Positions 1 through 64,000 of a stretch of DNA of 64,000 nt are shown one piece after another (the first letter of the stretch is position 1; the number at the start of each line of letters is the position of its first letter). The position numbers and the translations under genes were made by a program. This DNA comes from Gammaproteobacteria bacterium (GTDB lineage: Bacteria > Pseudomonadota > Gammaproteobacteria > SZUA-152), in contig JAOUJW010000021.1 in the NCBI GenBank assembly GCA_029882975.1, forward strand, positions 1 through 64,000, given 5' to 3'. Below the pieces are notes generated by a model that was not told the origin of the DNA, did no database searches, and was given only the letters and a program-made list of their open reading frames with translations.

Positions 1-82
1 CCATGCCGCCGCCCATGCCGCCGCCCATGCCGCCGCCCATGCCGCCGCCCATACCGCCGCCCATACCGCCGCCCATTCCACC
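1..82. repeat. 12-bp tandem repeat (GGGM-coding)
   Basis: About seven tandem units of 12 bp, read on the minus strand as GGCGGCATGGGC or GGCGGTATGGGC. The unit length is a multiple of three, so gain or loss of copies changes protein length but not frame. The left edge is cut by the window. Confidence 0.85.
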
Positions 83-85
83 CAT
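1..85 (-). CDS. Gly/Met-repeat protein, N-terminal fragment (runs off the window)
   Basis: The minus strand has ATG at 85-83, preceded by an AGGAGA-type ribosome binding site about 6 bases upstream. The 28 visible codons read MGGM followed by repeated GGGM units, so this stretch is almost only glycine and methionine. The rest lies outside the window, so no family can be given. Met-rich repeats occur in some copper- or silver-handling proteins and Gly-rich ones in structural or disordered segments; neither is shown here. There is no hydrophobic signal sequence at the start. Confidence is moderate that this is a real start, because the ribosome binding site and the phase-preserving 12-base repeat fit coding DNA. 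Confidence 0.6.
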   Translation of the reverse strand, partial: MGGMGGGMGGGMGGGMGGGMGGGMGGGM

Positions 86-638
86 AGTCTTTCTCCTGAT
101 TAAGTTAATGTTAAGGTTTAAAAGTTAAGGTACAACTTGTTTGGGTGACCGAAACGTAGGTTATCGGATTACAAAAAAAATCACCCACACAGCTGCAATT
201 ATGGCTTGCAAAACGAAAAATTCAATATCTAAGTTTGTTAACTTATTGATCAACAATGTATCCCTTGTTTATAAATTCCCAATTAAACTAGTCGGTTAGA
301 GTGGAATTGGCGTTGCAGTTACTGTATTTTGCGCGAAAATGAATAAAATGTATGCGAATCGCTCAAAATAGGTGTCTACGTAAAAGGCTGGCTTTGAGAA
401 TGATATATGAAAATCATGTTAGCATTTGAATATTAATGATAAATATCAATTTTCTAAATGGCGCAATTTTTGTGGTGCAAATAAAATAGGGAATACATAG
501 GTATAAAATAATTAAAACTAAGTAGGTATTTTGTGTAACTCACAATTTCTCTAAAGTTTTTTTTCGCCTTCTTGAAATTTTTTAGCCATAATGGCATGAG
601 TGTTTTTCTTTAGAACCAGTCGACCGGTATCTCATATA
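86..638. other. A+T-rich divergent intergenic region
   Basis: About 550 bases between the minus-strand Gly/Met protein and the plus-strand MFS/SpeE fusion. It is A+T rich and must hold promoters for both divergent genes, but I see no clear sigma-70 pair, no operator palindrome and no small ORF with a ribosome binding site. Confidence 0.5.
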
Positions 639-3600
639 ATGATAAAAATTGCTGCTGCTTTCTTATTACTTTCAGGTATTGCCAGTTTAACCTATCAAGT
701 GGCGTGGGTACGCTTGTTGGGCTTGAGCATGGGTTCCACCAGCGCTTCCATCAGTACTGTGTTAGCCGCCTTTTTTCTCGGCTTGGCGATGGGCAGTTAT
801 TTGGCGGAACGTATTACTCGCAACAACATCGATAGCCTGAAAGTTTATATTTATTTAGAAGTCGTAATTGGTTTGGCCGGGCTGGCGCTGTTACCCATTT
901 TGCTAAATCTGGACTCCTATCTGGCTGCGGCGCAACTGGGTTTGACTATCCCCATCAAGTTTGCTTTGACCATGGCCTTACTGATCATACCCACCATATG
1001 TATGGGGGCGACTTTCCCGGTGATGGCCTCCTTGCTGATTCGAAGAAATCACGAGGTGGGTTTACGCATGAGCCAGTTGTACAGCCTGAATACAGCCGGA
1101 GCGGTGTTGGGTGCAGCTTTGGCGGGGTTTGTGTTTATTCCCAAATGGGGACTGGATGGTGCGGTCTACATCGCATTCTCCATCAATATGCTCATTGTCA
1201 TTGCAGCGATCTACCTCGACAGGACCTTGAGCTTGCCGCCGTTGGAAGTGAAGCCATCTGATGTTGGTGAAGAAGACGCGCGTGGGGAAGCTCCCTTTCG
1301 TGGTCGTGCCTTGATTGTATTATTTGCTACGGGCTTGGTGGCAATTGCCAGTGAGGTGGGTTGGACCAAATACCTATCTATTTTTACCGGAACAACGATT
1401 TACGGCTTTGCTGCAATTCTCACTGTGTTTCTCATCGGGATTGCGGCGGGATCCTGGGCGATTAGATCGCATTTGGAGAAGATTCAACGGCCGGATGTGT
1501 GGATGGCCTTGGGTTTGCTGCTCTTGGGAGCGTCTCTATTGTTAACTCGGGCAGGTCTTGCGGTGATTCCTCCCTTGTACAGTGCGGTGAATCATCTGCC
1601 GGGCTCGGTTGCCAATACAGTGAAATATACCTTGGTTTTTCTTTTACTGTTTCCGCCTACCTTTATATTCGGTGCCTTGTTTCCCTTAAACCTAAAGCTG
1701 TATTGCGGCAGCTTGCATGGTGTTCGTACCCGCATTGGTCGAGCTTACGCGGTTAATACCGTGGCCAGTATTTTTGGTTCGGTTATGGCCGGATTCTGGA
1801 TCATACCGCAGTATGGTACGGATGCTTTGTTAACGGTAGTGGCGATTTTCGTATTGCTAATACCCTTATTATTTGTGCCAACATTTGCCCGTGCGGCGCC
1901 ACGTTATGCCATTCCTGTGATCGCCGTATTGCTGGTGTTATCCAACTGGGTGTTTCCCCACATCAGCTATAAACAACTCATTAAGTCGGTGCAATACAAG
2001 TATGATACGGACGCACTTTCCGGGCGTACACCGGAAGTGGTGTATATTAAGGAGGGTAAAGCCGGGGTCATCAGTATGGTGTCTTACAATGGGCGTCATA
2101 TGAAGTTGCAAAATAATGGCTTGAACGAATCCCTGATTGACACCGAAGATGAGCGCAATGTGTTGCTGGTGGAAACTTTGCTGGGATTGGTGCCGTATAT
2201 TTTGGCGGAAAACCCTAAGAATGCCTTTGTGGTGGGGTTTGGCGGGGGAATTACCACCCGTTCTTTGACCTTGACTCAACTGGAGTCCATTAAAGTCGTC
2301 GAGTTGGAGCCCGCCGTTGTTGAAGCCGGACGTTTTATTGCCAAAGGTGAAATAGCCGCATTGAAAGATCCGCGAGTGGTGTTGGAGTTTAATGATGCGC
2401 GAAACACACTGCTTTTGGAGAATAACCGCTATGACATCATTGTGGCTCAACCCTCACATCCTTGGTTGGCGCGTGCGTCTACAGTGTTTACCCAAGAGTT
2501 TTTTCAAATCGTGGCAACCCGCTTGAATCCGGGTGGGGTTTACGGTCAATGGGTGAATCTGTTTAATATGGATGCCACCACCTTAAAATCCCTATTCAAT
2601 GCGTTTTATGGCGTGTTTGAACACGGGGTGGTTGTCGCCAATATCAGTTCCGGTGATCTGATTATGTTGGGTAGCAAACACAAACTTGTGTTTGATTATG
2701 ATCGTATGTCGGACCGCATGGCGGAGCCCAAGGTTAAAGACGCATTAAATTTTAGAGAAATTTATGAGCCGCAGGATTTGTTCTGGTATTTCAGCTTAAG
2801 TCGGGATCAGGCTCTGCAGGCGGCAGCGGGCGTGGAGGCTAACAGCGATATTAATATTTTTTCCGAGGTGCGTTTGTCTGCATTGCATGGACAACCCAAA
2901 GGTGAGGAGGATCCCTATGGGTTTTTAAGAGAGCATTATCGCTTGGCAATTGCGGATTATTTGAATGGTGATGTGACGCGGAAGCTCTATGCGTTTAGCC
3001 GTAGAGTCTATGGTTGGAATGAGCCGGAAATGGCAATGCATGTGGCCAGACAGCTGGATTCCCGCGACGAAATTCTGGCGCGCGCGGTGCGGTTTGAAAA
3101 CGTGTGGCGTACCGGAGATTTGGTGCAAGCGGAATCACAATTTGCAGAACACGAACAATGGTCAGACGACAGTCTCAGGTTATACGCTATGATGTTGTCG
3201 GATTACGGTAAAGTGGAAAAGGCGCTGGAAGTTATTGCCCGAATTCAAGATGTCGGTATTCGCAATGCCATGCGTGCCTGGTACTTATATGAACAGCAAC
3301 AATGGACGCGTTTGTTGCGTTTGAAAACCACCAGTGCAGATGAGTTGAGCTGGCAGTTGCAGGCCCTGGCTCGAAAAGACTTGCTGAAAGCCGGAAAGCG
3401 CATGCTGGAAATCAAAGATAATACCTGGTTAACCATACCACACTACCGTTTGTTGGCTCGGTATTCTGCTGCCATAGGTGATACAGCCAATGTGACCTTG
3501 TATTCACGACGGATGTTAAAGGAAGTGGACGCGACTGTTAAACGTTTATCTCTATATGTTGAGACGGCGTTGAAGAATGAGCACGTACAGGAAGCGGAGC

Positions 3601-3719
3601 AGCTTTTGGGTAAGATTGCTCTGTTGAATCCTGAAGCTAAAGAAATCTTAAATCTTAAATCGCTTATTGCCAAAAAGCGCGAAAACTTAAGCAGTCTTCA
3701 GGCGAATAACTTCAAATAG
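639..3719 (+). CDS. Fused MFS-type membrane / spermidine-synthase-like protein with C-terminal helical region
   Basis: About 1,026 residues. The first ~450 residues form two blocks of transmembrane helices, beginning with the LSGIASLTYQVAWVRLLG segment typical of the fused MFS/spermidine synthase family. A Rossmann SAM-type domain follows: glycine loop GFGGGITT near residue 533, acidic strand end VVELEP, NDAR near 584 and QPSHPW near 603 where true spermidine synthases keep an Asp motif. The last ~300 residues are helical and TPR-like. The QPSHPW variant makes polyamine synthesis doubtful; the true substrate is unknown. A GTG at 600 in the same frame would add 13 residues; neither start has a good ribosome binding site, and I prefer ATG 639 because family members begin near this hydrophobic segment. 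Confidence 0.8.
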   Translation: MIKIAAAFLLLSGIASLTYQVAWVRLLGLSMGSTSASISTVLAAFFLGLAMGSYLAERITRNNIDSLKVYIYLEVVIGLAGLALLPILLNLDSYLAAAQLGLTIPIKFALTMALLIIPTICMGATFPVMASLLIRRNHEVGLRMSQLYSLNTAGAVLGAALAGFVFIPKWGLDGAVYIAFSINMLIVIAAIYLDRTLSLPPLEVKPSDVGEEDARGEAPFRGRALIVLFATGLVAIASEVGWTKYLSIFTGTTIYGFAAILTVFLIGIAAGSWAIRSHLEKIQRPDVWMALGLLLLGASLLLTRAGLAVIPPLYSAVNHLPGSVANTVKYTLVFLLLFPPTFIFGALFPLNLKLYCGSLHGVRTRIGRAYAVNTVASIFGSVMAGFWIIPQYGTDALLTVVAIFVLLIPLLFVPTFARAAPRYAIPVIAVLLVLSNWVFPHISYKQLIKSVQYKYDTDALSGRTPEVVYIKEGKAGVISMVSYNGRHMKLQNNGLNESLIDTEDERNVLLVETLLGLVPYILAENPKNAFVVGFGGGITTRSLTLTQLESIKVVELEPAVVEAGRFIAKGEIAALKDPRVVLEFNDARNTLLLENNRYDIIVAQPSHPWLARASTVFTQEFFQIVATRLNPGGVYGQWVNLFNMDATTLKSLFNAFYGVFEHGVVVANISSGDLIMLGSKHKLVFDYDRMSDRMAEPKVKDALNFREIYEPQDLFWYFSLSRDQALQAAAGVEANSDINIFSEVRLSALHGQPKGEEDPYGFLREHYRLAIADYLNGDVTRKLYAFSRRVYGWNEPEMAMHVARQLDSRDEILARAVRFENVWRTGDLVQAESQFAEHEQWSDDSLRLYAMMLSDYGKVEKALEVIARIQDVGIRNAMRAWYLYEQQQWTRLLRLKTTSADELSWQLQALARKDLLKAGKRMLEIKDNTWLTIPHYRLLARYSAAIGDTANVTLYSRRMLKEVDATVKRLSLYVETALKNEHVQEAEQLLGKIALLNPEAKEILNLKSLIAKKRENLSSLQANNFK

Positions 3720-3738
3720 CATAATCCAATCCCTGGTA

Positions 3739-3758
3739 GGGTGGTGTTCCGACCACCC
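3739..3758. repeat. Hairpin GGGTGGT/ACCACCC after the MFS/SpeE gene
   Basis: Perfect 7-bp inverted repeat with a 6-base loop, 20 bases after the stop codon. It has no T tract, so it is a weak terminator candidate or a REP-like palindrome. Confidence 0.5.
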
Positions 3759-3882
3759 CAAGGCTGTAATTTCCTCTTCGGTTTGTGTCAATATCGACCC
3801 TTCAGGACTCTGTTTCTTTTTGCCGCATTTGTAATGGTCAACACCGCCGGTGTTCAGCGTTCGCGCCTTCGGGATCGATTTG

Positions 3883-3904
3883 CGGGATGGCGCATGCTAT
3901 CCCG
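3883..3904. repeat. 9-bp stem palindrome
   Basis: CGGGATGGC pairs with GCTATCCCG (one G-T pair) around a GCAT loop. No gene is nearby; possibly a small dispersed repeat. Confidence 0.45.
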
Positions 3905-3921
3905 AATGCTATGATGACTCT

Positions 3922-3966
3922 TTGTTGTAAATTACGTTGTTGTAAATTACGTTGTTGTAAATTACG
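3922..3966. repeat. Three perfect 15-bp tandem repeats
   Basis: TTGTTGTAAATTACG occurs three times in direct succession (3922-3936, 3937-3951, 3952-3966). The unit is divisible by three but no credible gene spans it. Confidence 0.9.
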
Positions 3967-4601
3967 TCACTCCTAAACGGTGAGGTAATGGTGTCTGGTA
4001 GTGTTCCTGTATCTATTCTCTCCCACTGTTTTCTCCGGCCCTTAGCGGTTTTGCAACGGTTCACGCTTGTAGGTCTCGCGGATTAAAATGGCGCGTTATG
4101 AAATGAGTATGTAAAGCGTAACCCGCCACCCGGTGGGGTTACTGAGTGTTAAAGCACCATCGTTGTGCAGCTGAAAACTTGCAAAGATAAAATGTGTTCA
4201 CGCTGAATCGTTGTATAAATGGTTTTGTGAGAGTGGTGGGTTGTGCTTTATTATCGTTCAAATTTTGCTCAGATGTTAAGAGTAAGCTGAACCAAAACTG
4301 AAGGGGTTTTATTGCTTGATTGCTTGGTGCTTTATTAATGTTTACGTTACAGATAGAGAACTGTTTTTAAATAAGGCATGACATCAAGCGTTTAGTAAGC
4401 TTAATAAGATAATTCTTAAATTCTGATTTACAGATTTGTAACAGTGCTGTTACTTGCTTGCTCTGCGCTAATTTAAAATAGATCTAAATATGATGTGTGG
4501 ATTCGTCGTTTGTCCCATCGTCGTTTTTCCATATACACAGGACTTGTTTGTTCGACTTTAAACGTTGACATGATATGCGAGATTGGTCTAGCATCTTGGG
4601 C

Positions 4602-4638
4602 TTATTAAATAGTCGACTTATTTAATAAAATTTTTTTT
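4602..4638 (+). terminator. A+T-rich hairpin followed by T8
   Basis: TTATTAAATA and TATTTAATAA form a perfect 10-bp stem with a 7-base loop; AA and then eight T follow. It has the form of an intrinsic terminator, but the stem is weak because it is all A-T, and no gene ends just upstream. A TTGACA at 4565-4570 with a poor -10 lies just before it. Confidence 0.35.
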
Positions 4639-4655
4639 AATAAGAATATACTAAT

Positions 4656-4802
4656 ATGCAGAAGCGTACTGAACATGGAGACGCATTCGAATTATTAGAG
4701 TCGCTCTCTGATGGCGCGGCAATGAGGACGGTCTTCACGTCTTATGTTAGTGGTTCAAGTAAAGGGCGGGTGAAGGCAATAGGACATTACTGGATACAAT
4801 AA
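4656..4802 (+). CDS. Possible small ORF, 48 codons, unknown
   Basis: ATG 4656 to TAA 4802 encodes 48 residues of balanced composition that include an LLESLSDG segment. There is no clear ribosome binding site and no recognised family. It lies just after an A+T-rich hairpin. It may be a remnant or noncoding. Confidence 0.2.
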   Translation: MQKRTEHGDAFELLESLSDGAAMRTVFTSYVSGSSKGRVKAIGHYWIQ

Positions 4803-5400
4803 AAACGTGGGGAGAAATTCTAAGTCACACTGGTTCGTTTTAAGCAAACCATCTTGAATTGTTAATAATAATACGATGGTGAGCTCGCAGAAGTGCTGCA
4901 CAGGTATTCGTGTTTGGGGAAGCAGGGAATGCAGGGTCTACGCAGTTAGCGTGAAAAAAATGAAACGGGCGGTGCTGTGAACATCAATTGCTTTAGTGGC
5001 CACAACCGGATTTACGATGGCTTAAAAGCAGTGATGAATAACTAATCTTTGAGCTTGTTTAAATACAGGATTTTTCGTTGGGTTTAACACCTTTCGAGAA
5101 ACCAGTGGCCTGTATTGCTTGGCGCTTAGGTAATGTGCGAAGCAGGAATACGCTTTTAAAGAGGTTGGTTTTGGCTTTCCATAAGGGTACGGTTTTGGGC
5201 TGATCATAGTGATCTGGTCCTGTAAGTGTGATCTGACTTCGAGTTGGATACGGTAGGGTTGCTGGAGAAACCTCCCGGACTGCGGGTGCGGGAAGTTTGC
5301 AAGTTTAGTTTGTAGTTTGAGATCGTGCTGGTACGCGTAGCGCAAAGTGCAAATTAATACGAATTGAAGAGTTGGATGCTAATAAAAATAGAGGGTTGAG

Positions 5401-6054
5401 ATGGCAGTAAACAATCGTTCAAATAGTTCATGGAGACTGATTAAACAAAAGGTGCCGTTACATCCTGGGCGCGATTGCGACCGGTTGAGATGGTTTGGGC
5501 ACAGAGGTTTAACAGTCGCATTTTTGTTTGGTTTGATGTGGCTGGTGCCAGTGGTGGTATCGGCGGGTGAACCGGTACCTCCGGGTGGCAGTCACAATGG
5601 TGAAGATGTCCCTCAGCCTATTGAGTTTCCCCATGACGTTCATGTTAAAAAAGACGGAATCAATTGCATGTACTGCCACACATACGCCAGACGCAGTAAG
5701 GTGGCAGGTATTCCTCCCACCAGCAAATGCATGGGTTGTCACAAGCAAATCGCAACAGATAAACCACGCATTCAAAAACTGACAGAGTACTGGACGAAAA
5801 AACAGTCACCGAACTGGAAAAAGGTGCACGATGTTCCGGACTTTGTTCACTTCACGCATGAAAAGCATTTAAAGAAATTCGTTTTTGACAGGGATTTCCC
5901 CGTGGAAAACGTCAAGGAAGTGTGCGCGTTTTGTCACGGTGATGTTGAAAATATGACCGTCGCCAAAAAAGTTAAGCCGCTCAATATGGGTTGGTGTAAA
6001 AGCTGTCATGAAGCTAACGGTGGCCCCGGCGATTGCTGGAAGTGTCACAAATAG
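5401..6054 (+). CDS. actA: ActA, pentaheme c-type cytochrome of alternative complex III
   Basis: A 217-residue protein with one N-terminal membrane anchor (about residues 37-55) and a periplasmic domain holding five CxxCH haem-c sites at residues 89-93, 110-114, 175-179, 199-203 and 212-216. In alternative complex III, ActA carries electrons from the iron-sulfur subunit toward the cytochrome c acceptor. Five haems fit ActA; the related Qrc complex of sulfate reducers has a hexahaem subunit. A GAGGG ribosome binding site precedes ATG 5401. It is first of seven genes in the same order as known act operons. Haem count and context make the call firm. Confidence 0.93.
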   Translation: MAVNNRSNSSWRLIKQKVPLHPGRDCDRLRWFGHRGLTVAFLFGLMWLVPVVVSAGEPVPPGGSHNGEDVPQPIEFPHDVHVKKDGINCMYCHTYARRSKVAGIPPTSKCMGCHKQIATDKPRIQKLTEYWTKKQSPNWKKVHDVPDFVHFTHEKHLKKFVFDRDFPVENVKEVCAFCHGDVENMTVAKKVKPLNMGWCKSCHEANGGPGDCWKCHK

Positions 6055-6130
6055 AGCGAGTGCGGTTTTAAAAAGGCATTTGAAAGGGCCGGTATGATTG
6101 GGCCTGAAACTGAATTAAACGGGTAATATT

Positions 6131-8341
6131 ATGAGCGGAACAATCAATCGAAGAAGTTTTTTGAAAATGATGGGCTGGGGCGGTGCTGGAGCTGCGCTCA
6201 GCGGTTGTGACCTGCCAACAACAGTCACCTTAGAAGAAGGTAAGGAAGATGTTGTTTCTTATCTTATGCCGGAGGAATATGTGATACCGGGTGTGGGCGT
6301 ATGGTATGCATCCACCTGCACTCAATGCGCTGCTGCCTGCGGAACCCACGGTCGCGTACGTGAAGGACGCGTTTTGAAAATGGAAGGTAATCCGGTGTCT
6401 CCCCTAAACAAGGGGAAACTGTGCATGATGGGGCAGGCCGGTGTACAGGGGCACTATCATCCTGACCGAATTACCGAGCCGCAGATCCGCAAAAACGGCA
6501 GTTTAACACGGGTTAGTTGGGATCAGGCATTTGCTACCATTCAGGAAAAAGTGGGAGCCGCCGGCGAGAAGGTTGCGTGGTTTACCGGAAGCATCAGTGG
6601 CCATCAAAAGGTTTTACTGGATAATCATCTGGGTGCCTTGGGCTCCAACAACCATTTTGTTCATGAAGTGTTGAATACCGCGGTATGGCAAGCGGTAAGT
6701 AAAGATATGCTGGGTGATGCCAGTCCCAATTTACGCATCGATAAATCGGATTTAGTGTTGTCGTTCGGTGCTGACTTTTTGGGAACCTGGATGAGTTCTC
6801 CAGTGCACTTTGCCACTCAATACGCCAAATTTCGCACCAAGAAAGAACGCGGCATGCTGGTACAGATTGAACCAAAAATGACTTTGACCGGCGGTAGTGC
6901 TGACTGGTGGTTGCCGTCCAAACCCGGCAGTGAAGGTTTGATTGCTTTGGCCTTGGCCAATGAGCTAATCACCACTTACTCCAAAGATACAACGGCATTG
7001 AGTGATGAGACGGTAGCTCTGATTAAGCAAAACGACGTGGCCTCTGTTGCAAAGGCGACGGGAATGAGTGCCGAACAAATTAAGAAATTGGCTGCCTTGG
7101 CTGCGCGTAAGAAAAACGTGCTGGCTCTGGCGGGAGCGCCGGTGGAAGGTCACACCAACGGATACGCTGCAGTATCCGCCATTATGGTGTTGAACGTGTT
7201 GTTGGGCAGCGTGGGTAAAACCATCGAATCCGGCGGGGCGTTTCCCTTCGCGCAATTACAAGCGCGCAGTGGTAATAGCGGGGATTTACTTAGATTTACT
7301 GAGGCTGCCAAAGCATCCAAGCTGGACGTGGTGTTTTTTCATGGCAGTAATCCCGTGTACAGTGCGCCCAACAGTGTCGGCATGGAAGCGGCGTTGAAAA
7401 ACGTTGGGTTAAAAGTGGCTATCAGCCAATTTAACAACGAGACCACGGCAATGGCCGATGTGATTCTGCCGGAGTCCTCCTATCTGGAAGACTGGGGTAC
7501 CCATGTTGGTTCGCATCAGGCAGAACAAAATGTCATAGGTATGCAGCAACCCCTTATGGAAAAGCTCTATGAAAACACCAAAGGCTTGGGAGATGTGTTG
7601 CTTGCTCTGTTGAAACAGGCGAAGCAAGCCGAGTACGGGCAATACGCAGATTATTATGCGTATTTACGCCACGCCTTTAGCAGCATGCCTGCGTCTTACA
7701 AATCGGACCCGGCTTCAGACGAGCACTCCTGGAACAATGTATTGGCTAATGGTGTGATTAACGTTGAAACCACAGATCAGCCCCTAAGTGTCGCTAAAGT
7801 GGCTTTAAGCGCCCCTGCGATATCGGCGGATGATTCTCAATATCCATTGCACTTAGTGCCTTCCGGGCGTTTGGGCTTGTGGGATGGGCGTCACGCCAAT
7901 CTTCCTTGGTTGCAGGAAGCTCCGGACCAGATCAGTAAAGTGGTGTGGGATTCGTGGGCAGAGTTGCACCCCAATACGGCTAAGAAACTGGGAATTAAAT
8001 CCGGAAATATTATTAAGGTGCAATCCAAACAGGGTGAAGTAAAACTTAAAGCCGTGTTGCTGAAAAGTACACACCCGGATGTCATCGCTATTCCTATGGG
8101 GCAGGGTCATACCGAGTACGGTCGCTATGCTACCGGTCTTGGGGTGAACCCCTTAAAAATTCTGGCCACGGAAACCGAGTCCAAAACCGGAGAGTTGGCC
8201 ATGTATGCAACACGAGTCAAAGTTAGTAAGACTAATGATGATGATGTGGTGGTGAAAATGGGAAGCAGCGATACTCAAATGGGACGTAAGTTTGTGGTTA
8301 CCGTACCTGTCGCTCAGGTCCGACGTACGGAAGGAGTGTAA
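6131..8341 (+). CDS. actB1: ActB1, molybdopterin-oxidoreductase-like subunit of alternative complex III
   Basis: 736 residues of the complex-iron-sulfur molybdoenzyme fold. The N terminus is a Tat signal (NRRSFLK) followed by SGC at residue 26, so it looks like a Tat-exported lipoprotein. Cysteines 63, 66, 70 and 98 (C-x2-C-x3-C-x27-C) could bind a [4Fe-4S] cluster. In the characterised alternative complex III this domain carries no molybdenum and, as I recall, no cluster, so the retained cysteines are notable. In known complexes B1 is usually fused to the ferredoxin-like B2; here B2 is the next gene, 3 bases downstream. Whether it binds molybdopterin cannot be told by eye. Confidence 0.9.
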   Translation: MSGTINRRSFLKMMGWGGAGAALSGCDLPTTVTLEEGKEDVVSYLMPEEYVIPGVGVWYASTCTQCAAACGTHGRVREGRVLKMEGNPVSPLNKGKLCMMGQAGVQGHYHPDRITEPQIRKNGSLTRVSWDQAFATIQEKVGAAGEKVAWFTGSISGHQKVLLDNHLGALGSNNHFVHEVLNTAVWQAVSKDMLGDASPNLRIDKSDLVLSFGADFLGTWMSSPVHFATQYAKFRTKKERGMLVQIEPKMTLTGGSADWWLPSKPGSEGLIALALANELITTYSKDTTALSDETVALIKQNDVASVAKATGMSAEQIKKLAALAARKKNVLALAGAPVEGHTNGYAAVSAIMVLNVLLGSVGKTIESGGAFPFAQLQARSGNSGDLLRFTEAAKASKLDVVFFHGSNPVYSAPNSVGMEAALKNVGLKVAISQFNNETTAMADVILPESSYLEDWGTHVGSHQAEQNVIGMQQPLMEKLYENTKGLGDVLLALLKQAKQAEYGQYADYYAYLRHAFSSMPASYKSDPASDEHSWNNVLANGVINVETTDQPLSVAKVALSAPAISADDSQYPLHLVPSGRLGLWDGRHANLPWLQEAPDQISKVVWDSWAELHPNTAKKLGIKSGNIIKVQSKQGEVKLKAVLLKSTHPDVIAIPMGQGHTEYGRYATGLGVNPLKILATETESKTGELAMYATRVKVSKTNDDDVVVKMGSSDTQMGRKFVVTVPVAQVRRTEGV

Positions 8342-8344
8342 GCG

Positions 8345-9178
8345 ATGTCATTGAGCAATGTTTTAAACAACTGGTCGGAATTTAGAAAAGGTGCCGAGGA
8401 AGGTGGGCACCATAAATACGAGCATAAATGGGCAATGGCCATTAACCTGGATTTGTGTATTGGCTGTAACGCTTGTTCCACAGCTTGTTACGCTGAGAAC
8501 AACCTGGCCGTTGTAGGTAAAGAACGTTTCGAAAAAGGTCAGGCTATGCACTGGTTGCGGGTCGAACGTTATTGGGATCAATCCGAGAAAGAGTTTCCGG
8601 AGCAGGGTGCCAGTTATTTGCCTATGATGTGCCAGCAATGTAATTCAGCCACTTGTGAGCCGGTGTGTCCTGTGGCAGCAACCTATCACACGCCCGACGG
8701 GCTCAATGCACAAGTTTATAATCGTTGTATCGGTTCACGTTATTGTTCCAATAACTGTCCGTTCCGTGTGCGTTATTTTAACTTTTATTCCTACTACGAG
8801 TCTTCCTGGCCGGAGCCACTGCATATGCAGTTAAATCCGGACTTAACGGTACGCGACAAGGGCGTTATGGAGAAGTGCACTTTCTGTATCCAGCGTATTC
8901 GTACCGCAAAAGACAAAGCCAAAATGGAAGACCGTAAAGTGATTGATGGCGAATTCCAAACCGCTTGTGCTCAAGCCTGTCCCACATCTGCCATAGTGTT
9001 TGGTGATTCTATGGACGAGAACAGTCAGGTGAGCCAGTTATGGAAAAAACATGAAGTGAAAATGGGTCTGTACAAGCAGAATAAAACCGAACCGCAAAAA
9101 CGCGGCTACCGGATTTTTGAGGAGCTGAATGTGGATCCTTCCATCATGTATTTGGAAAGGGTGCGGGAAGAAGCCTAA
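8345..9178 (+). CDS. actB2: ActB2, four-cluster iron-sulfur subunit of alternative complex III
   Basis: 277 residues, NrfC/PsrB-type ferredoxin. Four cysteine groups are visible: C38/41/44/48, C96/99/104/108, C128/134/138 and C178/181/208/212. The third group has Ser131 where a fourth cysteine would be, giving three ligands, consistent with the single [3Fe-4S] plus three [4Fe-4S] clusters known for ActB. It should pass electrons between the quinol site in ActC and the haems of ActA. It has no signal peptide of its own and would travel with the Tat-exported B1. It follows actB1 almost without gap. Confidence 0.93.
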   Translation: MSLSNVLNNWSEFRKGAEEGGHHKYEHKWAMAINLDLCIGCNACSTACYAENNLAVVGKERFEKGQAMHWLRVERYWDQSEKEFPEQGASYLPMMCQQCNSATCEPVCPVAATYHTPDGLNAQVYNRCIGSRYCSNNCPFRVRYFNFYSYYESSWPEPLHMQLNPDLTVRDKGVMEKCTFCIQRIRTAKDKAKMEDRKVIDGEFQTACAQACPTSAIVFGDSMDENSQVSQLWKKHEVKMGLYKQNKTEPQKRGYRIFEELNVDPSIMYLERVREEA

Positions 9179-9223
9179 CTTTTTTCAATTCGACAATAAT
9201 GCAAAAAATGGTGAATTGTTGTT

Positions 9224-10642
9224 ATGTCTATGATTAACGAAAAAGATATAAATGAACAAATTGCGTGGGCAAAGATTAATGCCGATGTCCTGCGCAGTAT
9301 GGAGAATCCTCGCAAGGCGTACTGGATATCGGTTGCTGTGTGTCTGGCCATGCTGGCCTGTGCAGTGGTAGCGGAAATTTATCAGTATCAGGTGGGGATG
9401 GGGCCGGCGAACTTAAATAACCCACACATGTGGGATATGTATATTGCCTCCTTTGTATTCTGGATTGGTATGAGCCATTCGGGAACCTTGCTATCGGCTA
9501 TATTGCATATTATTCATGCCGACTGGCGTAAGCCTATTTATCGGTTTGCCGAGGCCATGACCACGTTTTCACTCATGACGGCAGGTTTTTTCCCGATTAT
9601 TCACATTGGTCGTTTGTGGAACATGTATTGGGTGTTACCGTATGTCAGCGACAGGGGGCATTGGCCTAATTTTCGCTCCCCACTGGTATGGGACGCGTTT
9701 GCAATCAGTACGTATTTGTCAGCGTCTATGTTGTTCCTGTTTGTGGGTATGATCCCCGATTTGGCTATTTGTCGAGATAACGCTAAAGGCTGGCAGAAAA
9801 AATTGTATACAGCCCTGTCATTGGGATGGAGCGGTACTGACCGGCAATGGCGGAACTTCCGTAAAACCTATATGTTGATGGCGTGTTTCCTGATTCCTCT
9901 GGCTGTATCGGTGCATTCCATCGTATCGTCCGACTTCGCCATGTCCATCATGCCCGGTTGGCACGTGACTACCTTCCCACCGTATTTCGTGGCCGGTGCT
10001 TTGTATTCCGGTTGTGCGGCTATTATCACCTTGTTTGTATTGTTGCGTTATTACTTCCACTTTGAGGAGTATATGACCAAAGCGATTATGGAAAAAACCT
10101 GTAAGCTGACTTTTGCGATCGCCATGGTTTGGACTTATCTGAACCTGGTGGAGTTCGCTTCTGTGTGGTATGGCCATGATATCTACAACAAAGAGTTGCT
10201 GATTGCCAAGGCGGTTGGACCCTATGCCTGGGTATTCTGGACCATGATTTTCTGTGGTTCCATCTTACCGTTTGCGCTGGCCGTACAAAAACTGAGACGT
10301 CACATGCCCACCATGTTCGTGGTATCCCTGGGATTGAACGTAGGTATGTTTTTTGAGCGGTGGATGATTGTAGCGCCTACCCTGTCCATGTCGCATAACC
10401 CGCATCAGTGGGATGTTATGTGGGGCAGTATTGTCGAATGGGCTATCGTATTTGGAAGCTTTGGTTGGTTCGGGTTGTTGTTCCTGGTGTTTGTAAAAGT
10501 ATTTCCCTCCGTATCCATGTACGAAGTGAAAGAAATGGTTTATCACCGTCGCAGACATTTAGTAAATGAGGGTGCAGCCAAGAGTTTGCATCGTAGAGCA
10601 AGTGATGCAAAACCATCTGAACCTGGTGTGGAGGGTGCGTAA
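9224..10642 (+). CDS. actC: ActC, NrfD/PsrC-type quinol-binding membrane subunit
   Basis: 472 residues with about ten hydrophobic helices and the NrfD-family pattern (HMWDMYIASFVFW near residue 67, ISHSG-like MSHSG, MPGWHVTTFPPYF near 245). ActC holds the quinol site and, with ActF, the membrane proton path of alternative complex III. The C-terminal 40 residues are hydrophilic. It lies 45 bases after actB2 and 2 bases before actD, so is cotranscribed. Confidence 0.92.
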   Translation: MSMINEKDINEQIAWAKINADVLRSMENPRKAYWISVAVCLAMLACAVVAEIYQYQVGMGPANLNNPHMWDMYIASFVFWIGMSHSGTLLSAILHIIHADWRKPIYRFAEAMTTFSLMTAGFFPIIHIGRLWNMYWVLPYVSDRGHWPNFRSPLVWDAFAISTYLSASMLFLFVGMIPDLAICRDNAKGWQKKLYTALSLGWSGTDRQWRNFRKTYMLMACFLIPLAVSVHSIVSSDFAMSIMPGWHVTTFPPYFVAGALYSGCAAIITLFVLLRYYFHFEEYMTKAIMEKTCKLTFAIAMVWTYLNLVEFASVWYGHDIYNKELLIAKAVGPYAWVFWTMIFCGSILPFALAVQKLRRHMPTMFVVSLGLNVGMFFERWMIVAPTLSMSHNPHQWDVMWGSIVEWAIVFGSFGWFGLLFLVFVKVFPSVSMYEVKEMVYHRRRHLVNEGAAKSLHRRASDAKPSEPGVEGA

Positions 10643-10644
10643 TT

Positions 10645-11172
10645 ATGAAACGGCATAGTGTAATGGCCTTGTTTAGTGACTTCGAAGAGGCTTTTGGAGC
10701 AATTTCCGATATACGCCATGCGGCGGTTCCTGGAATCGGTGTGGATGACGTTACTTTAAAGTCACCCATTGAACATCCGGAGATTGAAGAAGTATTGGGC
10801 GAACGCCCCGTACATATTCAAAAACTGACCCTGTTCGGCGCGTTGTTTGGTTTAATCTTTGGGTTTTTCTTTCTCTCTGGTGCTCAAGCCACTTTTTTGG
10901 TTCAGCCTCAGGGAGGGAAACCGGTTATCCCTTTACCATCCAATTTTGTCTTGATGTATGAGATGCTGATTTTCTTTGGTGTGTGGATTACATTCTTTTC
11001 ATTCCTGTTTCTATCGGGTTTGTTTAAGAAACGTCATCCCCTCTACAGTGAAAATGTAAGTTTGGATCAGATAGGCGTCCTGTTGGAAGTGGACGAGGAC
11101 AAGCTGCAACCGTTGAAGGATTTGTTTAATAAGCATAAGGCGGTGGAAATTCGTGAAGGGGTGTTGGAATGA
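10645..11172 (+). CDS. actD: ActD, DUF3341 membrane subunit of alternative complex III
   Basis: 175 residues. The N-terminal ~60 residues are soluble (FSDFEEAFGAI, HPEIEEVLGE), followed by two transmembrane helices (about residues 54-75 and 100-123), the form of DUF3341/ActD. It is a structural subunit without cofactors. Its last four bases overlap the actE start (ATGA), indicating translational coupling. Confidence 0.9.
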   Translation: MKRHSVMALFSDFEEAFGAISDIRHAAVPGIGVDDVTLKSPIEHPEIEEVLGERPVHIQKLTLFGALFGLIFGFFFLSGAQATFLVQPQGGKPVIPLPSNFVLMYEMLIFFGVWITFFSFLFLSGLFKKRHPLYSENVSLDQIGVLLEVDEDKLQPLKDLFNKHKAVEIREGVLE

Positions 11173-11678
11173 AGAAGTTTAGTCTTGTTTTCGCGGCTGC
11201 GATGTTGCCGTCTGTGGTGTTTGCGTGGCCATGGTCTACCGACATGATGAATCAGCCCAGCATTAAACCCCAGGAAGGCCAAATGCGGCCATTTCCAAAA
11301 CGTTCCGTTCCGGTGATGGGAATACCTACCAAGGTGAAAAATCGGGATGAAGCAGAAACGCTGGCTAATCCCATTGCGGTCGGTGAGGCCTCACTGAAAA
11401 AAGGCCGAACGCTGTTTCGTATCTATTGTGCGGCGTGTCACGGACTTACCGGTAAGGGTGATGCACCGGCGGGGGTGTTACTTGGTGCAGCGGATTTAAC
11501 CCAGGATTATATCCAGCAGTACAGTGATGGCCGACTCTGGGGCACTATCACCTTTGGTAGCGTGATCATGCCTGCTTATGGTGTGGTTACCGAAGAAGGC
11601 GGCTCCAACGATTTGTCGGTGGAAGAGCGTTGGCATGTGGTGAATTACCTTAAGAATGCCTTGCGGCAGGAAAAATAG
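11169..11678 (+). CDS. actE: ActE, mono-haem cytochrome c subunit of alternative complex III
   Basis: 169 residues with a cleavable signal peptide (to about residue 19) and one haem-c site CAACH near residues 95-99; MPAYG near residue 135 supplies the likely axial methionine. ActE is the mono-haem electron exit subunit. Known ActE proteins are often lipoproteins, but here the predicted cleavage region FAWPWS has no cysteine. It overlaps actD by 4 bases and precedes actF by 61 bases. Confidence 0.92.
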   Translation: MKKFSLVFAAAMLPSVVFAWPWSTDMMNQPSIKPQEGQMRPFPKRSVPVMGIPTKVKNRDEAETLANPIAVGEASLKKGRTLFRIYCAACHGLTGKGDAPAGVLLGAADLTQDYIQQYSDGRLWGTITFGSVIMPAYGVVTEEGGSNDLSVEERWHVVNYLKNALRQEK

Positions 11679-11739
11679 ACGGGGCCGGATATGTACTTGG
11701 CAGTTCATTTAAATTCAGAAAAATAGGGGTAGAGGATCA

Positions 11740-12777
11740 ATGGAAGGTTTTGGTAGTTGGTCGATATTGACCACAAACTTTTTAGTCGTGCTGTATCTGG
11801 CACTGGCGGGTGTAACATTTGCGGCGATCCTTCATTTGGTCAACGGCAAATGGCGCTTTCAAGTCCGGTACTACGCCGTGGCTTTGGCCGCCTTGTTTCC
11901 CTTGGCATTTATTCTGCTGATTGTTTTATTGATCGGCGGTGAAAACACATTTCAATGGTTGGGGCATCATGATGGCGGCGGGGAACACCATCTCAATGGA
12001 TGGCACAATTATACGTTCTTAGTGGCGCGACAAATTTTGGGCTTTTTGGCAGTGGCGGGTTTCTTCGCACTGTTTATCAAGTATCAATATTTGACCAGCA
12101 CCACTGACTCCTATGAAGTTCATCGCAAGTTTCGTAATATTGCGTTGACCATACCGGGTGTGTATGTGCTTTACGGCACCATGGTAGCGTGGGATTTTGA
12201 AATGACAATGATTCCCGGCTGGCACAGCGCCAGTTACGGTGTCTATCAGTTCGTGAGTATGTTTCATGCTTTTCTGGCGTTTTTTGCCATCATGCTGTTT
12301 TTCCTCAAACGGTCCGGAAAAATGAACCGTCCCATAGAGCCTTTTGTGTTTAACTTTTTAGCGCAAATGATGCTGGCTTTCACCATACTGTGGACGTATT
12401 TCTACTTCACCCAGTATTTGATTATGTGGTACGGACGTCTACCGGAGGAAATGACTCGCTTCCATTCCATGATGCAAAATGACTTGGCGCCAATTTGGTG
12501 GACCTTTCTGGCACTGAAGTTCATTATTCCTTTTGTCACCTTTGCTACATGGACCGATAATCGTCATAACCCCTACGTGATCGTGATGGTTGCCACCGGA
12601 TTGTTGGTGGGTACATGGCTGGAGCGTTATACTTGGATTTCCGGCTCGGTGGATCCTAAGTTCTACCACATTCCCATGACTTCCATTATGGATATCATAG
12701 TAACAGTGGTTATCGCCGCGGCAGGTTATGTCTCGGTTAAATGGGCATTAAACCGTTACGGTCTTATTAGAGCCTGA
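11740..12777 (+). CDS. actF: ActF, second NrfD-like membrane subunit of alternative complex III
   Basis: 345 residues with about nine or ten hydrophobic helices; a His-rich loop (HHDGGGEHH, residues 75-83) and MIPGWHSASYGVYQF (near 157) match ActF. ActF is the ActC paralogue that does not carry the quinol site. It is the last gene of the run: a strong terminator lies 27 bases after its stop. No haem-copper oxidase genes follow, unlike many act operons. Confidence 0.9.
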   Translation: MEGFGSWSILTTNFLVVLYLALAGVTFAAILHLVNGKWRFQVRYYAVALAALFPLAFILLIVLLIGGENTFQWLGHHDGGGEHHLNGWHNYTFLVARQILGFLAVAGFFALFIKYQYLTSTTDSYEVHRKFRNIALTIPGVYVLYGTMVAWDFEMTMIPGWHSASYGVYQFVSMFHAFLAFFAIMLFFLKRSGKMNRPIEPFVFNFLAQMMLAFTILWTYFYFTQYLIMWYGRLPEEMTRFHSMMQNDLAPIWWTFLALKFIIPFVTFATWTDNRHNPYVIVMVATGLLVGTWLERYTWISGSVDPKFYHIPMTSIMDIIVTVVIAAAGYVSVKWALNRYGLIRA

Positions 12778-12803
12778 CCGAGCACTCAACTCGACTGAGT
12801 AAC

Positions 12804-12831
12804 AAAAACCCCGCATCGCGGGGTTTTTTTT
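12804..12831. terminator. Bidirectional intrinsic terminator between act operon and hemerythrin gene
   Basis: AACCCCGC and GCGGGGTT form an 8-bp stem with an ATC loop, extended by flanking A5 and T8. The A and T tracts on either side make it work in both directions, serving actF (plus) and the convergent hemerythrin gene (minus). Confidence 0.93.
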
Positions 12832-12850
12832 GTCTCGTGGAATAGCAAAA

Positions 12851-13258
12851 CTAATTTATACCGTTGCGGTTCAGGAATTTTGCATAGGATTTGTCTTTAG
12901 CAAGAATGTGTTCTGTGAGCCAGTTTTTTAAGTATTCCAGCGTATCGGAACAAAGCGTGGGGTTGTCTCCCAGTTCTTGGATAATGGATTGTGCTTTAAG
13001 ATTAAAAGCATCATTGTGTGATTTGTATTCAGGCAATTCAGGAAACTCCAGACGCTGAAACATTTCCTCTTCAGCAATGAAGTGGTTCATGGCATGCTCC
13101 AATAATTGAAACAGCGCATCGCTGATCCGTCCTTGATCCGGTGGGGACTGTGTTGCCATACTGTGCAAATGATTCACGCCATTCATCAATTCCCGGTGTT
13201 GTGAATCTATAAATTCAATGTTGACCGCCAAATCATCTGACCACTGTAGCAATGCCAT
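12851..13258 (-). CDS. Bacteriohemerythrin
   Basis: 135 residues covering the whole four-helix hemerythrin fold. The di-iron ligands are visible: H21 in IDSQHREL, the HxxxE pair in HAMNHFIAEEE (about residues 60-64), H80 in KSHN, and H-x4-D in EHILAKD near residue 116. Such proteins bind oxygen, as sensors or as oxygen shuttles to oxidases. There is no other domain and no signal peptide, so it is a single-domain cytoplasmic form. It ends facing the act operon. Its nearness to two quinol oxidation complexes suggests but does not prove a respiratory role. Confidence 0.92.
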   Translation of the reverse strand: MALLQWSDDLAVNIEFIDSQHRELMNGVNHLHSMATQSPPDQGRISDALFQLLEHAMNHFIAEEEMFQRLEFPELPEYKSHNDAFNLKAQSIIQELGDNPTLCSDTLEYLKNWLTEHILAKDKSYAKFLNRNGIN

Positions 13259-13657
13259 AGTAACGTCCTCTTGTTATTTTGGGTGGATTTGTCGGCCCCC
13301 TCGGTTTTAGGCAAACAAGCATGCGGCAGCAATTTATATGAAGGGGGCTTTGTGTTTTTGCTTATCGGCAGGGGAGAGGTGATCTTTGGTTGAATCTTAA
13401 ATTTTATTTTAGATTTTGCAGCAACTTCGTTACATCGATTTGCTCGGAGATTATTGCGCCATGAGAAGACGTCTAACGTGTTGAATTATTGACTGTAATT
13501 CCTTAGAAAAAGAATAGGCCAAGCTTTAATCGCATTAGCTTATCATAATATTAATAAATTAATGGATGCATATTGGTATAAATCTGCTATGCTTTGCACC
13601 TGTATTTTGGTCGCCGGGAGTGAATTTATGTTGAGAATACAAAAGGCTGGATAGGCG
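13259..13657. other. Divergent promoter region between hemerythrin gene and petABC
   Basis: About 400 A+T-rich bases with no ORF. It should contain promoters for the hemerythrin gene (minus) and petABC (plus). An extended -10 candidate lies at 13585-13593; nothing else is clear. Confidence 0.5.
13585..13593 (+). promoter_or_regulatory. Extended -10 candidate for petABC
   Basis: TGCTATGCT matches TGn plus a -10 hexamer (TATGCT) about 65 bases before petA. No good -35 is seen, which an extended -10 can tolerate. Confidence 0.3.
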
Positions 13658-14251
13658 ATGAGCGAGGAAATCGATAAGAAAAAACGTCGGATTTTGCTGG
13701 CCGCCGCGGCCGCTATGGGCGGGGTCGGTGGTGCATACGTTGCCACTCCTTTCATTCTATCAATGGATCCCAGTGCCAAAGCTGAAGCGGCAGGTGCCCC
13801 GGTCGATGTTGATATCAGTAAACTGGAAGTCGGACAGCTAATGACGGTGGAATGGCGCGGTAAACCCGTCTGGATTCTTCGTCGCAGTGAAGCCATGCTG
13901 GATAGTATGAAGACTCTGGATTCCGATTTGCGCGATCCTCAATCGAATGAACTGACTCAGCAACCCAATTACACCAAGAACCCTCATCGTTCTTTAAATC
14001 CAGAATTTATGGTTATGATCGGGATTTGTACTCACTTGGGGTGTGCTCCGACCTACCGTCCGGATTTGGCTCCCGCTGATTTGGGCGCCGCTTGGAAGGG
14101 CGGGTTTTTTTGTCCCTGCCACGGTTCACGTTATGATCTGGCTGGCCGGGTCTATGCCGGGGTACCGGCACCCTCTAATTTGGTGGTACCGCCGTACCGT
14201 TTTGTAACAGGAACCCGTTTATTAATCGGTGTGGATCCGGAGCACGCATAA
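13658..14251 (+). CDS. petA: Ubiquinol-cytochrome c reductase, Rieske iron-sulfur subunit
   Basis: 197 residues. Twin-arginine-like start (KKKRRILLAA) and a membrane anchor to about residue 34, then a Rieske domain. Cluster ligands are clear: C124-T-H126-L-G-C129 and C152-P-C154-H155-G-S. It accepts electrons from quinol at the Qo site and passes them to cytochrome c1. Its stop overlaps the cytochrome b start (TAATG), so the two are translationally coupled. Confidence 0.97.
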   Translation: MSEEIDKKKRRILLAAAAAMGGVGGAYVATPFILSMDPSAKAEAAGAPVDVDISKLEVGQLMTVEWRGKPVWILRRSEAMLDSMKTLDSDLRDPQSNELTQQPNYTKNPHRSLNPEFMVMIGICTHLGCAPTYRPDLAPADLGAAWKGGFFCPCHGSRYDLAGRVYAGVPAPSNLVVPPYRFVTGTRLLIGVDPEHA

Positions 14252-15474
14252 TGCAAAACTGGTGGTTAATCAGTCGTGAATGGCTGGATGCTAGATTTCC
14301 CGTTACCCAATTTTGGCGGGATCATTTATCTCACTATTACGCACCGAAGAATCTGAACTTTTGGTACTTCTTCGGTTCTTTGGCGTTGATGATGCTGGTG
14401 ATACAACTGCTCACCGGTATTTTCCTGACCATGAATTACAAGCCCACCGCCGATACAGCCTTTGCATCGGTGGAGTACATCATGAGAGATGTGAAATGGG
14501 GATGGTTGATACGATATATTCATTCTTCCGGCGCTTCCTTTTTCTTTATTGTGGTGTATTTGCACATGTTCAGGGCGTTGCTGTATGGGTCATACCGCGG
14601 GCCTAGAGAATTGCTGTGGGTGTTCGGGATGTTTCTGTTTGCCCTATTAATGGCAGAGGCGTTTATGGGATATCTGTTACCTTGGGGGCAAATGTCGTTT
14701 TGGGGTGCGCAGGTGATTATTTCACTGTTTGGAGCCATACCTTACATAGGCAGTGATTTGGCTCTATGGATTCGTGGTGACTATGTGGTAGCGGACGCCA
14801 CATTAAATCGATTTTTCGCCTTCCATGTGATCGCTTTTCCGCTGGTGTTGATTATCCTGGTGGTGTTCCATTTAACCGCGTTACATAAAGTGGGCTCTAA
14901 TAATCCTGACGGAATTGAAATCAAAAAGCATAAAAATGAAAAAGGCATTCCCATTGACGGAATTCCGTTTCATCCATACTACACCATTAAGGATATGGCG
15001 GGAGCAGTAGCCTTCTTGTTTTTGTTTGCCGTAGTTATTTTTTACGCGCCGGAAATGGGTGGCTGGTTCCTGGAAAAAGACAATTTTGTCCCAGCCAATC
15101 CGTTAAAAACACCTGAGCATATCGCGCCACTTTGGTACTTCACTCCGTTCTACGCCATCTTACGGGCAGTGCCGGACAAGTTTTTGGGCGTCATGTGTAT
15201 GGGGGCGTCCATCGCGGTGTTGTTCCTGTTGCCCTGGTTGGATCGCAGTCCCGTGAAGTCGATTCGCTATAAAGGTTGGATTTTCAGAACGGCGCTTGCG
15301 CTTTTTACGGTCAGCTTCATTGGCTTGGCCTACTTGGGTACGGTGCCCGCAACACCGCTGGCCACGCGGTTCTCGCAGCTATTCAGTATTTTGTACTTTG
15401 CTTTTTTCCTATTAATGCCCTTCTATTCGCGCTGGGATAAATGCAAGGAACCACCGGATAGGGTGACCAAGTAA
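14251..15474 (+). CDS. petB: Cytochrome b of the bc1 complex
   Basis: 407 residues, full-length with eight helices. Haem ligand pairs H91/H105 and H192/H207 are present. The Qo-site motif PEWY of most bc1 and b6f complexes reads PLWY at residues 293-296, so the glutamate is missing; I believe such variants occur in other gammaproteobacteria. It forms the quinol oxidation and reduction sites in the inner membrane. One-base overlap with petA and with petC. Confidence 0.97.
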   Translation: MQNWWLISREWLDARFPVTQFWRDHLSHYYAPKNLNFWYFFGSLALMMLVIQLLTGIFLTMNYKPTADTAFASVEYIMRDVKWGWLIRYIHSSGASFFFIVVYLHMFRALLYGSYRGPRELLWVFGMFLFALLMAEAFMGYLLPWGQMSFWGAQVIISLFGAIPYIGSDLALWIRGDYVVADATLNRFFAFHVIAFPLVLIILVVFHLTALHKVGSNNPDGIEIKKHKNEKGIPIDGIPFHPYYTIKDMAGAVAFLFLFAVVIFYAPEMGGWFLEKDNFVPANPLKTPEHIAPLWYFTPFYAILRAVPDKFLGVMCMGASIAVLFLLPWLDRSPVKSIRYKGWIFRTALALFTVSFIGLAYLGTVPATPLATRFSQLFSILYFAFFLLMPFYSRWDKCKEPPDRVTK

Positions 15475-16226
15475 TGGGTGTTCAATATAAGAGTTTTGTG
15501 GTGTTGGGTGCCTTACTCCTGGTATTGCCGGGCATGGCGCTTGCTGCCTCCAAGCTGACTTTGGATAAAGCGGATATCGATCCTTTGGATAAGGAATCTC
15601 TACGTCGCGGTGCACAGTACTTTGCCAATTACTGTTTCAATTGTCACTCCATCCAATTTATGCGCTATAGCCGAATTGCCAAGGACTTGCAGCTCACGGA
15701 AGATGAAGTGTCATCCATGATGATTTTCACCGGGGCGAAGGTGGGCGATCCTATGAATGTGGCTTTGTTGCCCGACGATGCCAAGCGTTGGTTTGGCACA
15801 ACGCCTCCCGATTTGTCGGTGGTGTCTCGTTCACGAGGAGTGGATTGGATTTATACCTACTTACGTTCGTTTTACCGCGATGATTCCCGTCCCTGGGGTG
15901 TTAATAATGCGGTCTTTAAAGACGTGGCTATGCCCCATGTATTATGGGAATTGCAAGGACTACAGGAAGCCGTGTACGGCAGTGTTACTACCCCGGACGG
16001 CGTGGAGCACAAAGTGATTGCCGGGCTGAATCTGGTACAAAAAGGTCAATTGGCTGCCAAAGACTACGATGCGGTGGTAAGAGATATCGTCAATTTTCTG
16101 GCTTATGTTGGCGAACCCACCAAAAACACACGATTAGCATTGGGCAAATGGGTGTTAATTTTTCTTGCTATGTATTTTGTTGTGCTGGTATTCCTCAAAA
16201 AAGAATACTGGAAAGACATCAAATAA
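15474..16226 (+). CDS. petC: Cytochrome c1 of the bc1 complex
   Basis: 250 residues. Signal peptide to about residue 25, one haem-c site CFNCH at residues 54-58, and a C-terminal anchor helix (LGKWVLIFLAMYFVVLVFL). It takes electrons from the Rieske centre and gives them to soluble cytochrome c. Start overlaps the petB stop by one base. A promoter for sspA lies just downstream. Confidence 0.97.
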   Translation: MGVQYKSFVVLGALLLVLPGMALAASKLTLDKADIDPLDKESLRRGAQYFANYCFNCHSIQFMRYSRIAKDLQLTEDEVSSMMIFTGAKVGDPMNVALLPDDAKRWFGTTPPDLSVVSRSRGVDWIYTYLRSFYRDDSRPWGVNNAVFKDVAMPHVLWELQGLQEAVYGSVTTPDGVEHKVIAGLNLVQKGQLAAKDYDAVVRDIVNFLAYVGEPTKNTRLALGKWVLIFLAMYFVVLVFLKKEYWKDIK

Positions 16227-16265
16227 ATCTGCTATTTTTATACTAATCAAATAGTTGTAATGGAT

Positions 16266-16296
16266 TTGGGGCAATTCTCAAATTTTCATGTATAAT
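16266..16296 (+). promoter_or_regulatory. Sigma-70 promoter of sspAB
   Basis: Perfect -10 TATAAT at 16291-16296, with TTGGGG at 16266-16271 as a possible -35 (19-base spacing, longer than ideal). It lies 44 bases before the sspA start, in the petC-sspA gap. Confidence 0.6.
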
Positions 16297-16339
16297 GCGC
16301 GGTCACTTCCAAATTTTCCGTTAACGTAGAGAGGGATAG

Positions 16340-16966
16340 ATGGCCGTTATCGCCAATAGAAAATCTGTCATGACTCTGTTTTCCGACGCTTCGGATATAC
16401 ACTCCCACAGAGTTCGCATTGTACTCGCCGAAAAAGGCATTAACTTTGACGTAGTTTACGTCGATCCTACTAACCCGCCGGAAGACTTGTTGGAATTAAG
16501 TCCCTATGGCGCCGTACCAACACTGGTAGATCGTGATCTGGTGTTATACGACTCTCACGTCATAATGGAATATTTGGATGAACGTTTTCCTCACCCGCCA
16601 TTAATGCCGGTAGATCCGGTGTCTCGCGGCAGAACCCGGATGACCTTGCGTAGAATCCAAAAGGATTGGGATTCCTTGGTGGAAGCGATTCAGAACCCGA
16701 ACAATCCGGATCCGGCGAAGTCCCGCAAGGAATTGGCTGAAGGCCTGACTGTGGTCGCGCCGATTTTCCAACAAAAACCGTTTTTCATGAGTAGTGAATT
16801 TTCTTTAATGGATTGCGTGGTTGGTCCTATATTATGGCGCTTACCCAAATATGGAATTGAGCTGCCCGGTAGTGCCAAACCGGTATTGGACTATGCCAAA
16901 CGTTTGTTTGAGATGGATTCCTTTAAGGCCAGCTTGAGCGAAGTCGAAAACGAAATGCATTTGTAA
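16340..16966 (+). CDS. sspA: Stringent starvation protein A (glutathione-S-transferase fold)
   Basis: 208 residues with thioredoxin-like N-terminal domain (MTLFSDASDIHSHRVRIVL) and helical C-terminal GST domain. SspA binds RNA polymerase and alters transcription in stress and stationary phase; it lacks GST catalysis. The order petABC-sspA-sspB is a conserved gammaproteobacterial arrangement. GAGAGGGA before the start is a fair ribosome binding site. Confidence 0.95.
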   Translation: MAVIANRKSVMTLFSDASDIHSHRVRIVLAEKGINFDVVYVDPTNPPEDLLELSPYGAVPTLVDRDLVLYDSHVIMEYLDERFPHPPLMPVDPVSRGRTRMTLRRIQKDWDSLVEAIQNPNNPDPAKSRKELAEGLTVVAPIFQQKPFFMSSEFSLMDCVVGPILWRLPKYGIELPGSAKPVLDYAKRLFEMDSFKASLSEVENEMHL

Positions 16967-16985
16967 CCGGTGTTTTTTTCGAAGC

Positions 16986-17384
16986 ATGAGTTCTGAGAAG
17001 AAAATGACCAGTAGTCGTCCTTATCTACTAAGGGCGATTTACCAATGGATTGTGGATAATGAAATGACACCGTACCTGCTGGTGGATGCCACAGCAGAAA
17101 ATGTGCACGTCCCTGCAGAACACATTTCCAACGGAAAAATTATCCTCAATGTCTCGCCCTCGGCCGTGGTCGGTTTGGATATGGGTAATGATGCTGTGGT
17201 GTTTAATGCACGGTTCAGTGGTAAGGCGATGCAAGTGACCACTCCGGTGGTTGCCATTCTGGCCATTTATTCCAAGGAAAACGGGCGTGGTATGGTGTTT
17301 ACGGAAGAGGAAGAACCCACTCCGCCCACCACTCCCGATGATGATCCAAAGCCGAAACAGCCTAAACTTAGAGTCGTAAAATAA
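16986..17384 (+). CDS. sspB: ClpXP protease specificity-enhancing factor SspB
   Basis: 132 residues. The substrate-binding domain ([15 protein letters not shown], residues 11-25) is followed by an acidic, proline-rich linker and a C-terminal ClpX-binding tail ending LRVVK. SspB delivers ssrA-tagged proteins to ClpXP. An alternative ATG at 17004 would remove six residues and fits the E. coli protein length start equally well. Stop overlaps the macrodomain gene start (TAATG). Confidence 0.95.
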
Positions 17385-17878
17385 TGTTGGAGGTCATCCA
17401 GGGTGATATCACCCGCCTGGATGTGGATGCCATTGTCAACGCAGCTAATTCCAGTCTGTTGGGAGGCGGCGGTGTGGACGGAGCGATTCACCGTGCTGCC
17501 GGGTCGGAGTTGTTGGCGGCCTGTCGCCCTTTAAACGGCTGTAAAACCGGTCAAGCCAAAATAACTCCCGGATTTAAATTGCCGGCACGCTGGGTGATAC
17601 ACACGGTCGGTCCCATATGGCATGGTGGCGGCCAGGGAGAAGCGGAATCGTTGGCATCCTGTTACCGCAATAGTATCGCTTTGGCGCTGCAGCATTCCTT
17701 AGCGTCCATAGCCTTTCCTGCCATCAGCACCGGTGTTTACGGATACCCCAAAGCCGAGGCCTGTAAAATCGCTTTGGACACACTAAAACCCTATGTGGAG
17801 CAAATACGTATAGTTTTGTGTTGTCACGGGGATGTGGATTATCAATTGATTCGAGATACAGCGGCACGTTTGGCTTAG
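17384..17878 (+). CDS. Macrodomain protein, probable O-acetyl-ADP-ribose deacetylase (YmdB type)
   Basis: 164 residues, a complete macrodomain. ADP-ribose contacts are visible: GDIT at 6-9, NAAN near 21, the [14 protein letters not shown] loop (about 29-42) and the [13 protein letters not shown] loop (near 107). Family members remove acetyl or ADP-ribosyl groups from O-acetyl-ADP-ribose and modified proteins. Its start overlaps the sspB stop by one base, so it is very likely cotranslated with the ssp pair; this link is not part of the classic ssp operon. A CT-rich tract and a palindrome follow. Confidence 0.93.
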
Positions 17879-17946
17879 TCTATTTTTTTGCTCTCTATTC
17901 TTTCTTCTCTCTCTTCTCTCTCTCCGTCTCTTTAAAACCACCTGAT

Positions 17947-17964
17947 CACTGACCGAGGTCAGTG
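17947..17964. repeat. 18-bp perfect palindrome, possible terminator or operator
   Basis: CACTGACC-GA-GGTCAGTG, followed by TGTTTT. It lies 68 bases after the macrodomain gene, behind a 45-base pyrimidine tract, and about 65 bases before the small lipoprotein gene. It could end the ssp operon or bind a dimeric repressor. Confidence 0.5.
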
Positions 17965-18027
17965 TGTTTTAAGCCAAATCGCGCTATGGTTTTTGTAGTC
18001 CCCAAGCACTCTTCCCCGAGGTGTATC

Positions 18028-18417
18028 ATGAATCCGTTTCGACTTTGTCTACTCGCGCTGGTCCTGGTTTTTGGGGCACCGGCATGCGTGGTAGATCCCA
18101 TTCCACGGCCACCGCTGCCGCATGAATTGCACGATTATCATTTTTATCCCAGTGTTGGGGTTTATTTCGATGTGGTGACCGGGTATTACCATTACCGTCG
18201 CGGTAATGTCTGGGTTCAGGTGGATGTATTACCGCCGGGCTTTGTTCTTAACTCACACGACCGGGTGATTTTGCAGCTGGGGCCGCATCCGCATAAGAGG
18301 TATGGTGAGCACCATAAGAAATACCGCAGTAAGCGTTACGATAAAGACCATGATGCCGATCGCAGGGAACGCGAAGAGAATAATCGAAGGCATAAGGAGC
18401 ATAAGCATCGGAGGTGA
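18028..18417 (+). CDS. Small exported His/Arg/Lys-rich protein, possible lipoprotein
   Basis: 129 residues from ATG 18028, which has a GAGG ribosome binding site 7 bases upstream. An upstream in-frame start at 17962 is unlikely because it lies inside the palindrome. Residues 1-19 form a signal sequence ending APAC, a marginal lipobox. The middle repeats aromatic and His motifs (HDYHFYPSVGVYFDVVTGYYHYR), and the last ~35 residues are extremely basic with alternating H, K, R, E and D. The family is not recognised; a metal- or polyanion-binding envelope role is a guess. Confidence 0.7.
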   Translation: MNPFRLCLLALVLVFGAPACVVDPIPRPPLPHELHDYHFYPSVGVYFDVVTGYYHYRRGNVWVQVDVLPPGFVLNSHDRVILQLGPHPHKRYGEHHKKYRSKRYDKDHDADRREREENNRRHKEHKHRR

Positions 18418-18433
18418 GACGCGTTATTGTTTT

Positions 18434-18648
18434 GGTTGGTTCTTTTAACGGTATCTGTTCTAGTTAACTGGATTGAATCTTTTTTACATATGGTTGCCGG
18501 GAACTCGCCCCGGCGGGCGAGGTACTTTTTTTGCTCGGCCAAAAAAAGTACCCAAAAAAAGCCGCCCGCCGGGGCGGGACCCGGCAAACATATTTAAAAA
18601 AGATTCAATCTAATTGACTAAAACTGATTTCGTTAAAAGAACCAAACC
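18434..18648. mobile_element. 215-bp palindromic element, MITE-like
   Basis: Imperfect inverted repeat with arms of about 100 bases. Matching blocks run outside to inside: GGTTCTTTTAACG (18438) against CGTTAAAAGAACC (18631); GATTGAATCTTTTTTA (18471) against its complement (18595-18610); TTGCCGGG (18494) against CCCGGCAA; CGCCCCGGCGGGCG against CGCCCGCCGGGGCG. The centre is GGTACTTTTTTT-loop-AAAAAAAGTACC. It fills the gap between two convergent genes and codes for nothing. Its form fits a miniature inverted-repeat element; as RNA it would fold into one long hairpin that could end transcription from both sides. Confidence 0.75.
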
Positions 18649-18656
18649 CAAAAAAG

Positions 18657-19250
18657 CTAACCCCCCCCAAAAAATCGCTCCCTCAATTTTCCCCACAAAT
18701 AAACTCCTAAGTAAACCACCCCCCCCCATATTGCCCCATACAAATGCGAATCCACGATCACCTTACCCCCGGCACTGGCCTCGGAGCCGGGCAGAGGACC
18801 GCTAAACTGCTCGTAAGCCAATTTGGCGCATACGGCCAGCAACAGCCCGGTACCGCCCCAGCGGGATTTCTCTATATCGGCTAAACAACCCAGTATAAAA
18901 AAGGTATGCAGAACGCCTGAGAGGCCGACATACCAATGCAGTTCCGGGTTGAGCCACAGCAACATTGCGCTGACGCCCAATGAACCCAGCAGAAATGCTA
19001 AGATCCAGACTCGATTGGGATAGTGGGCGCCAAACAAGGCCCAGATCAGGCCTAAGCCCAGCAAGTTCATGAATAAATGCGACCAGCCCAGGTGAGCTAA
19101 GTGAGCGCTGATCAGACGCCACCATTGACCGTCCAGAATCGCTTCACGGTCGTAACGTAGGCCCAGCTGCAGCTCTGAACCAATAGCCGCGATTAAGGTC
19201 ACAATCAACGCAAGGGTAATGGGAGTGATATAATATCTTACTGTTTGCAT
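18657..19250 (-). CDS. rrtA: Rhombosortase (rhomboid-family intramembrane serine protease)
   Basis: 197 residues, six hydrophobic helices. The catalytic dyad is visible as Ser111 in VGLSGVLH and His169 in DSHLYGA; SHLFMN near 57-62 matches the rhomboid oxyanion helix. The small size and motif spacing fit the rhombosortase subfamily, which cleaves GlyGly-CTERM tails of proteins exported by type II secretion. Two long G runs lie in the coding strand: nine G just after the catalytic His (18719-18727) and eight G in the last codons (18661-18668), giving a FFGGG end. Slippage in the nine-G tract would truncate the last helix. The gene is divergent from the gsp operon. Confidence 0.85.
   Translation of the reverse strand: MQTVRYYITPITLALIVTLIAAIGSELQLGLRYDREAILDGQWWRLISAHLAHLGWSHLFMNLLGLGLIWALFGAHYPNRVWILAFLLGSLGVSAMLLWLNPELHWYVGLSGVLHTFFILGCLADIEKSRWGGTGLLLAVCAKLAYEQFSGPLPGSEASAGGKVIVDSHLYGAIWGGVVYLGVYLWGKLRERFFGGG
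18661..18668. repeat. C8/G8 homopolymer at the rhombosortase 3' end
   Basis: Eight consecutive C on the plus strand, coding the terminal glycines of the minus-strand rhombosortase. Confidence 0.9.
18719..18727. repeat. C9/G9 homopolymer within the rhombosortase gene
   Basis: Nine consecutive C on the plus strand, about 65 bases before the 3' end of the minus-strand gene and shortly after the catalytic His codon. It is the longest G/C homopolymer I noticed in this window. Confidence 0.9.
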
Positions 19251-19514
19251 TCAACTGGTTTGATTAATATGAAATGTTGCCTGTTGGAACAGGATTTGCC
19301 GACAGTCTAACGTGTTTGTTTGTGCTGATATAGTGTTGGATGCTCGTTGCAAGTTGAGTGCGTATAAGGTGTGGTTTTGGGTTGAACCGTACTGGTTGTG
19401 AAATTGTTCCGTGGTTTGCCATTGCGCACACTGCTATGATGGCGAGCGGAGTGCCGCCTGAATCGTGAAATATAACTAATTGAAAAACAATATAATTTGG
19501 AGAGTGATGTGAAC

Positions 19515-19964
19515 ATGCAAAAACCCATTGGAAATTCAAAGCTGCGGTTGTCGCAGGGTTTTACTTTGATTGAAGTCATGGTGGTGGTCATTATCCTGGG
19601 GATTTTGGCAGCCATTGTAGTGCCCAAAGTCATGGACCGCCCCGACGAAGCGCGTCGAGTTAAGGCACAACAGGATATTCGGGCCATTGAAAGTGCTTTA
19701 AAAATGTACAAATTGGATAATTTTGTCTATCCCTCAGCGGACCAAGGGCTGCAAGCGTTGGTACAAAAACCCGGCGGGACTCCGGAGCCCAAAAACTGGA
19801 AACAATATATGGATCGCCTTCCCAAAGATCCCTGGGGTGGTCAATATCAGTATTCTGATCAGGGTGTTAAAGGCGAAATCGATATTTTCTCCTACGGTGC
19901 TGACGGGCAGCAGGGTGGCGAAGGGCCCAATGCCGATGTCGGTAATTGGGATCTGAATTCCTGA
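19515..19964 (+). CDS. gspG: Type II secretion major pseudopilin GspG
   Basis: 149 residues from ATG 19515 (upstream TTG 19497 and GTG 19509 are less likely; GGAG at 19499-19502 serves this region). Class III prepilin signal: cleavage after G15, mature N terminus FTLIE with Glu at +5 and a hydrophobic helix to about residue 38. The C-terminal part has the Asp-rich calcium loop and DPWGGQYQY typical of GspG. It is the main subunit of the secretion pseudopilus. It begins a tightly packed gspGHIJKLMN run. Confidence 0.96.
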   Translation: MQKPIGNSKLRLSQGFTLIEVMVVVIILGILAAIVVPKVMDRPDEARRVKAQQDIRAIESALKMYKLDNFVYPSADQGLQALVQKPGGTPEPKNWKQYMDRLPKDPWGGQYQYSDQGVKGEIDIFSYGADGQQGGEGPNADVGNWDLNS

Positions 19965-20005
19965 TCAAGCCGCCGTCATCCGCTGGTGACGTACGCCATC
20001 CTTGT

Positions 20006-20644
20006 ATGAACAGACCAGTCTCCAAACTCAGGTGCTATGATTTTAAGGGCCATGGTTTTATAAGTCATGGTTTTATAAGTCATGGTTTTATAAGTCATGG
20101 TTTTACGAGCCATGGTTCCAAAAATCCTTTTAAGAGTTACAGCGTTAAGAACCGCGGTTTTACGCTTATCGAAATGTTGGTGGTGGTTCTGGTTATCAGC
20201 ATTATTATCACCTTTGCCAGTTTATCCGTGGGGCAACACGGCGACCGTACTGTCGAAGAGGAGGCCAAGCGTATTTACTATTTGTTGGGTCTCGCCAGTG
20301 AGGAAGCGGTGTTGCAAGGCAGTTCCATGGCGATGTTGATTCGCAAGAGCGGTTATGAGTTCGCCAAAATCGAAGGCGATAAACTGGTGCCCATTAAGGA
20401 CTCGGTGTTTCGAAAACGTGATTTTCCCGATGAGTTGCGCTTGGAACTGGAGTATCAGGGGGAACCGGCCTCCTTTGAGGACGATAAAAACCCGCCTCGG
20501 GTTTATGTTTTTTCCAGCGGTGAAATGACCGAGTTTACGCTGAAATTGAAGTTTTTTGATACCGAGCCCTATACGGTACGGGCTAACTTTTTGGGGCAAG
20601 TGCGTTTGGTTGCCCCCGGAGCTGAGGACGGTTCCGATGTCTAG
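20006..20644 (+). CDS. gspH: Type II secretion minor pseudopilin GspH with repeat-expanded leader
   Basis: 212 residues from ATG 20006, about 40 bases after gspG. The prepilin site is NRG|FTLIE near residue 51, so the leader is about 51 residues, far longer than the usual 6-15. The leader contains tandem HGFIS units coded by 15-bp repeats (20051-20110). No ATG, GTG or TTG in frame lies between 20006 and the cleavage site, so the long leader is forced unless translation begins further upstream at TTG 19946. The mature part is a normal GspH with hydrophobic helix and beta region. Stop overlaps gspI by 8 bases. Confidence 0.9.
   Translation: MNRPVSKLRCYDFKGHGFISHGFISHGFISHGFTSHGSKNPFKSYSVKNRGFTLIEMLVVVLVISIIITFASLSVGQHGDRTVEEEAKRIYYLLGLASEEAVLQGSSMAMLIRKSGYEFAKIEGDKLVPIKDSVFRKRDFPDELRLELEYQGEPASFEDDKNPPRVYVFSSGEMTEFTLKLKFFDTEPYTVRANFLGQVRLVAPGAEDGSDV
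20051..20119. repeat. 15-bp tandem repeats in the gspH leader
   Basis: CATGGTTTTATAAGT occurs three times exactly (20051, 20066, 20081), then a diverged copy CATGGTTTTACGAGC (20096) and a partial copy (20111); the 15 bases before 20051 look like another decayed copy. Frame is preserved by unit length. Confidence 0.9.
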
Positions 20645-21023
20645 AATTTCACAGCAAAGGCGGAGCAAGGGATTTACTTTGGTTGAGGTGCTTATCGCCT
20701 TGACTATTATCGCCGTTGCCTTAGCCGCGATAATCACCACCGTGTCCGCCACAGTGCGTAATTATGGATTTTTGCAGGAAAAAACCTTTGCCCATTGGGT
20801 GGCGATGAACAAAATGGCGGAAATACAGATGATGCGTCAGTGGCCTTCGCCGCGCTCTACCCGGGGTAGTATGGTGATGGCTGAGCATGAATGGTTTTGG
20901 GAAATGGATGTGCAAAACACGGAAGATAAAACCGTTCGAAAAGTGATAATCCGCGTCAAACTCAAAGAGGATGATGAAAACAGTGTCACCAGCCTGACCG
21001 GGTTTGTGGGGCGGCCGACATGA
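20637..21023 (+). CDS. gspI: Type II secretion minor pseudopilin GspI
   Basis: 128 residues from ATG 20637, overlapping the gspH stop by 8 bases. Prepilin signal MSRISQQRRSKG|FTLVE, Glu at +5, then a hydrophobic helix. GspI nucleates the tip complex of the pseudopilus with GspJ and GspK. It overlaps gspJ by 4 bases (ATGA). Confidence 0.94.
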   Translation: MSRISQQRRSKGFTLVEVLIALTIIAVALAAIITTVSATVRNYGFLQEKTFAHWVAMNKMAEIQMMRQWPSPRSTRGSMVMAEHEWFWEMDVQNTEDKTVRKVIIRVKLKEDDENSVTSLTGFVGRPT

Positions 21024-21676
21024 GTCTGGGTGAAGATTTCGGGAAATCTCTCAACAGTAATCGCGGTTTCACTTTGTTGGAGCTGCTTATTGCCGTCATG
21101 ATTTTTTCGCTCATGGCGGCAATGGCCTATGCCGGATTGAATAATGTCTTGGATCAGAGCCAGCGTACGCAGGAGTTTGCAGAACGGCTGACCCGCCTGC
21201 AGAGCGCATTTACCTGGTTGGGTCGGGATATTGAACAAACCATCGATCGGGGCATTCGCGACGAGTTGAGTGTTGAGGCCGATGCCTTAGTAGGGAATCA
21301 GCTGGGAGAGTACCTGTTGAGCTTGACTCGAACCGGTTGGCTAAATCCCAATCCCAACGCCACTCCCAGAAGCAGTATGCAACGAGTGGCCTATACCCTC
21401 AAGGATGAGCAGCTAATACGCAGTATTTGGTATGTCCTGGATAGAACTCAGGATAGCGAGCGCTATGACATGGTGTTGCTGGAAGATGTGAAATCTCTGG
21501 AATTTCGCTACTTGGATAGCAAACAGAAATGGCATAGCTCCTGGCCTCCGGATACGGCCATTAATCCGCAAACCGGAGCAAAAATGCCCTGGACTGCACC
21601 GGCTGGGGTAGCGGTGCAATTGGAAACCAAGAGTTTCGGTAAGATGGAGCGCTGGTTTCGGGTTCCCGGTGCATGA
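21020..21676 (+). CDS. gspJ: Type II secretion minor pseudopilin GspJ
   Basis: 218 residues. Prepilin site NSNRG|FTLLE near residue 16, hydrophobic helix, then a beta-rich domain. It is part of the I-J-K tip complex. Start and stop both overlap neighbouring genes by 4 bases, so the operon is translationally coupled. Confidence 0.94.
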   Translation: MSLGEDFGKSLNSNRGFTLLELLIAVMIFSLMAAMAYAGLNNVLDQSQRTQEFAERLTRLQSAFTWLGRDIEQTIDRGIRDELSVEADALVGNQLGEYLLSLTRTGWLNPNPNATPRSSMQRVAYTLKDEQLIRSIWYVLDRTQDSERYDMVLLEDVKSLEFRYLDSKQKWHSSWPPDTAINPQTGAKMPWTAPAGVAVQLETKSFGKMERWFRVPGA

Positions 21677-22758
21677 TGGGAAAATCAATTCGCCTGCGGC
21701 AGCAGGGAGTGGCTTTGATTACCGCCATTTTGGTGGTGGCCCTGGCTACTATTGCGGCCGTAGCGATTCACAACAAACAACAACTCAATATGCGCCGTAC
21801 GGAGAACTTGGTACACGCAGACCAGGCTTATCTGTATACCCTGGGGGGCGAACAATGGGCGTCCCAATTTTTGTTGAAGGACACGGATATGCAAGTGGAC
21901 CATGGAGCGGAAGACTGGGCCACACCTTTGCCACCCATTCCGGTTGAAGGTGGCAGCATTAGCGGTTTTATAACCGACGCCAGTTCCGGTTTTCCCATAA
22001 ATACTTTGGTGGATGCCACCGGTGCGAAGTCGCCATTTCATGTAAAAGTATTTCAGCAGTTATCGGAACAGATTTTTGAAAACAATCCCGGCGTGGCTAA
22101 CCTGCTGGTGGATTGGTTGGATAATAACAGTGATGTAACACTGGGTGTGGGAGGTAACGGTGCTGAGGATACGGATTATCAGAACTTGCAACGTCATCCA
22201 TTTCGAGCCGCTAACCGGCCGGTGAGCAGTGTCAGTGAATTAATGTTGATTTTGCGCATGTCCGAAGATGCGGCTAATCTCCGTAATGACTATGCCGCAA
22301 TGTTTCCCAAGTCCGGCCCGCCACTGGTGAATGCTCTGCCTGGAGATGCAACGATTAACATAAACTCTGCCAGTCAAGTGCTGCTGACCAGTATGGTGCT
22401 GGCTGTGACGGATGTGGACCAAACCATGGCGCAGGATATTGTAGCCAAAGTAATTACGAAAAGAGATGAGGAAGCAAAAGATTTCAAAGGCTTGAAGGAT
22501 CTTACGGTGCTTCTGGACGAGTTGAACGGGCAATTGCAAAATAAGCTGAAAAACCCTGATACCAATCCCACTGGCGCATTACAGGATGTCCATAAACAGG
22601 ATATCGAAGCCTTAAAGAAGCTATTGAGTACAGGCAGCAAGTACTATCTGGTACAATCTCAGGCAAAAATCGGTCGGATGGAAATGACCTTGATGAGCCT
22701 GGTCAAACGGGATCAAAATAAAGTTACCACCTTACGTCGTGGTTTGGGAACTCTGTAA
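21673..22758 (+). CDS. gspK: Type II secretion tip pseudopilin GspK
   Basis: 361 residues, the large minor pseudopilin. The cleavage site RQQG|VALIT lacks the +5 glutamate, which is the GspK hallmark and places it at the pilus tip. A large alpha-helical insert follows (residues ~100-320). Two adjacent ATG codons (21673, 21676) could start it. The gene directly abuts gspL. Confidence 0.94.
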   Translation: MMGKSIRLRQQGVALITAILVVALATIAAVAIHNKQQLNMRRTENLVHADQAYLYTLGGEQWASQFLLKDTDMQVDHGAEDWATPLPPIPVEGGSISGFITDASSGFPINTLVDATGAKSPFHVKVFQQLSEQIFENNPGVANLLVDWLDNNSDVTLGVGGNGAEDTDYQNLQRHPFRAANRPVSSVSELMLILRMSEDAANLRNDYAAMFPKSGPPLVNALPGDATININSASQVLLTSMVLAVTDVDQTMAQDIVAKVITKRDEEAKDFKGLKDLTVLLDELNGQLQNKLKNPDTNPTGALQDVHKQDIEALKKLLSTGSKYYLVQSQAKIGRMEMTLMSLVKRDQNKVTTLRRGLGTL

Positions 22759-24129
22759 ATGAAACGCAAGATTTTCATAAAAATACCTTCTAATTTTGCT
22801 GCCGAGGGTCAGAGCCGTCTGGCCTGGGTGGTACAGGAACCGGGGCAAATGCCCGGACCGCTGTTTTATGGTGATGCGGCCACGGCGTCCAATCATGCCA
22901 CTGCTTGTAAGGTCATTGTGCTGGTGTCAGGGTTTGATATTCTACTCACGGATGTGGCTTTACCCGTGATGAACAAGCAACGCTTGACCAAAGCATTGCC
23001 CTTTGCAATGGAAGAGCAGTTGGTAAGCGATCTGGACTTGCTGCATTTTGCCACCGGCCGACGTACTGCGACTGGAACGATTTCGTGCGCCGTTTTGGAG
23101 CGCACTGTACTGGAGAGCTGGTTACGGAAGTTCAAGCAAGCCGGGTTGCATCCGGATGTGATTTGCAGCGAGGCGGAACTGTTGCCTTATGAGGAAGGTA
23201 ACTGGAGTGTGGTGGCGGACACAGGGGATTTGGGGGAGCTCAGAATATCATTGCGCTTGGATGAACAAAAAGCGTTGACGCTGGATCTGGAAAACCTGCC
23301 TCATTTTCTTGCCGGGCAGTACGAAGCCTTAGATGACGAACAACGACCCGAAAAGCTCAGTTTGGTTTTAACTGAGGACCAATCCAACCGTCAAACCTTG
23401 ATTAGTCTGGATGACGCCATTTTGGTGGATGGATCGGAACCTACGATCGATCAGCCCGCGGGGGTTCATAACGGTAACGCTATTGCCCAGGAAGTGTTGC
23501 AAGAGCTAAAAGAATTTTGTAAAAAACACGATATCGCCTTTGATTTTACTCCCAGTGAGCAATCGCATCTTTCTGTATTGGCGCAACAGTATGAGGATGG
23601 CCGTGTTACCAATTTACTCCAAGGGGAGTACAGCCGTAGTGAGCAATTGGGCAAAATGCTGCGTCCCTGGCGCGCCGCCGCAGCGGTGCTGGCAGCTTGG
23701 ATGTTATTGCAGAGCGGCTTGTTTGTCAGCGAGTATCGACAGTTGGCCAGTGAGGAGCAGGAACTGAGAAATCAGATTACGCAGGTTTTTAAACAAGCTT
23801 TTCCCGAAACGAGATCTATCGTAGATCCCAAGTTACAAATGGAAAAAGGCTTGCGTCAATTACAACAGGGCAGTGTCACTAACGTCAGTCTGTTTTCCTT
23901 GTTGTCCCAGGCCGGCAAGATTTTCAATGAGACTCAGTCGGTCACATTAAACAGCATACGTTTTGACGGCGGTAAACTGGATGTGGATATTCACATCGCC
24001 GATTTGGAGTCCCTGGATAAATTGAAAGCCCGGCTGATTAATGAAGCAAAACTGGAAGTGGACATCGTCTCTGCATCATCGCGGGACCAGAAAGTGGAAA
24101 GCCGTTTACAATTAAAACAAAGTTCATAG
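22759..24129 (+). CDS. gspL: Type II secretion inner-membrane platform protein GspL
   Basis: 456 residues. The first ~290 residues are the cytoplasmic actin-like domain that binds the GspE ATPase; a single transmembrane helix follows at about 305-325 (AAAAVLAAWMLLQSGLFV), then a periplasmic ferredoxin-like domain that pairs with GspM. It starts on the base after the gspK stop. gspE itself is not in this window. Confidence 0.93.
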   Translation: MKRKIFIKIPSNFAAEGQSRLAWVVQEPGQMPGPLFYGDAATASNHATACKVIVLVSGFDILLTDVALPVMNKQRLTKALPFAMEEQLVSDLDLLHFATGRRTATGTISCAVLERTVLESWLRKFKQAGLHPDVICSEAELLPYEEGNWSVVADTGDLGELRISLRLDEQKALTLDLENLPHFLAGQYEALDDEQRPEKLSLVLTEDQSNRQTLISLDDAILVDGSEPTIDQPAGVHNGNAIAQEVLQELKEFCKKHDIAFDFTPSEQSHLSVLAQQYEDGRVTNLLQGEYSRSEQLGKMLRPWRAAAAVLAAWMLLQSGLFVSEYRQLASEEQELRNQITQVFKQAFPETRSIVDPKLQMEKGLRQLQQGSVTNVSLFSLLSQAGKIFNETQSVTLNSIRFDGGKLDVDIHIADLESLDKLKARLINEAKLEVDIVSASSRDQKVESRLQLKQSS

Positions 24130-24164
24130 CGGTCTAAAAAAGTATTTAACGGTCGGAATGAGTC

Positions 24165-24677
24165 ATGGATCAATACATCGAACAGATTACCCAGTGGTTT
24201 AACAGCAAAGAGCAAAGGGAACGGCAAATTCTTGTTGGCGGCGTCGTCAGTGTGGTGTTGTTGCTCCTGTATGCTATGGTGTGGGATCCCATTGTGGGTG
24301 GTAAAGCGAAGTTGGAACAACAAGCCGAGCAAATGCGTCGGGACCTCACCTGGATGCAGGAACAGGCATCCAAAGTCAGAGTGCTCAAGGCCGGTAGCGC
24401 GCCGCTTGGGCGGATACAACCGGGCCAGTCTTTGCTGGGAATCATCGACCGTAGCGCCAAATCCAGTCAACTGGGCAACTCCGTTAAACGGGTAAAGCCT
24501 GACGGTGAGAACAAAGCCAGGGTGTGGTTGGAGAATGCCAATTTCAACGACGTAATTCGCTGGGCGGAAAGTTTGAAGCGCAGCTACAACGTGGAAATTG
24601 AGTCGGTTTCAATTGAAAAAGAAGAACAAGCGGGCTTAATATCAGCCCGATTTGTATTCCAGGCAGCAACGCAATAG
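24165..24677 (+). CDS. gspM: Type II secretion platform protein GspM
   Basis: 170 residues: a short cytoplasmic N terminus, a transmembrane helix at about 24-43, and a periplasmic coiled-coil plus ferredoxin-like domain. It stabilises GspL and contacts the pseudopilus. Located 35 bases after gspL and 7 bases before gspN. Confidence 0.92.
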   Translation: MDQYIEQITQWFNSKEQRERQILVGGVVSVVLLLLYAMVWDPIVGGKAKLEQQAEQMRRDLTWMQEQASKVRVLKAGSAPLGRIQPGQSLLGIIDRSAKSSQLGNSVKRVKPDGENKARVWLENANFNDVIRWAESLKRSYNVEIESVSIEKEEQAGLISARFVFQAATQ

Positions 24678-24684
24678 GACTTGG

Positions 24685-25455
24685 ATGAAAACGTACAAAT
24701 ATATCATTATCGGGGTGGTGAGTTTTTTCTTTTTTGTCATCGCCGGTTTGCCTGCCGGCACCGCATACGGTTATTGGAAGGAATATCTAGGTAAATCCGT
24801 ACCCGTTGAATTACAGGATGTACACGGCAGTTTGTGGAACGGAAAAGCCGGGCAAGTCAGAATACAACGGGTACAGTTGCAGCGGGTGCAATGGGATTTT
24901 TCCTTTTTTAGTCTGTTAACGGGTAAGTTGAAACTGTATCTGGATTTTGGTTTAAAGGAAGGGCAGGGCAAAGGCGCCATTGCCAAAAGCCTGTTTGGGG
25001 GGGTTTCTCTGCAGGATGTTCAAGCAGGTTTATACCTAAAAGACGTGGCTCCCATGTTGGGTTTGCAATCCTTGAGCCCTGCAGGTGTTGTGCGGCTCAA
25101 TCTGCAAGAGTTGCAAATCGAAGACGGTTTTATTGTCTCCGCCGAAGGTAATGCTATTTGGCAGAATGCGGAGATTGCCCTATTTAAACCGCTGCAATTG
25201 GGTACCTTGGAAATTGAAGTCAAGCCCGATGAAAATGGCATCAAAGGTGTGCTCAGTGATAAAGGCGGTCCCTTAGAGGCTCAGGGATTGCTTAATCTTG
25301 ATACCGAAGGTAAGTACAATCTTAATGGCAGTGTTCGTGTGCGTGACCCGTTGAAAACGGATTTGAATTCCGCCATCAATGCCATGGGCCGTCCGGGGGC
25401 CGATGGAAAAATTCCGCTGAAGTATTCGGGAAAGATGCAGGCCTTGCCATTGTAA
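24685..25455 (+). CDS. gspN: Type II secretion protein GspN
   Basis: 256 residues from ATG 24685, which has AGGA 5 bases upstream; an in-frame ATG at 24652 would overlap gspM. One N-terminal transmembrane helix (about 7-28), then a long beta-rich periplasmic domain typical of GspN. Its role in secretion is accessory and poorly known. It ends the gsp run; gspC, D, E and F must be elsewhere. Confidence 0.9.
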   Translation: MKTYKYIIIGVVSFFFFVIAGLPAGTAYGYWKEYLGKSVPVELQDVHGSLWNGKAGQVRIQRVQLQRVQWDFSFFSLLTGKLKLYLDFGLKEGQGKGAIAKSLFGGVSLQDVQAGLYLKDVAPMLGLQSLSPAGVVRLNLQELQIEDGFIVSAEGNAIWQNAEIALFKPLQLGTLEIEVKPDENGIKGVLSDKGGPLEAQGLLNLDTEGKYNLNGSVRVRDPLKTDLNSAINAMGRPGADGKIPLKYSGKMQALPL

Positions 25456-25612
25456 TTCATGTTGAGGTCTGGTTTTAGAGGCAAAAGAACTCGGCCCGAT
25501 CATGATAAAATAAAATAAAAACAATAAATTACACTCCCCCATACCCGTCTATTCAATAAAATGCTAATATACATCCTCCTGAAATAATTATTATCAACCA
25601 GTTGGAGTTCAC

Positions 25613-26869
25613 ATGGCCTTCGATAAAATCAAAATCCCTACCGATGGTGAAAAAATAAGCGTTAACGCGGATCATTCTTTAAGTGTTCCCGCCCGTCCCA
25701 TTATTCCTTTTATTGAGGGTGACGGTATCGGTGTGGATGTGACTCCGGCGATGCGTACGGTTGTGGATGCTGCTGTTGAGAAGGCCTATGGTAGCGAACG
25801 TGCTATCGCTTGGATGGAAGTGTATGCCGGCGAAAAAGCAGTGAAGACTTATGGCGGCGATACCTGGTTGCCCGAAGAAACGCTGGAAGCTGTTAAGGAT
25901 TATGCCGTATCCATTAAAGGCCCTCTGACCACTCCGGTAGGTGGCGGTATGCGGTCTTTAAACGTGGCGCTGCGTCAACTTTTAGACTTGTATGTGTGTC
26001 TTCGACCGGTGCGTTATTATGACGGTACCCCTACCCCCGTTAAAGAGCCGGAAAAGACCGACATGGTTATATTTCGTGAGAACTCAGAAGACATTTATGC
26101 AGGTATTGAGTGGGCGGCCGGTACTCCTGAGGTGCAAAGGGTTATTCAGTTTCTGCAGGATGAAATGGGTGTGGACAAGATACGTTTTCCCGAGACTTCC
26201 GGTATCGGAATCAAGCCCGTCTCGCGCGAGGGCACGGAACGTCTGGTTCGTAAAGCCATTCAATATGCCATAGACAATGATCGTTCCTCCGTCACTTTGG
26301 TGCACAAAGGTAACATTATGAAGTTTACCGAAGGGGCATTTAAGAATTACGGTTATGAATTGGCGAAGAAAGAGTTTAATGCGGTAGAGATTGATGGTGG
26401 TCCTTGGTGTCGTTTTAAAAATCCGAAAACGGGCAATGAAATTGTGATCAAGGATGTTATCGCGGATGCGTTTTTACAGCAGATTTTATTACGTCCAGAC
26501 GAGTACAGTGTGGTCGCTACCTTGAATTTGAACGGCGACTATATTTCGGATGCCTTGGCAGCCCAAGTAGGTGGCATTGGCATTGCTCCCGGTGCTAATC
26601 TGTCTGATACGGTAGCCATGTTCGAAGCCACTCATGGCACGGCTCCCAAGTACGCCGGTCAGGATAAGGTCAATCCCGGTTCGGTCATTTTATCAGCAGA
26701 AATGATGTTGCGACACCTGGGGTGGATAGAAGCGGCCGATTTGATTGTCAAAGGTTTGTCAGGCGCCATATCCGCCAAAACAGTGACATATGATCTTGAG
26801 CGTTTAATGAGCGGTGCTACCCTGGTGAGTTGCTCAGGATTTGCCAAGGCGATTATTGATAATATGTAG
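25613..26869 (+). CDS. icd: Isocitrate dehydrogenase, NADP-dependent
   Basis: 418 residues, full length. Substrate-binding residues lie in RSLNVALRQ (S115, N117, R121) and R131; S115 matches the serine phosphorylated by AceK in E. coli. HGTAPKYAG near residue 343 carries the Lys-Tyr pair of NADP-type enzymes. It converts isocitrate to 2-oxoglutarate in the TCA cycle. TTGGAG precedes the start. It stands alone between gspN and clpS. Confidence 0.97.
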
Positions 26870-27124
26870 GGGGCAGTTCACCAATGACCTTATGAGTTGT
26901 CGGATTCTCGTCAAAGAGTCAAATCTTAAACGGCGAGTAGTGTCAAAATTGTAAATTCTGACATTGTAAAATGGTGATTAGTTTTATAAATGATTAATAG
27001 TTTAAACTTTGTATAAAACTGTGAACTTATTCAAGCAGTTTTTTACCGGCTTGAAATGGTGGTTTCAGTATCATATTTTTTATACAAAGAGTTCGGTAAA
27101 AATTATGATGTTATGGAGTTTATC
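26870..27124. other. icd-clpS intergenic region
   Basis: 255 A+T-rich bases. TTTATAAAT- and TATAAAA-like hexamers near 26985 and 27012 are possible -10 boxes for clpS but lack convincing -35 partners. No terminator hairpin for icd is obvious. Confidence 0.4.
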
Positions 27125-27463
27125 TTGACTAAACTGATACCCGTTCATTCCGGTGAGGAAACTCTTGGGGACGACGGCTTAGTCGTACAGGAGGCGCGTC
27201 CCAAGTTAAAACCGCCACCCATGTATCAAGTTTTGCTGCTAAATGACGATTTTACTCCCATGGAGTTTGTTGTTCATGTATTGGAGAAGTTTTTCCGGAT
27301 GGATCGTGACAAAGCCACCCGGATTATGTTGCATGTACACACTCAGGGTAAGGGATTGTGTGGAGTTTATGTAAAGGAAATCGCTGAAACTAAGGTGGCA
27401 CAAGTGAATGAGTACTCCAGAAGTAACAAACATCCACTTTTATGCACCATGGAAACGGTTTAG
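27125..27463 (+). CDS. clpS: ClpS, adaptor of the ClpAP protease
   Basis: 112 residues from TTG 27125. I chose this start because GGAG lies 7 bases upstream and the length then fits ClpS (about 106 in E. coli); ATG 27113 or 27056 would add residues without a ribosome binding site. N-degron pocket residues are present in [12 protein letters not shown] and MLHVHTQG. ClpS binds proteins with Leu, Phe, Tyr or Trp at the N terminus and hands them to ClpA. clpA follows 64 bases downstream. Confidence 0.95.
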
Positions 27464-27474
27464 GTGATTTCATG

Positions 27475-27490
27475 GCACACTCCTTGTACT
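27475..27490 (+). promoter_or_regulatory. Possible sigma-54-type -24/-12 element before clpA
   Basis: TGGCAC-N5-TTGTA has GG and GT separated by exactly 10 bases. The -12 GC of the consensus is GT here, which weakens it. It lies 38 bases before clpA. Confidence 0.25.
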
Positions 27491-27527
27491 AGAACGTCTA
27501 AAAGACAGTGAAAGTAAGAGGTAGGTT

Positions 27528-29789
27528 ATGTTAAGCGAGGAACTGGAGCTCACACTCAATCGTGCGTTTAAACAAGCACGTGACAAACGGCATGAATTCA
27601 TGACCGTTGAGCACTTATTGTTAGCCTTATTGGATAATCCCACCAGCAGTAACGCTTTACGTGCCTGCGGTGCGGATATCGATGTGCTGCACGATGAAAT
27701 CACCCGGTTTCTTGATGAAACCACTCCTATATTACCGGAAGAGGATGAAAGGGAAATTGAACCCACCCTTGGGTTTCAGCGGGTCTTACAACGTGCGGTG
27801 TTTCAGGTACAGTCGTCCGGCAACAAGGAAGTGACAGGCGCCAATGTTTTGGTGGCCATTTTCAGTGAACAAGAATCACAAGCTGTTTATTTGTTGAGCA
27901 AACAAAGTGTGGCCCGTCTCGATGTGGTCAATTACATCGCTCACGGAATTTCTAAAATTGAAGACGATCACGAAAGTGATCCGGTGGCACCGACCCAGGA
28001 AGAGGAATCCGATGCGGAGAATACCTCCAAATCACCTCTGGAAAGTTTTGCTATCAATTTGAATCGTCTGGCAATGGAAGGGAAGATCGATCCCTTAATT
28101 GGTCGTAAACAGGAAATAGAACGTACTTTACAGGTGCTCTGTCGTCGTCGTAAAAACAATCCCTTGTTTGTGGGGGAAGCCGGCGTGGGTAAAACCGCTT
28201 TAGCCGAAGGTTTGGCCAAGCAAATCGTGGATGGTGAAGTACCGCCGGTGTTGTCTAACGGTGTGGTGTATTCCCTGGATTTGGGAGCCCTGTTGGCCGG
28301 AACGAAATATCGCGGTGATTTTGAAAAGCGTCTGAAATCCGTGTTGTCCCAATTGCGTAAACAACCGGGTGCTATTTTGTTCATCGATGAGATTCACACC
28401 ATCATTGGTGCCGGGGCCGCATCCGGTGGTGCGATGGATGCTTCCAATTTGATCAAACCGGTATTGGCGTCGGGGGATCTGAAGTGTATCGGTTCCACCA
28501 CCTATCAGGAATATCGTGGTATTTTCGAAAAAGATCGGGCTTTAGCACGGCGCTTCCAGAAAATCGACGTTCCTGAGCCCACTGTACCGGAAGCAATACA
28601 AATTCTGGAAGGTTTGAAATCCCGCTTTGAAGAATACCATGACATTAAATTTACCCGACAGGCGTTGAAATCAGCGGTGGAATTGTCAGACCGCTATATC
28701 AACGAGCGCCATTTGCCGGATAAGGCCATTGATGTTATAGACGAAGCCGGTGCCACTCAACGTTTGCTGCCGCCGTCCAAGCGCAAGAAAACGATTGGTT
28801 GTAAGGATATTGAGTCCGTCGTAGCCAAGATAGCCCGTATTCCTCCTAAGCAGGTATCCAGCAGCGATAAGGAAGGTCTACGTAACTTGGAGCGGGATTT
28901 GAAATTGGTAGTGTATGGTCAAGATGATGCCATCACTAATCTGGCGACAGCCATTAAAATGTCTCGAGCCGGTTTGGGTACAGAGCAAAAACCCATTGGT
29001 TCCTTTTTGTTTGCCGGTCCTACCGGTGTTGGAAAAACCGAAGTGACCCGGCAATTGGCCAAGATTCTGGGTATAGAATTGATTCGTTTTGATATGTCCG
29101 AATACATGGAGCGCCATACGGTTTCCCGCTTGATCGGTGCACCTCCCGGTTATGTGGGTTACGATCAAGGCGGTTTATTGACCGAAGAGATCAACAAGCA
29201 CCCTCATGCTGTAGTGTTGCTGGATGAAATTGAGAAGGCCCATCCGGACGTTTTCAATCTGCTGTTACAAGTCATGGACCATGGTACGTTGACGGATACC
29301 AATGGACGAAAAGCGGATTTTCGCAATACGGTTCTGGTGATGACCACCAATGCCGGTGCCGAGCAGATTGCGCGGCCATCCATTGGTTTTATGCATCAGG
29401 ATCACACCACCGATGGTTCCGAGGTGATTAAAAAGACGTTTTCGCCGGAATTTCGTAACCGTCTTGATGCCATTGTTCAGTTTAAATCCTTGGACAGCTC
29501 CACTATCTGTCATGTTGTGGACAAGTTCCTGTATGAGCTGGAAACTCAATTGGCAGAGAAGAAGGTTACCTTACATGTGGATGACGAAGCCCGGCTGTGG
29601 TTGGCAGAACATGGCTATGACGAAAAAATGGGTGCGCGTCCCATGGCCAGAGTGATCAAAGAAAACATTAAGAAACCGCTGGCGGAAGAGTTGTTGTTTG
29701 GTCGATTGGTTAACGGTGGTGACTGCGAAGTGACCGTCGAGGATAATCAATTGGTTTTCAGGATAGAACAATTGGTTACCGTCAACTAA
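27528..29789 (+). CDS. clpA: ClpA, ATPase subunit of the ClpAP protease
   Basis: 753 residues. N-domain (1-145, two Clp repeats), then two AAA+ modules: Walker A GEAGVGKT near 214 with FIDEIH near 284, and GPTGVGKT near 497 with LLDEIEKAHP near 562. RPSIGF near residue 620 is the IGF-type loop that docks on ClpP. ClpA unfolds ClpS-delivered and other substrates. GAGGT ribosome binding site. A strong terminator follows. Confidence 0.97.
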   Translation: MLSEELELTLNRAFKQARDKRHEFMTVEHLLLALLDNPTSSNALRACGADIDVLHDEITRFLDETTPILPEEDEREIEPTLGFQRVLQRAVFQVQSSGNKEVTGANVLVAIFSEQESQAVYLLSKQSVARLDVVNYIAHGISKIEDDHESDPVAPTQEEESDAENTSKSPLESFAINLNRLAMEGKIDPLIGRKQEIERTLQVLCRRRKNNPLFVGEAGVGKTALAEGLAKQIVDGEVPPVLSNGVVYSLDLGALLAGTKYRGDFEKRLKSVLSQLRKQPGAILFIDEIHTIIGAGAASGGAMDASNLIKPVLASGDLKCIGSTTYQEYRGIFEKDRALARRFQKIDVPEPTVPEAIQILEGLKSRFEEYHDIKFTRQALKSAVELSDRYINERHLPDKAIDVIDEAGATQRLLPPSKRKKTIGCKDIESVVAKIARIPPKQVSSSDKEGLRNLERDLKLVVYGQDDAITNLATAIKMSRAGLGTEQKPIGSFLFAGPTGVGKTEVTRQLAKILGIELIRFDMSEYMERHTVSRLIGAPPGYVGYDQGGLLTEEINKHPHAVVLLDEIEKAHPDVFNLLLQVMDHGTLTDTNGRKADFRNTVLVMTTNAGAEQIARPSIGFMHQDHTTDGSEVIKKTFSPEFRNRLDAIVQFKSLDSSTICHVVDKFLYELETQLAEKKVTLHVDDEARLWLAEHGYDEKMGARPMARVIKENIKKPLAEELLFGRLVNGGDCEVTVEDNQLVFRIEQLVTVN

Positions 29790-29817
29790 GCACTCCGCAT
29801 ACAAGTGATAAAAACTG

Positions 29818-29848
29818 TGCCCGAGAGTTGCCGCTCTCGGGCATTTTT
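29818..29848 (+). terminator. Intrinsic terminator of clpSA
   Basis: TGCCCGAGAG pairs with CTCTCGGGCA in a 10-bp stem with a 6-base loop, followed by TTTTTAT, 29 bases after the clpA stop. Confidence 0.93.
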
Positions 29849-29970
29849 ATGTCTAGCAAAATCAGAGTGGAATCCACACAAGATTGCTTGTCGGATTACC
29901 ATCCGTCTACCGTAAAGCATCAAACTTCTTTGGATTCGATGTAAAACGTCTTGAAATGCTTTGAGAGGGA

Positions 29971-30189
29971 TTAACGCACTCGGAATACGATACGGCCTTT
30001 ACTGAGGTCGTAGGGGGTCAGCTGAACTTTAACGCTGTCTCCAGTGAGGATGCGAATGTAGTTTTTTCGCATTTTACCGGAAATATGGGCTGTAACCACA
30101 TGGCCGTTTTCCAGTTCCACTCTAAACATGGTATTGGGCAGGGTTTCAACCACCTTGCCTTCCATTTCAATGTGCTCTTCTTTTGCCAT
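29971..30189 (-). CDS. infA: Translation initiation factor IF-1
   Basis: 72 residues from ATG 30189 (an upstream in-frame start at 30222 is not used in the family). The sequence [11 protein letters not shown]...KGRIVFRVR is nearly identical to E. coli IF-1 throughout. It is an OB-fold protein that occupies the ribosomal A site during initiation. It is convergent with clpA. Confidence 0.98.
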
Positions 30190-30440
30190 AAATGATAAGT
30201 GTAAACCTGTTTGATTTCCCATACAATTAGTATGGATAGAATGCAGGCAAATCCTTTACAAATCCGCCTGATACGCCAAAACGCAGACAGTATAGCTACT
30301 TATTGTTTAAATACCAGAGAAAAATTCAAATATTTTGCCGGGGACGAAGTGCCTGGTACAAGTCGGAGGCGATTGCACAAAGTATTGCAGAGGTAAGAGC
30401 CCAAGGATAGGTAAAGCAGGGATTGTCGAGAGCCGAGAGA

Positions 30441-30476
30441 GGCTTTTGCCGGAGAGTCTAGTTTCTGGCAAAAGCC
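30441..30476. repeat. Perfect 10-bp inverted repeat
   Basis: GGCTTTTGCC and GGCAAAAGCC flank a 16-base loop. It lies just after the stop of the minus-strand 78-residue gene and upstream of infA; no T tract follows, so a structured spacer or factor-dependent stop is possible. Confidence 0.55.
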
Positions 30477-30498
30477 AAAGGTTGTTACAACTGGGGGG

Positions 30499-30735
30499 TT
30501 ATACGTAAACGGCTTCTTTCCACGGTGCATGGGCCCAACCCACATAGGGTGAGTTGATGTTAGGCTCCAGGATCAATTCCATTCCCAGAAATACTAATAT
30601 GGCATTGAAGTCACGCGGGTCCTCAAGCTGTTGTTTGAGGCATTCCAGATGCGCATAGTTCATATATACCAAGTTAGGGCTATAACCGTGTTCCGCTTCG
30701 AACTCTTTCGCTACCGAATATATAGTGCTCAACAT
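30499..30735 (-). CDS. Small conserved-looking cytoplasmic protein, function unknown
   Basis: 78 residues from ATG 30735, which has AAGGGG upstream on the minus strand; a longer frame to 30840 lacks a site. It has no signal or membrane segment. It contains YVNYAHLE-like YMNYAHLECLKQQL and FNAILVFLGMELILEP blocks, suggesting a compact alpha/beta fold. It lies between infA and bpt on the same strand. Balanced composition and a clear ribosome binding site favour a real gene; the family is not recognised. Confidence 0.65.
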   Translation of the reverse strand: MLSTIYSVAKEFEAEHGYSPNLVYMNYAHLECLKQQLEDPRDFNAILVFLGMELILEPNINSPYVGWAHAPWKEAVYV

Positions 30736-30903
30736 AGTTATTATTACCCCTTGCGTTATTGCGCCGCTGTGATGGCGGTGCTCTAAGCTTTGTATCGTCT
30801 GGGGTAGTTTTTTCTTAATAGAGGGGCGGGAGCGGTACAAAAGTTTTACATTAGAAAACAGATTGTGAATTCAATGGTTTACGTATAATTACGTAAGGTC
30901 GGA

Positions 30904-31611
30904 TTAATTTCTCAGTAGTGTTCCCCAGCGGCCATCCTGGTAGCCCTGTAAAGGTTGATAACGGCTTTTGTAGCGCATTTTGTCGCAATCAGAAATGTAA
31001 TAGCCTAAATATACCCAAGGTTTATTCAGTTGTTGCGCCATTTTGATTATGTGCAAAATAGCTAAATGTCCCAGACTGCGTTGCTGCTGTTGCGGTTTGA
31101 AAAAGGTATACACAGCGGAAAGGGATTGTTCCAGTTCATCCACCACAGCAACGGCCAATAGTTGCCTATCTTGCCTGAACTCGTAAAATCCGGTGTTACA
31201 CCATCGGCTGCTTAAGAAATTCTCATATTCCTGTTCCGAAGGGTTTTCCATTCCACCGCCTTCGTGGCGAGCACTGACGTATTCACAATAGAGTTCAAAC
31301 TGTTCTTGATTGAACCGGGCCGGTGTGCGAATGATATGCAGATCCGAATTTTTACTTAAAGTGCGTTTGTGGTTGCGGCTAAAGCAAAATGCTGCTGCCG
31401 GCACACGTACTGAGATACAATCGCTACAAGACGGGCATTTGGGTGTGTAGATATAATTGCCGCTACGGCGAAAACCCAAGGTTAACAAATGCTCGTACAA
31501 TTTGGTGTTCATGGGTACATTCGGATCGGTAAAAACAGTGATCGCATCACGATCTGCCAGATAGCTGCAGGGGTGTATGTCACTTTGATACAGGTTTAAC
31601 AGATTAACCAT
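30904..31611 (-). CDS. bpt: Aspartate/glutamate leucyltransferase (Bpt)
   Basis: 235 residues from ATG 31611 (a longer frame to 31662 runs into aat). Bpt transfers Leu from Leu-tRNA onto proteins that start with Asp or Glu, making N-degrons read by ClpS. The N-terminal Cys-rich part (HPCSYL; CPSCSDC near 60) and GGGME, YLGYYI and MRYKSRYQP blocks are family features. It overlaps aat by 8 bases, so the two transferases are coupled. Confidence 0.95.
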   Translation of the reverse strand: MVNLLNLYQSDIHPCSYLADRDAITVFTDPNVPMNTKLYEHLLTLGFRRSGNYIYTPKCPSCSDCISVRVPAAAFCFSRNHKRTLSKNSDLHIIRTPARFNQEQFELYCEYVSARHEGGGMENPSEQEYENFLSSRWCNTGFYEFRQDRQLLAVAVVDELEQSLSAVYTFFKPQQQQRSLGHLAILHIIKMAQQLNKPWVYLGYYISDCDKMRYKSRYQPLQGYQDGRWGTLLRN

Positions 31612-32341
31612 GGTTGTCGTCGAGGTTACAATCCAATAGATCGGCCTGCCAGGTCCGCGCATGGGTAGGGGCGCTACAAAACTGATCCAGATGTTGCAGA
31701 AATTGCTGTCTCGGTATGAGTTCAGACCCCAGGCTCATGAGGTGAGGGGAACTGACCTGGCAATCGATGAGTTGAAAATCTCTGTCGATCAAGTATTGAG
31801 TTAAATGATACAGAGCCACTTTGGAGGCATTGTCCATGCGGCTGAACATGGATTCCCCGAAAAAAACCTTGCCAATGGCAATACCGTATAATCCACCGAC
31901 TAATTTTTCTTCGTGCCAACATTCGATTGAGTGGGCATAACCCATTTGGTGCAGTTGCAAATAGGCGTACAGCATTTCCGGCGTAATCCAAGTGCCGGGT
32001 TCCGTTCCTCGAGGTTGCGCACATTGCACCATGACCTGTTCAAATTCACGGTCAGCTGTTACATGAAACTTTGCTTTTTTAATTACTTTACGCAGACTTC
32101 TGGAAACCTTGAGATGCTGCGGGTATAAAACGGCGCGGGGGTCCGGGGACCACCATAGAATGGGTTGATCTTTATTGTACCAGGGAAAAATACCATTGGG
32201 ATAAGCCGACAGCAGACGTTGCGGGTGCAATGAACCACCGACAGCCAGCAAGCCATCCGGCTCACTTAATGCCAGCTCGGCATGAGGAAAGCGGAAGCTA
32301 GAGTCATTGGGGTCGATCCAAAATGGGGCTTGTCCTCGCAT
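31604..32341 (-). CDS. aat: Leucyl/phenylalanyl-tRNA-protein transferase (Aat)
   Basis: 245 residues. Family blocks PNGIFPWY (about 47-54), WWSPDPRAV, GGLYGIAIG and FGESMFSR are all present. It attaches Leu or Phe to proteins with N-terminal Arg or Lys, creating ClpS substrates. It overlaps the downstream bpt by 8 bases and begins on the last base of the upstream COG3146 gene. Confidence 0.97.
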   Translation of the reverse strand: MRGQAPFWIDPNDSSFRFPHAELALSEPDGLLAVGGSLHPQRLLSAYPNGIFPWYNKDQPILWWSPDPRAVLYPQHLKVSRSLRKVIKKAKFHVTADREFEQVMVQCAQPRGTEPGTWITPEMLYAYLQLHQMGYAHSIECWHEEKLVGGLYGIAIGKVFFGESMFSRMDNASKVALYHLTQYLIDRDFQLIDCQVSSPHLMSLGSELIPRQQFLQHLDQFCSAPTHARTWQADLLDCNLDDNHG

Positions 32342-33492
32342 CAGTTGGCCTGTTTGTAAGGAGAATGGGCGATGAGACTGTCGCGATAGTGCCGGATACC
32401 TTTTTGTTCCCGTTCCAGAAAGGCGGCGATGATCTGTCGGAATTCCGGATGGGCGATCCAGTGCGCAGAATGGGTCAGTGTGGGTAAAAATCCGCGACTG
32501 ATTTTGTGTTCCCCTTGGGCGCCGGGCTCAAATCGCAGCAGTTGCTCTCTAATACAGTACTCAATACCCTGATAATAGCAAAGTTCAAAATGCAGGTTAT
32601 TGTACGCTTCATCACAACCCCAGTGGCGTCCATAAAGATGTTGCCGATCGCGCATACAAAACGCGCTGGCAATGATTCGATTACCGTCATAGGCCTGAAA
32701 CAATAAAGTTTCCTGGGGAAGGGTTTGCGCAATTTCCTGGAAAAACTCCAGGGACAGCGTGGGGTATCCACCCAGACGATAAAATGTGGAGCTATAGTGG
32801 CGGTGGAACTGCTGCCATTGTTCTTCAGTGCTTTGTTCACCGTTGCTGATTCGAAGCTGCAATGGGGTTTGTTGCACGGTTTTACGTTCCCGCACAATGT
32901 TCTTGCGCTTGCGTGAACTGAGTTGTTGCAGGAAATCGTCAAAGTCCGCATAGACCCGGGGTTGACGATTATGCCAATGGAACTGGCAGGCGATGCGCGG
33001 TAGAAGCCCTATGGATTCCAGTTGCCGTGCCATTGATGCTTCTGGAAATAAGACGTGCAGGGAAGAAATGTTTTCCGATAGAGCATATTCCAGTGTGCCG
33101 TTGATTATTTGCTTAACAATTTTTTTGGCTTCGATCTGTGGTACGGACGGGTCTATCAATAGTCGTGGTCCGGTGATAGGTGTGTAAGGTACCGCACTGA
33201 CCAATTTAGGGTAATAGGCGAGGCCGCTGCGTTCGTAAGCATCGGCCCAGGACCAGTCAAAAACGAATTCGCCATAGGAATTGTTTTTGACGTACATGGG
33301 CATGGCTGCGAGTATGCGATCCTCGTCCTTATGAATCACGTGACGCGGGAACCAGCCAAAGGGTTCGCAACTGTGGTTCTCCAGGGCCAGGAGAAAGGCG
33401 TGACGCATAAATGGCGTGTTGTTGTCTCCCAGCATTTGATCCCAACGATGGGCATCAATGTCTTTAATGCTATGGAGAATCTCGGTGCTCAT
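32341..33492 (-). CDS. GNAT-fold acyltransferase-like protein (COG3146/DUF482 family)
   Basis: 383 residues. The pattern HSIKDIDAHRWDQM, FMRHAFLLALE near 28 and FYRLGGYPTLS near 238 fits the COG3146 family, which resembles FemAB and GNAT acyltransferases; no substrate is established. It is cytoplasmic with no membrane segment. It is first of the COG3146-aat-bpt run, overlapping aat by one base. A role in transferring an aminoacyl group would fit its neighbours, but that is inference. Confidence 0.85.
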   Translation of the reverse strand: MSTEILHSIKDIDAHRWDQMLGDNNTPFMRHAFLLALENHSCEPFGWFPRHVIHKDEDRILAAMPMYVKNNSYGEFVFDWSWADAYERSGLAYYPKLVSAVPYTPITGPRLLIDPSVPQIEAKKIVKQIINGTLEYALSENISSLHVLFPEASMARQLESIGLLPRIACQFHWHNRQPRVYADFDDFLQQLSSRKRKNIVRERKTVQQTPLQLRISNGEQSTEEQWQQFHRHYSSTFYRLGGYPTLSLEFFQEIAQTLPQETLLFQAYDGNRIIASAFCMRDRQHLYGRHWGCDEAYNNLHFELCYYQGIEYCIREQLLRFEPGAQGEHKISRGFLPTLTHSAHWIAHPEFRQIIAAFLEREQKGIRHYRDSLIAHSPYKQAN

Positions 33493-33567
33493 ACGTCGTG
33501 GATTGAATGCACGATCTGCAAGGCTCAGTTAAGCGGCCGGATCCGCTGTGCAGGTCCGGCTGGATTG

Positions 33568-34515
<948 letters not shown>

Positions 34516-34600
34516 TTAACATTTCCTCAAAGATCAGACGAAAAAGATGGTCTTCAGCTACAATTGTACGAGATGTGATTCTTACGCTAAAGGAGACAAA

Positions 34601-35665
34601 ATGCAAATTGGTATTCCCAGTGAAGTAAAAACTCTGGAAGGTCGTGTGGCCTTAATTCCGGAGGCGGCGGGGGAACTGGTTAAACAGGGACACGAGGTTT
34701 TCATTCAACGCGGGGCAGGTAAGCACAGCGGTTATAGTGATGACGATTATGAGGCTGTGGGTTTGAGCGTGGTTGAAAATGCGCAAGTCTTATTTGAAAA
34801 ATCCCGTCTCATTGTCAAGGTAAAAGAACCCCAGGCCCAGGAATTGTCTTTATTTCGACGTGACCACATTCTATTTTCCTATTTACATCTGGCGGCGGAA
34901 TTGCCCTTGATGGAAAAATTACAGGCGATCGGCCTGACCGCCATTGCTTTCGAAACGGTGGAAACCGCAGACGGTCGTCTGCCTTTGCTGGCCCCCATGA
35001 GTGATATTGCAGGACGCATCGCAGTGCAAGTGGGTGCTACTTTGTTGCACCGGCCTCAAGGGGGCAAGGGTTTGCTCCTGGGGGGGTTGCCGGCGGCTCC
35101 GCGGGGACAGGTGGTGATTTTAGGCGCGGGTGTGGCCGGGGGTAATGCAGCCCTGTTAGCAGCGGGTATGGGGGCCAATGTCACCGTGTTTGATCGAAAT
35201 CGCGACAAATTGGAAGCCATGCGCCGATTAGGGGCGAATGTGACGGCTCTGTATCCTTATCAAGCCTCTTTAAAAGAGGCGGTGCGGCAGGCGGATTTGC
35301 TCATTGGAGCCGTTTTAGTGACAGGCGAACGTGCACCGCATTTGGTGGATGCGGAGATGGTGAAGTCTATGCAGGCCGGCAGTGTTATTATCGACATTTC
35401 CGTAGACCAGGGTGGTTGTATTGAGACCACCAAACCCACCAACTATAAAAATCCCACTTTTTTGTGGGAAAACGTGGTGCACTTTGGTGTTACGAATATG
35501 CCCGGAGCAGTGCCCCGCAGTGCCTCACAGGCTTTGTCGGCTGCCATTTTGCCCTATGTCAGTGCCCTGGGTGGACCGCAGTGGCGCGATCATGCGGAGT
35601 TGTCTGCGGGAATTAATGTAAAAGACGGTGAAATTCTGCATCCGGCGCTTAAGCTGGTAAAATAG
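34601..35665 (+). CDS. ald: Alanine dehydrogenase
   Basis: 354 residues from ATG 34601, preceded by AAAGGAG; the in-frame start at 34547 lacks a site. Typical start MQIGIPSEVK, catalytic Lys/His region (K74, H95 area) and NAD-binding GAGVAGGNAA near 179. It interconverts alanine and pyruvate with NADH and ammonia. It lies between trxB and ftsK, where many gammaproteobacteria have lrp. Confidence 0.95.
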   Translation: MQIGIPSEVKTLEGRVALIPEAAGELVKQGHEVFIQRGAGKHSGYSDDDYEAVGLSVVENAQVLFEKSRLIVKVKEPQAQELSLFRRDHILFSYLHLAAELPLMEKLQAIGLTAIAFETVETADGRLPLLAPMSDIAGRIAVQVGATLLHRPQGGKGLLLGGLPAAPRGQVVILGAGVAGGNAALLAAGMGANVTVFDRNRDKLEAMRRLGANVTALYPYQASLKEAVRQADLLIGAVLVTGERAPHLVDAEMVKSMQAGSVIIDISVDQGGCIETTKPTNYKNPTFLWENVVHFGVTNMPGAVPRSASQALSAAILPYVSALGGPQWRDHAELSAGINVKDGEILHPALKLVK

Positions 35666-35724
35666 ATAGAACACAAGTGCTTTATTGATGGTCCAAACAG
35701 CAAACCAACAACAGGGATTCTAAT

Positions 35725-38013
35725 TTGCCTTCATCTGTTACGAAGAAATCTCCCCCGCTGGCCGGGCACATGATCCGGGGACTGAAAGAAGCCGCCTTGA
35801 TCGTATTTTGGGCCGTAGCGCTGTACATGAGTGCGTCTCTGATAACGTACACCCAAACCGACCCCGGCTGGTCCCATAGTGACACCACCGAGGTGGTGGC
35901 GAATGCGGGAGGGCCTGCCGGAGCCTGGTTTGCCGATGTGTTTTTGTATTTGTTTGGCTATATGGCTTATTTGTTTCCTATTATGGTGGCATATACCGGT
36001 TGGCTCATATTTGCCGGACGCAATGAGGACCAGGACTTTGATTTGCGCATGGTCTCTTTGCGTTTTATTGGATTTGTGCTCACTTTATGCGCCGGAACCG
36101 GCTTGGCAACCCTGCATTTTCAGACCCAGGTAACCCTGCCTTTGGATTCCGGGGGTATCCTGGGGGACGTGGTGGCCCAAGGTTTGGTGGGAGTGTTCAA
36201 TTTCATGGGCGGTACCTTGTTGTTAATTGCCCTGTTTCTTACCGGTATCTCTTTATTTACCAGTTTGTCCTGGATTGTATTGATGGATAAAACCGGGGCC
36301 ATGACACTGGGTTTGTTGGATCGGTTGCTGGAACAGTGGTACAACTTTAAAGAAAACTGGGCGACCCGCCGTGCCAAAATGGAACGGGAACAAGTGGTTA
36401 AGGAAGTCAAAAAAGCCCGGACTAAGCGTTTACCTCCGCTTATAGAAGCCTTGCCTGATCCCATCGAGGAATCCGAGCGCGCCGGTAAGGAACGGCAGAT
36501 ACCGTTGTTTGAGAGCGACAGCAATTTACCGTCACTGTCTCTGTTGGATGTCGCGGACGCGCCCAAAAACCACATGGCTAAGGCCGCTTTGGAAGCCATA
36601 TCCCGCCAAGTGGAGCTTAAGCTCAAAGATTTCAATATTGAGGTCCAGGTGGTTGCGGTGCATCCGGGGCCGGTGGTGACCAGTTTTGAGCTGGAACCGG
36701 CTCCAGGTATAAAGGTCAGTCAAATCAGCAACTTGTCCAAGGATTTGGCGCGTTCTTTGTCGGCTATCAGCGTTCGTGTGGTCGAGGTGATTCCCGGTAA
36801 ATCTACCGTTGGTTTAGAGGTACCCAATGAAGTGCGGGAAGTCGTACGCCTCAGTGAAGTGCTGAAGTCCAAAGTGTTTGATAAGGCCCGCTCTCCACTG
36901 AGTATCGCATTGGGTAAGAACATCAGCGGTCATCCCGTGATTGTGGATCTGGCTAAAATGCCCCACTTACTGGTAGCAGGGACCACCGGTTCCGGTAAGT
37001 CCGTGGGTTTGAATGCTATGGTGTTGAGCTTGTTGTACAACTCCACGCCTAACGAGGTTCGCATGATCATGATTGATCCGAAAATGCTGGAGCTGTCCGT
37101 TTATGAGGGCATTCCTCATTTATTGGCACCGGTCGTTACGGACATGAAGCAAGCTGCCAATGCCCTGCGTTGGTGTGTGGCGGAAATGGAGCGGCGTTAT
37201 ACTCTGATGGCCTTATTGGGGGTGCGTAACCTCAATGGGTATAACACCAAGGTGAGTGAGGCGATTCAACAGGGCGAGCCTATCGTGGATCCCACCTATA
37301 AACCCGATGTCCTCAGCGATCCCGATGAGGTTCGACATCTGGAGCCCTTGCCTTATCTGGTGGTTGTGGTGGATGAATTGGCCGATTTGATGATGGTGGT
37401 GGGCAAGAAGGTGGAAGAGTTAATTGCTCGTCTAGCGCAAAAAGCCCGTGCTGCCGGTATGCATTTGATTTTGGCCACCCAACGACCGTCAGTGGATGTA
37501 TTGACCGGTTTGATCAAAGCCAATATTCCTACCCGTATTGCTTTCCAGGTTTCGGCCAAGGTGGATTCGCGGACCATATTGGATCAGGGTGGGGCTGAAC
37601 AATTGTTGGGACACGGGGACATGCTATATCTGGCTCCCGGTACAGGTATCCCAACTCGCGTTCATGGTGCATTTGTGTCGGATCATGAAGTACACCGGGT
37701 GGTGAAGGATGTGCGTTCTAAAGGAGCCCCCGAGTACATTGAAGATATTCTGGAAGGACCCTCCAACAGCGATGGCGGGGATTTTTCCGTTTATGATGAT
37801 CCGGACCAAGTGGACGAATTGTACGATCAAGCAGTGGCTTTTGTCACAGAAACCCGTAAAGCGTCTATTTCCTCGGTACAGCGGCGCCTGCGAATAGGGT
37901 ACAATCGTGCCGCTCGAATGGTAGAGGAAATGGAACGCGCCGGTGTGGTGAGCTCGACCCAGGCCAATGGCACTCGGGAAGTGCTGGCACCGCCACCCCC
38001 CAGTTTGGATTAA
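35725..38013 (+). CDS. ftsK: DNA translocase FtsK
   Basis: 762 residues from TTG 35725 with GGGA upstream; ATG 35770 is an alternative. Four transmembrane helices in the first ~190 residues anchor it at the septum. A short linker leads to the RecA-like motor with Walker A GTTGSGKS near 420 and DELADLMM near 550, then a C-terminal gamma winged-helix (about 695-755) that reads KOPS. It moves chromosome dimers for XerCD resolution. The linker is short compared with E. coli FtsK (1,329 residues). Confidence 0.96.
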
Positions 38014-38035
38014 GAACCTCTAATTGGTGTATTCA

Positions 38036-38719
38036 ATGTTTAAACAATATTTTCAAACCGGCTTACGCCGGATGCTTGTGGGTTCTCTTGTTTTTGCGGC
38101 AATGACAGGAAGCGCTGCGGTTACAGCGGAATCTGCAGATATGGAGCGATTGTCGCGATTCTATAAACAAGTAAAAAGCCTGCAAGCTACTTTCGTACAA
38201 AGAGTGGATGCCTCCGGTTTTTCATCCATTGAGGAATCTGCCGGTGTGTTTTATTTACAGCGCCCGGGGCGATTTCGCTGGGATTACACCAAACCCTATA
38301 AGCAACAAATTATCGCCGATGGTAAAAAGCTCTGGGTCTATGACGTCGACATGGATCAAGTGATTGTGAAAAAACTGGATCTGGCATTGGGAAGCACCCC
38401 GGCGGTGCTGTTGAGCGGAACTCAGGAATTGAAGCAGCAATTCACGGTGGATCGTATACGCGATTTGCAGGGGCGTCCTGCCGGTCTGGTTTGGTTGCGT
38501 TTGTTACCTAAAGATAAGGAATCCAATTACCAACATATCGTTCTGGGGTTTAATCAGGATAACCTGGAGGTGATGGAGTTGTTGGATAACTTTGGACAGG
38601 CTACCGTCATGCGTTTCAGTGACATTAAACGTAATCCCAATTTGGATGCGTCGCTATTCCAGTTTACGCCGCCTTTGGGTGTGGATGTGATTGGTGCCGA
38701 GGACGTTCTGGGCCAATGA
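38036..38719 (+). CDS. lolA: Outer-membrane lipoprotein carrier LolA
   Basis: 227 residues from ATG 38036 (TTG 38024 adds four). Signal peptide to about residue 30, then the LolA half-barrel with QATFVQRV, GVFYLQRPGRFRWDY and KLWVYD. It ferries lipoproteins from LolCDE to LolB across the periplasm. ftsK-lolA is a conserved pair; a second LolA-like fold protein is at 49399. Confidence 0.95.
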   Translation: MFKQYFQTGLRRMLVGSLVFAAMTGSAAVTAESADMERLSRFYKQVKSLQATFVQRVDASGFSSIEESAGVFYLQRPGRFRWDYTKPYKQQIIADGKKLWVYDVDMDQVIVKKLDLALGSTPAVLLSGTQELKQQFTVDRIRDLQGRPAGLVWLRLLPKDKESNYQHIVLGFNQDNLEVMELLDNFGQATVMRFSDIKRNPNLDASLFQFTPPLGVDVIGAEDVLGQ

Positions 38720-38767
38720 GACACCGAGACGATGCGCTATTGCCCGGCCACTTTGTGAGACGCTGAG

Positions 38768-39139
38768 ATGCAGTGGTTAGCAATAGCCGCCGGCGGAGCT
38801 TTGGGGTCGTTGTTGCGGTTTTTATCTTCCAGCGGTTTGCATCACTGGTTAGGGCGTTCGTTTCCCTACGGTACTTTGTTTGTGAATGTGACAGGCTCAC
38901 TGATAATGGGATTTTTGTACATTCATTTCACCAGCCGCATGGAACTGGGGCCGCAGTGGCGGGCTTTTTTTCTGGTGGGCTTGCTGGGGGCTTTTACCAC
39001 TTTTTCTACATTTTCTTTGGAAACGGTGCAATTACTGGAAGAGGGAAGGGCGCTTCAGGCTTTATTGAATATGCTGCTTAACGTAGGTGTATGTGTCGCC
39101 GCGGCATGGGCTGGAATCTGGTTGGGCCGAGCGGCATAA
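38768..39139 (+). CDS. crcB: Fluoride channel/exporter CrcB (FluC)
   Basis: 123 residues, four helices. GGALGSLLRF (9-18), NVTGS and the TTFSTFSLE filter region (about 78-86) are diagnostic. It exports fluoride as a dual-topology dimer. The 48-base gap after lolA is too short and has no sign of a fluoride riboswitch. Confidence 0.95.
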   Translation: MQWLAIAAGGALGSLLRFLSSSGLHHWLGRSFPYGTLFVNVTGSLIMGFLYIHFTSRMELGPQWRAFFLVGLLGAFTTFSTFSLETVQLLEEGRALQALLNMLLNVGVCVAAAWAGIWLGRAA

Positions 39140-39184
39140 GCGGTTTGGAACAGGACTGTAAAACAGAGATTAAGGTAATCATAA

Positions 39185-40459
<1,275 letters not shown>

Positions 40460-40489
40460 GGGTTAGGTTAGAGTAGGACGGAATAAAAC

Positions 40490-41881
40490 ATGCAATATTT
40501 TCCCATGTTTGTCAGCTTACAGCAGCGCCCTTGCGTTGTGGTGGGTGGTGGAGAAGTGGCAGCCAGAAAAGTGGCGCTGTTGGTTAGAGCCGGTGGAGAT
40601 GTTACCGTCATTGCACCGAAATTGTGTGAAAGCCTGCAGCGCCGTTTGGATGATGCCCAAATCAAGCATCATTCCAAAACCTTTGAGGATACCGATATTG
40701 AGCGCTGTACAGTTGTCATTGCGGCCACCGATGACAGAACGACCAACAAGCGGGTTTCCGAGATTGCCCGGCAAAACAATATTCCGGTAAATGTAGTGGA
40801 TCAGCCGGAGCTGTGTACTTTTGTAGTACCGTCAATTATTGATCGTTCGCCGGTTCAAGTTGCCGTGTCAACCGGTGGCGCTTCACCGGTGCTGGCGCGA
40901 TTGCTGCGTTCGCGGTTGGAAACCATATTACCTGCAGCATATGGCAGCCTGGCTTCGCTTATGGAAGAGTTTCGGGATAAGGTCAAGCAGCAGTTTTCCG
41001 GCGGAGATAAGCGGCGGCGATTCTGGGAAACCGTCATACAGGGACCTATCTCGGAGCTTGTGTTTGCCGGTAAAGAAGAGGCTGCTCGTGAAGCTATGCA
41101 TACCGCCATAGACGAGGGTGAGCATACTGTGCCCGATTTTGGCGAAGTGTATTTGGTGGGGGCCGGACCGGGAGATCCCGATTTATTGACCTTTCGAGCC
41201 TTGCGCTTGTTACAGCAGGCAGAGGTTATCGTTTACGATCGCCTCGTATCTGAGGAGATACTGGATCTGGCAAGACGAGACGCTGACCTGGTCTATGTGG
41301 GTAAGGAAAGGGACAAGCATACCCTGCCTCAAGAGGATATAAACCAAATGTTGGTACGCATTGCCAAGAAAGGTAAACGGGTATTGCGTCTGAAAGGGGG
41401 CGATCCGTTTATTTTTGGTCGCGGCGGTGAGGAAATACAGACCTTAATGGACGAGGGAATTCCGTTTCAGGTGGTGCCCGGCATAACGGCAGCCAGTGGT
41501 GCCGCCTCATATGCCGGTATTCCTTTAACACACCGGGATTATGCTCAATCGGTCATGTTCGTAACCGGGCACCTTAAAGACGGCAGCATGGATCTAAACT
41601 GGACCGCGTTGACACAACCAGGCCAAACGGTGGTGGTGTATATGGGCTTGTTGGGCCTCCCTAATCTGTGTAACAAACTGGTGGAAAAGGGCTTGAGCGC
41701 GGATACACCTATGGCCCTGGTACAACAGGCTACCACCAAGCGCCAACGGGTTTTGGTTGCAACCGTAGGGACTATGGTGAAAAAAATGGTCGATCAAGAT
41801 ATCAAACCGCCTACCTTGATTATTATCGGTGAGGTTGTGGCGTTGCATGAGAAGCTGGCCTGGTTCCAACCAGTAGAGTGA
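40490..41881 (+). CDS. cysG: Siroheme synthase, trifunctional CysG
   Basis: 463 residues. The N-terminal half (1-205) is precorrin-2 dehydrogenase/ferrochelatase with NAD loop VVGGGEVAARK; the C-terminal half (from about 217) is uroporphyrinogen-III methyltransferase (VGAGPGDPDLLT, KGGDPFIFGRGGEE). It makes siroheme for sulfite or nitrite reductases. A GGACGGA site precedes ATG. Family length is normal. Confidence 0.97.
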   Translation: MQYFPMFVSLQQRPCVVVGGGEVAARKVALLVRAGGDVTVIAPKLCESLQRRLDDAQIKHHSKTFEDTDIERCTVVIAATDDRTTNKRVSEIARQNNIPVNVVDQPELCTFVVPSIIDRSPVQVAVSTGGASPVLARLLRSRLETILPAAYGSLASLMEEFRDKVKQQFSGGDKRRRFWETVIQGPISELVFAGKEEAAREAMHTAIDEGEHTVPDFGEVYLVGAGPGDPDLLTFRALRLLQQAEVIVYDRLVSEEILDLARRDADLVYVGKERDKHTLPQEDINQMLVRIAKKGKRVLRLKGGDPFIFGRGGEEIQTLMDEGIPFQVVPGITAASGAASYAGIPLTHRDYAQSVMFVTGHLKDGSMDLNWTALTQPGQTVVVYMGLLGLPNLCNKLVEKGLSADTPMALVQQATTKRQRVLVATVGTMVKKMVDQDIKPPTLIIIGEVVALHEKLAWFQPVE

Positions 41882-41901
41882 TGTGGTATTAAGCTACCCC
41901 A

Positions 41902-42072
41902 GGGAACCTCTGATAAACGCCATGAATGGCATTTATAAGAACTAAATTGTCAATTGCTTCGTTGCCTGCAGGATGTAGGCAAGGGCCTTGAGCACGACGC
42001 GGAAGCTTTTCGCTTTGCACTGAACAGTTTATTTTTCATCTATGCTTATCCAGGAATTAATCAAAGGTTCCC
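41902..42072. mobile_element. 171-bp element with terminal inverted repeats, MITE-like
   Basis: GGGAACCTCTGAT (41902-41914) and ATCAAAGGTTCCC (42060-42072) are inverted copies differing at one base. Inside are short hairpins (GCCAT/ATGGC near 41920, GCCTGCA/TGTAGGC near 41968). There is no ORF. It fills nearly the whole gap between cysG and the convergent response-regulator gene and ends 4 bases from that gene's stop. The form fits a non-autonomous insertion-sequence derivative. Confidence 0.6.
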
Positions 42073-42075
42073 CAG

Positions 42076-43314
42076 TTAGAACAATTCAATGTCGGCATTG
42101 AAGGGTTCGTCTTCTTTATCTTTGTTTCCTTTCTCGCTCCAGTCGCTTGAGTCGGGGTTTTGTCGATGCAGCATATTGTCCACCAGTTGAATTTGTTCTT
42201 CGGTCAATTGTTGTAAGCGTTTTAGATCATCGATTATGGTACTGCCGCTTTGCTTCGACGAGTAACTGAATTTCAGTGCGTTATTCACCGCGTCTCCCAC
42301 CAATTGTGAAATCCGGTCACAGCGGCTCGCGTCGGTAGCGCTGGGTAGCAGTTGCGCCAATCGGGTTTGCATATCTCCCAGCGTGCCGGCGCTGCGTTGT
42401 TGGTCCTCTCTAATGGTGTTAGCCAATGCCGCTAGACCGGTTTGGATCTCCGTAAACGATTGTATGCTGGATACGTATTGCTTAACTAATTGATGTTCGG
42501 AGTTGAACATGCTGATTTTGGCATCCGCAGCAGCCAGCAAGGACGGAAAATAGTCTTTGTAACGACCATACAGTTCCATATTGTCCAAGGGCATATTGTT
42601 GATTAGCAGGGATATGTGTGGAAAGTTGATTTGAGTGCGACAACCAAAATCAATAAAACGGCGCTCATCGTGTAATTTGGAAATAAGCTCACATTCCAAC
42701 GGGCTGGCGGTTCCACGGCTGCTGAAAAATTGTCGACCCTCATCGGTCTTCATCATTACGGAACTGTTGAGGGCAAACGTACTCAGGATAGAGAAGAGTT
42801 TGCGAGCCAATTCTTCATAGCCTCTGATATCCATAATATCCATGGAAAATTGCGCTACTTTTCCCATATCACTACTACCAGACATAGCTGCCATGGCGGC
42901 GCGGCGAGCACGTTCAGCTTCTTGCAGTAATTTGTCTTGTTTGCTGCGAAACTTGTTGATAACTGTAATTTTGGCCAACATATCTTCGGTATTGAAGGGT
43001 TTAACCATGTAGTCGTCTGCCCCCATTTCATAGGCTTGCATACGTATACGTAAAGATTCGTGGGATGACATAAATACAACAGGAATGTGGGCGGTTATAT
43101 CGTTTTGCTTGAGTTGGTCGCAAACCTCATAACCGTTTAATCCGGGCATTTCCAGATCCAGCAAGATAATATCCGGGTTACATTCCTGAGCCTTGGCCAA
43201 GCCATCATGGCCGTTGGCGGCTATTTGTGAATGGTGAACATTTTGTAAAGCACACTTGATGTAGGTGTGCTGAAAAGGATCATCATCAATGACAAGAATA
43301 TTTAGAGCGCGCAT
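42076..43314 (-). CDS. Response regulator with unrecognised output region
   Basis: 412 residues. Residues 1-120 are a REC domain with D11/D12, phospho-acceptor D53, S83/S84 and K105 (MVKPF). A short coiled coil (about 118-145) leads to a ~270-residue region I cannot assign; it is helical, has no GGDEF, EAL, HD-GYP or DNA-binding motif, and ends in an acidic Asp/Glu/Lys tail. No histidine kinase gene is next to it. The same-strand neighbour upstream is a diguanylate cyclase, so a signalling link is possible. There is a 310-base gap between the two. Confidence 0.8.
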   Translation of the reverse strand: MRALNILVIDDDPFQHTYIKCALQNVHHSQIAANGHDGLAKAQECNPDIILLDLEMPGLNGYEVCDQLKQNDITAHIPVVFMSSHESLRIRMQAYEMGADDYMVKPFNTEDMLAKITVINKFRSKQDKLLQEAERARRAAMAAMSGSSDMGKVAQFSMDIMDIRGYEELARKLFSILSTFALNSSVMMKTDEGRQFFSSRGTASPLECELISKLHDERRFIDFGCRTQINFPHISLLINNMPLDNMELYGRYKDYFPSLLAAADAKISMFNSEHQLVKQYVSSIQSFTEIQTGLAALANTIREDQQRSAGTLGDMQTRLAQLLPSATDASRCDRISQLVGDAVNNALKFSYSSKQSGSTIIDDLKRLQQLTEEQIQLVDNMLHRQNPDSSDWSEKGNKDKEDEPFNADIELF

Positions 43315-43495
43315 ACGAATGAGTTATGTCCGTGTAAAAGTGTGTGTGCGTTAATGTTTTTTCGGTTACTTTGGGTTTTACTTTATGTTTAATGGTAAAT
43401 TCTTTATATATTTTGTAACAGGTCGATGACGGTCCGGTTAATGTTGCAGAAATGTCTCCTTTTTAGGTTTGAACCGGTATTTTTATCGGGAAACG

Positions 43496-43606
43496 ATGAT
43501 GAATGTGACACAGGCAGTACGACGGCGAAAATCCGCCCGGGCTTTTCCGGATAGAGTTGTCGAAGCGGTTCCAGTGCGAGAGATTTCTGTTCGATTATTT
43601 GGTTAA
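43496..43606 (+). pseudogene. Nitroreductase-family N-terminal remnant
   Basis: ATG 43496 to TAA 43606 encodes 36 residues, MMNVTQAVRRRKSARAFPD followed by a VVEAVPVREI segment. This matches the start of nitroreductase-family FMN proteins, where a basic-Ser-x-Arg-x-Phe motif binds FMN phosphate and is followed by a proline-containing turn. The rest of the ~200-residue protein is absent: the frame stops and the next gene, on the other strand, begins 19 bases on. A GGGA lies 7 bases before the start. It is best read as a relic of a deleted gene. Confidence 0.6.
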
Positions 43607-43624
43607 GGGGGGCTAACCGATAAC

Positions 43625-45922
43625 CTAGCTGCTCTTGCGTTCCTCCCTGTGGAAAAAACAATGGGTGTTCTTACCCAGTTTTTTGGCATGGTACATGGCT
43701 TGGTCGGCATGTTGCAGCAGACTTTCCCCAGTGGTGCCATCGTCGGGGTAGATGGCCACACCAATGCTGGCAGTAACCTCAAGCACTTGTGTGCCGGATT
43801 CTTTGCGAGCATGCAGGTTTTGGGAAAGTCTGGCAACAATGGAATTGATTTCTGACAGCGATGCGAGTTCATGTAGGATTACTGCAAATTCATCCCCGCC
43901 CAGGCGTGCAACCGTATCATCCGAACGAACTTGATTCTGGATTTTCTGTGCCATATCAATCAGTACTTCATCGCCCGCCGCATGGCCCAGGTCGTCGTTT
44001 ACTTTCTTAAAACCGTCCAGATCGATGTACAAAACAGCAAACAACAGCTGTTTACGGTCAGCGCGTTGTAATGCGGTGCGCAGACGGTCATGAAATAGAA
44101 AGCGGTTGGCCAGGTTTGTTAATTGATCAAAGTGAGCCAGTTGTTCCAGTTTTTCCTGGTTTTCCTTTAAGGTAGAAATGTCCAGTATGATCATGGCATA
44201 GTGGGTAATCTCACCTTTACTATTGAGTACTGCGGATACAGATGTTTGACAAGGCTTGGCGCCACCGTCTTTGTGCCGACTCCATATTTCCCCCTGCCAC
44301 TGGGTGTGAGCTGTTATTGTCGGCCATAAATGCTCAATAAAATCCTGATTGTGGTTTTTACTGCTAAACATCAGCGGTACATGGCTGATGAGTTCCTTGC
44401 GAGTATATCCGGTGAGTTTGCAGAAAGCCGTGTTACTGTCCAGGATACTGCCATACGCATCCAGAACGGTAATAGCTTCCTGGCTATTGTCGAATACGAC
44501 CTTTGCCATACGGAGTTTTTCTTCGGTGTGGCGTCGCTCGGTAATATCGCGTACGGTACCCACCAGGCGTTGAGCGTGTCCATTGACATCGGCATACACT
44601 TGTCCTGATATTTTGACAATTCTTTCCCGGCCATTGGGCCGGACGATGGAATGTTCCAGGGTGAAGCCGCAACGGTTAGCGAGAGCGGATCCAATCTCGT
44701 TTTGAACACGGTTTTTGTCACTATCCGCTACCTGCTGATAAAAAGCTTGCATGCTGGGTTCTGTTGTATCGGGATGGGTTCCTAAAATGCGGTGAAGTTC
44801 TTCAGACCAACTGACGGTATTGTTGTTGAGGTCTTGAACCCAGCTGCCCAGGTGGGTAAGTTGCTGAGCTTTGTTTAACATATCAGCCTGGTTTTTCAGA
44901 TCCTGTTCAGCCTGTTTTAATTGGCTGATATCCCGCAGACTGACAATGCCTGTAGTGATTCCGTTATGCTTGGAGAAACTGAGGCTGATGTGAACCGGAA
45001 TTTCCGTGCCGTCACTCAGTAGAGCACTAAATTCCTTCAGATCGTTTTTGGAGCGGTTGGTAGCGGAATGAAACGCGTTTTGTCGCCATTGGCCGTGGTT
45101 TTGTCGAAAACGTTCCGGGATCAGACATTCGATTTCCATCCCGATGATTTCATCTTTGTGGTAAGCAAATAATTGGGTAGCTTGGTAGTTGGCTTGAAGA
45201 ATTTTTCCTTCGGTGTTGACAATGAACAGGGGGTTGGGCACTGATTCCAATAAATCGGTGGTGTATTGGTTTTGGTTATCCAATAGTTTATGAGTGTAAA
45301 AGAGTTTTCGTAAACCAACCAGGATGATGAAGGCGATGGCGATCACAATCGGTACCAGGGCAAAAATACTTCCGCTCATGCTGCGCAACTCTTCGAACAA
45401 CATTTGATTGTGTTGCGTATCCTCTGATTCGCTGTAATGCCGGTTCAGGGCGTGGATGGCCATCATGCCGGGGCCGCTGCCGAAGGTTTTTTGTTCAATG
45501 GCGGAATTGGTTGCTGTGATAGTCAGGCGTTTGGCATATAGCTGTAGGACGGTATGGAAAGCCTTAAGTTGCTCTTGAGTTTCGTGATGATCGTGCTCCA
45601 GGGTTTTTAATGTTTCCACATCCCGAAAAACAATGTTCAATTGTTTTTGAGCTGCAGCCACTACGCTAGTATCGCCTTGTTCCAATTGTTCGAAGAATTG
45701 CAAAAAACCCGGCTGAGAATTATTGCCATGGCTGAAGTGATCTTCCAGATGCTTCAGTGTGGTGTGCATTTGTTGGTAAACACGATGCCACTGCTCCACT
45801 TTTTTTAAGTGTGCATTCAAATGGTTACCAAACTGGACAACCGCGGCAGAAAGTCCGGTGGTCAAAATGATCACGGCTATGATGTTGAGTGTAAACGAAT
45901 TTAGGACCTTCGGGTGTTTCAT
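43625..45922 (-). CDS. Membrane-anchored PAS-PAS-PAS-GGDEF diguanylate cyclase
   Basis: 765 residues from ATG 45922 (TTG 45976 would add 18; neither has a good site). Two transmembrane helices (about 10-30 and 190-210) bracket a ~160-residue periplasmic helical sensor region. Three PAS domains follow (about 225-345, 350-470, 475-600). The GGDEF active site near residue 676 is intact and is preceded by RSDD, a product-inhibition RxxD site at the correct 5-residue spacing. It should make cyclic di-GMP in response to a periplasmic or PAS-bound signal. There is no EAL domain. Confidence 0.92.
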   Translation of the reverse strand: MKHPKVLNSFTLNIIAVIILTTGLSAAVVQFGNHLNAHLKKVEQWHRVYQQMHTTLKHLEDHFSHGNNSQPGFLQFFEQLEQGDTSVVAAAQKQLNIVFRDVETLKTLEHDHHETQEQLKAFHTVLQLYAKRLTITATNSAIEQKTFGSGPGMMAIHALNRHYSESEDTQHNQMLFEELRSMSGSIFALVPIVIAIAFIILVGLRKLFYTHKLLDNQNQYTTDLLESVPNPLFIVNTEGKILQANYQATQLFAYHKDEIIGMEIECLIPERFRQNHGQWRQNAFHSATNRSKNDLKEFSALLSDGTEIPVHISLSFSKHNGITTGIVSLRDISQLKQAEQDLKNQADMLNKAQQLTHLGSWVQDLNNNTVSWSEELHRILGTHPDTTEPSMQAFYQQVADSDKNRVQNEIGSALANRCGFTLEHSIVRPNGRERIVKISGQVYADVNGHAQRLVGTVRDITERRHTEEKLRMAKVVFDNSQEAITVLDAYGSILDSNTAFCKLTGYTRKELISHVPLMFSSKNHNQDFIEHLWPTITAHTQWQGEIWSRHKDGGAKPCQTSVSAVLNSKGEITHYAMIILDISTLKENQEKLEQLAHFDQLTNLANRFLFHDRLRTALQRADRKQLLFAVLYIDLDGFKKVNDDLGHAAGDEVLIDMAQKIQNQVRSDDTVARLGGDEFAVILHELASLSEINSIVARLSQNLHARKESGTQVLEVTASIGVAIYPDDGTTGESLLQHADQAMYHAKKLGKNTHCFFHREERKSS

Positions 45923-46091
45923 AGGCAAATCGGGCTTTTGTGTCTGAATATCTTTATAGCGGCAATCATTTAGCAATCATTGTAAAAGGTGATTTACATT
46001 TGTGGTGTCGTAAGGCGTTGATGTAGTGGGAAATACAGTTGTGAGAAAACGGCGGCTTGACAGCAGGTGGGAGCTGGATCATAATTAAAAC

Positions 46092-46103
46092 GAACACTCG
46101 TTC
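46092..46103. promoter_or_regulatory. Palindromic operator candidate for the TetR cassette
   Basis: GAAC-N4-GTTC within AACGAACACTCGTTCTT, 21 bases before the tetR start. Position and symmetry fit autoregulation by the TetR protein coded just downstream. Confidence 0.5.
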
Positions 46104-46123
46104 TTTATTAAAGGTGAAAAAGA

Positions 46124-46795
46124 ATGGCTCCCAAAGTTTCTGACCAGCATCAAGAGGCCCGTCGACAACAGATTCTCAAGGCGGCCTTGGTTTGTTTTGC
46201 GGCGAACGGCTTTCATAAGACCACCATGCGGGATATCTGCCGCGAAGCCGGTCTTAGTACCGGTGCGGTTTACAGCTATTTCGAAAACAAGGAAGTCTTG
46301 ATTCGAGCCTTGAATGAATGGGGAAGACAATTGAATCAGGCGGCATTCAACGCCGGTACAACGGAAGCAGGCTCACAGGAGACACTGTCCCCGCAAGCGG
46401 TCATGTCTAAAGTATTGCGGGCGTTCATACTTCGAGCGGGCGATCCCACCATGCGCAATGCCATACGAGCCGATGCCATGTTTATGACGGAGATGCTCAC
46501 GGATGACAAACTGGCGCATATGGGTTGTGAGGAATACGAACAACAACTGGTGGGAACTATAATTAACATCGTAACTCAGATGCAGGAGACTGGATGCATG
46601 GATGCTCAGTGCAACAGCCGTGCCGTAGCGGAAGTGTTGTTCAGTTTAGTGCAAGGGGTTTATTGGCAAATATTGATCAATCCCAATTTGGACCTGCATG
46701 CCTATGCAGATGCTGTAGAAGCAACTGTGTTCGGCCGGTTGTGGATATCAACACCGGGATGTGTTGAACCCAATGGCGGTCCGGAGAAGGACTAA
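46124..46795 (+). CDS. TetR-family transcriptional regulator
   Basis: 223 residues. The N-terminal helix-turn-helix is clear (ILKAALVCFAANGFHKTTMRDICREAGLSTGAVYSYF written across residues 17-53; recognition helix STGAVYSYF). The ligand-binding C-terminal domain is variable and gives no ligand. The RND permease gene starts 15 bases downstream, so it is probably the repressor of its own cassette. Confidence 0.93.
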   Translation: MAPKVSDQHQEARRQQILKAALVCFAANGFHKTTMRDICREAGLSTGAVYSYFENKEVLIRALNEWGRQLNQAAFNAGTTEAGSQETLSPQAVMSKVLRAFILRAGDPTMRNAIRADAMFMTEMLTDDKLAHMGCEEYEQQLVGTIINIVTQMQETGCMDAQCNSRAVAEVLFSLVQGVYWQILINPNLDLHAYADAVEATVFGRLWISTPGCVEPNGGPEKD

Positions 46796-46810
46796 ACCAC
46801 AAGTTAGTAA

Positions 46811-49402
46811 ATGGAAAAACCGATGAAGAAAATGCTGAGTGATTTGGGAAGGGTTTTTGAACGTCTGCCGGACGGGTTAAGGAATAGGCGCTGGTGGATC
46901 TGGTCCGGGTTTCTGCTTAGTCTGGTGTTGTTGTTGCCCGGAGCAGGTAAATTCGAGCTGGATTTATCGGATGAGCAGTTTTTTCGGGAACAAGATCCGG
47001 TGCGTGCGGCTTATGACAGATTTCGGGCCCACTTTGGTGGAGATGAGTCCATCTATATTGTGTACCGTCCCAAAGACGGTGATTTGTTCTCCGATGCTTC
47101 TTTGAAAGCCTTACAGGGAATACAAGAAGAGTTGCTCAACTATCGGGCTCAATTAGCACCGGGGGAGTCTTCGCCGTTTGATCGTGTTACGGATGTGACC
47201 ACTTTGCTAAATGTGAGTTATCTGGAAGCCAGTGACGACGCACTGATAGCCCGGCCGTTTATCGGGCAGGATTTGCCGGTAACACAAGCACAACGTGCGC
47301 TACTGAAGCGCCAAGCCCTGGAGCACCCTATTTATCCCATGGTCTACATATCGCCGGATGGTAGCTATGGCGGTATTTTGATACATACGGATTTTAAGGC
47401 AACCAAGGTCCGTCCGGCAACGGAAGTCAGTGATATTAGTCTGGACAATATCGACATGGACGCTTTTGATGTAACCAAAGCTCAAAGTTCTTCAGAAACA
47501 CTTTATGCCAATTCCGAATTCGAATTTGTCACCATGGAAGAGTACGCCAGGGTGACCAAGGCCATTTATGCCGTTATCTATAAAAGCCAATACCTCGATG
47601 TCCTGGAATATTTTCCTATGGGGGCTCCGGTTGTAAATACGTATGTTCTGGATGAGATGGCACCGCAGGTCAATATGGTCATGGCTATTTCTCTGCTGTT
47701 GATCATTGTAATTCAGTGGTTTCTCTTTCGATCCTTGTCTGCCGTGGTGTGGCCTCAGCTGATTATCATTGTATCAGCCGCCATGGTTGTAGCGACTCTG
47801 GGGTGGTTGGGTATAACCATGAACCTGATGATTAACGTGGTGATTCTGCTGGTGATGGTGGTGGGTGTGGCCGATTCGGTGCATATCTTGTCCGGCTATA
47901 TGTACTTTCGAAACCAGGGGCAAGTCCATGAGCAGGCTTTACGCTCCACTTTCCGAAAATCGGGGGTGGCGGTTTTACTGACTACATTAACAACGGGATT
48001 GGGTATGTTGTCCTTGACCATTGTCCCGTTGGTACCAATTCAAAATATGGGGATCGCGGCCGCCTTGGGAGTGTTTTTCGCCTTCGTTATGAGTATTGTG
48101 ATTTTGCCCTTGATGTTGGATATTTGGAATCCCGTAGGCAAACGCGGTGTCGCCGGACACCACAGAGTGCAAAAATGGTTGCGCCGGATAGAGCACTGGG
48201 GTTACGAGCAACCGAAGTTAAATATTACCGTGTTTGCCGTCATTATGGTGGTTTTCCTGGTGGGCGTGAGTAAGGTTGAAGTGGATTCCAATTTTATGGA
48301 ATTGTTTGATACGGACTCTCCCATACGCATTGCGCAAGAAACGGCAGAAGCCAAAATGGGCGGTACCATGGGAATGGAACTCATGGTGAGTTCTGAAACT
48401 GACGATACGTTTAGGGATCCACAAGTGCTCAATGCCATGGATGGTTTTCAACAGTGGCTGCGAACCACGTATCCGGATGTCATGGTGCGCATTTACTCTA
48501 TTGTTGATGTTGTGAAAGACGCCAATCGTTCCCTCAACGGTGGCCGTGAAGAAGCCTATAGTGTGCCGCAGGATGAGCAGGTATTACGCCAGACCTTGTT
48601 TATGTTCTCCAATGCCAATCCTAAAGAACGCAGACGGGTGGTGTCAGATACTTACCGGGATGCCCACATTACTTTGCTGATGAAAAATCGTGGTACCAAG
48701 TCATACATTGCCATGGTGCGGCATATGCAGCAGGAGTTGGAACAACGATTTGCGCCACTCAAAGAGCGTTACCCGCAATTGAACGTTACGCCAACCGGTG
48801 GTTTGGTTTTGATGATTAAAATCCTGGACTTTGTCAGTTGGTCCCAGATCCGGGGTTTTAGCCTTGCTCTGCTGGCTATTAGTGTGGTTCTGTTGTTGAC
48901 CTTCCGTTCCGTCAGGGTGGGGTTGTTGGCATTGTTTCCCAATTTATTGCCTTTATCCGTCGTGTTCGGATTAATGGGGTATTTGGGAATTCCTTTGGAT
49001 GCGGACACCTTGATTGTGGCGCCGGTTATGATTGGTATTGTGGTGGATGATACTATTCATTTTCTCACACATTACCGGGCTTTGATGGAAGAGAAAGGGG
49101 ATATTGATGCAGCGATAGTTGATTCGTTTAGGGAAGTTGGTCAAGCCATTACCTTTACTACAGTGATATTGCTGGGAGCATTTTTGGCCTTTGGCTTGTT
49201 GGATCATCAGGGAATAAAGAACTTTGGATTGTTGGCGGGGGTGGCTGTTGCAACCGCTTTGGCCGGGGATTTGTTGTTGCTGCCCGCTCTTTTGAAAGTA
49301 ACACGCAGTACCTTTGGCTTTGGCCCGGCACAAACTGCTTCACGAAGAACTCAGTCAGAGACGGTTGCCTCGTCGCCGGGTATTACAGGAGAAACCAAAT
49401 GA
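46811..49402 (+). CDS. RND-superfamily permease, MMPL/HAE3 type
   Basis: 863 residues. Two halves each with six transmembrane helices and one large periplasmic loop: helix 1 near 33-50, helices 2-6 about 280-440, helix 7 near 475-490 and helices 8-12 about 685-845. This layout and size fit the HAE3/MmpL/HpnN group that moves lipids and hydrophobic molecules, smaller than drug-efflux AcrB (~1,040). There is no adaptor (HlyD/AcrA) gene in the cassette. It overlaps the LolA-like gene by 4 bases (ATGA), which argues for joint function. Confidence 0.92.
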   Translation: MEKPMKKMLSDLGRVFERLPDGLRNRRWWIWSGFLLSLVLLLPGAGKFELDLSDEQFFREQDPVRAAYDRFRAHFGGDESIYIVYRPKDGDLFSDASLKALQGIQEELLNYRAQLAPGESSPFDRVTDVTTLLNVSYLEASDDALIARPFIGQDLPVTQAQRALLKRQALEHPIYPMVYISPDGSYGGILIHTDFKATKVRPATEVSDISLDNIDMDAFDVTKAQSSSETLYANSEFEFVTMEEYARVTKAIYAVIYKSQYLDVLEYFPMGAPVVNTYVLDEMAPQVNMVMAISLLLIIVIQWFLFRSLSAVVWPQLIIIVSAAMVVATLGWLGITMNLMINVVILLVMVVGVADSVHILSGYMYFRNQGQVHEQALRSTFRKSGVAVLLTTLTTGLGMLSLTIVPLVPIQNMGIAAALGVFFAFVMSIVILPLMLDIWNPVGKRGVAGHHRVQKWLRRIEHWGYEQPKLNITVFAVIMVVFLVGVSKVEVDSNFMELFDTDSPIRIAQETAEAKMGGTMGMELMVSSETDDTFRDPQVLNAMDGFQQWLRTTYPDVMVRIYSIVDVVKDANRSLNGGREEAYSVPQDEQVLRQTLFMFSNANPKERRRVVSDTYRDAHITLLMKNRGTKSYIAMVRHMQQELEQRFAPLKERYPQLNVTPTGGLVLMIKILDFVSWSQIRGFSLALLAISVVLLLTFRSVRVGLLALFPNLLPLSVVFGLMGYLGIPLDADTLIVAPVMIGIVVDDTIHFLTHYRALMEEKGDIDAAIVDSFREVGQAITFTTVILLGAFLAFGLLDHQGIKNFGLLAGVAVATALAGDLLLLPALLKVTRSTFGFGPAQTASRRTQSETVASSPGITGETK

Positions 49403-50280
49403 AACAAGCTTTTTTTTACGTATGTGCTGCACTGATAGGAATGGGCTTGAATTTTGGAATCGGTTCCGCTCACGCCGGTCAGGCTGAAGATATTATGCAA
49501 CGGGTCGTGGATCGCGATGACGGTGCAAGTAATTATTCCAAGCAAATAGTGGCTACCTGTCGCTATACCATTAGCGCTGGACGGTTGGCTTGTGCGGATA
49601 CCCCCAGAGTAAAAGTATTGGAAAGCGTGCAAAAGGATTTTGGTGACAATGGGAAAGACAGTCGCAGTATCAGTTTTATACAAAAGCCGGTGGCAGAGCA
49701 GGGTATTGGGTTTTTACAATACGATTATGATGATCCGCTAAAGGATACAGACCAATGGATGTATTTATCGGCACTGAATAAAGTCAAACGCATAGTGTCA
49801 GGTAAGCAAAATCAACCTAAGGAAGGTACCTTGTTTGGCTCGGAAATCGCGTATGAGGATGTCGAACGTCCGCATCTGGATGACTATTCCTATCGCTTGT
49901 TGAAGGAAGAGACTTTTCAGGGACGTCCTTGTTGGGTGATAGAGGCGGTCCCAAAGCCGGAGCGGGCTCGTAAAAGCAATTACTCAAAGTCAGTGCAATG
50001 GATCGATAAAGAACGGGACATGGCTTTGAAAATAGTTTCCTATGACCGACGTCAGCGTGAGGTTAAGCAGGTGACTTTTGCTGCAATTAAATTGATAAAT
50101 AATATCTGGGTGGCACATAGGATTAATTTCAATAACGTGCAAACCCGACGAATCACGACCATGAAAACGGATGGGATAAAAATGAATATAGATGTGGAAG
50201 ATGAACTGTTTGGGCAAAGGGCGCTTACGGATGCAGGCTATCGCGCCGGCCGGCTACAACAATTGCGCGGTCAATTGTAG
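49399..50280 (+). CDS. LolA-fold periplasmic protein (outer-membrane lipoprotein-sorting type)
   Basis: 293 residues. Signal peptide to about residue 27 (SAHA|GQAED). The mature protein has the pattern of PF17131-type LolA-like proteins: IMQRVVDRDDG, DPLKDTDQWMYL, RIVSGKQ and GTLFGSEIAYEDVERP. The fold binds acyl chains in a beta half-barrel. Start overlaps the permease gene and the beta-barrel gene begins 7 bases after its stop, so it is well placed as a periplasmic shuttle between the two. It is distinct from true LolA at 38036. Confidence 0.88.
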   Translation: MKQAFFYVCAALIGMGLNFGIGSAHAGQAEDIMQRVVDRDDGASNYSKQIVATCRYTISAGRLACADTPRVKVLESVQKDFGDNGKDSRSISFIQKPVAEQGIGFLQYDYDDPLKDTDQWMYLSALNKVKRIVSGKQNQPKEGTLFGSEIAYEDVERPHLDDYSYRLLKEETFQGRPCWVIEAVPKPERARKSNYSKSVQWIDKERDMALKIVSYDRRQREVKQVTFAAIKLINNIWVAHRINFNNVQTRRITTMKTDGIKMNIDVEDELFGQRALTDAGYRAGRLQQLRGQL

Positions 50281-50287
50281 ACAGGGT

Positions 50288-51574
50288 ATGAGACAATTAC
50301 TCTATACCTTGGTGCTAGGGCTGTTGGTGCCTTCATTGTTCGCGGCAGAAGAGTTGGATATGAATTTTGACGTTACCGGCACAATGGAAACCGACGCGCT
50401 GGATGGTCTGGAAAATCAAAAACCTTGGCGGTTGCACATCAGTTATTTGCAAAACTGGCATTTACCGCAACGACAAACCGACTTGCAGCATCTGGATTTA
50501 AAACTGCAGGTGGAGACGCTGTTGGCTGAACAACTTTACGCAGTAGTGGATGCGACCCTGGTAGCAAGGATAGGCGATGATAGTCAAATCGATGCTAGTC
50601 AAGCGCTGGACTGGGATTCGAGGGTTCAGGCTTTGTATTTGCAGGGTAGATTGGATCAGTTCAGTATGAAAGCAGGTTATCAAACTGCGGTTTGGGGAAA
50701 AATGGATATGCTTGGCGTTACGGATCGCTTAAGCCCCTGGGATTTTTCCCAGTTTGCTTACACCGCACCACAGGATGCGCGTATCGCTCAAGGAATAATC
50801 ACCGCATCGCATTTTATCAACTTCGGCACGGAAGCGGAGTTTGTTTATAATGTCGCTCCACAGGTGAACCGATACCCTGGTGGCGGTGCTCGGTATTTGC
50901 TGGAACAGCAACTGGGGTACCGTAACTTTTCTCTTGACGAAGCCAAACCGCAAACGTTTTCCGATTATGAGCTGGCTTTGCGCTTAAAGCTGAGTAGAGG
51001 GAGTTTTGACGGTACGTTTACCATTGCCCGTTTGTTGCAAAATGACCCGTATTTTGAATTCGTTGCGACCGATCAGTTTCGCGCCCTATATCCGGATTAC
51101 TATTTGCTGGCGTATTCATACAATTTTGCCGGTGATGGGGTATTGTGGAAGTTGGCCTTGGCTTATTCTGCCAAACGCAGTTTGTTTCTGAATGACAAGC
51201 GTACGGAGATGGACTCCATTCAATGGGGTGGGGGGGTGGATTTGAATTTAGGAAACGATTTAATATTAAGTGCGGAAGCGACCTACGCATTCCTGGACCT
51301 ACCCGGTACAGCCCCGGTTCAAAGAAACGATTCCCGGTTGGCGACACGAGTGTCCAAATCTTTCATGCATAAAGATTTGGAAACAGTTTACTATTTTCAG
51401 TACCACGTAGAAGATCACGCCCAAACCCACAGCGGTTCACTCAGCTATCACCTGAACGACGAGTGGTCTGTGGATTTGGTTTGTACCGTGTTTGAGGTTA
51501 ATGACTCGCAGGCACCTACCCAATTTATGGACGATTGGGATAGTGTAAGCATAAAAACCACCTATTCCTGGTAA
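50288..51574 (+). CDS. Outer-membrane beta-barrel protein of the RND/LolA-like cassette
   Basis: 428 residues from ATG 50288 (a longer frame from 50192 lies inside the previous gene). Signal peptide to about residue 18 (LFA|AEE). The mature part alternates polar and aromatic residues with many short strands, and the C terminus ends TTYSW, an aromatic end recognised by the BAM machinery. I cannot assign a substrate; it resembles DUF1302-like barrels found with RND permeases and LolA-like proteins. It closes the cassette, convergent with the DUF3592 gene. Confidence 0.8.
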   Translation: MRQLLYTLVLGLLVPSLFAAEELDMNFDVTGTMETDALDGLENQKPWRLHISYLQNWHLPQRQTDLQHLDLKLQVETLLAEQLYAVVDATLVARIGDDSQIDASQALDWDSRVQALYLQGRLDQFSMKAGYQTAVWGKMDMLGVTDRLSPWDFSQFAYTAPQDARIAQGIITASHFINFGTEAEFVYNVAPQVNRYPGGGARYLLEQQLGYRNFSLDEAKPQTFSDYELALRLKLSRGSFDGTFTIARLLQNDPYFEFVATDQFRALYPDYYLLAYSYNFAGDGVLWKLALAYSAKRSLFLNDKRTEMDSIQWGGGVDLNLGNDLILSAEATYAFLDLPGTAPVQRNDSRLATRVSKSFMHKDLETVYYFQYHVEDHAQTHSGSLSYHLNDEWSVDLVCTVFEVNDSQAPTQFMDDWDSVSIKTTYSW

Positions 51575-51586
51575 TTCTTATCACGG

Positions 51587-53458
51587 TCAGGCGGCGCCTT
51601 TGATTCGCATGTCCATGTAGTGTTTCAGTTGCTCCGCCAGATCGCGGCCGTTAATGCTTTCGGCAATAGTGATTTTGTTGTTGTCGTGTTTTACGGCCCG
51701 TATATTAAAATGTTCAATTTTTTTCACCCCTTGTCCGGTACTGCCGCTGCGATACAGCTCCAGTTCTTTCAGTTCATCACTGCGAATGTGATGCTTGCCA
51801 ATAGGGACAATAAATAAACGCCTCGATACAGCAATTTCTCCCGGGCGAATGCGAGTACGCAGATTGTTTAAGGGGACATAAATGAGAGCGATAGTGGCAA
51901 TCAGTGCCACAATGGCAAAGGGTATGGAGAATACACCGGTAAAGATGCTAAAGGCACCGTCACCGAATTGCGTGTTTATGCTGTAAGTGGCAAAACCAAA
52001 CCCGGCGGCAAATACAAACGCAAACAACGTCAGGATCTTGCCGCGGAACATGGGAAAATAAAACTCATGCTGGTCGCCGTTGTTGATATACCGCAGGACC
52101 GGTGCCAAGGCTGTATCATCCAGATCTCCTCGATTGATGGCGGCCTCAATTTGCTGAGCCTGGTCTTCGCGTTTTTGTTGCATTTGTGCGCTGAGGTCGT
52201 GGAACACGGTGGACGAGACTTTGCCGGTTTTAAATACGGGTATGTTGTACTGACGCTTTAAATCAACTCCGGGTAGGTTTGCGCGCAGGTTCAAACGCCA
52301 GAAATTATATGCCTCGCTCCGAGTGACATCGGCTTCGGGCAAATTATCGGGTACGTCAAATCGGAACGATAAGCGGATGCCATTACTTTGGGGGCTTACG
52401 CCCGCTGTACCGGCTTCCGCCCATTTAATGGTTTCACGGCGGCGACGGTTGTCACCGCTGCCTGATACATAACTATGGACGCATTCCAGCTCCACTTTGT
52501 ATATGGCGTCGAGTTGGTGCAGGTTTTCGATATACAAATGGCCGCCCACGTGCCCACCTATAGAACCGGGGAAGGGATCCATAACCAACTTGATTACACC
52601 GAAACGCTTCCATTCACGGGTCAGGTTGACTGCTTTGACAGTGAGAAATATCCCCGCCAGGGGGAATAGCAGGCCGGCCAGTGCCCCATAGTTCGATTTG
52701 GCCAGTTCCTGTGGTAAAACGAAAATCAAAGGAAGTGTGAGGGCATTCCACAAGCCCGCGAACACCCACATTGCTATCATCTGGGTGTTCGCATTGGAAC
52801 GGATTTCGTTGTTACGCCACTCTTTTTTGTGCTGCCAATACTGGTGGTCATTGGCGCTGGTGTGGGGGTTGTTATCCGAAACCAGGTCGCGTCGTTGTTG
52901 TACGAATTCCTTAAATTCCATTGATGAACCTGTCTCGGCGCTATGGTGTTGCCATTGTTGCTTCAGTTGTCGCAGGGACGGTTGAGGGTTTTTCCGGGTG
53001 GATCGAAGTCCGGCATAGGCGACAACGGATCCAATGAGTATAAACACAGAGCAAAAAATCGTCACGAAAACCAGCAACCCCCAACGCATGTCGCGGTCAA
53101 TAACCGATTGCGAGGGGTTGGCAGGGTCAAACCACACAGTGATAGAGTTTTGAGCACTTTGAGACGATTCCAATCGATGTTGTAGTTGTTCCTGATAGCG
53201 GCCGATATTGTCTGAAAACTGTGCTACGTAGACACGCTTACCTCTGTAGGTGGTCTGGTCTACCTGGTATTCATATTCCGCTTCCACACCATTGTCCGGT
53301 CGCTCGACGTTAAGGACTATCCCTGATGCAGATTGCCATTGCTGCATAGCTACCCAGTCTTGCACCATGGGTACGGTGGTTTGCCCGAGAAAGTATAGCC
53401 CGCCACCGGCAAATGCCAGCCCGAACAGCAAGGTAAAGATAGCGTTAATGCTTCTCAT
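51587..53458 (-). CDS. DUF3592-domain membrane protein
   Basis: 623 residues. N-terminal helix (8-27), a DUF3592 region (VQDWVAMQQWQSASGIVLNVE to WFDPANPSQSV), helix at about 128-152, two helices near 232-280, a large soluble region, then two helices near 475-535 and a basic C-terminal domain. DUF3592 proteins have no established function. It stands alone on the minus strand between the transport cassette and a small outer-membrane protein. Confidence 0.8.
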   Translation of the reverse strand: MRSINAIFTLLFGLAFAGGGLYFLGQTTVPMVQDWVAMQQWQSASGIVLNVERPDNGVEAEYEYQVDQTTYRGKRVYVAQFSDNIGRYQEQLQHRLESSQSAQNSITVWFDPANPSQSVIDRDMRWGLLVFVTIFCSVFILIGSVVAYAGLRSTRKNPQPSLRQLKQQWQHHSAETGSSMEFKEFVQQRRDLVSDNNPHTSANDHQYWQHKKEWRNNEIRSNANTQMIAMWVFAGLWNALTLPLIFVLPQELAKSNYGALAGLLFPLAGIFLTVKAVNLTREWKRFGVIKLVMDPFPGSIGGHVGGHLYIENLHQLDAIYKVELECVHSYVSGSGDNRRRRETIKWAEAGTAGVSPQSNGIRLSFRFDVPDNLPEADVTRSEAYNFWRLNLRANLPGVDLKRQYNIPVFKTGKVSSTVFHDLSAQMQQKREDQAQQIEAAINRGDLDDTALAPVLRYINNGDQHEFYFPMFRGKILTLFAFVFAAGFGFATYSINTQFGDGAFSIFTGVFSIPFAIVALIATIALIYVPLNNLRTRIRPGEIAVSRRLFIVPIGKHHIRSDELKELELYRSGSTGQGVKKIEHFNIRAVKHDNNKITIAESINGRDLAEQLKHYMDMRIKGAA

Positions 53459-53673
53459 ATGATTGATAATCTATATTTTTTCGTTTGTGTATCTATCGAC
53501 CCGTGGGACAGCAGCTTGATGTGCCCAAAGCGGGAGGTGGTCACAGTTTACTTATAGGAGTTTAAATAAGTAGCCGAAATTCGCAATAAATTGTACACTG
53601 TCACCATCTAATAAAAGACAATAAATGTTTGTTTTTGAGGGAATTTATAAAAATGATATCTGGGGGATTTGTG

Positions 53674-54261
53674 ATGAGAGTTATGCGATTTGCTGTCTAT
53701 TTGACCATATTGCTTACCGGGGCCGTGGTTTCTGCGGGTGTGGCTTTTGCAGATGGGCCGTTTCCAAAAACTGGGGACAAATCAATGGATTTCACATTTG
53801 ATGGTTTGGAAATCGGAGGCTATAGGTTTGGCGTGGGCGGGACGTACTGGCTTGCGGATGATCTTGGCCTGAATAGCAGCCTGAGTATCGCAAATTCCGC
53901 TTCAGATAATTCAGGTGTGGGTGGTTCCTCTTCGCTGGAATCTACCGGTTACGGTTTGTCTCTCGGTCTGCGAAAACCGTTTAAGAAAACAGATAGTCTC
54001 GCTATCGTTTATGGCTCTAATATTGGTTACCGATATTCCAAGTCTGAATCGCAAAGTGTGGTTTCCAGCACCAGTCGGTCAAAATTCTATTTTGTAGACG
54101 TGCTCTTAGGGGTTGAATATTTTTTCAATCGACAGGTGTCCGTTTCTGCCGACTATGCGGTAATCTATAGTAAATCCAAATCGAAAAATGAAATCAGTAC
54201 GGTTAGTTCACGCGGCATATCAGACAATGTCAGTGGACTTAACCTGCACGTGTATTTCTAA
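53674..54261 (+). CDS. Small outer-membrane beta-barrel-like protein
   Basis: 195 residues from ATG 53674 with a GGGGG run 8 bases upstream; ATG 53653 and an upstream start at 53629 are alternatives. Signal peptide to about residue 27 (AFA|DGP). The mature protein is rich in Ser, Gly and aromatic residues in alternating strands and ends HVYF, an outer-membrane barrel signature. It may form an 8-strand barrel of the OmpW/OprF-N type, but no family is certain. It is monocistronic. Confidence 0.7.
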   Translation: MRVMRFAVYLTILLTGAVVSAGVAFADGPFPKTGDKSMDFTFDGLEIGGYRFGVGGTYWLADDLGLNSSLSIANSASDNSGVGGSSSLESTGYGLSLGLRKPFKKTDSLAIVYGSNIGYRYSKSESQSVVSSTSRSKFYFVDVLLGVEYFFNRQVSVSADYAVIYSKSKSKNEISTVSSRGISDNVSGLNLHVYF

Positions 54262-54397
54262 GCAATACTAAAGCAATACAATACATCGTTACTATGTTTT
54301 CTCTGTCACAAACCAGGAAAGGCGGGCGAAAGGGGCATGGTTGTACCTCCGCACACGCGCCAATGTTCGTTTCAGAGCCAATCTAATTTCTGACGTG

Positions 54398-54432
54398 GTG
54401 GGCACGGTTTTTTAACGAGCGGCTGTGCCCAC
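54398..54432. repeat. 8-bp hairpin GTGGGCAC/GTGCCCAC
   Basis: Perfect 8-bp inverted repeat with a 19-base loop that includes T6. It lies in the 278-base gap between the small barrel gene and the beta-propeller gene. It resembles small dispersed palindromes and could also limit read-through. Confidence 0.55.
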
Positions 54433-54539
54433 GAAGGCGAATGGTCTTGGCCAATCGAAAAATTGTCCTATTTGCTTTCACTAAGAATCTCCCTGTACTA
54501 TGGTAGGAAAAGTGGCAGAGATTTATTCAGGGAGTGTCT

Positions 54540-55610
54540 ATGAAATATTCAGTTGTGCTGGGGCTTGTAGTCATTTTGCTTACGGCAACAGCCTGCAAAC
54601 AGAGCATACGAGAGACTGTAACGCCGTCACCCCAAGGTGATGCTCTGGCCCTACCCCAGGAAAACCACTTCAACAGCTTGAAACAACTCACATTTGGTGG
54701 ACAAAACGCAGAGGCCTATTTCTCTTATGATGGCTCTAAATTAATTTTTCAGTCTACTCGGGATGCCTTGCAGTGTGACGCCATATTTGAAATGAACACC
54801 AATGGCAAAGAGGTTAAGTTATTGTCCTCGGGTAAAGGGGTGACTACCTGCGCCTTTATCTCTCCCGGTGAAGATTCCATTATTTACGCATCCACTCATT
54901 TAGCCGGTGAAAAATGTCCGCCAAAACCGGACTATTCAAAAGGCTATGTTTGGTCATTGTACAAAAGTTTCGATATTTTTCGAGCCAAACGGGACGGATC
55001 GGAGCTGCAGCAATTAACCCACACTGAGGGTTATGATGCTGAGGCCGTGTATTCTCCGCAAGGAGATCGTATTGTGTTTACCTCCGTACGAACCGGCGAT
55101 CTGGAATTGTTTTTAATGAAGCCTGATGGTAGCCAAGTGGAGCAGATCACTCACGAGGATGGTTATGATGGCGGAGCTTTTTTTTCTCGGGATGGGCAAT
55201 GGTTGGTGTGGCGTGCATCGCGACCTAAGGGTAAACAGTTGGAAAGTTATCAGAGTTTGCTGGCCGAAGGATTGATTCGACCGCGCAATCTGGAAATATT
55301 TATCATGCATTTGAAGGAACGAAAGCCTATCCAGATTACGAATAATGGTGCAGCCAATTTTGGGCCTTATTGGCACCCGGACGGAAAGCATATTATTTTT
55401 TCATCCAATATGCATAATCCTCACGGACGAAATTTTGATTTGTTTTTAGTTAATATAGAAACCCGGCGCTTACAACAAGTTACCTATTATGAAGGTTTTG
55501 ATGGTTTTCCCATGTTTTCTCACGATGGTAAAAAACTGGTATTTGCATCAAATCGCAATGGTAAAGTGCAGGGGGAAACTAATATTTTTATAGTGGACTG
55601 GTCCATGTAA
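54540..55610 (+). CDS. TolB-like beta-propeller protein, probably exported
   Basis: 356 residues from ATG 54540, with GGGAG 5 bases upstream (GTG 54534 is inside the site). Signal sequence 1-19 ending TATAC, a marginal lipobox. It has at least four PD40-type blades, each with a F/Y-S-x-DG-x-x-hydrophobic core (AYFSYDGSKLIFQS, AVYSPQGDRIVFTS, AFFSRDGQWLVWRA, PYWHPDGKHIIFSS, PMFSHDGKKLVFAS). Such propellers bind partner proteins in the periplasm. It is not TolB itself, as there is no tol-pal context. Confidence 0.85.
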   Translation: MKYSVVLGLVVILLTATACKQSIRETVTPSPQGDALALPQENHFNSLKQLTFGGQNAEAYFSYDGSKLIFQSTRDALQCDAIFEMNTNGKEVKLLSSGKGVTTCAFISPGEDSIIYASTHLAGEKCPPKPDYSKGYVWSLYKSFDIFRAKRDGSELQQLTHTEGYDAEAVYSPQGDRIVFTSVRTGDLELFLMKPDGSQVEQITHEDGYDGGAFFSRDGQWLVWRASRPKGKQLESYQSLLAEGLIRPRNLEIFIMHLKERKPIQITNNGAANFGPYWHPDGKHIIFSSNMHNPHGRNFDLFLVNIETRRLQQVTYYEGFDGFPMFSHDGKKLVFASNRNGKVQGETNIFIVDWSM

Positions 55611-55664
55611 TCCAAGCCGGGTGGCGCAGGAAGGCGCTTTAACGGGCGGGATGAAGGAGGGCGT

Positions 55665-56789
55665 ATGAAAAGGGCAGCCATAAGGATTATTGGAACACTA
55701 ATATTAATTATGTCAGCACCGTCGCGACTCTATGCTGAGCCGCACAAAAGCGTGTTCGGCTTTGAGTTTGATTTACCGTCCGGTTGGCAGGTGTTGGCAC
55801 CGTCGCCCAAAGGCGTATACAGCAACGAAACCCTGCAAACGCTGGGGTCGGTGAATATCTTCCGCACCAAGACATTCGGCAGTTTGCTCAAAAACGTCAA
55901 AGCAGGGACGGCCGAATTTTTGTTTCGTAAGAACGCCGCCGGGGATGGATTCCACAGCAATGTGTTGATTCAGTTAGTTCCGGTGGATACAAGCAAACCG
56001 CTTGCCTGTGATTCCATGCAACAAACACTTGAGAAAGCTTATAGTCGTAAACTGGTTCTAAAGGATTGTGGCAGCAAAAGTGTAGAAGGTATGAAGTATT
56101 TACAATACGCTTACGAGCGACCCGTGCAGGGAACCACTTTGATTCATCATGAATTGCCCATTGGTAATAACAGTAAACTTCTCATTTCCGGTTCCGGCGA
56201 AAGCAGTAACATAAAAGAACTGCGTCGTTTTCAGCCTAAGCTGGCTGCGATCGCTGCGGCTTATATCAACAGCATGCAGGACCTGGGTGAATCGGCCGAG
56301 CAAGCGTATCAATCCGGGGAGCATGGGCAGGCATTTCAGTCCTATGTACGTTTGGCTAAATTAGGGGATGCAGCCGCGGAATACAAAGTGGGGTTATTGT
56401 ATGAACAGGGGCAGGGAGTCGGTCAGGATACACAAAAAGCCATCGACTATTTTCAAGCCGCGGCTGCCAGGAATTACGCCGCAGCTATTACCAAAGTTGC
56501 GGAGGCGTATTATCGTGGAACTGTATTAAAGAAAGATCGTGGTAAAGCAGTGCAGTTATACAAGCAAGCAGCGGAGCTGGGTGATGCTGCGGCACAAAAC
56601 AGCTACGCTTCCTTACTGTATTTGGGCATTGATGTTCGGCGAGATCAAAAACAAGCCAAGGATTGGTTTGAAAAAGCCAGGCGTCAAGGGCACAAACAGG
56701 CGGAAAAAAATCTTATCTCAATCTACAAATCCGAGGCACGTTCCACCAGTTTGTCCGACTACGGGTCGGATAATACGCAAACCGATTGA
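55665..56789 (+). CDS. Exported Sel1-repeat protein
   Basis: 374 residues, with a strong GGAGG site before ATG. Signal peptide to about residue 24 (LYA|EPH). Residues 25-205 form a domain I do not recognise; residues 215-355 hold about four Sel1/TPR-like repeats (GDAAAEYKVGLLYEQGQGV, NYAAAITKVAEAYYRG, GDAAAQNSYASLLYLG, GHKQAEKNL). Sel1 repeats bind other proteins. It follows the propeller gene by 55 bases on the same strand and may be cotranscribed. Confidence 0.85.
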   Translation: MKRAAIRIIGTLILIMSAPSRLYAEPHKSVFGFEFDLPSGWQVLAPSPKGVYSNETLQTLGSVNIFRTKTFGSLLKNVKAGTAEFLFRKNAAGDGFHSNVLIQLVPVDTSKPLACDSMQQTLEKAYSRKLVLKDCGSKSVEGMKYLQYAYERPVQGTTLIHHELPIGNNSKLLISGSGESSNIKELRRFQPKLAAIAAAYINSMQDLGESAEQAYQSGEHGQAFQSYVRLAKLGDAAAEYKVGLLYEQGQGVGQDTQKAIDYFQAAAARNYAAAITKVAEAYYRGTVLKKDRGKAVQLYKQAAELGDAAAQNSYASLLYLGIDVRRDQKQAKDWFEKARRQGHKQAEKNLISIYKSEARSTSLSDYGSDNTQTD

Positions 56790-57302
56790 AGCACGGCTCG
56801 CTGTAAGCGATGCTCACCCACTTTACGCGTGTTGGATTTACTTTGCACGGAATCTTGTTGCGATTCTTTGCGGATTGAAAAATTGCAGCGTGAAATAGTA
56901 TGTTCAACCATCTTTATCGCACTGTCTTAAGTAAGTTCAAATACGCTTACGTATAAAATCCGGTTTTCATTTTTGTAAACATTGTCAGCTAAGTGACAAT
57001 TAATTTTGAGGGTCCTGTTGTTTAATAGGGGCGTCGATAGGCAGTCGTTGTTAAGTGTTAATCAGAGTTTCCCTAGGTCTGTTAATCCTTTCTCAATCTG
57101 ACTGTTGTGTGAAGCTCAGGGCCTTGCAAAAGCATAGCGTCAAAACAGGCTTACATTGCGAAGTAGAGTTGGAGTCGGTTTTTTCGACGTTTCTTAATCC
57201 ACCGGTATCGAATGCTAAGTTTTACGTCGGCGCAGTTCCTGTGACCGAATGTCGGCTTGCAGGTTTCTTACTAACAGATAGATTTACATGGAGTAGAAGT
57301 AG
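56790..57302. other. 513-base intergenic region upstream of the orphan solute-binding gene
   Basis: It contains a perfect 7-bp inverted repeat, ATTGTCA-N6-TGACAAT, at 56981-57000, and a TATAAAAT-like -10 at about 56951. A reading frame at 57055-57306 has no ribosome binding site and overlaps the next gene start; I do not count it as a gene. Confidence 0.5.
56981..57000. promoter_or_regulatory. Inverted repeat ATTGTCA/TGACAAT
   Basis: Perfect 7-bp arms with a 6-base spacer, a size suited to a dimeric repressor, or a weak terminator for the Sel1 gene followed by TAATTTT. Confidence 0.4.
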
Positions 57303-58751
57303 ATGAGTATACAAACAAGAAAAAAGCTAATCTTAGGTCTGGGAATGATCGCAGTGGCAGGCAGTGCAATGGCTCAGCCGGTAGCAGAGCCGAAAAACTA
57401 TACCCTCAAGGGAGATTGCGCCTTCTTGCCCGCTGCCAGAGCCACCGAGTTTCACGGAAACCCCGTTGATGCCGATCTGCGTCTGGGGATGGCGGGTAAC
57501 CAGTGGGTGGTGTTTGACAAAGTGATGCAGGCTTTTAATCTGTCCCGTGGAATCACTCCAGCCGGCGAACCGTCTCACCACGCCAACCCTTATTACACCC
57601 TGGCAGATTTACAGGCGGAAGCACGTTCTTACTACATCCAGTTGATTCCTCCGGGTCAAATTCGCAAACAAATTAAATCCGGATGTTTGGTTCTGGGTAA
57701 TGACGATGACCGTAACTTTTTACCCGGCAGCATTCAAGTGGATTTTGATGTGTTCGCGTCAACCAATTATAACTTGATGCAGGATCTGGCTAAGTCCGGC
57801 TTTGTAACCGAAGCAGTTCCCTACATAAAGAACAAGTTAGACTTGATGGTGTTGAAGGGTAACCCTAAAAATATAGGTACCGATACTTATCCTGGTACGC
57901 CAAGTCCGGAGTTTGATAAGCAGTTTGATATTATTATGGACCTGCTCTCAGGTGACACCGTCACTTCCAACCTGGATCATATTAATGAGGGTATTCACAA
58001 TGCTGCCAATAATTTCATGAAGGCGTCGCACGATTATGTACGCGCCAATGACAATGATGCGAATATCACCATGAGTTATACACTTGCCAATGGTGTTGCG
58101 GTGACTGAGACACACACGGCATCCCAGTGGATTCAACGTGCGTTGAGCGTGGTGGCTTTACCTTTGCCGGGTTCTCCGGGAGCTGCGCGGTTAATCACCC
58201 GGGATGCGGGGGAAAATCACGCTTCGCATAACCTGGCGGATCTGGGGTGTGTGTATGGGGACGGTCAGTATCAATTCTGTGAGTATGCTACGTTAAACAA
58301 ACCCAACACCCATGAGTCCCGGGTGCATCATGTGGAAACGCCTAATGGCTTGCAGGGCATAAGCGGATTTGTACCAGTGGATGTGGGTTTCGTTTGGATT
58401 ACTGAGCTGGCATATGTGCTGAATCAGTATGCAACGTCCACAGACGCACCGGTTCAGGGTATGGTGGGTGCTCAGGATATTTCCAATCTGGGAATTCCCA
58501 GCCCGGACGGTCTTGTCAACAAACCGGGTACTTATTCCCTGGCGGTGTTAGCCACGGCCAAAAATCCCACGCGTGCACAGCAGTTTATCGACTTTGTTCG
58601 ATCTCCTGAAGGGCAGGCGGCTTATACCAATGGCGGTTTTCAAGGCCTAACTGATGCGGAGCTATCCAAAGGGAAATGCTATTCCTTGGATCGCAGTATT
58701 CCAGAGCCAACATTTAGCGAGTGGGACCGGGTGAATAACTCGTGTCAATAA
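57303..58751 (+). CDS. Periplasmic solute-binding-like protein, orphan
   Basis: 482 residues. Signal peptide to about residue 24 (AMA|QPV). The C-terminal segment AQQFIDFVRSPEGQAAYTNGGF is characteristic of ModA/phosphate/sulfate-type periplasmic binding proteins, and VDFDVFASTNYNLMQDLAKSG (about 138-158) looks like part of the first lobe. Near residues 70-110 and 250-330 it has insertions without counterparts I know; several Cys could form disulfides. No ABC permease or ATPase gene is nearby, so the ligand is unknown. A strong hairpin follows its stop. Confidence 0.75.
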   Translation: MSIQTRKKLILGLGMIAVAGSAMAQPVAEPKNYTLKGDCAFLPAARATEFHGNPVDADLRLGMAGNQWVVFDKVMQAFNLSRGITPAGEPSHHANPYYTLADLQAEARSYYIQLIPPGQIRKQIKSGCLVLGNDDDRNFLPGSIQVDFDVFASTNYNLMQDLAKSGFVTEAVPYIKNKLDLMVLKGNPKNIGTDTYPGTPSPEFDKQFDIIMDLLSGDTVTSNLDHINEGIHNAANNFMKASHDYVRANDNDANITMSYTLANGVAVTETHTASQWIQRALSVVALPLPGSPGAARLITRDAGENHASHNLADLGCVYGDGQYQFCEYATLNKPNTHESRVHHVETPNGLQGISGFVPVDVGFVWITELAYVLNQYATSTDAPVQGMVGAQDISNLGIPSPDGLVNKPGTYSLAVLATAKNPTRAQQFIDFVRSPEGQAAYTNGGFQGLTDAELSKGKCYSLDRSIPEPTFSEWDRVNNSCQ

Positions 58752-58778
58752 CGGCCAGAAGCCGGTAGTTGTTAATGG

Positions 58779-58806
58779 AAAGACCCACTTTTTGAAGTGG
58801 GTCTTT
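58779..58806 (+). terminator. 12-bp hairpin terminator after the solute-binding gene
   Basis: AAAGACCCACTT and AAGTGGGTCTTT form a perfect 12-bp stem with a TTTG loop, 27 bases after the stop. The T tract is only TTT, but the A/T stem ends could act in either direction. Confidence 0.85.
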
Positions 58807-58821
58807 CTGAATAATTGGGGC

Positions 58822-58827
58822 TATAAT
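58822..58827 (+). promoter_or_regulatory. -10 box TATAAT just before the UPF0158 gene
   Basis: Perfect TATAAT ending 7 bases before ATG 58834. Transcription would start at or next to the start codon, giving a leaderless mRNA; no ribosome binding site is present and no good -35 is seen. Confidence 0.4.
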
Positions 58828-58833
58828 TAGCCT

Positions 58834-59268
58834 ATGACAGTTAAATTCGACGATATTATGGAAGCATTCGACTTCGTGGCCTATGGGGGAATGTACGAAC
58901 ACGAGGCTTATATTTGCCGCCAATCCGGAAAAGTGTATTGGAATTCCGAATTTGGTGACAATTTTGAAGAATTGCCTGATGATATTACCGACGATAGCAA
59001 ATATGTTGGGATCCCTCACAAAACAGAGCTGGATCTAGGCAGTGAACTGGCGTTGAAATTTGTAGCTCAGTTCTGTCCCCAACACCTGGATCAGGTTGAT
59101 AAAATATTTCACCGTAAAGGTGCCTACGCCAATTTCAAAGCCCTCATGGAGCTCGACGGTTTGATCGATCAATGGTACGAGTTTGAAAATCGTGCCAGCG
59201 AGGAAGCCCTGCGGGAGTGGTGCCGGGACAATGATATTGAGATCGAGGAAATGCCGGCCACGGCATAG
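58834..59268 (+). CDS. UPF0158-family protein
   Basis: 144 residues, acidic, cytoplasmic. Features FDDIMEAFDFVAYGG, GKVYWNSEF, LPDDITDDSKYVGIPHKTELDLG and WCRDNDIEIE match the UPF0158 family, of unknown function. It lies directly after a terminator and may be read from a leaderless transcript (see the -10 box). The coiled-coil membrane gene is convergent, 12 bases away. Confidence 0.85.
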   Translation: MTVKFDDIMEAFDFVAYGGMYEHEAYICRQSGKVYWNSEFGDNFEELPDDITDDSKYVGIPHKTELDLGSELALKFVAQFCPQHLDQVDKIFHRKGAYANFKALMELDGLIDQWYEFENRASEEALREWCRDNDIEIEEMPATA

Positions 59269-59280
59269 ACTTCTATAAGC

Positions 59281-60369
59281 TTACAGAGTTTCTTTCCCAT
59301 CCGAAGTTGTTTCCGGTTTTCCTAAAATTGAATCCCGGTGCCGCCACAATACATATATTGGATAGGCCAGGGTCGCAATACAGGCGGTAACGGAAATTCC
59401 GAAACTAAGACTCCAAGGTACGCCGCTGTTAAATTCGGTTATGGGTTTGCTTTGGAGGATAAGCAATGTTGCCATTATTTGTATGGCCGGAATGGTCATA
59501 TAGGTCAGCAGTCTGATTAGGGCTGAATAACCATTGTAGCGTCGCATAAAAACACTGACGGGGTAATATTGGAGCTCATCTTTATAAGTGTGTAGCAGGG
59601 GATTCTTGCTTATGGTGAGAATTTCATCGATGCGGTCAAACAAAGCATGAAAACTGAGCAGCAGCAATAAGGGAATAAAGGCGAGAATATCCCGTGGGTT
59701 AATACGTAACCCTAGCCATGGTAAGCGGGTTTTATCTTTTTGAATGCGGCTGGATTCCTGTTGTAATTTCTTCTGATGAATTTGTGCGGCCGTCCTTTCT
59801 GCTTCCAGCGACGCGATTTTCTTTTTTGTATTCTCAGCATGTTTGCGTTTGTTGCGACTCAAATCCTGTTTAGCCTTGTTGAACTTCGTTTCGTTAACTT
59901 CCATTTTTTTTATGGTGTCCTGGAGATTCATAAACAAGTCCAATCCGGGTTCTCCGTCGATTTTTAGGCGTTCCACCACTTTTTCGTGACTGCCGGAGTA
60001 ATCCTTGAGATAAGACTCGTACTTTTGTTTCATTTTTTTGCGGGCAGGCAAATCGTTTGGCCACGTGTCCAGTTCCAGTTTGGCTGCATCATAGTCCAGT
60101 TTGATGCGGCGGTATTGGGTGGGAGATTGGAGCTTGCTGTCTGTTAAGCGTTCTATTTCAGTGGATAGCGCTTTGATGCGGTTGTCAAAGTGAGTCATTT
60201 TGGGTTGGAAATTTTGAATCAGAAGGGTGTCGCGAAACACCAACAATAGGATCAGTAAGGCGAAAACGCCAAGTAAGGTATTGATTAAATAAATTTTCCT
60301 GATCTGTATGAAAGTTTCTTTAAAGGCATCATACAGTACTTCCGCCCGGTCCACAGTTTTGCTCTCCAA
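59281..60369 (-). CDS. Coiled-coil membrane protein, function unknown
   Basis: 362 residues. One transmembrane helix near residues 29-47, a long charged coiled coil from about 65 to 215 (many K, E, Q, with KKMKQKYESYLKDYSG and NKAKQDLSRNKRKHAENTKKK), then three helices near 228-246, 283-305 and 320-345. The coiled coil is probably in the periplasm or cytoplasm between membrane anchors; topology is not decided by eye. No family is recognised. It is monocistronic. Confidence 0.75.
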   Translation of the reverse strand: MESKTVDRAEVLYDAFKETFIQIRKIYLINTLLGVFALLILLLVFRDTLLIQNFQPKMTHFDNRIKALSTEIERLTDSKLQSPTQYRRIKLDYDAAKLELDTWPNDLPARKKMKQKYESYLKDYSGSHEKVVERLKIDGEPGLDLFMNLQDTIKKMEVNETKFNKAKQDLSRNKRKHAENTKKKIASLEAERTAAQIHQKKLQQESSRIQKDKTRLPWLGLRINPRDILAFIPLLLLLSFHALFDRIDEILTISKNPLLHTYKDELQYYPVSVFMRRYNGYSALIRLLTYMTIPAIQIMATLLILQSKPITEFNSGVPWSLSFGISVTACIATLAYPIYVLWRHRDSILGKPETTSDGKETL

Positions 60370-60523
60370 TGTTATTTTAGGGAACCTCAGGGCATTATCG
60401 GTTACAGCCGCGAATCATTAAGGTAGGTGATAGGCTAAAATACTAAATTGAGGCACAGTTCCTTCTATTTAATGGGTTATCCGGGGCTTTATTTTTTATC
60501 CCCGACGCTGTTATACTGCGCCC

Positions 60524-60628
60524 ATGAATACATTCGCACAGATTATTAATCGTATTATGCATCGCCGCTCACTGAAGCTATGGGCGACCGCTAACCTGTG
60601 CGCTGTGAATTCGGGGGATGACTGCTAA
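60524..60628 (+). CDS. Possible 34-residue leader peptide or small protein
   Basis: ATG 60524 to TAA 60628, reading MNTFAQIINRIMHRRSLKLW then an ATANLCAV segment and GDDC end. TATACT lies 7 bases before the start codon, so the transcript would be near-leaderless; there is no clear ribosome binding site. A strong terminator begins 31 bases after the stop, the layout of a leader peptide plus attenuator or of a small free-standing gene. No family is recognised. Confidence 0.35.
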   Translation: MNTFAQIINRIMHRRSLKLWATANLCAVNSGDDC

Positions 60629-60658
60629 GACGATACACTTCTCCGATTCATGAATTAT

Positions 60659-60694
60659 AAAAGGCCGCAGGTTGAAAAATCTGCGGCCTTTTTG
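60659..60694 (+). terminator. Strong intrinsic terminator, possible attenuator
   Basis: AAAAGGCCGCAG pairs with CTGCGGCCTTTTT around a 10-base loop. It ends any transcript from the short ORF before the next genes. Confidence 0.92.
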
Positions 60695-60743
60695 TTTGCG
60701 TCACCTTAAACATCACTTTCCTATTTAGCAAGGGAGCAAAACC

Positions 60744-60854
60744 ATGAAAATGTTCAAAATCATTCTGAATCAATCTGCTGAGCTATCCATAACTTGTATT
60801 CATCGCCGTTTACACGAGTGGGGGCACGAACCCGGAGGGCGACATGATGGCTGA
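60744..60854 (+). CDS. 36-residue small ORF overlapping the transglutaminase-like gene
   Basis: ATG 60744 has a strong AGGGAG site 8 bases upstream. It encodes 36 residues (MKMFKIILNQSAEL start, CIHRRLHEWGHEPGG later) and its stop lies 11 bases inside the next gene, so translation could be coupled. It shares an HRR-Leu-Trp pattern and a M-x-x-F-x-x-I-x-N start with the short ORF at 60524. Function is unknown; it may be a true small protein or an upstream coupling ORF. Confidence 0.45.
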   Translation: MKMFKIILNQSAELSITCIHRRLHEWGHEPGGRHDG

Positions 60855-61434
60855 CGCGTTTGGAATGGAACACTTGTATTTATCTCATACGGCTGTTATC
60901 GATTGGCAAAACACGGCTATTCGCACCCAGGCTCGTGCCTTGCGTGATCGCGATTCGGTAAACACCGCCAGGAATTGTTTTGAGTGGGTCCGGGATGAAA
61001 TTGGGCACAGTATGGATCATCAGTATTCCCGAGTGACTTGGAGTGCGTCACAGGTAATAAGGGCAGGTCACGGTCTGTGTTATGCCAAAAGCCATTTATT
61101 GGCGGCCTTGTTACGTGCCAATGGCATAGCCGCCGGGTTCAGTTATCAACGCTTACGGGATGATGCAGGCTCTTTTTGTCTACACGGTTTCAATGGCCTG
61201 TATTTACCGGAGCTGGGTTGGTATCGCGTGGATGCCCGTGGTAACAAACCGGGTATCAATGCGGGGTTTGATCCGCCCGATGAAAAATTGGCATTCAGCA
61301 ACGCGCAGACCGGTGAAATAGACTATGGCATGATTGTTCCGCAGCCGTGGCCCGGTGTAGTGCAGGCCTTGCAACAGGCGCGGGATTTAATGCAATTGTG
61401 GGCGAATCTACCGGCGGAAATCATTATGGGATAA
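60844..61434 (+). CDS. Transglutaminase-like cysteine-protease-fold protein
   Basis: 196 residues, GGAGGG site 5-6 bases before ATG 60844 (second ATG at 60847). The Cys-His-Asp triad is visible: Cys in GHGLCYAKSH (near 78), His in CLHGFNGLYL (near 118) and Asp in YRVDARGNK (near 131). There is no signal peptide. Family members hydrolyse or transfer peptide amides; the substrate is unknown. It is coupled to the small ORF upstream. Confidence 0.9.
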   Translation: MMADAFGMEHLYLSHTAVIDWQNTAIRTQARALRDRDSVNTARNCFEWVRDEIGHSMDHQYSRVTWSASQVIRAGHGLCYAKSHLLAALLRANGIAAGFSYQRLRDDAGSFCLHGFNGLYLPELGWYRVDARGNKPGINAGFDPPDEKLAFSNAQTGEIDYGMIVPQPWPGVVQALQQARDLMQLWANLPAEIIMG

Positions 61435-61478
61435 TCCGCTTGTACGCCATTAACTCCGGCCCTGAGAGGGGTCGGGGT

Positions 61479-62024
61479 CTAGTCTTCGATAAGTCCGGTC
61501 TTAAGGCCGTCGATGCTGGTTTGATTTTTTTCTTTCCAGTAGTCACGTATACCGGCTTCCCCTTTTTTTTCTGCCCATCGCTCCAAGGTGTCGCGCTCAC
61601 CGGTGTAATCGTATCTGGGGACTGCATAGCCACAGGATGTTTGTACTGAGTCCACGTGAATAAGAATAATTTGTCGTGTGCCGGGTAGGAGGGTGAATAA
61701 ATCAACGTAATCCTTCCACGTGGCATGGTGTGTGGGAATGCTTTCGCCGTGCCCGTAAAGTCTAAGGATCAACGGTTTTTCATCAAAACTGCAAAACATC
61801 ACGGTAATGCGGCCGTTTTCCAGCAAGTGTGCCGCAGTTTCATTGCCGCTGCCGGTGACATCCAGGTAAGCTACTGTATTGTCGTCTATAATACGAAAGG
61901 AATCCATGCCTTTGGGGGACAGATTAATTCGGCCGCTCACTGGAGCCGTAGATGTAAAAAACATTTTTTGATTAGCAATAAAGTCCCTATGGATTCCATC
62001 CAGTTTATCCGAGAATTTGGCCAT
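61479..62024 (-). CDS. Pyridoxamine 5'-phosphate oxidase-related flavin-binding protein
   Basis: 181 residues. PNPOx-like split barrel: FISTSAPVSGRINLSPKG-type start seen as FTSTAPVSGRINLSPKG (22-38), TVAYLDVTGSGNETAAHLLENGRITVMFC and LRLYGHGE. It probably binds FMN or F420-like cofactors, but the enzyme activity is not known. The C-terminal ~50 residues are charged. Convergent with the transglutaminase-like gene. Confidence 0.9.
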   Translation of the reverse strand: MAKFSDKLDGIHRDFIANQKMFFTSTAPVSGRINLSPKGMDSFRIIDDNTVAYLDVTGSGNETAAHLLENGRITVMFCSFDEKPLILRLYGHGESIPTHHATWKDYVDLFTLLPGTRQIILIHVDSVQTSCGYAVPRYDYTGERDTLERWAEKKGEAGIRDYWKEKNQTSIDGLKTGLIED

Positions 62025-62237
62025 TTCTTATTACCTTGTTAATGGATCATTGTGATAACCTTAGCATGGATAGGGTAGAAAACCTATAACAGGCATGGCA
62101 CTTTTTTACTAAGTCAGCCTTAGTCCAAGGCCAAATGTGACTTGGTTTATTGCGATCATGCATGGCTTGGCGTACCATTGGCAATGCTTCAAGCTAGGGC
62201 GAAACCTTCCAAAAAACTGGCGATGAGGAGGGCTGTT

Positions 62238-62606
62238 ATGGACAATCCCGTATATCCGTTCTTATTCCGGCTTATACCTGCTTTTGCGATATTGTTGGCA
62301 GGTGCACTACTATCTGCATGTGCGCCACCGCAACAATCCATATTACCGGATAAATATAAACGAACCTCATTGGTCGATTCTTACAAGTCCTGCGTGGCTC
62401 ACGGGACCAATATGCGTTACAACCCGCACACACCGGCAGACCATATTGTTCGAAAATCCATGGCTTCATGTCAGTTGTTTCGTAATCGCATGGTTAGTGA
62501 TTATCCAACGCGCTGGCGTGAGAACTATGCAAAAAAAATAGATTCGGAATTATATCAGCGCGAACTTGCCTGGGTGCTTGAAACCCGCCGTAAAGAAAAA
62601 CCATAG
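62238..62606 (+). CDS. Small lipoprotein, function unknown
   Basis: 122 residues from ATG 62238, which has GGAGGG 7 bases upstream; a frame from 62142 has no site. Signal peptide with lipobox LLSAC (Cys near 28). The mature part is short and basic, with two Cys (SCVAHG, ASCQLF) that could form a disulfide. The family is not recognised. The sugar-kinase gene starts 9 bases after its stop. Confidence 0.78.
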   Translation: MDNPVYPFLFRLIPAFAILLAGALLSACAPPQQSILPDKYKRTSLVDSYKSCVAHGTNMRYNPHTPADHIVRKSMASCQLFRNRMVSDYPTRWRENYAKKIDSELYQRELAWVLETRRKEKP

Positions 62607-62615
62607 ATTCTACGT

Positions 62616-64000
62616 ATGGATAAGCCACTTTATCTGGCCATAGATCAAGGCGGTCACTCCAGCCGTGCTTTGGTGTTCGATTCTGAGGGGCAAGTAGTCG
62701 CGCAGGCGAAGTACAATGTAAAGGTCAGCACACCCCAGCCCGACTGGGCGGAACAAAATGCGGAGGAACTGGTGTGGTCCATCCAAAGTGTACTCCAGGA
62801 AATTTTTCGGCAACTGGGAACGGATGTGAGATTAATAGTGGCTGCCGGTCTGGCTACACAACGCTCCAATGTGGTGTGCTGGGATCGTCACAGCGGTGTG
62901 GCACTATCCAGCGCCATCAGTTGGCAAGATCGCCGTGCCCATGCGTGGCTAAGCGGATTTGCTGATAAAGCCCACGAAATACACGCCCGAACCGGGTTGC
63001 TGCTTACGGCACACTACGGTGCCAGCAAACTGCGTTGGTGTGAAGACCACATACCGGCAGTCACCCAAGCGCTTACAGAAGGCCGACTGGCTTGGGGGCC
63101 CATGGCCGCTTATCTGGTGTACCAAATTACTCTGGAGCAACGACATTTGGTGGACCCGGCCAACGCCAGCCGTACTTTATTGTGGAACTTGCAACAACAG
63201 GACTGGGATCCATATTTGCTGGAACTTTTTGGGGTGACGCGGGAACCCTTGCCATCTTGTGTGGCGACTTGTTTTCAATATGGAACAATACCATTAGGTG
63301 AGCACCGGGTTCCTTTGGTTTTAGTGACCGGTGACCAGTCCGCTGCACTTTATGCTTACGGAAAGGCGAGTCCGGACACTGCCTATATCAATATGGGCAC
63401 CGGCGCGTTCTTACAAATTCCAACGGGGGATCAGGTTGTGTCTGTTCCCAGGTTGCTGTCCAGCATTGTCATACACGACGGAGTGCAAGCCGGCTATGTG
63501 TTGGAGTGTACGGTTAATGGTGCGGGTAGTGCTCTGACTCTGGTAGAGGATGAGTTGGGTATGAGCTATGAATTGGCCGAATCTCAGTTTGCCACCTGGT
63601 TGGATCAGGCGAATCATCCTCCTGTATTTCTTAATGGGGTTTCCGGCTTGGGCGCACCCTTTTGGATTCCCGATTTTAAGTCACGGTTTGCTGCGGTAGG
63701 GGATAAGGAAAATAAATGGGAGGATTGGGAGAAAATTGTTGCCGTGGCTGAGAGTATTATTTTTTTGTTGAAAGTGAATTTGGACACGATCGCTACGGCC
63801 ATTGAAACGCCGCTGCAGAAAATACTACTCACCGGAGGCTTGGCTTTAAGCGATGGCTTGTGCCAGCGTCTGGCGGATTTGAGTCGCCTGCCCGTGGAGC
63901 GGCCTGAAGAGTGTGAAGCCACAGCCAGAGGAACAGCTTTTTTGGTGGCCGGTGCTCCGGCACACTGGAGCGGGCATCACTCCCATTGGTTCTATCCCTG
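62616..64000 (+). CDS. FGGY-family carbohydrate kinase, 3' end outside the window
   Basis: About 461 residues are visible and the frame is open to the window end. The N-terminal ATPase motif reads AIDQGGHSSRALVFD where glycerol kinase has DQGTTSSR; GDQSAALYAYG (near 237), NMGTGAFLQIP and ECEATARGTAF near the C terminus are FGGY signatures. It phosphorylates a sugar or polyol with ATP; the Gly-His change in the first motif makes glycerol uncertain. There is no clear ribosome binding site before ATG 62616. Confidence 0.88.
   Translation, partial: MDKPLYLAIDQGGHSSRALVFDSEGQVVAQAKYNVKVSTPQPDWAEQNAEELVWSIQSVLQEIFRQLGTDVRLIVAAGLATQRSNVVCWDRHSGVALSSAISWQDRRAHAWLSGFADKAHEIHARTGLLLTAHYGASKLRWCEDHIPAVTQALTEGRLAWGPMAAYLVYQITLEQRHLVDPANASRTLLWNLQQQDWDPYLLELFGVTREPLPSCVATCFQYGTIPLGEHRVPLVLVTGDQSAALYAYGKASPDTAYINMGTGAFLQIPTGDQVVSVPRLLSSIVIHDGVQAGYVLECTVNGAGSALTLVEDELGMSYELAESQFATWLDQANHPPVFLNGVSGLGAPFWIPDFKSRFAAVGDKENKWEDWEKIVAVAESIIFLLKVNLDTIATAIETPLQKILLTGGLALSDGLCQRLADLSRLPVERPEECEATARGTAFLVAGAPAHWSGHHSHWFYP

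Follow-up and report, generated by a model that had tools for sequence, protein, structure and literature searches.

The locus considered here raises the question of whether four closely packed genes could form a dedicated route for moving a hydrophobic cargo across the cell envelope, and if so in which direction. In the window (the whole 64,000-nucleotide stretch of DNA that was analyzed), a gene for a TetR/AcrR-family regulator of 223 aa (46124..46795, + strand; PF00440, TetR_N, 4.3e-17) is followed after 15 bp by one for an MMPL/HAE3-like RND permease of 863 aa with two large periplasmic loops (46811..49402, + strand). The permease is over the cut-off of PF03176 (9.7e-28), and its match to the nearest NCBIfam model, HAE3 TIGR00921, is strong (E 1e-62) yet below that model's curated cut-off. 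Its gene overlaps by an ATGA (a distance of -4 bp) that of a LolA-like periplasmic protein of 293 aa (49399..50280, + strand; PF17131, LolA_like, 3.3e-49), from which 7 bp lead to the gene for a DUF1302-like outer-membrane beta-barrel of 428 aa (50288..51574, + strand). Both flanking genes, a PAS-GGDEF gene and a DUF3592 gene, are on the opposite strand, so the four-gene run is self-contained. Family searches of the flanking genes found no membrane-fusion or adaptor gene in or directly beside the run and no TolC-type channel gene there either, and a tripartite HAE1 efflux pump was rejected on these two grounds. The first-pass annotation had described one tight run holding a TetR gene, an HAE3-type RND permease without an adaptor, and a LolA-fold protein coupled to it by an ATGA overlap; the family matches and gaps given above bear this out.

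We read the run as a TetR-controlled, adaptor-less MMPL-RND/LolA-like/DUF1302-like operon whose products would use the proton gradient to export a lipid or other hydrophobic compound, handed on by the LolA-like protein to the barrel, a reading to which we assign a probability of about 0.6. Gene order, coupling, family membership, conservation, and a probable autoregulatory operator can be taken from the DNA itself. In the proposed mechanism, the TetR protein would keep its own promoter, and with it all four genes, repressed until it binds a hydrophobic ligand; the permease would then draw the cargo out of the inner membrane at the expense of the proton gradient, the soluble LolA-like protein would ferry it across the periplasm, and the barrel would take it over and insert or release it at the outer membrane.

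The putative shuttle scores 167.5 bits against PF17131 (cut-off 30), has a signal peptide ending in AHA and no lipobox, and is homologous to solved LolA-fold proteins (PDB 9tp6, 1.8e-33; 3bk5; 4z48). LolA proper has the ABC transporter LolCDE as its partner rather than an RND pump, and there is no lipoprotein gene in the cassette. These points make it highly improbable that the LolA-like protein and the barrel act in the sorting of lipoproteins or of an outer-membrane protein, a role that the Pfam name and the fold would imply and that the authors of a study of Thalassolituus proposed in suggesting porin delivery (PMC6304351).

The barrel gene is itself sound, but the start at first assigned to it is not. 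The open reading frame lister had placed it at 50192, inside the LolA-like gene, which gives merely the longest frame; the ATG at 50288 is preferred because it yields a MRQLLYTLVLGLLVPSLFA-AEEL signal peptide and a 428-aa protein with a C-terminal Trp. Neither the window barrel nor that of its nearest relative, L069, has a direct Pfam match, to DUF1302 (PF06980) or otherwise. Same-position barrels of more distant relatives in the clade described below do match DUF1302 (6e-16, 1.5e-11, and 4e-6), as do ten of 13 barrels from other cassettes, and profile-profile comparison of window-type barrels with those of paralogous and other cassettes gives E 1e-46. On the strength of the relatives' matches and the profile match, the protein is named DUF1302-like only. 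AlphaFold models computed from 3-row alignments were poor for both the LolA-like protein (mean pLDDT 45) and the barrel (mean pLDDT 38).

How widespread is such a gene set? A relative of the LolA-like protein is present in 159 of 369 sampled genomes of the class. We chose 40 of these LolA-like loci, distributed over the upper part of the match list, and searched stretches of ~12 kb around them with profiles that had been built from other loci. The LolA-like gene is directly preceded by an RND gene in 33 of the 40 and directly followed by a homologous barrel gene in 32; the three occur together in 27. An adjacent upstream TetR gene is seen in 18 loci, and all four genes in 16. The possibility that the three envelope genes are rarely neighbors in other genomes is thus clearly contradicted. 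The host genome has two further RND/LolA-like/barrel cassettes (L082 and L083, at G000:C25, ~65.5-70.5 kb, and G000:C6, ~153-158 kb), which share the gene order of the window cassette but have permeases only 22%–23% identical to it, in two other clades; one of the two has an adjacent TetR gene. At L081 (G201:C262, 3804-12305), two RND/LolA-like pairs converge within 9 kb with a barrel gene in between. Plasmid records returned only distant MMPL genes, one of them with an adjacent lipoprotein-sorting gene. An MMPL/lipoprotein-sorting gene pair on the Pseudoalteromonas plasmid NZ_CP118497.1 (L130, 4914-12049) is directly beside gamma-mobile-trio recombinase genes, which raises the prospect that such cassettes may be mobile cargo.

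The gene set is widespread, and relatives of it are known from work on hydrocarbon and terpene transporters; we therefore regard the cassette as a rare branch of a type already known. In AmeABCD of Castellaniella defragrans, as described in the available text of PMC6394551, an HAE3 RND permease, a LolA-superfamily periplasmic protein, and a DUF1302 barrel are co-encoded with no classical adaptor, much as in the window. The same text, however, places AmeB in DUF1329 and not in PF17131, describes a fourth protein, AmeC (COG4447), puts the RND gene last, with ameABC upstream of ameD, and reports no adjacent TetR gene such as the window has. Membership of the AmeABCD subfamily was rejected, as the window protein belongs to PF17131 with only a partial match to DUF1329 and the run has no COG4447/YCF48 fourth periplasmic gene. 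In Thalassolituus oleivorans, TOL_3187/TOL_3188 combine MMPL and LolA-like domains with a porin-like protein encoded immediately after them; here the two domains are reported on one protein, in contrast to the window, and expression is known (induction on the C28 alkane) but mechanism is not (PMC6304351). In Pseudomonas putida, PP_0765/PP_0766 and PP_2018/PP_2019 supply a DUF1302 barrel, a LolA-related DUF1329 protein, and an RND transporter, for which fitness data, predicted complexes, and a single substrate route from shuttle to barrel have already been put forward; this set differs from the window's in being split over two loci, in its DUF1329 family, and in its link to growth on Tween 20 (PMC10866462). 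DUF1329, YCF48, and MMPL proteins are also found in the 'Nanopod' cluster of a benzene degrader (PMC13101534), and iron-regulated operons of Porphyromonas and Prevotella contain TetR, MMPL, and lipoprotein-sorting genes, in that case accompanied by ABC transporters (PMC10434189). The parts list, the unity of the run, and its adaptor-less layout, as first interpreted, are upheld, with all three envelope genes together in 27 of 40 loci, but the novelty implied for that layout is not, given how common the cassette is and that related systems and the shuttle model are in print. A literature search that covered few subscription papers found no paper on the PF17131 version as such.

These relatives also bear on the direction of transport. 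RND permeases are generally exporters, and no degradation genes flank the cassette, both of which weigh against an inward route, with a hydrophobic growth substrate entering through the barrel and traveling inward on the LolA-like protein while the RND protein powers uptake or recycling. We consider such assimilation unlikely, even though P. putida requires its related proteins to grow on Tween 20 (PMC10866462), TOL_3187/3188 are induced on the C28 alkane (PMC6304351), and further relatives belong to a cluster with high expression in an anaerobic benzene degrader (PMC13101534). Because deletion of AmeABCD reduces monoterpene tolerance and increases Nile Red accumulation, according to the available text of PMC6394551, export or tolerance would by analogy be the likeliest direction. 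The genomic surroundings of the cassette offer no clue to the substrate, and the neighbors of the orthologues tested have no shared theme and offer none either. A search of the host for a wax-ester synthase, as a further such clue, gave no match, and its control search was likewise without a match.

Within this widespread type, the window cassette belongs to a small group. A maximum-likelihood tree of 47 permeases joins the window protein to six others at 100/100, apart from both clades of host paralogues. LolA-like proteins of this clade occur in six genomes of the 369-genome class sample (33%–59% identity) and in a Desulfobacteraceae MAG (L039), which has the same three envelope genes and no detected TetR gene; a TetR gene is detectable in only one clade relative, a point against the reading that we prefer, and this L069 regulator is 50% identical to that of the window. 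Across 23 further genomes of the same order, matches are at paralogue level (E 2.5e-32 or weaker) and no orthologue was detected, and a 398-genome sample of the phylum has no other permease above 30% identity. This patchy distribution suggests horizontal spread or repeated loss. A GC anomaly, sought as a sign of recent transfer, was not found in the cassette (0.47–0.49, like its surroundings).

The clade is marked by a two-Cys insertion in the LolA-like protein (Cys54/Cys65 in the window), found in all aligned clade members except L039, by a C-terminal tail of ~17 residues common to all of them, and by a first periplasmic loop of the permease that is enlarged relative to the C25-type paralogues. 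It is possible, if on the doubtful side, that this rare clade has a distinct substrate of its own and passes it directly from permease to shuttle to barrel, as a dedicated, horizontally spread trans-envelope lipid or hydrocarbon route. An Asp-Asp pair in TM10 (746/747) is invariant in the permease alignment and would be consistent with proton coupling of the kind known from other RND pumps. The Asp of TM4 is not conserved throughout the permeases of the clade, which counts against the proposed export mechanism.

The permease is also homologous to the structures of MmpL4 and HpnN, and a lipid transporter of this kind has to be weighed. HpnN itself works without a co-encoded shuttle or barrel, as far as the available text of PMC6394551 goes, and the window permease was rejected as a hopanoid transporter of that family, since it scores far below the cut-offs of the HpnN models (146 bits against 751.85, and 71 against 1100). 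Constitutive trafficking of an endogenous lipid into the outer membrane, as HpnN does with hopanoids and with no response to outside compounds, would still suit this homology and a LolA-fold shuttle. We find it improbable, as no lipid-synthesis genes adjoin the cassette, the clade is too rare and patchy for a housekeeping lipid pathway, and the adjacent TetR gene with its single dedicated candidate operator suggests inducible control.

Export under TetR control, the reading we prefer, draws on the region upstream of the regulator gene. A sigma-70-type promoter (TTGACA-N17-CATAAT; 46057..46085, + strand) shares its -35 box and 17-bp spacing with the L069 TetR upstream region, and the candidate TetR operator, AACGAACACTCGTTCTTT (46089..46106, no strand assigned), lies immediately 3' of its -10 box. 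This 18-bp site was at first described as palindromic, but the palindrome is imperfect (6-bp arms with five of six positions paired, around a 6-bp center), and its symmetry alone is not beyond chance; it is retained as an operator only since a related site recurs in L069. There, AACGAACGAGCATTCGTT lies just 3' of a TTGACA-N17-TATATA promoter, before the TetR orthologue, and equals the window site at 15 of 18 bases in the best ungapped comparison, which 0.5% of shuffled pairs match or exceed. At one mismatch or fewer, AACGAACACTCGTTCTTT is a single site in the 5.2-Mb host genome. The recurrence in L069 and this uniqueness make it likely, from sequence comparison, that the TetR protein is a local autorepressor at its own promoter. 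In L081, the TetR gene at 3804 is preceded by GGACGAGCATTCGTT, which resembles the L069 operator and hints at an operator type shared between the two regulators; the L081 protein is distant and belongs to another clade.

If real, transfer by a soluble shuttle from an RND pump to an outer-membrane barrel would join tripartite pumps and bridge-type lipid transporters as a further way of crossing the envelope; the cassette type is very common in bacteria and little studied. Compact and complete, and with a probable operator that is single and dedicated, the window cassette would serve well as a model in the search for both inducer and cargo. Elsewhere in the window (6131-16226), cytochrome b and c1-like genes come after a set of molybdopterin oxidoreductase-like, 4Fe-4S, NrfD-like, and other membrane genes; judged by eye from the translations, the set resembles a respiratory cluster of the alternative complex III type, or a related one, beside bc1.
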